From a virus, in the IMG/VR virus record IMGVR_UViG_3300028374_000041, positions 1 through 32,282 of that record: 32,282 nucleotides of DNA. One strand, given 5' to 3'. A program made the translations under genes and the position numbers. The notes below the pieces were generated by a model, which was given only the letters and a program-made list of their open reading frames with translations, was not told the DNA's origin and searched no databases. Positions 1 to 32,282 of the stretch are shown piece by piece; position 1 is the first letter of the stretch, and the number at the start of each line of letters is the position of its first letter.

Positions 1-353
1 CAGCTATGAATTTTATGTTCGATAACACTCCATTCAATCAAGACATAGGTTCGTGGGATGTTAGTAGTGTTACAGATATGAAAAATGTTTTTAGAAACAC
101 TCCATTTAATCAAGACATAGGTTCGTGGGATGTTAGTAGTGTTACAGATATGAATTTTATGTTCTTTAACACTCCATTATCAACTATAAACTACGATTCT
201 TTACTCGTAGGATGGGAATCACTTATGGTTCAAAATAACGTAATATTTGATGCTAATATAGCCAACTACACATTAGGCAGCGCAGCAGAAACAGCCAGAG
301 CAGCATTAATAGCAGACCACAACTGGACAATCACAGACGGAGGCGGTATCTAA
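1..353 (+). CDS. C-terminal part of a BspA-like/DUF285 repeat protein, cut by left window edge
   Basis: The open frame runs off the left edge. Bases 1-5 already match the preceding repeat (an ACA GCT ATG AAT context against ACA GAT ATG AAT further on), so the ATG at 6 is internal and the gene starts upstream. The protein contains copies of a 24-residue unit with the core FNQDIGSWDVSSVTDM, the hallmark of the BspA-like/DUF285 family (PF03382), known from Mycoplasma lipoproteins and surface proteins of Flavobacteriia. The last ~55 residues (LLVGWESL, then a stretch ending NWTITDGGG) match the usual end of flavobacterial members. No membrane segment is visible in this part. Next to baseplate genes it could be a virion adhesin or a host-derived surface-binding gene; that role is inferred. 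Family assignment is firm, function is not. Confidence 0.8.
   Translation, partial: AMNFMFDNTPFNQDIGSWDVSSVTDMKNVFRNTPFNQDIGSWDVSSVTDMNFMFFNTPLSTINYDSLLVGWESLMVQNNVIFDANIANYTLGSAAETARAALIADHNWTITDGGGI
24..167 (+). repeat. 72-bp in-frame tandem repeat encoding DUF285 units
   Basis: Two copies of a 72-bp unit (24-95 and 96-167) lie head to tail and a third begins at 168 with AACACTCCATTA. The first 59 bases of the two copies (24-82 and 96-154) differ at only one position, while the remaining 13 bases diverge. The period of 24 codons keeps the frame. Near identity at the DNA level suggests recent duplication and a capacity to gain or lose units by recombination. Confidence 0.9.
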
Positions 354-357
354 CTAC

Positions 358-372
358 AATATATAATCTATA
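358..372 (+). promoter_or_regulatory. Promoter-like motif AATATATAATCTATA
   Basis: This AT-rich motif lies just after the stop of the DUF285 gene and upstream of the gene at 447. It shares the pattern ATATATAA(A/T)CTATA with 1813-1827 and 9350-9364, which sit in two other transcription-unit gaps. Here the sequence is also an imperfect inverted repeat (AATATA, five bases, TATATT), so a weak hairpin is an alternative. A promoter role is inferred from position and recurrence. Confidence 0.4.
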
Positions 373-446
373 TTAAACTTTTTAGTCACTTCTGATTAGA
401 ATTCTAAATGCACTTTCACAATAGAATATTATTAATTAATAATACA

Positions 447-965
447 ATGGAAATTAAACCTAACGAAAAATTTCAATGGATAAAGGGTGATAACATCGGA
501 GATGTAGAAATAGTTGAAAGAGTAGCCGGTAACAAAGTAAACTTTGAAAGCGGTAGACGTTTAATGAAAACTGTTTTTGCTGAATTTGTTAAACCTATTA
601 AATCACAAGAAGATCTAATGGTCATTCAAAAAGGGGATGCTCAGAGTCAGCAAAATAATAATGCTGTAAAAGATCTTCCTGCAAGTTCACCCGTACCTCA
701 AAATACAGTTGAAACACAAGCAGATCCAGATAACCTTACAATTTCAAACTCAAAAATATTAGATGCAGTTAAAGCATCAAAGAAAAATAAAGTTTTAAAT
801 TTAAAAACTAAAGTTAAATATTTAGATGATTCTCTTTATGAATTTTTAAGATCAGCTCATCCTGATTTTGATAAGGTTTATAAAAAAATGTTAGTTGAAC
901 AAGCTAATGAAGAACTATCTAAACAAATAGACGAATTTTTAGAAACAGTACATAATAAATCATAA
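447..965 (+). CDS. Hypothetical protein, first gene of a three-gene unit
   Basis: I do not recognise this protein. The frame is open from an ATG at 408, but I prefer the ATG at 447 because the 13 residues it removes (MHFHNRILLINNT) look like translated leader, whereas MEIKPNEKFQWIKGD reads as a natural N-terminus; 408 remains possible. From 447 it has 172 residues: a compact beta-type N-terminal part (about 1-50, including KGDNIGDVEIVERV), a polar Gln/Asn/Pro linker (about 60-100), and a charged, probably helical C-terminus. It has no signal peptide or membrane segment. It follows a promoter-like motif and is two bases from the next gene, with a terminator after the third gene. A late, possibly assembly-related role is suggested only by location. 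Confidence 0.65.
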   Translation: MEIKPNEKFQWIKGDNIGDVEIVERVAGNKVNFESGRRLMKTVFAEFVKPIKSQEDLMVIQKGDAQSQQNNNAVKDLPASSPVPQNTVETQADPDNLTISNSKILDAVKASKKNKVLNLKTKVKYLDDSLYEFLRSAHPDFDKVYKKMLVEQANEELSKQIDEFLETVHNKS

Positions 966-967
966 CT

Positions 968-1426
968 ATGCAAAAACAAGAAAATAAAAACTTTAAATCT
1001 GAGTTAGACTCAGCACAATTACAAGAATTGACAGCAAATGTTTCCGAAGGAGCTAAAACGATTGACAAGAATCTTGAGGTAACTGAAAACAGAGATGCTG
1101 AAGAACATCAGAATAAACATTACAGTCGTAGACAAAGACGTCCTATCCAAAAGATGATGGAGAGACAGCAAAAGAAAATGTATAAGTCAACTAACCTCGA
1201 CTTCAAAGGATTTGCACAAAGAGTAAGACAGAATCAAAAGAATGGCAAGACTCTTCATGACAGATACATGCAGAACATGGCAGTTAAAGAAGAGAATTGG
1301 TTCATGGATAAAGAAAAAGAAGTTCGTGCCTCATTAGAAGCAAGAGGTCTAACAAAAGCAGAGATTGATTTGCATATTGAAGAATGGTATGACTCAGTGA
1401 AGATATGGAGCGAAGGAGTACAATAA
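968..1426 (+). CDS. Hypothetical highly charged protein
   Basis: This 152-residue protein is not recognised. It is very polar: an acidic N-terminal third is followed by a basic stretch around residues 50-75 (YSRRQRRPIQKMMERQQKKM) and a helical C-terminus that ends with an acidic, Trp-containing segment. Such composition suits a nucleic-acid-binding, scaffold or chaperone-like protein, but no family motif supports any of these. The ATG lies two bases after the previous stop, and the gene's last 22 bases overlap the start of the next gene, so the three genes are probably co-translated. There is no signal peptide or membrane segment. Confidence 0.7.
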   Translation: MQKQENKNFKSELDSAQLQELTANVSEGAKTIDKNLEVTENRDAEEHQNKHYSRRQRRPIQKMMERQQKKMYKSTNLDFKGFAQRVRQNQKNGKTLHDRYMQNMAVKEENWFMDKEKEVRASLEARGLTKAEIDLHIEEWYDSVKIWSEGVQ

Positions 1427-1746
1427 ATCTAGAAATAGCAGATAACGGAATCATTAAAAACATTCAAGATTCTGATGTAAACGGAACGGGTACTGACTAT
1501 GAAAGTAGTACCCTTTACGAATTAGATTTAGATAAAGAATTAGCAAAACTGAAAACCATTCAGTTTTTAAATGATTTGATAGACGATTTAAATTTAGAAG
1601 TTGGATCGACCTCTGATAAAGATGTAGTTACTATCAGTTTAAGAAAAGGAGAAGATTATTTATATTCAACTCAAGAGTTAGAAGAACAAATTGAAAAAAC
1701 AGAAATTCATCTTGAGAATTTAAAAGAGTTAAGATATTCTGAGTAA
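1405..1746 (+). CDS. Hypothetical small acidic protein
   Basis: This 113-residue protein is unrecognised. The only ATG in frame is at 1405, inside the end of the upstream gene (22-base overlap); no later Met exists, so this start is accepted unless a non-ATG codon is used. The C-terminal half is acidic with a heptad-like helix (QELEEQIEKTEIHLENLKEL), suggesting a short coiled coil. It is the last gene before the hairpin terminator at 1766-1792, so 447-1746 appears to be one small transcription unit. Confidence 0.65.
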   Translation: MERRSTINLEIADNGIIKNIQDSDVNGTGTDYESSTLYELDLDKELAKLKTIQFLNDLIDDLNLEVGSTSDKDVVTISLRKGEDYLYSTQELEEQIEKTEIHLENLKELRYSE

Positions 1747-1765
1747 TTATTTTATAAATTGTATG

Positions 1766-1792
1766 AAAGCAGTCGAAAGGCTGCTTTTTTTT
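1766..1792 (+). terminator. Rho-independent terminator
   Basis: Nine base pairs (1766-1774 with 1779-1787, including one G-T pair) close on a GAAA tetraloop at 1775-1778, and a run of eight T follows from 1785 (partly within the stem). It lies 20 bases after the stop at 1746 and ends the three-gene unit. Confidence 0.88.
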
Positions 1793-1812
1793 GGTCCATG
1801 CTGAGCGATCTA

Positions 1813-1827
1813 ATATATAAACTATAA
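1813..1827 (+). promoter_or_regulatory. Promoter-like motif ATATATAAACTATAA
   Basis: This 15-base sequence is identical to 9350-9364. It lies between the terminator at 1766-1792 and the start of the hub/spike operon at 1844. Its right part reads on into TATAAATC (1823-1830), a 7 of 8 match to the T4 late promoter TATAAATA. If it acts as a late promoter the leader before the ATG at 1844 would be very short. Confidence 0.45.
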
Positions 1828-1843
1828 ATCAAACATAAACCTC

Positions 1844-2233
1844 ATGCTTAACTTTTATCTTTTATACACAGAATCAGATTATAGAATGCTTAATCTACAA
1901 AATATTATCGAGTACAATCATGTCCTTGATTACAATATAGTTAAGAATAAACTTACAAAAGTTGATTATCTGAAAAAGACCCCATCTGATTCAGTAGTTT
2001 CATTTTATATGTTCAAAAAGTTGAGTGGTATGATTAAAGAGAATGAGGATTCTTCTATTCTTTATATTTTAAAATCTCTTACTCCAGAAGTATTAGATAA
2101 TATTACAAGCGTGGTTGAAGATTTATGTAAGCATTACTCAAAAGAAGCACATTTTGAAGTTTTAATTAATTCTAAAGTAGAAATTCAAGAAAAGATATCT
2201 GAAAACTATAAAATTATTAATGTAAATGATTAA
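1844..2233 (+). CDS. Hypothetical protein, first gene of the baseplate hub operon
   Basis: This 129-residue protein is unrecognised. It is rich in Tyr, Asn, Lys and Ile, looks mostly helical, and begins with a moderately hydrophobic MLNFYLLYTE but no convincing signal peptide. It is the first gene after a terminator and a promoter-like motif, and its final eight bases overlap the next ATG (2226), which implies translational coupling. Downstream genes are baseplate proteins, so a small assembly or completion factor is possible; nothing in the sequence proves it. Confidence 0.7.
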   Translation: MLNFYLLYTESDYRMLNLQNIIEYNHVLDYNIVKNKLTKVDYLKKTPSDSVVSFYMFKKLSGMIKENEDSSILYILKSLTPEVLDNITSVVEDLCKHYSKEAHFEVLINSKVEIQEKISENYKIINVND

Positions 2234-2780
2234 TCAGAAAAGACTATTTAATGTCAATGACCAGATTTTTTCACTTTTAACTTCATCATCCAATCCAAAT
2301 ATTTTAATTCCAGTCAGAGGAGTTGTTCAAGAAATTAAGCATGACTTGACAAATCCTTTATATAAAATTAAGATAGAAGGATTTTATGATACATGGCCGT
2401 TCTTAAAGAATTATTTTTTAGATAACAATTATACATATAGTTTTACTGATAGGCCTAGGCCTTGTAAAATTAAAAATATCAATTCATTAGAACAGTTGAT
2501 GGATAGACTTCAAAATTCTCCAGATAACGATAGATATTATATAGTTGTAGATGCTTTAATGAGTTTTAAATTCTATTATGAAATGGAAGAAGGCTTTGAA
2601 AAAATTCAATCTTTTATCATTCATAAAAAAATGAGAGAATTAATGGAATTTCAAACTCGTACATTTTATAAAGGTAAATTTCGAATTGATACCCAAAAGA
2701 AATGGTATATCAATGCAAGAAATATTATTGATTCTGAAGCGTCTGATACTGAGTATAAAAAAATAGTTGATAATTTTTAA
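2226..2780 (+). CDS. Hypothetical protein upstream of tail-tube/baseplate genes
   Basis: This 184-residue protein is not recognised. It appears mixed alpha/beta, with an N-terminal part suggesting beta strands (LIPVRGVVQEIKHDL, then YKIKIEGFYDTW) and a helical, basic C-terminal half. Residues 76-81 include the unusual RPRPCK stretch encoded by a 12-base palindrome. It overlaps its upstream neighbour by eight bases and the downstream gene by one base (TAATG at 2778-2782), so it is firmly within the operon. A minor virion or assembly role is likely from context only. Confidence 0.7.
   Translation: MINQKRLFNVNDQIFSLLTSSSNPNILIPVRGVVQEIKHDLTNPLYKIKIEGFYDTWPFLKNYFLDNNYTYSFTDRPRPCKIKNINSLEQLMDRLQNSPDNDRYYIVVDALMSFKFYYEMEEGFEKIQSFIIHKKMRELMEFQTRTFYKGKFRIDTQKKWYINARNIIDSEASDTEYKKIVDNF
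2451..2462. repeat. 12-bp GC-rich palindrome AGGCCTAGGCCT
   Basis: A perfect self-complementary sequence made of two AGGCCT units sits inside the gene at 2226, encoding Arg-Pro-Arg-Pro. It stands out from AT-rich flanks. It may be a small tandem duplication with no function. Confidence 0.6.
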
Positions 2781-4447
2781 TGGAAAAGGATATTTACAGT
2801 GGTATATCAAAATTACAAGCTATCTATAATGATAACGAACAACTACCAAGTTCAACAGAAGGTGATGGAACAAAACTAGAAGGAAGAAGATCCCTTTTAA
2901 ACAGATATGCACTATTCTCAAATAGAGGTAATCTAATCAAACCTGCAGATATTGAATCAGGACCAAATCCAAATATTTCAATACCTAAATCTGCATTAAA
3001 TTCTATTGCTCCTAATATTGGAGCACAAGAACAAAAACTTTTAAGAAATCCAGCAGCAAGTTCAATTATTGAATTTTTCAGTTCAAGTGATATCCCAGTA
3101 GATTATGACTGGGGAGATTTCTTGTATGCAAAGTATTATGGTAAAATCCCTAATACACATATGGTTACTCTTAGAAGATATCCCGGCCCAATTGAAGATA
3201 ATATATTTTCTTCTGAAATAAATGCAAAACCTGATATTGCTCGTGCTGTTACTTATATGAGTGAAGAATCGGGTAATAATTTGAAAGAGTTATTAGGGAT
3301 GAATTTCGGATTAAAATATAGAGAAGAAGTGTCAGAGGTTCAAGCATCTAATAATACAGATTTTAATAACCCTATTGATAATGATCTCCTAAATTTATTT
3401 GGATCATTAAGTTCAGGTCAAGGTCAGTCTGATATTTCTGCTTCTGGAGATAAAGCAAATGCAGCAAACGGAGGAACCGATTATGATGCATGGGAAGTTG
3501 AAGGATTTTATGAAAACAGACTTTTTGGACCTATGGATGTTATTGATAAAATGAAAGTTAGAGATAGAGGATTAGAATTTTCTCATACAATAACTTTAAA
3601 TGTTGATTATTCATTAAGAGCATATGGAAATATATCTCCGAAAGATGCTTTACTTGATGTGATTTCAAACATCTTAGCAATTTCATATGCTAACGCTCCG
3701 TTCTGGGGAGGTGCTATTAGAGTTAGAGAAGATTTAAGGTATCACAAATTAATGGGAAATCAAGAATCTCTTAAAAAAGGTGACTTTGCTGGTTATTTTA
3801 CATCTCTTATTGGAGACTTAGGAAATAAAGTACAAAATATATATGCCGGGGGTGCTGGAAATACAGTTAATAGTGCATTAAAAAATTCTGCAGCATTAGG
3901 AGCAAATAAAGCAATCGATAAATTCGGAATGAGAAGAGAGCATCAAAAAATAAAACCTCTTTTATCAGGTGAAGCAACAGGAGATTGGCATGTTACAATT
4001 GGTAACCCAATGAAACCGATTGCAGTAATTGGAAATTTAATTTGTACTGATACTGCTTTAGAGTTTGATAATAATATTGGTGCTGAAGATTTCCCAACTG
4101 GGATAAGAGCAACATTTACTCTAGAACCAGCAAGACCTCGAGATATTACAGATATTGAATCGATGTTTAATGCAGGGAAAGGTAGAATGTATTTACCAAC
4201 AGAAGACGCTAAGAAAGTTGCATCTGCAGCATCAGCAAGTAAAAGTTATTATCTTTCAGGAGGATCTGACCCTAACAATGAAAATTCTCCAGGTGGAAAT
4301 GAAAACCTTGATTCACTTAAATCTCAATTAAAAGGTGGTACTCCATTAGATTCAAGATTCGAAGGATGGGAAACTGGTCAAATTGCAAATGCATTAATCT
4401 TTCACCCAGTAGTTGATGGATTAATAGCAACTGAAAAAACAGATTAA
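2780..4447 (+). CDS. Virion structural protein, gp48-like tail-tube junction/cap (putative)
   Basis: At 555 residues this is longer than T4 gp48 (364). Two blocks are typical of a family of structural proteins in large myoviruses. The first, around residues 250-310, includes RDRGLEFSHTITLNVDYSL and then FWGGA. The second, around 400-470, includes TGDWHVTIGNP, AVIGNLIC, a DFPTGI segment, PARPRD and a MFNAGKGRMY ending. The second block is what I associate with T4 gp48/gp54, the proteins that cap the baseplate hub and start tail-tube polymerisation. The middle has a low-complexity Ser/Gly/Gln stretch (about 205-235) and the C-terminus is Gly/Ser/Asn-rich. It is followed three bases later by a gp53-like gene, fitting a hub and wedge cluster. 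A generic tail structural protein is the main alternative. Confidence 0.6.
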   Translation: MEKDIYSGISKLQAIYNDNEQLPSSTEGDGTKLEGRRSLLNRYALFSNRGNLIKPADIESGPNPNISIPKSALNSIAPNIGAQEQKLLRNPAASSIIEFFSSSDIPVDYDWGDFLYAKYYGKIPNTHMVTLRRYPGPIEDNIFSSEINAKPDIARAVTYMSEESGNNLKELLGMNFGLKYREEVSEVQASNNTDFNNPIDNDLLNLFGSLSSGQGQSDISASGDKANAANGGTDYDAWEVEGFYENRLFGPMDVIDKMKVRDRGLEFSHTITLNVDYSLRAYGNISPKDALLDVISNILAISYANAPFWGGAIRVREDLRYHKLMGNQESLKKGDFAGYFTSLIGDLGNKVQNIYAGGAGNTVNSALKNSAALGANKAIDKFGMRREHQKIKPLLSGEATGDWHVTIGNPMKPIAVIGNLICTDTALEFDNNIGAEDFPTGIRATFTLEPARPRDITDIESMFNAGKGRMYLPTEDAKKVASAASASKSYYLSGGSDPNNENSPGGNENLDSLKSQLKGGTPLDSRFEGWETGQIANALIFHPVVDGLIATEKTD

Positions 4448-4450
4448 GAA

Positions 4451-5002
4451 ATGGATTTTAAAATATTAAGAACAAAGGATTTAATTAATTTAAATGAGTT
4501 TACTAAAATAGTAGATTTATTCCAGTCTACTTTTAAGATTATAAAACCATTAAAAGATAAAAGGATAATTGATAAAGTAGAATATCAAGCAGTTCATACA
4601 GTTCAATCTTGGGAACAAGGTAGACTCGATAAAATTGCAAATAAGTATTATAATGAAGTAAATTACTTAGATGGTTTAATGAAATATAATGGAATTTCAA
4701 ATCCTTTTTCTGTTGAAGAAGGTAGAGAATTATTAATTCCTACAAAAGAAACATTAGATGCATCTTACAGAGTATTAAGATTGAAAAGACCTGCTATCTC
4801 AGGGAAGCTTGAAAAAATGGCTAAACTTGCAGATGTTGAGAAGAAATCAAAAATTGATACTGCTAAGAAAGGATTCAATTCATCTAAGAAAAGAAATATC
4901 TCTCCTAATATAGTTACGAATGGAAATGTAGGAATTCAAAGAGATTCATCAAAGAATAAAATTATTTTAGGAGCAAATTTAAATAATAGATCTAGAAGTT
5001 AA
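4451..5002 (+). CDS. gp53: Baseplate wedge protein gp53-like, LysM-like domain
   Basis: The protein has 183 residues, close to T4 gp53 (196). Residues about 45-98 form a LysM-like unit: a start near VHTVQSWEQGRLDKIA, then KYYNEVNYLDGLMKYNGI, and an ending GRELLIPT. In T4-type phages gp53 has a LysM-type domain and clamps wedge subunits together around the hub. The remainder is a helical N-terminus and a basic, Asn/Ser-rich tail from about residue 125, probably disordered. It starts three bases after the preceding stop and overlaps the next ATG by one base. A free peptidoglycan-binding LysM protein is the alternative, but the position between tube-junction and hub genes favours a wedge component. 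Confidence 0.7.
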   Translation: MDFKILRTKDLINLNEFTKIVDLFQSTFKIIKPLKDKRIIDKVEYQAVHTVQSWEQGRLDKIANKYYNEVNYLDGLMKYNGISNPFSVEEGRELLIPTKETLDASYRVLRLKRPAISGKLEKMAKLADVEKKSKIDTAKKGFNSSKKRNISPNIVTNGNVGIQRDSSKNKIILGANLNNRSRS

Positions 5003-6519
5003 TGGCAATTATTAAAACGATATCAGATCCAACTGTTGTCTTAGATGAAATGGCTATTGCTGAAAATATCAATGATGACAATGCGGCCCAAACAGATTTT
5101 ACTCAAATTGTAGGAAAGTATTATCCAGTTATTCAGATCAATACTTATATAATTGATTCTACAATGATTAGGAATTTTCAGTTAGCATCCGAAGGATTTT
5201 TACCTGAACTTAGTTTTTCATTTGTAGATAAGGTAGGTGATTTCAAAGGAACATTTTATCCAAAGGATGGAGATCTTATTTCAGTATACTTAAAATCTCA
5301 TGACGATGAAACATTTAAGCCAATCAGAATTGATTTTGATATTCTTTCTTTTACAGATTTAGGAATAAATGAATTTGCTGTAAGAGGTGTTATGAATATA
5401 CCTTTAATATCAGCAGAAGTTTGTAAAGCATATCCAGAGTTAACATCATTTGAATTATTTCAAACCCTTACAGAAGAACTTGGATTAGGATATGCATCAA
5501 ACGAGGAATCTACTGCAGATTCAATGAATTGGATTAATGCTTATAATACATACGAAAGATTCTTAAAAGATTCGACTCAAAGAGTATATAAAGATGATAG
5601 ATCATTTTATACTTCATTTGTTGATGTATTTTACTATTTTAATTTAGTGAATGTCAATAAACAGTTTGAGGAATACGAACCTGAACAAACAACTTTAAGA
5701 CCAACTGTATCTCCAACAGCACAAGGAAATGTAGATCAAGGAGATTTAGAAGAACAAGAAGCAATTGACTTATTTTTAACAAGTCACCCTGGCTACGGAG
5801 ATACAAATATAGGAATTATTAATTACAAGATAGTTAATGAATCTGGAATAGTTTGGAAATCAAACGGATATAAACGATTTGCTCAATTCTTTGATTTAAA
5901 TGATAATCAATATTACTCATTCTTTGTTGATCCTGTAACTACAGAAGGCGCTGAGGAAGAAAGCCAGTTGATGAAAGGGCGCCCAGGAGACATGATCTAT
6001 GAAGACATAAACAAATACAAGTACCTTGGAATTCAGTTAACTCCACCTCCTGAAGAAGAATCTGATGAAGAAGAAGGAGGATCGGACAGTGAGGAGGAAG
6101 CACCACCAAGACCAGAACAATTTAATGTACATAGAAACTATCAATATTCTTTAGTTCAAAATATGCAAAATAATGAAGAGTTAAAGAAAATAACAGTTAC
6201 TTTAGATTTACCTACAATTAACTCTGCTGTTTATAGATATCAATCAGTTCCAATCATATTTTATGAATCAAATCCACAAGCAATAAATAACCTAGATAGT
6301 AGAAATGCTGAAGTTGAAGATACAAACTCAGAAGCAAATGATGGAACTGGAAGCGATATTAAAATCAACACTTTACTATCAGGATTGTATGTTGTTTCAG
6401 CAATTTATTATGTTTGGGATCAGAGATCTAAAAATGTAAGACAACAACTGAAATTAACAAGAAGAGAATGGCCGATTTCACTTCCAAAAGAATTTGAAAG
6501 TAGAAATCCAAGAAAATAA
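5002..6519 (+). CDS. Baseplate hub protein, gp27/gpD-like
   Basis: This 505-residue protein fits the hub family that forms the trimeric ring above the spike (T4 gp27, P2 gpD). The beta-rich N-terminal part includes a segment around residues 130-165 (FAVRGVMNIPLISAEVCKAY, then LTEELGLGY). The C-terminus has the pattern LLSGLYVVSAIYYVWDQ followed by LKLTRREWP, recurrent at the end of gpD-like hubs. It exceeds T4 gp27 (391 aa). One cause is an acidic Pro/Glu-rich linker at about 348-372 (PPPEEESDEEEGGSDSEEE), which probably separates two folded parts. Bases 5945-6110, covering this linker, have higher GC and different codon choice from their surroundings. It overlaps the gp53-like gene by one base and lies two genes before the spike. 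Confidence 0.65.
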   Translation: MAIIKTISDPTVVLDEMAIAENINDDNAAQTDFTQIVGKYYPVIQINTYIIDSTMIRNFQLASEGFLPELSFSFVDKVGDFKGTFYPKDGDLISVYLKSHDDETFKPIRIDFDILSFTDLGINEFAVRGVMNIPLISAEVCKAYPELTSFELFQTLTEELGLGYASNEESTADSMNWINAYNTYERFLKDSTQRVYKDDRSFYTSFVDVFYYFNLVNVNKQFEEYEPEQTTLRPTVSPTAQGNVDQGDLEEQEAIDLFLTSHPGYGDTNIGIINYKIVNESGIVWKSNGYKRFAQFFDLNDNQYYSFFVDPVTTEGAEEESQLMKGRPGDMIYEDINKYKYLGIQLTPPPEEESDEEEGGSDSEEEAPPRPEQFNVHRNYQYSLVQNMQNNEELKKITVTLDLPTINSAVYRYQSVPIIFYESNPQAINNLDSRNAEVEDTNSEANDGTGSDIKINTLLSGLYVVSAIYYVWDQRSKNVRQQLKLTRREWPISLPKEFESRNPRK

Positions 6520-6528
6520 TATATTTAA

Positions 6529-7752
6529 ATGGGATTAACCGGATTTTTTAAGAGAGATAGAGAAAATGACGATAGACACGTTAGAAAGATGCGAGAAAGA
6601 TTTTTTCTTAATCGAAAACCACTTGAGGAACCAACGTTTCTAGGATTTAAAGTTATGTTTGATTTTATAGGTACTTATTACTCACCTTTATTAAATATAT
6701 CTGATGATTCTGCAGATAAATTTAAACCTGCAACCGGAATAGGCGGTGCACAAGGAGTTAATATTCCTCAGATCAATAGCGATGCCGCAGCATCAAGTAA
6801 GTTAAAAGACTCTGCTGAATTGTTCCTTAGAAGAAATGGATATTCTGATAAAGCAAATGATTTAATAGATTTTATTTCAAAATTAAGTTCAATATCTCAA
6901 GATTCAGAATGGTACTTCGAAAGTATTGCCGGATTAGAGTCAGCATTTAATTTTGATTTTACAAGTAATAAAGTAAGAGGTGGAGACGGTGAGTCTCTTA
7001 TATCAATTACATTACCTGAAACTTTGGATATGAGAATTACCTCAATGATGTCCAAGTATTATAATGCACTTTATGATGTAAAAAATAGAAGAGATTTAAT
7101 ACCAGAGAATTTAAAATATTTCTCTATGACTGTTTATGTTGCTGATTTCAGAGATTTCGTAGCATATGATAAAACGCTTTTTGCCGGTGGTAACTATGCA
7201 AGTCCAACTCAAGCATTTGAAAGAGCATTAGGAAAACAAGATATCCAAACAATTGATATTCCACAAATGGTTCTTACTTTTAAGAACTGTTATTTCGATC
7301 CTTTTTCATTTTCGAATATCCTTGCAGAACTAAATAATTCAGAACCAACTCAAGGTGCACATACTCTAGATATTAGATATAATGGAGATGTAGAATATTC
7401 AGTATTTGATTTAGCTAATAACTCAGTTATCGATTCTAAGTCTGATACATCAGTTATAAATAATGAAATCAAATCTGCTCAAGATAAGTTAAATGGCTTT
7501 GCAAGAGAAGCAGGAATTGAAAATCCTGAAGAGATTACTAATCAATTAGCAACAGTAGGCTCAAGACTTGCTGGGCAAGGATTAGGAATTATAAATCAAA
7601 ATATTGAAAGAGTAAGAGGTGAACTTAGAGATCTTGCTTTAGGAAATGTTTATTCAGGAAATTTATCAACTGCTTTACAAGAAACATTATTAAATGGAGC
7701 AGCAAGATCATTAGTCCCTGGCTTATCCGCAAATCCTTTTAACGGAGAATAA
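6529..7752 (+). CDS. Virion structural protein, gp54-like tube initiator (putative)
   Basis: This 407-residue protein belongs to a type I associate with baseplate/tail-tube junction proteins of large myoviruses. Diagnostic stretches are LGFKVMFDFIGTYYSPLL near residues 38-55, WYFESIAGLESAF near 125, and LIPENLKYFSMTVYVADFRD near 190-208, followed by LTFKNCYFDPFSF. These resemble T4 gp54/gp48 and the tube-fold part of initiator proteins. The last third is Ala/Gly/Asn-rich and probably helical. It lies between hub and spike genes, nine bases after the hub gene, consistent with a role at the hub-tube interface. The exact T4 equivalent is uncertain because both this protein and the one at 2780 have features of the gp48/gp54 pair. 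Confidence 0.55.
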   Translation: MGLTGFFKRDRENDDRHVRKMRERFFLNRKPLEEPTFLGFKVMFDFIGTYYSPLLNISDDSADKFKPATGIGGAQGVNIPQINSDAAASSKLKDSAELFLRRNGYSDKANDLIDFISKLSSISQDSEWYFESIAGLESAFNFDFTSNKVRGGDGESLISITLPETLDMRITSMMSKYYNALYDVKNRRDLIPENLKYFSMTVYVADFRDFVAYDKTLFAGGNYASPTQAFERALGKQDIQTIDIPQMVLTFKNCYFDPFSFSNILAELNNSEPTQGAHTLDIRYNGDVEYSVFDLANNSVIDSKSDTSVINNEIKSAQDKLNGFAREAGIENPEEITNQLATVGSRLAGQGLGIINQNIERVRGELRDLALGNVYSGNLSTALQETLLNGAARSLVPGLSANPFNGE

Positions 7753-7756
7753 TAAT

Positions 7757-8794
7757 ATGATTAATAGAAAAGAAAGAGACGATTTTAAAAACGATAACTT
7801 AAAAGATACTCGTTGGTTAGGTCAAGTAATTGATAACTTGGATCCTGATTTTGAGGGTAAAATAAAAGTTAGAGTTTTTGGAAAGTTTGATGAATTAGAA
7901 GATGAAAATTTACCTTGGTCATATCCAACTAATTTTTATACAGCGGGTTCATCATCTGGATCCGGATTCTTTTCAATCCCTAAAATAAATTCAATTGTAG
8001 AAATTGTATTTGATAACGGAGACATTTATCACCCAAGATGGAGAACTCTACATAAAGTTTCTCAAGAGTTAAAAGATAGAATCGGAAATGAGGAAACATA
8101 TGAAAACGCACAAGTTCTCTATTATGATACTGAGTCTCAAATATATCTTTACCATATTGTAAATGAAGGACTTTTCATTCGAACTAAATCTGATAGAGTA
8201 ATTCCTGAGGATTCTGAAGATGAAGAAGAACCACCTGCAAATGAAATTTTAATTACTCCAGAAGATGACATTATAATTAGAAACTTCAATCAGAACGAAA
8301 TTCAGTTACTTCATACAAATGATATTATAATTCAGAATAGAACTGATGAAGATAACGAAATCAATATTAACTCAATTATATTAGATTCTGAAAATAATAT
8401 TACAATTACTAACACTCCAGAAGAAGATGTTAATAATATCATTAGGATAGATAATGAAAATAATATAACTCTGCAAAATGCAGATGAAAATATTATACAA
8501 ATATCAGCCGATAATTTAATTCTATTAGAACAAGCAGATGGAACTGCAATAGAAATCTCTGCTGATTCTGTTTCACTAGGAACTCCTGGTGGATCAGCTG
8601 AACCTTCTGTTTTAGGTGATACTTTAGAAGGTTTATTAAATGACATGATTGCAGATTTAGGAGCAGTTTCAGGTATACCAACTCCAGCAGGACCAAGTGG
8701 ACCTTTACAAAGTGCTCCAAACTGGGCACCATTTGCTCAAAAATATAAGCAATCATTCAAAAACTTTTTAAGTAAGATAGTTACACTCGATTAA
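7757..8794 (+). CDS. gp5: Baseplate spike protein, gp5/VgrG-type, without lysozyme domain
   Basis: Residues about 18-105 form an OB-fold spike domain (WLGQVIDNLDPDFEGKIKVR, then LPWSYP and a beta-rich KINSIVEIVFDNGD segment), as in T4 gp5, phage gpV and VgrG. Residues about 165-275 are a run of short beta repeats rich in Asn, Asp and Ile (units such as NEILITPEDDIIIR and ENNITLQNAD), consistent with the intertwined trimeric needle. A Gly/Pro-rich segment and a helical C-terminus follow. At 345 residues it is far shorter than T4 gp5 (575) because the lysozyme domain between OB fold and needle is absent; no lysozyme-type sequence occurs in the window. Shadow frames on the other strand in 8332-8756 arise from the beta repeats. 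Five bases separate it from the gp54-like gene. Confidence 0.78.
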   Translation: MINRKERDDFKNDNLKDTRWLGQVIDNLDPDFEGKIKVRVFGKFDELEDENLPWSYPTNFYTAGSSSGSGFFSIPKINSIVEIVFDNGDIYHPRWRTLHKVSQELKDRIGNEETYENAQVLYYDTESQIYLYHIVNEGLFIRTKSDRVIPEDSEDEEEPPANEILITPEDDIIIRNFNQNEIQLLHTNDIIIQNRTDEDNEININSIILDSENNITITNTPEEDVNNIIRIDNENNITLQNADENIIQISADNLILLEQADGTAIEISADSVSLGTPGGSAEPSVLGDTLEGLLNDMIADLGAVSGIPTPAGPSGPLQSAPNWAPFAQKYKQSFKNFLSKIVTLD

Positions 8795-8804
8795 ATTTTA
8801 AATT

Positions 8805-9338
8805 ATGCCATTGAATCCAGCAGCATTCGCTTCAGAATTAAATGATTATTTCAGTAATGAAGATGAAGGAAAAGATATTGCAAGTACATCAGCAATTATT
8901 GTAGACTCATATGTAGAAAATTTTGTTGAAGCAGGAGCAGATCCACTTTCTCAAAATTCATTAGTTGTATTGCCTCCCAAAGTTGATGCATTAAAAGCAG
9001 CATTTGAAGGAATGTTTACTTTAGCTTTAGAATCAAATACTCCACTTAATTTAGGATTAGTTGCTCCAGCATTAATTGCATTTTGGGCAGGAGGATTATT
9101 ATCAACTTCAGGATTAGTTCCAGGGACAACAGCTACAATTTCTGCAGTAGTAACAGTTCCAGGAGTTGCAACGCCAATTCCATTTCCACCAGCAGGACCA
9201 ACTGCAGCACCATTTGTAACAGTACTACAAACATTTTTCTTGACTCACATTTTAACAGTAAATTATTTAATTGTAGGATTGGTTCCTGCTGCTCCATCCC
9301 CTATTCCAACACCATTTCCATCAATTGGATATATCTAA
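8805..9338 (+). CDS. Hydrophobic protein of unknown function next to the spike
   Basis: This 177-residue protein starts with MPLNPAAFASELNDYF and a soluble helical segment to about residue 75. It continues into an Ala/Gly/Pro/Val-rich hydrophobic region with two stretches long enough to cross or insert into a membrane (near VAPALIAFWAGGLL and FVTVLQTFFLTHILTVNYL). Proteins with this kind of N-terminus lie beside spike genes in other large phages, but I cannot name a family with certainty. It starts ten bases after the spike stop and is the last gene before a promoter-like motif. It might be carried on the spike or contact the cell envelope during injection; a holin-like role is less likely given the long soluble N-terminus. 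Both ideas are inference. Confidence 0.65.
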   Translation: MPLNPAAFASELNDYFSNEDEGKDIASTSAIIVDSYVENFVEAGADPLSQNSLVVLPPKVDALKAAFEGMFTLALESNTPLNLGLVAPALIAFWAGGLLSTSGLVPGTTATISAVVTVPGVATPIPFPPAGPTAAPFVTVLQTFFLTHILTVNYLIVGLVPAAPSPIPTPFPSIGYI

Positions 9339-9349
9339 AATTGATATAG

Positions 9350-9364
9350 ATATATAAACTATAA
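9350..9364 (+). promoter_or_regulatory. Promoter-like motif ATATATAAACTATAA
   Basis: It is identical over 15 bases to 1813-1827 and lies in the 57-base gap between the hydrophobic gene and the S1-domain gene. With the terminator at 10586-10614 it would make the S1 gene its own transcription unit. Promoter function is inferred from recurrence and position. Confidence 0.45.
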
Positions 9365-9395
9365 TCGCTTACATTTATTTTTAACTTAAATTTTT

Positions 9396-10565
9396 ATGAA
9401 AAAAACAAACAATAGAAACCTAGAAAAAGAAATTTTAGACTTCGACCGATTTGAAACCAACACCCCTGAATTCCCGTTGAAATCAGGTGAAAGAATAATG
9501 GCAACAGACTATACTCAAAGCGAGCTCAAAAAACTTTATGATATGTACACTGGTAATGACTATAGTTATTATTCTCCAGTTGAAGGTGATAGAGTAAAAG
9601 GCAAGGTTAAATTTATCAGTAATGATAGAGTGGGAGTAGATATTGGATCAAGGCAATATGCTTATCTTGATTTATCAAAAGAAAACAAAGCATACCGAGA
9701 GTATATAATCATTAACGAATTGCTAGAAATTTTGATTACTGAAGCAACAGAAGATACTGTTAAAGGCTCATTCTCAGATTTAGTACAGCAACAAAAATTC
9801 GAAAAAATCAAGGAAACAATTGGAGATGACCATGTTGCTTATGAAGCAAAAGTTGTTGAATTAATTGACCAAGGTGGATATTGGATTGAAATCGACGGTA
9901 TCAAAGCGTTCTTACCTGGCTCACTTGCAGGGATGAACAAATTACATGACTTTGAATCTTTAGTTGGAGAAAACATTACTGTAATGCCAGTAAACTGGTC
10001 GAAAGACAAGCAATCAATTGTTGTATCTCACAAGAAATACTTAGAGACTTTAATTCCTAGAACAATTAGAGAACTTGATTATTCTACAAGATATAAAGGA
10101 TTTGTAACAGGTAGTACTTCATTCGGAGTATTTGTACAATTTAATGAATGTTTAACTGGGATGATTTATAAATCTGATTTAGATGATACTTGGTCAGAAA
10201 ACTTCAGGAAAAGAAATATTAACCCAGGAGAAGAAATTGAATTTAAAGTGAAGGAAGTTCTTTCACATAAGAAAATAATTTTAAGTCAGAATTATAATGC
10301 ATATGATCCTTGGGAAGGAGTTGAAGAACGTTACAAACAAGGAACAAATGTAGAAGGTACAATTAAGAAAGTTAAAAACTTTGGTATCTTTATTGAACTT
10401 GAAGAAGGATTAATAGGGTTATTAACTCTACCTCAATCAATGACTTCTGAAAAACTTGCGAAATTTATAGAAGGTGAAAAAATTACAGTGAAGCTATCAG
10501 TAATTGATAGAGAAACTAGAAAAATATTCTTTTTATTCGCAAATCAAAAGATTAGAAAAAAGTAA
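9396..10565 (+). CDS. Ribosomal protein S1-like, four S1 RNA-binding domains
   Basis: The 389 residues contain four S1-type OB domains: about 62-125 (GDRVKGKVKFISNDRVGVDI), 147-213 (AKVVELIDQGGYWIEIDGIK, then FLPGSL), 231-299 (KGFVTGSTSFGVFVQFNECL, then KKIILS) and 317-385 (GTIKKVKNFGIFIELEEGLI). This is the architecture of shortened bacterial S1 proteins, which bind single-stranded RNA and help the 30S subunit start translation. Bacterial rpsA products usually have four to six domains. The gene sits alone between a promoter-like motif and a terminator, in the middle of baseplate genes. The start at 9396 gives a 34-residue polar leader; an alternative ATG at 9498 would give a protein starting MATDYTQSE. 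It may direct ribosomes to phage mRNA or act as an RNA chaperone. Domain assignment is firm; role is inferred. Confidence 0.88.
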   Translation: MKKTNNRNLEKEILDFDRFETNTPEFPLKSGERIMATDYTQSELKKLYDMYTGNDYSYYSPVEGDRVKGKVKFISNDRVGVDIGSRQYAYLDLSKENKAYREYIIINELLEILITEATEDTVKGSFSDLVQQQKFEKIKETIGDDHVAYEAKVVELIDQGGYWIEIDGIKAFLPGSLAGMNKLHDFESLVGENITVMPVNWSKDKQSIVVSHKKYLETLIPRTIRELDYSTRYKGFVTGSTSFGVFVQFNECLTGMIYKSDLDDTWSENFRKRNINPGEEIEFKVKEVLSHKKIILSQNYNAYDPWEGVEERYKQGTNVEGTIKKVKNFGIFIELEEGLIGLLTLPQSMTSEKLAKFIEGEKITVKLSVIDRETRKIFFLFANQKIRKK

Positions 10566-10585
10566 TATAAAATCGATAACCAATT

Positions 10586-10614
10586 AAAAGCTCGTAGAAA
10601 TACGAGCTTTTTTT
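10586..10614 (+). terminator. Rho-independent terminator after the S1-like gene
   Basis: A perfect 11-bp stem (AAAAGCTCGTA at 10586-10596 with TACGAGCTTTT at 10601-10611) closes on a GAAA tetraloop, and T residues continue to 10614. It lies 20 bases after the S1 stop codon and isolates that gene from the amidoligase operon. Confidence 0.93.
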
Positions 10615-10621
10615 GTTTGTT

Positions 10622-10629
10622 AATAAATA
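10622..10629 (+). promoter_or_regulatory. T4-late-like promoter candidate AATAAATA
   Basis: This is a 7 of 8 match to the T4 late promoter TATAAATA, 21 bases before the ATG at 10651 and just after a terminator. Similar xATAAATA boxes precede 18897, 21690, 25153 and 30093. AT-rich DNA makes chance matches easy, so support comes from the repeated spacing. Confidence 0.4.
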
Positions 10630-10650
10630 CAATGAACAAAAGTACTTTAA

Positions 10651-11937
10651 ATGAATAAGGAAATATTAGAATTAACAAAAATTGGTTTCGAGTTTGAGTT
10701 TATAACTGAACTTTCGAATAATGACCTTAAGAATAAATTAGAAAAATTATTCAACAAGAAGTTTATTATAACAGATCAGTATCATTCAGATATTAAAGTT
10801 ACTGATAGGCAATTTAAAATTGAACCTGATTATTCAGTAGGAATAACAGGCAGAGAAATTATCACCGGACCTTTAAGATATTATGAAGCAATGGAGGTCT
10901 TAGAAAAAATGTCTTCATTTATTAGAAGATTCGGAAAGACTGATACGAAAACAGCATTCCAACCTAACATTTCCTTTGAAAAGGAAGTATTCACTTCTTT
11001 AAAACATAGTTTCAATCCATTGAAATTTATTTTAGAGTTTGATGAAGAATACATCTATGAAAGATTTCCTGAAAGAAGAAATAACTTATACGCAAAATCT
11101 ATTAAAAGATTGAAACCTGTAAGTAATTTATTTAATGTTTCAGAATCTGGATTTAACTCTAAGATAATCACATACCCCGACTCTAAATACTATGGAGTTA
11201 ACTTTGAAAAATTAAGATCTGATTATTTAGAAGTAAGATATTTAGGCGGTAGTTTTTATGAGTACAAATTAGAAGAATTAAAAGAATCTATAGATTATTC
11301 AATACAGAAAATTTATGAGTCTTCAGTTGTAAATGAAAATAAATTATCAGATGACAATATGCTTGCCATTAAAGAAGTTGTACACAAATACAATAATTTA
11401 AGATCTAATGTAAGTTCAGTAAAAAACTTAAAAGAAGCATATCCAAATATTAAGTTTTATACAGATTTAGAGCGAGATAAAAAAGTAATCGATAATAAAC
11501 TATTTTTATTAAGAGATAAAATGACAGATTTGTTCTTTAACAATGACTTGAAAGAGGGTATTATCAATTACGATTCTGAGAAAGGAAGATTTCAATTGAA
11601 AAACTTTGAGTTAGATTCATGTGAATTTGAAGGAGTAGATTTCTTAAACTGTAAAATTTCAAACACAATTATAACTGGAAATGCAGAAATTCATATGTCA
11701 GAAATTAAAAATTGTGATATAACAGAATGTAAGTTATATAGAAATAAGATTAAAAATACAAGAGTTAAGAACTCGTATACTAACTCTAAAAATATTCTTG
11801 AAAAATGTTATGTGGATGGACCTATGACAAAATTTAATGGAATATTAAAAAGTGGTATTTTCAGAAAAGGCACTATATTAAAAGATGCACAATTCTCAAC
11901 AGATAACACGGAAATAATAGAATATAATAGATTTTAA
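10651..11937 (+). CDS. Putative amidoligase (carboxylate-amine ligase-like) with pentapeptide-like C-terminal domain
   Basis: Residues about 10-225 match the layout of the phage/bacterial amidoligase family (PF12224, glutamine-synthetase/GCS-like fold). The blocks are an N-terminal acidic IGFEFEF (11-17), IEPDYS then GREIITGPL (57-75), a FQPNISF strand where many members have HVH, and YYGVNFEKLR followed by YLEVRYLGGS (180-201). Such enzymes use ATP to join a carboxylate to an amine, forming amide bonds on peptides, proteins or small molecules. Residues 316-415 form a pentapeptide-like beta ladder with regular five-residue spacing (CEFEG VDFLN CKISN TIITG). Residues 225-310 are helical. The stop is two bases from the next gene, a structural protein, so it is expressed with wedge genes. 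The His of the HVH motif is absent, so activity is uncertain; substrate is unknown. Confidence 0.6.
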   Translation: MNKEILELTKIGFEFEFITELSNNDLKNKLEKLFNKKFIITDQYHSDIKVTDRQFKIEPDYSVGITGREIITGPLRYYEAMEVLEKMSSFIRRFGKTDTKTAFQPNISFEKEVFTSLKHSFNPLKFILEFDEEYIYERFPERRNNLYAKSIKRLKPVSNLFNVSESGFNSKIITYPDSKYYGVNFEKLRSDYLEVRYLGGSFYEYKLEELKESIDYSIQKIYESSVVNENKLSDDNMLAIKEVVHKYNNLRSNVSSVKNLKEAYPNIKFYTDLERDKKVIDNKLFLLRDKMTDLFFNNDLKEGIINYDSEKGRFQLKNFELDSCEFEGVDFLNCKISNTIITGNAEIHMSEIKNCDITECKLYRNKIKNTRVKNSYTNSKNILEKCYVDGPMTKFNGILKSGIFRKGTILKDAQFSTDNTEIIEYNRF

Positions 11938-11939
11938 TT

Positions 11940-12683
11940 ATGACAAGACAAGAATTTATAACATTAGTTAATGATGAGGTAACAGCAGACTGTGCCCTGC
12001 CATTTAATGTACCAACAAAAGCAATTAATAGAATGATTGACAAATTAGCAAAGCCTTGGTTCTATAGAAATTATGAATATGCTTTAGAAGAAAGATATTT
12101 AATTATTAATCAAGGGTACGAAAATTCAGAAATGTTTAAAAAGGAAAAAACTGTTAAATTACCAGACTGTATTTTCTCAGTATACTCAGTAAGAGATACA
12201 GGTGGAAATTCTTTATTTGGAAATGCAGATTCAGATATTTACGCTGAAAAATTCTTAGTACAACAATCTGGAGTAGGGACGTTAGATTTAGCACCTGAAA
12301 ATTTAGTTTATGCAACATTCAATTTATTATATTTAGATATAATAGAACAGTTTACACATCAGGCTATTACTTTTGGATATAATCATTTAACACACAAACT
12401 TACTTTAAATGGTGAGATCTCCTTTACTGATGTAGTACTTACTGTTGCAAAAAAGATTCCTGATGAGAATTTATTTGACGATGAATACTTCTTAAAATAT
12501 GTTGCAGGTTTAGTGAAAAAGAATTTAGGTAGAGCACTAGGAACTGCAAAAATGCCTTTAATCGGAAATGCTGAAATTGACTTTGGTGAAATTAAAGATG
12601 AAGGAAAAGAAGACATGCAAGAAGTAGAAGATGATATAAAAGGAGATGAAGGAGTTGATTATTTCTTTATGAGTCCTCAATAA
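11940..12683 (+). CDS. Virion structural protein of unknown position
   Basis: This 247-residue protein lies two bases after the amidoligase-like gene and 12 bases before gp25. The middle and C-terminal parts recall a family of structural proteins in large myoviruses. Features are a W-F-Y-rich N-terminal third (KPWFYRNYEYALEERYLII), a DDEYFLKYVAGLVKKNLGRA block near 180-200, a KMPLIGNAEIDFGEI turn, and an acidic helical end. In other phages such proteins are annotated simply as structural or neck/connector-like, and I cannot choose between those roles. There is no signal peptide. Cotranscription with gp25 and gp6 favours a baseplate or tail-completion component. Confidence 0.6.
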   Translation: MTRQEFITLVNDEVTADCALPFNVPTKAINRMIDKLAKPWFYRNYEYALEERYLIINQGYENSEMFKKEKTVKLPDCIFSVYSVRDTGGNSLFGNADSDIYAEKFLVQQSGVGTLDLAPENLVYATFNLLYLDIIEQFTHQAITFGYNHLTHKLTLNGEISFTDVVLTVAKKIPDENLFDDEYFLKYVAGLVKKNLGRALGTAKMPLIGNAEIDFGEIKDEGKEDMQEVEDDIKGDEGVDYFFMSPQ

Positions 12684-12695
12684 AAATAATTTTAT

Positions 12696-13046
12696 ATGGT
12701 AGATTTATATTTAAGACCAGAAGAAGAAAATACAGATATTTTAGAATCATATGAACCAATAGAAATATTTGTTCAACAACTTGAAGTTCTTTTCTTTACA
12801 CAACCAGGAGATGTTTTAGGATCACCTAGAATGGGAATTGACTTAGAAAGGTATGTACATGAATTGTTTTTAAATGAATATGACTTGAAACAGAAAATAA
12901 ATATTCAAATAAAGCAATACTGTCCTTTAGCATTACAGTTTAGTTATGATATAGGGATCTATTTTGCAAAAGCATCTGACAGTAGAGACGCTGTACTTAT
13001 AAACGTAACAATAGAAAACGAAACAATACTTGGAATAGTATTATAA
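12696..13046 (+). CDS. gp25: Baseplate wedge protein gp25 (GPW/gp25 family)
   Basis: The 116-residue length is near that of T4 gp25 (132). The diagnostic block FTQPGDVLGSPRMGIDLERY at about residues 34-53 corresponds to the conserved turn where the chain passes from N-terminal helix to the strands of the gp25/P2 gpW fold. The C-terminal half has the expected strands (LQFSYDIGIYFAK, then AVLINVTIENE). gp25 sits at the inner end of each wedge and contacts the sheath and gp6/gp53. It is followed 14 bases later by gp6, the gp25-gp6 pairing common in contractile tails. Assignment is firm. Confidence 0.88.
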   Translation: MVDLYLRPEEENTDILESYEPIEIFVQQLEVLFFTQPGDVLGSPRMGIDLERYVHELFLNEYDLKQKINIQIKQYCPLALQFSYDIGIYFAKASDSRDAVLINVTIENETILGIVL

Positions 13047-13060
13047 AAAATAGTTTAGAA

Positions 13061-14815
13061 ATGAAATTTAAAATTTTAAATACTGCAAGAATTACTTTTG
13101 AATCAATGATAGTTGATACATTCCAGTATCTAACAAAAACTTACAATCAATCAAAAGTAGTTTTCACTAAGGCATCACCTTATTTACAAATATTAGAAAC
13201 TATCCAAGAAATTATTAACTTGAACTTTTTATATTTTGAGGATGCTGTTACTGAATTTAATATCTATACTGCTCAAAGAGATTCATCTATTTATGGTATT
13301 TCAAGATTAGCAGGACATAATCCTAAAAGAGTTGATGCAGCAAGAGGATCAGTACAGTTTCAATTTGTCCCAGGTGGTCAAAATGAAGTAGCAGGGTCAT
13401 TTGTTAACTTCGGTAAGAATCCTGTCTTAAAATGTCTAAACAATGAAATATTTTATACTATTTTAAACAATAGACCAAAAAGAATTTATACAGATTCAAC
13501 TAACCCATTAAACTACCCATTACTTCAAGGTAGATTTCAATCACAAAATTTTACAGGAGATGGAAGACAATTGCAATCTTTTAACTTACAAGCTTCATCA
13601 GGACAGCAAATTGATAACCAGTACGTTCAAGTGAGAGTAAATGGAAATACTTACAAAATATATGACTTCCTTTATGACATTCCAAGAAATGGATTTGGTT
13701 GTTTAGTTAAAACTGGGATTGCAGGTGGAATAGATGTTTATTTCGGTAATGGTAATTTCGGAAATATTCCTCCTCGAGGATCTGATATTGAAATTGAATA
13801 TTTAGAAAATATCGGATTTAATGGAAACATTGATAGAAACCCAAAAGAAATTCAATTCGAATGGGAAGAAGATATGACTGATTCTTTAGGGAATGATGTT
13901 GATCCAAATGAAGTTTTTAGAGTTTCATTAAGAGAGAAAATATTATTTGGTACAAATGCAGAGAATCCTGAGTTCACAAAACTTATAGCGAATAGAGGTA
14001 GTACTACAAACGTTCTGGCGAACCCAGAGAAATACGTGTATTATCTGTCGAAACTAAACTGGTTCTCTTTCGTAGACGCTTATTCTACTTATCAAGACGA
14101 GTACTTGGATGACGACAATGTAATCTACTTATTTCTGATTCCTGATATTAGAAAAAAATTAACTACTGATACAAATTACTTCACAACATCTGAATCTAAT
14201 TTTGTTTTGGAGCAACAAGAAATTGATTACTTAAAAGCATCGATTAGAGAAAGTGGCCAGCAGGTAATGCAATCAGAATTAGTTTTTGTAAATCCTATTA
14301 TTAGAAGATATGGATTAAATATTATTTTAAAAGTATTCAAAGGATATAACTATAACGATTTAAGATCTGAAATAGTTGCACAATTATCAGATTATTTCTT
14401 AGAAACAAGAAGAAGAGATATTATGCCTAAATCAGATATCATTAATTTACTAGAAGATATTGATAAAGTTGATTCTGTAAATGTTGAGTTTGTTTCAGAA
14501 AGAAATGAAGCTGCTTTAAGAAATGGATTTTATTTTAACGAAAGAGTTCAAGGTAACACTTTAGTTAAAGAAAGAATTTCTCTTGAAAACAATGAAGATC
14601 CTAGATTAGGATTAGATGATTTCGGAGATATTATAATCGGTCAAAATGAATTGCCAATTATAAGAGGTGGATGGAATGATAGATTTGGACAGTTTTATGA
14701 AGAATTCCCTGAATTAAATAAAACAAGTTCAATTAATGTAGTAATTGCTCAAGAAATTGAGGAAAGTCTACAGTCAAGAATTTCAAGACAATCAAAAGAA
14801 GGCAAGGACATATGA
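13061..14815 (+). CDS. gp6: Baseplate wedge protein gp6 (baseplate J-like)
   Basis: The 584-residue protein is near T4 gp6 (660). The N-terminal third carries the gp6 signature: an INLNFLYFEDAVTEFNIYTA helix near residues 50-70, then SSIYGISRLAGHNPKRVDAA near 76-95. A beta region and a C-terminal J-like part follow, ending in LLEDIDKVDSVNVEFVSERN near 465-485. gp6 dimers tie neighbouring wedges into the hexagonal ring. Bases about 13985-14150 (residues 308-363) use CTG, TCG and GAC codons that are uncommon nearby, a local composition shift inside an otherwise uniform gene. The gene overlaps the next by four bases (ATGA) and is the only one in the window to stop with TGA. Confidence 0.85.
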   Translation: MKFKILNTARITFESMIVDTFQYLTKTYNQSKVVFTKASPYLQILETIQEIINLNFLYFEDAVTEFNIYTAQRDSSIYGISRLAGHNPKRVDAARGSVQFQFVPGGQNEVAGSFVNFGKNPVLKCLNNEIFYTILNNRPKRIYTDSTNPLNYPLLQGRFQSQNFTGDGRQLQSFNLQASSGQQIDNQYVQVRVNGNTYKIYDFLYDIPRNGFGCLVKTGIAGGIDVYFGNGNFGNIPPRGSDIEIEYLENIGFNGNIDRNPKEIQFEWEEDMTDSLGNDVDPNEVFRVSLREKILFGTNAENPEFTKLIANRGSTTNVLANPEKYVYYLSKLNWFSFVDAYSTYQDEYLDDDNVIYLFLIPDIRKKLTTDTNYFTTSESNFVLEQQEIDYLKASIRESGQQVMQSELVFVNPIIRRYGLNIILKVFKGYNYNDLRSEIVAQLSDYFLETRRRDIMPKSDIINLLEDIDKVDSVNVEFVSERNEAALRNGFYFNERVQGNTLVKERISLENNEDPRLGLDDFGDIIIGQNELPIIRGGWNDRFGQFYEEFPELNKTSSINVVIAQEIEESLQSRISRQSKEGKDI

Positions 14816-15057
14816 GAACAGAAGAAAAACTTTACGGAATATCAGGTAAAATAAATAACAATATAAAGAATATTGGGTATGCTTACGAAGGAAAAGTAAT
14901 CAAGAACTCAATTTCTGGATATTTATTAAAGAACAAAAATATTGCTGGATTTATTGAGATGTTAGAACCTATGATTACTGAAGTTATAGCTCTCCCTAAA
15001 AAATTAAAGGCATTTTGGAACTTTACAATACCTAAAAATTATAGAGATTTTAATTAA
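14812..15057 (+). CDS. Small hypothetical protein between gp6 and the gp7-like gene
   Basis: This 81-residue basic protein has overlaps on both sides: four bases with gp6 (ATGA) and one base with the next gene (TAATG). That argues that it is real and translationally coupled. It has a moderately hydrophobic helical middle (GFIEMLEPMITEVIALPKKL) but no clear transmembrane segment. No family is recognised. Its position between two wedge genes suggests a small wedge or assembly factor. Confidence 0.68.
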   Translation: MRTEEKLYGISGKINNNIKNIGYAYEGKVIKNSISGYLLKNKNIAGFIEMLEPMITEVIALPKKLKAFWNFTIPKNYRDFN

Positions 15058-18000
15058 TGCCTTTTCTAGACAATAAAAAGTTAATATTTTTTGATAAAAA
15101 TGGTTATGATGCTAACTTCACATTAGAAGACGGTGTTTACAAAGGATCATTTTATTTACCAACAGTTTCAACATTTCTAATAAGTTCACTGAACTTTTTC
15201 ATTTATGAAATATTTGAAGTAAATGGTGAGACAAAGTACGGCCAACCTCAAGATATTGCTGGAGTTGCTGAAGAAACAATTATTCGATCTACATTTTCTG
15301 ACAAAGAAGATAAAAGATGGAATTTTTATTCATTCGAAGAAAGAGGAGAACTGAAAGTATTTACAGAAAGCCCTTCTCAATTTAATTCTACGGATAATGA
15401 TGTACGAACTACTGGAGTAACTACTACGGGAATTGCAACTACAAATGCTGTTGATGGTGAAGGTATAAAAGTAAAAGCATCATTTGCTACAGGAGATGAA
15501 GGTTCTTTCAGAAATACTATTTACATATATGCAGATAATCAAGATACTGATACTTCAGAATTAATTGCCGAAATTGAATTATACATTGAAGTAGAAGAAG
15601 AAGATGAAAGATTAGGAACCCTTATTAATAACTTTTATAAAGATGTAGAAGTTGACCAACAAGATTTCTTTATTTTCAGAGATGTTGATATTAAAGAAGG
15701 ATATCCTGATTGGACAATTATTAATTCCAAGTTAAAAGAGATGCTTTTAAATGGGGCAAATTTAAAAAACTATCAAGGATCTTATAGAGGTTTAATTACA
15801 GCAATAAGATACTTTGGATATGATGCATTAAGAATAAACGAATACTTTGAGAATGTTGATGCATCTTCTGAGAATTTCGGGAAGCTAAGATTCAAATCAG
15901 TTGCGGATCAATTTGATGGAGTATTAGATCCATTTTTCAATAAAGAGGAAGAAGTACTTCCTAATAAATTCTGGAAAAAGACAGCAAACTTTGGTTTAGC
16001 ATATGATTTAAATAAAGTTGTAAAAGGAGAATTCGATGAGTATGGATTACCATTAGTTGAAGATGCCTTTGATTTCTCTAACGAAGAAATTCTAATAAAG
16101 TTACAAGGATTAAAAGAAAAATTAAAATCTAAATTCTTACCTCTTTCTGCAAGAATAATTTCGGTTACTGGAGAAGGTAATTATTTTTCTAAATATGATA
16201 TTAATACTTGGTCAGATGCAAATGAAAGAGATGTAGTTGATGTTGGAAAAAGAGCAACTCTAGATGTGAATCCTGAGCCTCAAGGTTTTATTATTAGTTT
16301 AAATAAATTATTAATAGAAATCGATTCAATAGTTAGACAGGATGCAGATTTAGTTGTTCCTACTGTTCAAGAAAATACTTATAATACAGCTTTAAACAAT
16401 GAGATACCATTACAAAATATTGCAGTTGAAGTTGAAAATGTAACTGTCAATGGAAATGATTTCTTTGTTAAAGGAGTTGATTATATTTTAAGTGGAGCTA
16501 AAGATTCTATTATTTGGACTTCTAATACGTTTACTTTACAGCAATCAGATGCTATTGTAATTACATATACATATTCTGCACTTGATATTCCTTTAGAAAC
16601 ATGGAATCCAAATCCAACGACTCCATATAATAAACTTAAAGAAGATATTATAGATCAGTCTATAATTTTAGATTCGAAATATACACAAACATTTTTAGAA
16701 TCTATTATTAATAAAGTAGATGATTCATATTTACTTACAGATGATGAAGATACTCCAGTTGGATGTCCTTTAACTTTAACAAATACTACTTTTAAAATAG
16801 AGTGGGATGAAATGGCAATTCAGTGGAATGAAGCAAATGAAGGAGTTAATGGAACACTTACTACTTGGGATAAAATCAAATATGAAAACTTCTACGAAAT
16901 AGAATGGACTATTGTAAAGAGAGTAGATAACGACTCACCGCAAGAGTGGACATATAATTTAAGAGGTAACGTTCAACAATATGAAAGTATTAATCTTATA
17001 TTACCTTATAAAGGTACTTATGATATTGATATGAGACTTTATAATACTTTTAATTCAAGTACTTCAGAGAATTATGTTTTAGAAGTTGAACAAAAGAATC
17101 CTGAAATTGTTGCAAATCATAAAGCATTTAGAACTGATTATACTTGGGAAGATTTTGATAGAGACTGGGAAAATACATGGTTTACATGGGCAGTTAACTT
17201 AACGGGTGATTTAAACTGGGAAGATGCTGACACAACTTGGAATTCAATTGATAAAGCGAATTACTCAAATGCAAGATTCTACAATGATTTATATAATTAT
17301 ACTTTAAATGACATTGAGAATGCTCTTTGGAACGAATTAGATCACTTATGGTGGGAAGGTACAAATGATGCAATTTTCTATAATCCTTATAACTGGAAAG
17401 ATATAGGGTTAAAAACATGGAATCAGTTTTATCAAAATGAAACATGGGATGGAGTAAAACTATCATCTGATTCTCCTGCATTTTTTGAAATCTATTCAGT
17501 TGAAGATATTGGAGCAAAAATGACAATAGGGAAAAGAATTCCTAGAACTTATGAAGTAACAACTCAAGTTCCAGGAGTTGGTCCTGTTACTGAGATATTT
17601 GATTATAAATATAAATTTATAAGAACAAATCCATTGGATCATCCTGAAGGTAATTTACTTGCTATAAAAGATACTCCCGGGAATACTTTATTAACTATTT
17701 CTAGAGATACAAACAGATATATTACAGCTCTTAATGGAATTGATTTCACAACTAAAAGAGGAATCTTTATTGAATTTACAAAAGAGTATGATGGATCTAA
17801 TATTTTAATTGGAGAACCTGCTATTAATGATGAGATTAAAATTATCTTAAATGGAACTGAATTAATTGAAAATACTGATTATACTATTATTGCAGGAGAT
17901 CCACAAACTATAAATTGGATTACTTCCATAGTAAACGGAGATTCAGTAGAAGTAAGTTATTATTCTTTAGAAGAAAAAGTATTAGAATTAGACAATACAA

Positions 18001-18869
18001 CTAATTTTATAAATCTAGGGAATAATACATTAGAAATAAATGATTCTTTATTTTTTAATAATCTAATTGAAAATGGTACTATTAATTTAAAAATTCCTTC
18101 AGGTAGTAATACTGTCACTATTTCCAGACAAATAGAAACAATTAATAGTTTAAATAATACTATTACTTATTCAGGAGCAAATAGATCTACAATCAATGAG
18201 ATACAAAATCCACTTAATTTTGATTTTGTATATAATGTAGCAACATATCCTCCTTTAAAAGAGTCTGCATTGAGAACTATTATTCAAGCTTTATCTGAAT
18301 ACAATGCTGATTTATATTCATCTGAAACTTTAAGAAATGTTTTTGATGTTAAAGGTGATACTATTGAGTTTAGTAATTCTGCAGTAGACTTAGAAATTGC
18401 ATATCAAGAATTATTATCTTCTGATTTGCCTAATTTCAAAAGATTCAATTGGAATATTCTATATGAAGAAGACGAAATCACTGTAAATAGGATTCAAGCA
18501 ACTTCAAATATTTTTAGTGAATCTCAAGAGTCATATATAAAATATGAAAACATCTTAGGTGATGAATATGCCCCTGCAATTACATTAAACTATAATTGGA
18601 GTGAGTTAAGAATATTTGAAACAAGAAAAGAGTTACCTCAATTCTGTCAAGTAATATTCTCATATGATAATTCAACAATGGCAGGGAAACAATTAACCGG
18701 CAATTGGGAATTAACTGAAGTTGAGTCAGGAACTACCTATACTTTAACTGAAAATATCTTTTCACATTTCTTCAATAGAAGAGGTGAATATATATTAAAA
18801 TTGGATCTTAGTGATTCAAACGGAAACTTCAAAGAAACGATAAAACAAGGATTCGTAGTAATTGAATAA
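15057..18869 (+). CDS. Large baseplate structural protein, positional gp7 equivalent
   Basis: At 1270 residues and directly after gp6, this is the positional equivalent of T4 gp7 (1032), the large wedge protein; sequence alone does not prove homology. Residues 1-400 are mixed alpha/beta with acidic linkers. Residues about 580-800 are unusually rich in Trp (17 in roughly 220), arranged as short W-containing units such as TWEDFDRDW, LNWEDADTTW and LKTWNQFYQNETW. Ig/PKD-like strands occur around 640-690 (NLILPYKGTYDIDMRLYNT) and again at the C-terminus (RRGEYILKLDLSDSNG). Other copies of an Asn/Asp-rich beta unit occur around 430-520 and 920-990. No enzyme motif is visible. It shares one base with the preceding small gene and is followed by fibre-like genes. 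Confidence 0.6.
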   Translation: MPFLDNKKLIFFDKNGYDANFTLEDGVYKGSFYLPTVSTFLISSLNFFIYEIFEVNGETKYGQPQDIAGVAEETIIRSTFSDKEDKRWNFYSFEERGELKVFTESPSQFNSTDNDVRTTGVTTTGIATTNAVDGEGIKVKASFATGDEGSFRNTIYIYADNQDTDTSELIAEIELYIEVEEEDERLGTLINNFYKDVEVDQQDFFIFRDVDIKEGYPDWTIINSKLKEMLLNGANLKNYQGSYRGLITAIRYFGYDALRINEYFENVDASSENFGKLRFKSVADQFDGVLDPFFNKEEEVLPNKFWKKTANFGLAYDLNKVVKGEFDEYGLPLVEDAFDFSNEEILIKLQGLKEKLKSKFLPLSARIISVTGEGNYFSKYDINTWSDANERDVVDVGKRATLDVNPEPQGFIISLNKLLIEIDSIVRQDADLVVPTVQENTYNTALNNEIPLQNIAVEVENVTVNGNDFFVKGVDYILSGAKDSIIWTSNTFTLQQSDAIVITYTYSALDIPLETWNPNPTTPYNKLKEDIIDQSIILDSKYTQTFLESIINKVDDSYLLTDDEDTPVGCPLTLTNTTFKIEWDEMAIQWNEANEGVNGTLTTWDKIKYENFYEIEWTIVKRVDNDSPQEWTYNLRGNVQQYESINLILPYKGTYDIDMRLYNTFNSSTSENYVLEVEQKNPEIVANHKAFRTDYTWEDFDRDWENTWFTWAVNLTGDLNWEDADTTWNSIDKANYSNARFYNDLYNYTLNDIENALWNELDHLWWEGTNDAIFYNPYNWKDIGLKTWNQFYQNETWDGVKLSSDSPAFFEIYSVEDIGAKMTIGKRIPRTYEVTTQVPGVGPVTEIFDYKYKFIRTNPLDHPEGNLLAIKDTPGNTLLTISRDTNRYITALNGIDFTTKRGIFIEFTKEYDGSNILIGEPAINDEIKIILNGTELIENTDYTIIAGDPQTINWITSIVNGDSVEVSYYSLEEKVLELDNTTNFINLGNNTLEINDSLFFNNLIENGTINLKIPSGSNTVTISRQIETINSLNNTITYSGANRSTINEIQNPLNFDFVYNVATYPPLKESALRTIIQALSEYNADLYSSETLRNVFDVKGDTIEFSNSAVDLEIAYQELLSSDLPNFKRFNWNILYEEDEITVNRIQATSNIFSESQESYIKYENILGDEYAPAITLNYNWSELRIFETRKELPQFCQVIFSYDNSTMAGKQLTGNWELTEVESGTTYTLTENIFSHFFNRRGEYILKLDLSDSNGNFKETIKQGFVVIE

Positions 18870-18872
18870 ATA
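18865..18872 (+). promoter_or_regulatory. T4-late-like promoter candidate AATAAATA
   Basis: This 7 of 8 match to TATAAATA overlaps the stop of the gp7-like gene, 24 bases before the ATG at 18897. The surrounding repeats of AATAA make this the least specific member of the set. Confidence 0.28.
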
Positions 18873-18896
18873 ATAAAATAATAAAAGAATTATAAA

Positions 18897-19577
18897 ATGG
18901 CAATTAACATTATAGAAATATTAGGAACTGATTCTATTGCTTCATCAAGGATCACTATTAATAATAATTTTACAGAGATAAGAGATAAAGTTGACCCAGT
19001 ATTAAATACTTACGATACAGATAACGGTGTAATTAATATTTCTGATTTACCTAACGGACAACTTATTGCAAAGAGATTAGTAGTAACTACAGCGGGTATA
19101 AATGTACAAGGCGGATCTGTTTTAATTGGAGCATCTTCAGGAGTTACATTAAATGGTGGTAATTTAGAATTAACTACAGGTTTAGCAACATTTGGCGGTG
19201 GTATTTCAACAAATGGAATAACTATTACAAATTCAGCAGTAATCGAAGAATCAGGTATAACTGATTTTGTAGCAGATTCTATTTCAACTGGAACTGTACA
19301 AAGAACATGTTATGTTGGTGAAAATACAGCATTCTCTGTTATCACATTACAAGTTTTAGATGAAACTACTGAAGTATTCATTGTAAATGATATTATCGGT
19401 ACTACTGATGTAACCTTACAATTTGATTCTGGTTTATTTGGAAACGGTGCTGATGGTGATACTATTGCAATTAGCCCACAAGGAACTGCAATAATGAAAT
19501 TCATTGTTCCAGATGATTCAACTTCCGGTAAATGGTGGTACTTTGGTGGATTCGGTTCAACTGCAAATATAGCGTAA
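18897..19577 (+). CDS. Short fibre or baseplate-appended structural protein
   Basis: This 226-residue protein begins MAINIIEILGTDSIASSRIT followed by NNNF, a pattern shared with the N-terminus of the fibre gene at 30093 (MAIKVKQIFGSDTLNEVIEK, then NYNF). Such shared starts usually mark a common docking segment on the virion. Residues about 60-130 are a Gly/Thr/Asn-rich beta stretch (NVQGGSVLIGASSGVTLNGG) typical of trimeric fibre shafts. The C-terminal ~90 residues form a compact beta domain ending SGKWWYFGGFGS, plausibly a tip. No catalytic motif is seen. The receptor-binding role is inferred; a decoration or collar protein is possible. Confidence 0.6.
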   Translation: MAINIIEILGTDSIASSRITINNNFTEIRDKVDPVLNTYDTDNGVINISDLPNGQLIAKRLVVTTAGINVQGGSVLIGASSGVTLNGGNLELTTGLATFGGGISTNGITITNSAVIEESGITDFVADSISTGTVQRTCYVGENTAFSVITLQVLDETTEVFIVNDIIGTTDVTLQFDSGLFGNGADGDTIAISPQGTAIMKFIVPDDSTSGKWWYFGGFGSTANIA

Positions 19578-19598
19578 TTTTAAAATTAAAAAATATTA

Positions 19599-21659
19599 AT
19601 GTCTAATATAACTCCATTAATTAAGACTTTACAGTTAGAAGGTGGTACTTTTTATTCATTCACTTCTGCTGGAAGGGATATAACTAGAACGTTCAATAAT
19701 GAAAATTTGAAGTTTACTTTTTCAAAGTTTGCAGCTTTAAATATTCCTGATATTGAAAGACCAGTTAGAAGTGAGAATTTTATTCAGTTCAATGCAATTG
19801 ATGGTGCCGTTTTTAATGACAATTTCACAGATGTAAATGTTTCATTAGCAGAAAGCTTTCAAAACTATGCATTAAATTTAGAGTCAGGTTTATTATCTGA
19901 TTCAAATTATTCAACTTCTCTTAAAAAATCAGTTTCAGAGTCCGTTTTTTGGAAATGGATGAAAGAAATTGGAGCAATTAGATTTAGAGAATCTAATTCA
20001 TTAGAAAAAAACTCTGAGTTAAACCAACGTTTATTTGTTGAAGAAGACACATCTACATCTGGAGATAGAAGATATCAAAGAGTAGTAGAATATGTTGGAG
20101 ACTTAAAGGTTGTAAATAATCTTGCTTTCCAAGGACAAGGATATACAGAAATTTACATGTATATCTCAGATGGTGATGGAAATACTCCAACAGTATTATT
20201 CAGCGCTGAAGAAACAGACAACTACCGAATCGGACAAGTTGTTACAGGAGGTACAGAATTTATAACAGGAAGAGACTCAGGAGACACTCATCCAGCAGGT
20301 TTATCATTAGATGCATTTTATGACTATGACGACCCGATATTATACACGGCTTCTACAAATGCGGATTGGCATGGTTCCGGAACAGCCAATTCTTACTATC
20401 TTGAACCTACTTCGTTTAATAACCCTACTAATATTACGATAGTTAAAGATGATGCTGATTATACAGGTAAAACATTTACAAATGTAGAGTATGAAAGATC
20501 AAGACTTGATGGTGTAGGAATTAATTTTAATTCAGAAGCTTATTCTCAAATTATTACAAATCCAAATATTTCAACAATACAAGAATATAATGGAGTTGCA
20601 GAAAGTACTTCTTTTGATTTCAATGCTATCTTAATTTATTATGATTTATTTGATCCATCAACTCCAACTAATAGAGCAACAAACCTTTATGGTATATTAT
20701 TCTTAGATAATGTTACTCCAACAACTGATGGTGGGTTTATTCAAAGGTTTAGAAAATCTAAATTTAATCCTGTTACTAGAATTAATGGTAACTCATATGG
20801 TTTAAAATTAAATCTTAAATTTGATACCTCTGTAGATAATGCTGCAATTGAAACTGTAATTAATGATTACAATGCGTATTCAATGGAGCTTTATTCTGAT
20901 GCATTAATACAAATGCAACAGACTACTAATATTTTCAATGATTTAGTTAAAGATTATAATGAAATAAATGGTAGACTTGGTAATTTAGAAAACTTCATTT
21001 ATAATGAAGAAGAACTAAAAGAAGTTCAGAATAGTATTGCACAACTACAGCAAAATTTCAATAATGCTAATTTGACTGTTTCAAACATGCAAACTCTTCT
21101 TGATATGATTGGAAATCTATCAGATAGATTAAATCAAATATTTGCAGGAGAGGTTCCAAATGAATTAGCATTTAATATAGATCTTTTCAGACAAGGGCCT
21201 GGAATTAAAATTCAGACTACTGATTCAAATATTTTAATATCTAATCAGAATCAAACCGAAAATAAGATCGGAAGCATTGATTTTGATACTACTATTTCAA
21301 ATGATAATACAATATCTGTAGGAAAATTTAGTACATATTATTCGGTAACAAATAGAAATCAAGATCAGTTAGGATTTACAATCCCTACAACTCTGGATGA
21401 TGTATTAACAATAAATGTAGATGATTCAGTAGAAAAATGGAAAAAAGGTCAATCGTTAAGAATGAACTTTAAAAACCCTATTGATTTAGGTAATTTCTTT
21501 ATTCAAATCAGAACAGATTCAACAAATAGACTAGGTGACGGTGTTTATGGAAAGAATATTGCTTTGATAAGTGAAGAAAGACTTAAGTCAGACACACCTA
21601 TTATTGAGATTATTTGTTTAGATCAGATTGACTTAATTTTCGATGTTTTAATTTACTAA
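19599..21659 (+). CDS. Baseplate structural protein, gp8/gp10-region candidate
   Basis: This 686-residue protein has no enzyme motif. The N-terminal part (GGTFYSFTSAGRDITRTFNN) and the middle block (GGFIQRFRKSKFNPVTRING, near residue 380) look like baseplate proteins I have seen in T4-like marine phages. A long helical segment at about 426-515 has heptad spacing (DLVKDYNEINGRLGNLENFI), suggesting a trimeric coiled coil before a beta-rich C-terminal domain. Bases about 20200-20440 (residues 201-280) depart from the local codon style, with more GGA, CCG, TAC and GAC, and encode a Thr/Gly/Asp-rich segment. Location after the gp7-like gene suits a gp8 or gp10 counterpart but T4 gp8 is only 334 residues, so identity remains open. 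Confidence 0.5.
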   Translation: MSNITPLIKTLQLEGGTFYSFTSAGRDITRTFNNENLKFTFSKFAALNIPDIERPVRSENFIQFNAIDGAVFNDNFTDVNVSLAESFQNYALNLESGLLSDSNYSTSLKKSVSESVFWKWMKEIGAIRFRESNSLEKNSELNQRLFVEEDTSTSGDRRYQRVVEYVGDLKVVNNLAFQGQGYTEIYMYISDGDGNTPTVLFSAEETDNYRIGQVVTGGTEFITGRDSGDTHPAGLSLDAFYDYDDPILYTASTNADWHGSGTANSYYLEPTSFNNPTNITIVKDDADYTGKTFTNVEYERSRLDGVGINFNSEAYSQIITNPNISTIQEYNGVAESTSFDFNAILIYYDLFDPSTPTNRATNLYGILFLDNVTPTTDGGFIQRFRKSKFNPVTRINGNSYGLKLNLKFDTSVDNAAIETVINDYNAYSMELYSDALIQMQQTTNIFNDLVKDYNEINGRLGNLENFIYNEEELKEVQNSIAQLQQNFNNANLTVSNMQTLLDMIGNLSDRLNQIFAGEVPNELAFNIDLFRQGPGIKIQTTDSNILISNQNQTENKIGSIDFDTTISNDNTISVGKFSTYYSVTNRNQDQLGFTIPTTLDDVLTINVDDSVEKWKKGQSLRMNFKNPIDLGNFFIQIRTDSTNRLGDGVYGKNIALISEERLKSDTPIIEIICLDQIDLIFDVLIY

Positions 21660-21666
21660 ATAAATA
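21659..21666 (+). promoter_or_regulatory. T4-late-like promoter candidate AATAAATA
   Basis: This 7 of 8 match to TATAAATA overlaps the preceding stop, 23 bases before the ATG at 21690. The spacing is close to that of the other candidates of the set. Confidence 0.35.
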
Positions 21667-21689
21667 ATAAAATTTTAACTTACTTCTAA

Positions 21690-24600
21690 ATGGATGTACA
21701 AAATAGTTTGAGTTCATTTGTTCAACAATTAATGATTGAACATAAAAACTCAGTAGAAATATGGAAAAAATTTACAGATGCTTTAAATTCTACCAAAGAG
21801 TCAGTAGTTGTAAATATTGAAGACGACTCTGGAAATATTGATAGAATTCAAATTCCTTCTTTTGGATGGTTAAAAGCCCAAGTTGAAAGATTGGATAATA
21901 ATGTTCAAAACCTTTCAGGTCTGAATAATTCGAATGCTGTTAATAGAAATCCTGATGGAACGTTCTCGCAAATAATTCTAAATACTTTAGATAGAGAAGC
22001 ACCTTCATTGACAGCACTTGCATCTCCAACTTCATTTGATTTCAAAAATAACTGGTTCTTTGAAAACTTCTTAAATCCTTTGATTTATGTTAACTTCGAA
22101 TTAACTGGGCAGATTGATACTAGAACGGTCAAAGCAATCGTTAGGCGATATATCTTAAATATTGCAACAGATGATGAATTAGATTATTTTAATGTAAACT
22201 ACGATGGAAGAAATGACATTGATATAGATTTATTAGAAGAAGATTTAACTCAACAAGGATTACAATATTTTACTGATGAAGAAGTAAGAACAATCCCTTA
22301 CCAAGAAAATATTTTCTTTGGATCTTTTGATGTAATCAAAATATTTGACGATACTATAGATGAAATTGCTGATATTACATCTGAGACTAAAAGAAAAAAG
22401 AAATATAAATTAAATAAATTAACTTACTCTTCTAAGAATTCAACTCTTTTTGAAACTGAAACTCTTAAAGTTGGAGATAGTTTAATTGTTAATACAGGAA
22501 GAAGAAATACTAGATTTAGAGTTATTGCAATTGAAACAGCAACTAATATTATAGAACTTGATATAGTTGAAGGATATGATTCTGTACAAATTGGAGCAGC
22601 CTCATTGAGTTTTTATAATACAAGAAACTCATTTATAAATTTAGAAATTCCTATTGGATTTAATGAAAGATTAGTTACATTCATTAGACCGATAGAACCT
22701 AATTCAAATATACCTGCAGATTTCTGGTCTCCAGGAGTTGCATTCTTTACGAATGATTTAAGTTTAGCAGTAACAAATGATTCATCTGTTACTTTAACAG
22801 AATTCTACAATCAACAAGTTGTAGATTTTGGTAGTTATATGCTAGGAATTGCAAAAGATGCTACACCGCCATCAGTCAATGGAGTTCAACCTGATCCACC
22901 GCAATTGGATCCTGAAGATTTTAAAGTAGTTGAAATCAATTCTCATTTAACACAAAGAAAAGTATTTGATGAAATTAGAAAACTTCAAAATGAAAAGAAT
23001 AAATTAAATTCAGATATTGAAGAAATCGATGTTGCTGTTACTGAGAAAAGAGAAGAATTATCAACTACAAAATTTGCATCTAATATTGAAAGATCTAATA
23101 TTGTAACTGAACTTCAAAACTTTGAAAGAGAAAAGCAGAATAAATTGAAACTTTTAAGTTCAATTATTTCTAAGATTAATAATCTATCTGCAGAATCATC
23201 TATCGGCGTTTCTCCTAAATATAGGATTCAAGGATTTTGGCCTTTCCCAGATCCAAAAGAAGGCCCTGACGGTAGTGGACAAGAGGTAATACAGTTTGTT
23301 ATTGAATATAGATATCTTTCGAAAGACGGTGATGCTAACCAACCTAAGCAAATCGAATTTACAGATAATACAGGTGAAAGACAAGCAGGAGCTCAAAGTA
23401 CTTGGGTTAAATTAGTAACTGGAGTTAGAGAAAGAGAAATAGATGAAGAAACGGGGCAATATAAATGGTCTGAAGAAGATGTACAAGATGCTGATACTGT
23501 AAATGTTAATCAATTAGATATTCCAATCAATAGAGATGAGAAAGTTCAAATCAGAATGAAATCTCTTTCTGAAGCAGGATATCCAACAAACCCAATTAAA
23601 TCTGAATATTCAAATGTAATTGAGGTAGTATTCCCGGATGATTTATCTGGTGGTGATCCTGTTCAAGATATTATACAAGAAGCAAGAGCTGAACAGATCA
23701 GAGTTGAACTTGATAATGACCTTGCTACTTTAGGATTAAATGTCCATTTAAGTGATCAGTTTACAGCAAATGAGAAATTCTTTGCACATACTGCAACTTC
23801 AATTGACTCTGGATTCTTATCCCCAGAACAAAGACCTATTACTCTTGCAGATAAGTTACTTGATTTTAATTCTCAAATTGAATCAATTCAAGCAACACTT
23901 GCTCAGGCAACTCCAGAGTTAACTGCTGTATTAATTGATGAGCAAGGAAATACTGTTAACTTAAATGCAAATCAAATTAATACAATATTTGCTGGGTATT
24001 ATAAAGATATTGTTTCAAACTTATCCGTTAAGAAAGGTGTTATTGTTAATAGGACTTTCTTTTTAGAACTTAGAAATAATTCACAAACAACATTAAGCTT
24101 TAAATCAAATGAGCCGGGTCCTTCTGATGATATGCCATTCCAGCAATTCAATTCAGGTCAGCCATTTGAACTATACGATGAGGTTCCTATTATTAACAAT
24201 ACAGAAGATACTGTAAATTCTTCAAGTCAAGTATATGGACAATATATTTACTTTAGAAAAGGAGGTATTAACAGAAAATTATTTTATAAACCTAATACAT
24301 CTGGTACTTCATCGGAATATCATTATGGAGCAACATTTTTATCTAAATCTCCAGTACCAAATGGATTTGTAGCAGTTAGTTCTGCTGGGGATTTATCTGC
24401 AGGATTAATTGATTTAAGTGATACTTCAGTTGGTGGTGAATTAGATAATCCAATTTATGTTCACATTGACCATCCTAAATATGTTCAAGATGCTCCTGTT
24501 TCAAGTTTAGGAGCAATTGCTGATTTTGGTAATTCTAAATTATCAAATGTAATTGAATCTAATACTTTCGGTATTTATGATAACGATATTCAAAGTTCTG

Positions 24601-25064
24601 ATTTCAGATTACAATGGGAATATAATAATAATCTATCAGATATCAAACAATCATTTAGATCAGATGACCAATTCTTAATCGGGCCTGGGTCATGTGGTTC
24701 TTACTTATTCCCATTAATTAGAGAAATTGATGGAATTAGAGTTGAAGGTGATACGATTAATGCTAAAAGATCAATTGAACCAGGAGCAAGTATACAAATA
24801 CCAATCGTATTCCAATTTAGAATGACTGATTACTTTGGAGAAGGTGCAACTGGTCTAGGAAATATCGGAGGTGATTATACGCAAGCAACAGAAAATCTAT
24901 CATATGTAAAAGCATTAGGATTTGATTTATATACAGAAGATAATAGAAAATATTCTTATGATATTGAATTCCAATCTATTTATAAAGCAGAAGGAGCAAC
25001 TCTTAGAAACGTAGGAGGATCCTCATTTGATGCTACATCTAATTCACAAGATATAATACTTTAA
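21690..25064 (+). CDS. Large baseplate/tail structural protein with coiled coil and Fn3-like region
   Basis: The protein has 1124 residues. From the N-terminus there is a helical start (LSSFVQQLMIEHKNSVEIWK), a mixed domain to about 425, and a strong heptad helix at 428-503 (RKLQNEKNKLNSDIEEIDVA and onward). A fibronectin-III-like beta region follows at about 505-650 (KYRIQGFWPFPD, VIQFVIEYRYLSKDG, VQIRMKSLSEAGYPTN), then Gly/Ser-rich beta modules to the end. The coiled coil followed by an Fn3-type domain recalls elongated trimeric tail proteins. No T4 equivalent is recognised; by position it could correspond to gp10 or to a fibre connector. A strong terminator follows 12 bases after its stop, ending the operon. 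A 66-residue minus-strand frame at 23196-23396 is a shadow. Confidence 0.55.
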   Translation: MDVQNSLSSFVQQLMIEHKNSVEIWKKFTDALNSTKESVVVNIEDDSGNIDRIQIPSFGWLKAQVERLDNNVQNLSGLNNSNAVNRNPDGTFSQIILNTLDREAPSLTALASPTSFDFKNNWFFENFLNPLIYVNFELTGQIDTRTVKAIVRRYILNIATDDELDYFNVNYDGRNDIDIDLLEEDLTQQGLQYFTDEEVRTIPYQENIFFGSFDVIKIFDDTIDEIADITSETKRKKKYKLNKLTYSSKNSTLFETETLKVGDSLIVNTGRRNTRFRVIAIETATNIIELDIVEGYDSVQIGAASLSFYNTRNSFINLEIPIGFNERLVTFIRPIEPNSNIPADFWSPGVAFFTNDLSLAVTNDSSVTLTEFYNQQVVDFGSYMLGIAKDATPPSVNGVQPDPPQLDPEDFKVVEINSHLTQRKVFDEIRKLQNEKNKLNSDIEEIDVAVTEKREELSTTKFASNIERSNIVTELQNFEREKQNKLKLLSSIISKINNLSAESSIGVSPKYRIQGFWPFPDPKEGPDGSGQEVIQFVIEYRYLSKDGDANQPKQIEFTDNTGERQAGAQSTWVKLVTGVREREIDEETGQYKWSEEDVQDADTVNVNQLDIPINRDEKVQIRMKSLSEAGYPTNPIKSEYSNVIEVVFPDDLSGGDPVQDIIQEARAEQIRVELDNDLATLGLNVHLSDQFTANEKFFAHTATSIDSGFLSPEQRPITLADKLLDFNSQIESIQATLAQATPELTAVLIDEQGNTVNLNANQINTIFAGYYKDIVSNLSVKKGVIVNRTFFLELRNNSQTTLSFKSNEPGPSDDMPFQQFNSGQPFELYDEVPIINNTEDTVNSSSQVYGQYIYFRKGGINRKLFYKPNTSGTSSEYHYGATFLSKSPVPNGFVAVSSAGDLSAGLIDLSDTSVGGELDNPIYVHIDHPKYVQDAPVSSLGAIADFGNSKLSNVIESNTFGIYDNDIQSSDFRLQWEYNNNLSDIKQSFRSDDQFLIGPGSCGSYLFPLIREIDGIRVEGDTINAKRSIEPGASIQIPIVFQFRMTDYFGEGATGLGNIGGDYTQATENLSYVKALGFDLYTEDNRKYSYDIEFQSIYKAEGATLRNVGGSSFDATSNSQDIIL

Positions 25065-25076
25065 TATTTTATTTTT

Positions 25077-25114
25077 ACTCAGACATATTGTCCAACTTTA
25101 TGTCTGAGTTTTTT
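25077..25114 (+). terminator. Rho-independent terminator
   Basis: A perfect 11-bp stem (ACTCAGACATA at 25077-25087 with TATGTCTGAGT at 25099-25109) encloses an 11-base loop and ends in six T (25109-25114). It ends the operon that contains the gp7-like and following genes. Confidence 0.9.
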
Positions 25115-25119
25115 CCATT

Positions 25120-25127
25120 GATAAATA
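25120..25127 (+). promoter_or_regulatory. T4-late-like promoter candidate GATAAATA
   Basis: This 7 of 8 match to TATAAATA lies five bases after the terminator T-run and 25 bases before the ATG at 25153. It is the only AT-rich element in a short gap that must contain a promoter if the terminator is efficient. Confidence 0.5.
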
Positions 25128-25152
25128 TTGAAAGCAAAATAAAGCTCAATCA

Positions 25153-28100
25153 ATGGCTGAAAAACTATTAGGTGATGTTTCATTTGGTTTAATAAGAACC
25201 AATCCGAAGCTTACGACAAATGCGAAATTAACTTACACTTCAAATTCTGAATTATTTATAAATTCTATAGATGCTTCATTTGAATTGAATAAGACAGATT
25301 TTAAAAATTATAAAACGTCTTCAGATTCTGATTACCACTGGGATTTATGGAGATTCTGGAAGAAAGGGATCACACCAAATAATATTACACATGGTTTAGG
25401 TGATGTAAATGATCCAACACAAGTTCAGCAAAACTATTCTAATCAATATGACTTAACATATGCAGCAGGTGCAAAATATGAAGACTCAAGATTTTACGAT
25501 GAAGAATTCTCTTATTTTGCTCCAATATGGTTAGATAGAGTCTTACCTGAGAAATTTGTAATATTCAGAGTAGATGACCCTTCTCAATTTAAATATACAA
25601 ACATAGATGAGGATAATGATTTAAAAAGATTACAATCTGAAGATCCTTCCAAGTTTAAACAATACATGTTAGATAATGCTACTATTATCAAAACAATTGA
25701 TTTAGGACCTGAGTCTGAAATAGGAAAGTATATTAGAAAGTATAAAAGACAAAGCGATTTTCCGGCCTTCCCTATTAATATAAGGTATGAAAAGGATTCT
25801 TTTACTCAATTTAGAGGAATTTCTTTAAAGAAAGGTGACTTCTCAGATGAAAGTGAAAAAATACATACATCATTAGTAGCAAGAGATCAAAGTATAATTG
25901 AATTTGATAACTTTGTTACAAAGGGTTTTGAAAGAAATAACCTTGCCATAGCAAATATTATAAACTTAGAGTTTTTATTTGATGATCCAGAAGCAGAAGA
26001 ATTCTCAATCAACAGATACTTTGGGTTTTATGTTAATACAGTTCCTGAAGGAGTTACAACTGCAAGATCTTTAGAAGAAATTGATGAGAATAGAGTTAAA
26101 ATTACTTTAGATGAGACACCATATTCAAATAATCAAATAAAAGATATTGCTGCAATTTATTATATAAAAGATAAAACTGATAAATTTTATAAAATTGACG
26201 CTGATTCTAACTGGGATCAAAATGAAATTATTATTAATGAAAGATTAGGCGAAGATGACCAAGGTCTTTTAGGTTTTAGTAATCCTGTTTTTTCTGCAGG
26301 CGGTACTTCAACTGATTTCAAAGGATTCTCTTATATGGAATTTGATGTTACAGGCATGCCAAGATCTGGTGATTATTATTATATAGGAAGAGAATTACCT
26401 GAATATGGAATCTTTGCAGATCATACGATTGCAAAAGCAGGGATAAATCATGAAAATAGATTTTCAATTCAAGGATCAAAAGAACAGATTGCACTTGCAA
26501 TTAAAAAAGCTATTAATTATAATTATGGTAATACTGTTGATTTAGAGTTTGATTCTAAATTTGAAGTTGAACATACAACAACTGCTCCTATTGGCGGCAC
26601 ATATACAAATAAAACATTCACAGGGGTTCCGGAAAATATAGATGGAGTAATACCTAACTTAAATTCTTTAGTTCTTATTAAAAATGAAACTATTGATTCT
26701 AGAAATGGGATCTATACTGTCACTGCAAATAATGGAGGATTATTGACATTACAAAGAAATACCGCTTTTAGATTAGTGGAAGGTGATACTGTATCTGTAA
26801 CAAAAGGAATTTCTAATTCAGGTGATATTTTTATCTTAGATATCTCAGGATGGTTTATTTTTAAAGCAACTGAAAGTAAATTAAACGGTAACCAATTTAT
26901 AAGAGCAACTACGAGAGGTACAAAAGTATTGGTATATTCAACATTCGCAGGTTCAAGATATAATACATTAGAAGTTACTAGAAATAGGCACATCTTGAAT
27001 AATGTAATCAAGTTGAACACAAACAATGGACTGTTCTTTGGTGGATCTGATACAACTGAAAATAGATTAGCTATTGATATTTCATTTTTAGAATTATTAG
27101 AAGGAGATGTATTTTTTGTTAATACTTCAAATGGTTTTAAAGAAATAAGAACACTAAGGTTCTTGGGATTTCCAACAAGAGATACTGATGGTATTATTAC
27201 TGACTTTGTTAGAGATGATGAATTTATTATAGTTGAAGTAGAATCAGGATCAAGAATTCTTTTAAATAACTTTGGGAACTTAAGTTTCTATACATTTAAT
27301 AAAAATGAATATGGATTCTTTTCTATATTTCCTATTAAGGATTTTGACTTTGATTTTCATTCTACAGAAAATAGCTCAGTTGATAATAAAAACATGTTAG
27401 CTTATTATGATAAATTAAAGTATAAACAATTTATTTCAGGATCAGTTGATTTATCTGATACTTCAGGTTCAAATTATAGTAACCTTTTAAAATATGATTA
27501 TGAAAACACATTTAAACCTTTTGGTAACTTTACTGAATTACTTGGATTAGAAAATTCAAATGGTGAATTAGTAAAAGTTGATTCAGAGTATGATAGATTA
27601 AATGAGAATTTCTTAAAAGAGCTATCAACTTACTCTAGATTATCTCCTTTTGTTACAAAATGGGTTAAAGATGGAGTTAACGTTAAAGAATTGCCATATA
27701 GATTAAATACAAGCTATGCATTTGGATTAGATAATTTCTCACCTTCATTTGAAATTAAAACTCCAAATCCTCAATATTTTACACATGAATGGTATTATTT
27801 AGGAGCATATCCTAATTATGTTAAAAAATCTGATGAAAGTGTTACTGATTATTATCAGTTCTTTGATGAGAATTTTGATATGGATGCATACTTAGATCCA
27901 AACAGAAATTATTTTGAAGAATATTTTACAATAGAGAAAAAAGGTGACTTCTTTATCAACCCTGAAATTAAATACTCAGAGATTGAAAGAGGAAGTACAA
28001 GAAGATTTGCAAACACATTTTTTAGAGGAGCTAAATTTTATGTTAAGAAAAGAAGAGAAAATGAAACTAGACTTGATTTTAATGTTGATAATTTAGATTT

Positions 28101-30045
28101 CTTACAAAGCTCTGAATATAATGGATATAAATTCTCAGCAGTACTTCAACCAACAAGTCACTTTTATACTTTAGATTATGAACAAGGATCAGGTGAAGCA
28201 GAAACAAACGGAGCAGGTGTTCCGTTTGATAACCCTGGAGAAAGTATTCCTAAACTTAAATTTACAGTAATTGAAAATAAGAAGTTTAAAAATATTACTT
28301 TCTTAATTGAATTTAAATTACCAAATACAAATTTATTTAAATTTTACTTAGATACTATTTTCTTATATACATTTAAAAGTATTAAGTTGATTAGATTTAA
28401 TCCTGTTAATTCAGCTACTGGAGATAATTATATTTTTAATACTCAAGCTGATTTTTTAACAGCAATTGAAAATGGTGATTTTGAATTTGTTTATCCTGAT
28501 ACTCCTTTAACTGGAATTTATGATATTAGAGGAGATTTAGATACAAACAGATATAATAGAAAACTATATCAAAGCTCAAGAAAAGTTGACGGTATAAGAT
28601 CTATCGAAAATACATTTACTCAAGCTTTAAAAGAATTAACTACAAATCCTGATGGAGTTAAAAATAAAATTAAATTGTATAGAAAGGGTACTCAACCTCA
28701 TTTATGGGAAGTACAAGATATTTTAAAAGTAGTAAGTGATAGAATTGTTTTTGCTGATTCAATAGGAGCAAGAGAAAATCAATATGTAGAACAAGGGCTA
28801 GGAATTAATTTTTCTAATTATAATGCTTTAAATTTCTATCCATATTATGAAGATGGAGGTTTTAATTTCTTTAGAAGACAGATTGAAGATGCATCGTTTG
28901 CTAACATTTTTGATTTAGTAAACCAAGGGTCCCCTGAAGTTGAGTATGTAACTATTCCTGAAGATTATGATGGAACTGTTCCTTTTGAGGATTTAGAAAG
29001 AAATAATTTTGTTATCGAGTTTGAGAAACCTTTTAGTATTCAAAAATCTAAATACTTAACAGTTACACAAGATACAGATATACCACCAGGGTTAACAACT
29101 GAAACTGAAATTGGTTCAACTTTAAAAAGAGAAAATAGAGTAGAATTACTACCAATGAACAGATATGGTGGGGAATATTTTCCTAAATTTAGAGATGTAT
29201 TATTATTCACTGATAAAAACTCAAACAGAGAAGCACTTAAGAATTTAAATAGAGAATTTGATATTGAAAACTCTGAGTTTGGAGTAATACCTAATTTTTA
29301 TTATTCAAAGGTTTCTCCAGAAGCATTTAACAGAATTCTAACAGTAAACCCTGAGACTGGATTTTCATCTAGATATCCTTTAATTGGAGAAATAGGAATA
29401 GATAAAAAGGACTTATATATTTTCAAATCTAACTGGGACTTAGGATATTATCAAAAGAGCATAAACAAGAATTTTACACAACCTAAATTCGGTACATGGA
29501 ATTCAATTGAACAGAAGAACTTTTTAAGTTCTAAGATAATGAAAATTCCTGATGTAATTCGAATTGAAGAATTTCTAGCAAGAGAAGAAGGAGATGCTAC
29601 TATTTCAGAATTTGATATTGAGTATACTCGACCTACTCAAGATACAGTAGAAATGCAGGTTAACTTAGAAAATAGAATTATATCTAAATTATTTGAATTA
29701 GGAATTGCTGAAGTATTTGATGAATTTGTGAACTATGAGTATACATTACAGAATGATAGAGAGGATTTTATATCAGATTATATTAGATTTAATGTATTGC
29801 CAAGATATAGAATAGATGAAGTTATATTTTGGGTATTGAGTTCAGTAGGTGGATTATCATTACCTCTTGTATTTAATGAATTAGAAGATGTTGAAAAAAT
29901 ACAACAGAATTTTAAACAGGAGACAGGGTTCAATTTCCAAGTAAGAAGAAATTCTAATTTCAATTTTGTTTTAAATGGAAATTTAAATACAAGTAAATTC
30001 CAATCCTTTTCTTCAGCAATCACTGTGAGATTGGTAAAAAGATAA
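25153..30045 (+). CDS. Giant virion structural protein (1630 residues), tail/baseplate
   Basis: This is the longest gene in the window. Its N-terminus (FGLIRTNPKLTTNAKLTYTS, then a W-rich DYHWDLWRFWKKGITP near 60-75) resembles large structural proteins of T4-like and jumbo myoviruses that lack a standard name. Residues about 503-565 match a module common in tail fibres: a LVLIKNETIDSRNGIYTV strand pair, then LLTLQRNTAFRLVEGDTVSV, corresponding to the LVKNQTxxxxNGIYxV pattern seen across phages. The rest is beta-rich and Asn/Asp/Phe-rich, with no enzyme motif, signal peptide or membrane segment. It has its own promoter-like box and terminator upstream, so it may be regulated apart from the wedge operon. 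It is probably a peripheral baseplate or long-fibre component. Confidence 0.6.
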   Translation: MAEKLLGDVSFGLIRTNPKLTTNAKLTYTSNSELFINSIDASFELNKTDFKNYKTSSDSDYHWDLWRFWKKGITPNNITHGLGDVNDPTQVQQNYSNQYDLTYAAGAKYEDSRFYDEEFSYFAPIWLDRVLPEKFVIFRVDDPSQFKYTNIDEDNDLKRLQSEDPSKFKQYMLDNATIIKTIDLGPESEIGKYIRKYKRQSDFPAFPINIRYEKDSFTQFRGISLKKGDFSDESEKIHTSLVARDQSIIEFDNFVTKGFERNNLAIANIINLEFLFDDPEAEEFSINRYFGFYVNTVPEGVTTARSLEEIDENRVKITLDETPYSNNQIKDIAAIYYIKDKTDKFYKIDADSNWDQNEIIINERLGEDDQGLLGFSNPVFSAGGTSTDFKGFSYMEFDVTGMPRSGDYYYIGRELPEYGIFADHTIAKAGINHENRFSIQGSKEQIALAIKKAINYNYGNTVDLEFDSKFEVEHTTTAPIGGTYTNKTFTGVPENIDGVIPNLNSLVLIKNETIDSRNGIYTVTANNGGLLTLQRNTAFRLVEGDTVSVTKGISNSGDIFILDISGWFIFKATESKLNGNQFIRATTRGTKVLVYSTFAGSRYNTLEVTRNRHILNNVIKLNTNNGLFFGGSDTTENRLAIDISFLELLEGDVFFVNTSNGFKEIRTLRFLGFPTRDTDGIITDFVRDDEFIIVEVESGSRILLNNFGNLSFYTFNKNEYGFFSIFPIKDFDFDFHSTENSSVDNKNMLAYYDKLKYKQFISGSVDLSDTSGSNYSNLLKYDYENTFKPFGNFTELLGLENSNGELVKVDSEYDRLNENFLKELSTYSRLSPFVTKWVKDGVNVKELPYRLNTSYAFGLDNFSPSFEIKTPNPQYFTHEWYYLGAYPNYVKKSDESVTDYYQFFDENFDMDAYLDPNRNYFEEYFTIEKKGDFFINPEIKYSEIERGSTRRFANTFFRGAKFYVKKRRENETRLDFNVDNLDFLQSSEYNGYKFSAVLQPTSHFYTLDYEQGSGEAETNGAGVPFDNPGESIPKLKFTVIENKKFKNITFLIEFKLPNTNLFKFYLDTIFLYTFKSIKLIRFNPVNSATGDNYIFNTQADFLTAIENGDFEFVYPDTPLTGIYDIRGDLDTNRYNRKLYQSSRKVDGIRSIENTFTQALKELTTNPDGVKNKIKLYRKGTQPHLWEVQDILKVVSDRIVFADSIGARENQYVEQGLGINFSNYNALNFYPYYEDGGFNFFRRQIEDASFANIFDLVNQGSPEVEYVTIPEDYDGTVPFEDLERNNFVIEFEKPFSIQKSKYLTVTQDTDIPPGLTTETEIGSTLKRENRVELLPMNRYGGEYFPKFRDVLLFTDKNSNREALKNLNREFDIENSEFGVIPNFYYSKVSPEAFNRILTVNPETGFSSRYPLIGEIGIDKKDLYIFKSNWDLGYYQKSINKNFTQPKFGTWNSIEQKNFLSSKIMKIPDVIRIEEFLAREEGDATISEFDIEYTRPTQDTVEMQVNLENRIISKLFELGIAEVFDEFVNYEYTLQNDREDFISDYIRFNVLPRYRIDEVIFWVLSSVGGLSLPLVFNELEDVEKIQQNFKQETGFNFQVRRNSNFNFVLNGNLNTSKFQSFSSAITVRLVKR

Positions 30046-30056
30046 TTGTATTCAAT

Positions 30057-30064
30057 TATAAATA
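30057..30064 (+). promoter_or_regulatory. T4-late-like promoter candidate TATAAATA (exact)
   Basis: This is an exact match to the T4 late promoter consensus, 12 bases after the stop of the 1630-residue gene and 28 bases before the ATG at 30093. Of the candidate set it has the best sequence. Confidence 0.5.
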
Positions 30065-30092
30065 AATAACAAAACAATAAAGCTTTAAAAGA

Positions 30093-32282
30093 ATGGCTAT
30101 AAAAGTAAAACAGATATTTGGTTCAGATACTTTAAACGAAGTAATTGAAAAACTTAATTATAATTTTGACCAAGTCGTAATTAACGGTGGAGGTCTTAGA
30201 GGATTCATAGGTAACCAAGGATCAGAAGGAAGAAGAGGAAATACTGGTAGATCAGGTGCTGAAATTCAAGTTGGAAGCTATCCACCTTTAAATAATGCAT
30301 CTGCTTTAAATATCATTAAAGATAATATTTTAAATGTACAGATAGGTGACTATTATTTATATTCAGGTGAAGATAACATTGGAGCAGGATATTATAAAGG
30401 TGACTTATTTGAAGTATCAGAAGCAAGTGGATTAATAACAGGGGTTAATGATTTTGAATTAATATTTAAAATTAATTTAAGAGGTCCGTCTGGAGAATCT
30501 GCGTCTGAAGGAAGTACTACACCATCATATATTTCCGCAGCGAATTCAGTTAAAAGGAATAACCAATCAGAACAGGAAATAGTTATTAATAATAAATCTT
30601 TTAATAAACCATTTTTACCTGCCGATTCTGCTTTATCTACAAGAAATGTTGATATTGGCGACACTACGGCAATTAATTCATTTATTGCCGGTGGTTCTTC
30701 AGATATTATTTTATTAAAATCTTATGATACAACTACTGCATCTGCTGGAGAATTAGGAATTAATTTTGTAATTGAAGATCCGGAATTTGAAGATCTAACA
30801 GGGTTATCGCCTCATCAGTTAATAGAATCAAGAAGAGCACAAATTAGATATTATAAAGATCCGCCAGACAGATATATTTTAGATATTGCTAACTTATATG
30901 AATCTGAAGGAGTAGAAGGAAGTTCACCTATTAAAGGTGATATTCAAATTAGATCTTCTATTAATGGAGATATTTTTGCTGAGTATGGAAAGAACTTTCA
31001 ATTAGATATGAGATCTGATGTAATTGGAGATGCAGATTCTTATGATGGTGAGATTAGATTAAGATCAAGAAGAAGAAATATTTTAAGAAATGAAGTTGAT
31101 GGTAATTCTTCAGATAGAGGATATGTATTACTTGAACAAGTTGATAATAAAATAAGTTCTGGTAATATTGCAACATCATTTGTAAAACTAGAGAATAGAA
31201 AAATTACTCTTGAAACTCTTAGATCTAATTCTGCATCTCAGAATATCGATACTAAACCAAATTCTATTAATGTTAATAGTGACTATATTCACCACAAATC
31301 AGTTGATACTGTTTATGACTTTTTAGTTCATAAAATGGAGAAACAAGGTTCGAATATGAAACAAATGATTTTCAATGATGGAGGAAGTCAAAAATATTAT
31401 GCTTTAAAATCTTCATATAATAGAGGATCAAAATTATTTGGTGCAGATGCTACTGAAGGTTTATCTGATTATTGGATGCTGCATAATTTTACTACCGGTA
31501 ATTCTGCAATTAAATCTGGAGTTGAGGCAACTGAATCAGTAGAAAGATCTTCATATTTTGAATTTAACTCAGATGCTTTCTCATTAAGAAGAAAATCTGC
31601 GGATTCCGCAGAGTTTGGAACATCTGCATCAAGATTACCATATCTAGATATTAGAGATAATAATAATGATAGAGGAATTTTATTTGGATGGGGAAGTTCA
31701 ACTTCTGATTCTACTCAAAAATATGCAGAATTAAGAACTGAAACTGATTATACTTTATTCTTTCATACTCGAAATTCAAGTACAGCAAAGTTTATTTTCA
31801 AAAGAGGAGGCACTGATTCTGATGCATTAAAATCTACTTATGCTAAAAATTCTCATGTAGGTTATACTTTCATGGATGGTAGTTTAAATATTACTAATTC
31901 TGATGTAAACTTAACAGATAGAAGTTTAAACTTAACAAAAAGTTATAGTAATCCAAGAGGATTTAGATTTAGATATAATGGATCAGGAAATAATCAATTC
32001 CTTTTAGAATCTAATGATAACGGTACAGATTGGCTTTCTGCTTTTAGAGTTGACAGAGTTACTAGAAATATTGGTGTAAATATTACAGCTCCTATAGAAA
32101 AATTACATGTAGGTGGTAGAATTAGAGCAAGTCAATCAATCGATGTATATGGATTAAGTAATCCTTCTGGAGGACCTACAATGAACATGGCATATGATAC
32201 AAGCATAAGCACAGGTTTATTAAGATCTAAAGATTGGAATGCTGGTCTTTGGAAAGATATGAGATTAACTGCTAATAGAATT
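30093..32282 (+). CDS. Tail fibre protein with collagen-like segment, cut by right window edge
   Basis: The frame is open from ATG 30093 through the last base (730 codons, no stop), so the gene continues beyond the window. The N-terminus (MAIKVKQIFGSDTLNEVIEK, then NYNF) matches that of the protein at 18897. Residues 34-57 are eight consecutive Gly-X-Y triplets (GLRGFIGNQGSEGRRGNTGR), a collagen-like trimer, with a short second run (GPSGES) near 131. The rest is beta-rich with Ser/Asn/Asp and Arg, typical of fibre shafts. Near residues 658-680 the sequence RNIGVNITAPIEKLHVGGRI resembles the GIGTTxPxEKLHVxG segment that often precedes a C-terminal peptidase S74 intramolecular chaperone. That domain would lie to the right of the window. 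A receptor-binding fibre is the most likely role. Confidence 0.78.
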   Translation, partial: MAIKVKQIFGSDTLNEVIEKLNYNFDQVVINGGGLRGFIGNQGSEGRRGNTGRSGAEIQVGSYPPLNNASALNIIKDNILNVQIGDYYLYSGEDNIGAGYYKGDLFEVSEASGLITGVNDFELIFKINLRGPSGESASEGSTTPSYISAANSVKRNNQSEQEIVINNKSFNKPFLPADSALSTRNVDIGDTTAINSFIAGGSSDIILLKSYDTTTASAGELGINFVIEDPEFEDLTGLSPHQLIESRRAQIRYYKDPPDRYILDIANLYESEGVEGSSPIKGDIQIRSSINGDIFAEYGKNFQLDMRSDVIGDADSYDGEIRLRSRRRNILRNEVDGNSSDRGYVLLEQVDNKISSGNIATSFVKLENRKITLETLRSNSASQNIDTKPNSINVNSDYIHHKSVDTVYDFLVHKMEKQGSNMKQMIFNDGGSQKYYALKSSYNRGSKLFGADATEGLSDYWMLHNFTTGNSAIKSGVEATESVERSSYFEFNSDAFSLRRKSADSAEFGTSASRLPYLDIRDNNNDRGILFGWGSSTSDSTQKYAELRTETDYTLFFHTRNSSTAKFIFKRGGTDSDALKSTYAKNSHVGYTFMDGSLNITNSDVNLTDRSLNLTKSYSNPRGFRFRYNGSGNNQFLLESNDNGTDWLSAFRVDRVTRNIGVNITAPIEKLHVGGRIRASQSIDVYGLSNPSGGPTMNMAYDTSISTGLLRSKDWNAGLWKDMRLTANRI

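Follow-up and report, generated by a model that had tools for sequence, protein, structure and literature searches.

A protein of 428 residues that probably helps to build the virus particle, and that is also an enzyme at most in some phages, is encoded in the stretch of viral DNA analysed here (IMG/VR record IMGVR_UViG_3300028374_000041, positions 1 to 32,282; 32,282 nucleotides, hereafter the window). It carries an amidoligase-like fold joined to a C-terminal pentapeptide-like beta helix, and our reading of its role follows from sequence comparisons, because some related phages still encode it at the same position although its active site is gone. We propose, with a probability of about 0.55, that it is a core component of a tail/neck-baseplate cassette, consisting of a captured Amidoligase_2 domain and a beta helix, whose shared role is non-catalytic and whose ligase site is complete in many lineages, whereas other lineages possess a pseudoenzyme. 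The features on which the analysis is based are compiled in the table.

Table. Position of the amidoligase-fold gene, its motifs, neighbouring genes and candidate expression signals (window positions unless a relative is named)
Feature	Position	Strand	Basis
Baseplate spike / OB-domain protein (Phage_base_V)	7757..8794	+	Profile matches
Three-S1-domain protein, upstream neighbour in the conserved order	9396..10565	+	Profile matches, locus comparison
Terminator-like hairpin (Rho-independent type, 11 bp stem, both strands) separating the S1 and amidoligase-fold genes	10586..10611	+	Hairpin search
AATAAATA box, 29 nt 5' of the start codon, candidate late promoter element	10622..10629	+	Inference
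Amidoligase-fold / beta-helix protein (P0001), 428 aa	10651..11937	+	ORF, profile, model
GFEFEF, residues 12-17; E14/E16 = first glutamate pair of the GS/GCS fold	10684..10701	+	Invariant in 59 rows; lost in broken members; = canonical G-I-E-I-E
E58-x-D60-x-S62 ... E69, second acidic motif	10822..10857	+	Invariant in 59 rows; = canonical D-x-S...E
Q104-P-N106, in the place of canonical H-x-H	10960..10968	+	Alignment with canonical H92
R142, invariant arginine	11074..11076	+	Alignments; = canonical R127
K179-YYGVN184 ... E194-V-R196, C-terminal catalytic motif	11185..11238	+	Alignments
C-terminal pentapeptide-like beta helix, residues ~301-418	11551..11904	+	Model strands every 5 residues; weak profiles
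G402-I-F-R405-K-G407, near the helix end	11854..11871	+	R405 tracks the state of the ligase site
Ad2-like head-tail adaptor, 2 bp downstream	11940..12683	+	phrog_211, E 1.7e-10
Small conserved cassette gene	12696..13046	+	Locus comparison
Baseplate wedge subunit	13061..14815	+	phrog_219, E 8.9e-19
ATATATAAA hairpins of relatives	L003:3929-3976; L056, L036, L046, L034: each 3920-3967		Stems differ in sequence and register

Fold, fusion and catalytic motifs

Inspection of the ORF and its translation confirmed the gene boundaries and the motifs that a sequence-only reading of the window had listed, namely, GFEFEF (residues 12-17), IEPDYS (57-62), GREIITGPL (approximately 67-75), FQPNIS (103-108, including Q104 and N106) and YLEVRYLGG (192-200). 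In the profile search that this reading had proposed, the protein passed the curated cut-off of PF12224 (Amidoligase_2) narrowly, with 22.6 versus 22 bits over residues 9-152, and the same profile matched 25 of 39 homologues at E <= 0.1. An AlphaFold model built with 39 family sequences (mean pLDDT 90) resembled the catalytic domains of glutamine synthetases (Z up to 12.7, rmsd 3.0 over 181 residues), as did its first 300 residues alone (Z 12.6), and the named top viral predicted-structure matches were mostly phage "amidoligase enzymes". The amidoligase/glutamine synthetase-like fold initially read from the motifs is thus borne out by the predicted model, which covers the glutamine synthetase region from about residue 105 on and not the N-terminal domain of that enzyme. 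Glutamate-cysteine ligases were absent among the best 50 structural matches, from which no exclusion follows. The segment SGVHYNFS of Escherichia coli GshA resembles by eye CGIHYNVSF of one relative (L083); we consider this HYN motif a look-alike only and not a sign of kinship, since the family profile gave no alignment of note with E. coli GshA, nor did it with GlnA.

The five-residue repeats, reported earlier to begin at residue 316, are real and start at about residue 313. In the model, DSSP assigned short strands at five-residue spacing (320, 325, 330, 335 ... 366, 371; overall 320 to 373). The PF13599 (Pentapeptide_4) score of the window protein was 19.3 bits, below the cut-off of 38, and the best match among its relatives had an E value of 1.7e-07. 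Solved pentapeptide-repeat proteins were weak profile and fold matches of this part; among such proteins, MfpA, AlbG and Qnr likewise form a beta helix with five-residue rungs, whereas the window helix comprises approximately 110 residues, is fused to a ligase-like domain and stays below the Pfam cut-off.

To locate the catalytic positions, we used a reference alignment of eleven canonical or divergent phage amidoligases, in which E20, D45, S47, E54, H92, R127, N169, E180 and R182 are invariant and E22 and H94 nearly so. The profile of the window family aligned with that of the canonical phage amidoligases at 98% probability (E 2.8e-13). Salinivibrio phage CW02 gp9, phiEco32 phi32_84 and Arthrobacter phage Salgado 98, all PF12224 proteins, belong to the same family and share the ordered motifs G-x-E-x-E, D-x-S...E, R, N and E-x-R. 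The acidic, Ser, Arg and Asn ligands are all present in order in the window protein (E, E, D, S, E, R, N, E, R), and E14, E16, D60, S62, E69, R142, N184, E194 and R196 occur in all 59 pattern-sampled members. By these alignments, the protein is a PF12224 member by descent, with an architecture and context distinct from those of the phage amidoligases compared. In the window family, HxH is replaced by HxN or QxN/G/S, K56 stands in place of an invariant W, a C-terminal beta helix is added, some members lack the entire site, and the gene occupies a slot among structural genes instead of an operon with GATase, COOH-NH2 ligase and ATP-grasp genes.

The replacement of the usual HVH by FQPNIS, already noticed in the sequence, is real: the window reads QxN at the HxH pair. 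Most members have HxN, and QxN (window) or QxG/QxS (one clade) were found in 19/59, with H at the first position in the other 40/59. Of the two histidines of HxH, glutamine synthetase uses the first to bind metal and the second for contact with the ATP phosphates; Q104 may therefore weaken or abolish activity. As a mark of a dead enzyme, however, Q104 was rejected, because the members with Q retain all other ligands and the truly broken members look quite different. As only the HxH pair is altered, the odds that the window protein is catalytic appear about even. Its nearest neighbours in the tree, L174 and L188 (support 93/84, long branches), have HLN, and the H to Q change is thus probably separate from that of the L008 clade, with which the window was grouped weakly (68/76).

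Distribution, gene order and expression signals

A total of 88 relatives were confirmed in IMG/VR, far more than chance would give; 80 of them were kept, and nearly all aligned over both domains. Full-length members are present in phages that include records of 462-735 kb, and tblastn matches were obtained in LR756500 (462 kb), LR745206 (634,780 bp), LR756504 (636,363 bp), LR756502 (642,428 bp) and LR756501/LR756503 (735,411 bp). For comparison, the four largest complete genomes reported by Al-Shayeb and colleagues measure 634, 636, 642 and 735 kb (PMC7162821). A weak tblastn match was found in Agrobacterium phage Atu_ph07, and the tblastn search of bacterial and archaeal genomes revealed no relative.

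The sequence-only reading had placed the stop codon two bases before a structural gene, among closely spaced wedge genes. The spacing is correct, with the stop ending at 11937 and the next ATG at 11940, but the immediate neighbour is the Ad2-like adaptor, and the wedge gene proper begins only at 13061. To avoid choosing loci by the amidoligase-fold gene, we sampled 80 IMG/VR loci by the wedge protein, of which 57 had at least 5 kb of upstream sequence and were testable. The amidoligase-fold gene was present within the fetched stretch in 56 of these 57 loci and lay approximately 3 kb beyond it in the 57th. The order spike, S1, amidoligase-fold gene, Ad2-like gene, small gene and wedge, all on one strand, was observed in 55 of the 57. 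In the relatives of the 634 kb phage this order is rearranged, yet the amidoligase-fold gene adjoins a gp25-like baseplate gene.

The gene in Atu_ph07 (AUZ94978) resembles the window family in its Amidoligase_2 match (30.2 bits), in the motif variants EPDGS and HIN (HxN), and in where it lies, namely, in a region of virion-protein genes with the wedge gene on one side and the portal gene on the other. When accession numbers are counted from the portal (gp198) and the major capsid protein (gp215), it comes out as gp196. According to the Atu_ph07 report, CDS 170-215 form one of three clusters that hold most of the particle proteins detected by mass spectrometry (PMC6102473), and the gene position of gp196 falls inside this cluster. 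The protein differs in that it is only ~28% identical over 38% of the window query, has a large insert after the N-terminal motif, shows no detected match to the beta-helix part, and is encoded next to an RlaP-family (RNA repair nucleotidyltransferase) gene (L082:12965-13957), also between the wedge and portal genes.

Several further genes deserve mention. Matches to the S1 protein also occur at other places in the 634-735 kb phages, and Lak-C1 has one too. Window positions 15057-18869 encode a 1270-residue tail-region protein, part of which, close to the C terminus, weakly matches a PKD domain (21.4 bits; cut-off 23.5). In the LR745206 phage, a gene for 663 residues with weak DHH and winged-helix matches lies 3' of the ligase-like gene (L085:16811-18802).

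As to expression, the terminator-like hairpin and the AATAAATA box, which is likewise found before 18897, 21690 and 30093 in the window, suggest that a transcript probably starts with the amidoligase-fold gene and continues into the Ad2-like and wedge genes. A AATATATAA(A)CTATA-type box, possibly a second promoter class beside AATAAATA, was seen upstream of window positions 408, 1844 and 9396, and also before the gene at L011:2340. In one group of relatives, a hairpin with the conserved loop box ATATATAAA(C/A)AAAT lies directly 5' of the start codon of the amidoligase-fold gene (z about -5 to -8); the leader hairpin of the window is weak and not significant (z -1.07), although it is strong in these relatives.

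Two states of the active site

Our first set of homologues suggested an invariant active site, but it was biased because it had been seeded partly by GFEFEF, and this was corrected by sampling via the wedge gene. Members were then scored at eleven motif positions, allowing H or Q and N, G or S at the HxH pair. The distribution was bimodal in that 100 of 129 members scored 11/11 and the remaining 29 scored 1-6, with none at 7-10. Of the wedge-sampled proteins, 70 had sufficient length for scoring; 41 of these were complete and 29 broken. The sequence-only reading had set an active enzyme against an inactive structural derivative; both states in fact occur in one family.

The broken members are full-length and have retained both the slot and the beta helix. 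Pairwise dN/dS values in their ligase domain ranged from 0.01 to 0.15, like those of the intact proteins, with several synonymous distances saturated. Purifying selection therefore acts on both states, strongly so on the broken copies, which are not decaying pseudogenes. After reduction to 90% identity (58 intact and 16 broken proteins), the positions conserved in the intact state only were mainly the catalytic ones together with H45, S46, K56, E58, Y147, K179 and R405. The last of these, located in the beta helix, was present in 58/58 intact but only 4/16 broken proteins, and this loss of R405 along with the ligase site suggests that the helix end takes part in the amide ligation expected of a complete site. 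Conserved in both states were F17, T97, K125, L128, E132, P140, R142, Y197, G199, G200, Y203, N306, Y307, G402, G407 and a few more.

In a tree computed after removal of the motif columns, broken members fell into three supported groups, which requires at least two changes; a single origin was not rejected (AU p 0.26), and one loss may account for all of them. Because the canonical relatives outside the lineage are intact, it is simplest to regard the broken state as derived. No second copy of the gene was found in contigs with broken versions, 294 kb and 254 kb in length, and the broken lineages could carry a ligase elsewhere, in parts of the genome outside the sample.

Role of the protein

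That selection maintains the protein, its partner domain and its place in the tail cassette even where the site has been erased argues for a non-catalytic job, which, to judge from the location, would be done in tail or neck assembly or in the virion. We envisage that a lineage of very large myovirus-like phages captured an Amidoligase_2 (glutamine synthetase-fold) domain, which became joined to a pentapeptide-like beta helix. The selected role shared by all descendants would be to bind or scaffold a partner, either while the tail or neck is assembled or inside the virion, using the helix and the conserved framework of K125, E132, G199-G200, N306, G402 and G407. In many lineages, the complete site would in addition form an ATP-dependent amide bond, of the isopeptide or glutamyl type, on the bound partner, as the fold leads one to expect, whereas in others the whole catalytic set would have gone, leaving a pseudoenzyme. 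The scaffold role is suggested by retention after active-site loss, a trace that a regulatory or ligand-sensing role would leave as well. A more specific version, which we put forward tentatively, is that of a ligase resident in the virion or acting during assembly: intact lineages would spend ATP on isopeptide or glutamyl bonds, formed on a tail or neck protein that the helix holds, with R405 coupled to the site, and the sister phages would possess a purely structural pseudoenzyme.

One alternative, the main idea of the sequence-only reading, is an enzyme only: a late ATP-dependent ligase, docked by its helix, whose target for tagging or cross-linking would be a virion protein or the host wall. 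The complete catalytic sets are spread across proteins only ~29-38% identical to the window protein, and the behaviour of R405 is consistent with a coupling of helix and catalysis; yet a purely enzymatic role seems rather unlikely, given that the 29 members with a destroyed site keep their slot under purifying selection and that the canonical partner genes are absent from the genomes searched. Canonical phage amidoligase genes adjoin those of class II glutamine amidotransferase, COOH-NH2 ligase, ATP-grasp and gamma-glutamyl cyclotransferase proteins, in agreement with the annotation of LUZ24-like phages (PMC3890496). PF13522 (GATase_6) and PF14395 (COOH-NH2_lig) had no match in LR756500, LR756501, LR745206, LR756504, LR756502 and Atu_ph07, the window itself being a 32 kb fragment, whereas phiEco32 and O4 do match.

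Another reading is that the S1-domain and amidoligase-fold proteins form a translation-related pair acting on the ribosome or its mRNA, and that the place in the tail cassette reflects late expression only. The S1 gene is indeed the upstream neighbour in 56 of the 57 testable wedge-sampled loci, with overlapping ORFs in some. However, it lies more than 200 kb away in LR745206 and LR756502, the ligase-like gene of the LR745206 type stays beside the gp25-like baseplate gene, no ligase match accompanies the S1 match in Lak-C1, and a terminator-like hairpin separates the two genes in the window, all of which makes such a pair improbable. That the gene is a relocated member of an early phage amidoligase operon, making a modified small molecule, peptide or base, would agree with the shared Pfam family and motifs, but we consider it highly improbable in view of the canonical neighbourhood and of the missing GATase_6 and COOH-NH2_lig matches in the huge genomes described above.

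Common to the 634-735 kb phages and to a wide environmental phage lineage, the gene is fixed in the tail cassette, and a limited literature search found no description of a phage amidoligase with pentapeptide repeats. The family offers a natural experiment in the passage from an enzyme to a building part of a virus, in which one and the same slot holds complete and wiped-out sites. Should the intact members prove active, they would modify phage particles at the expense of ATP.
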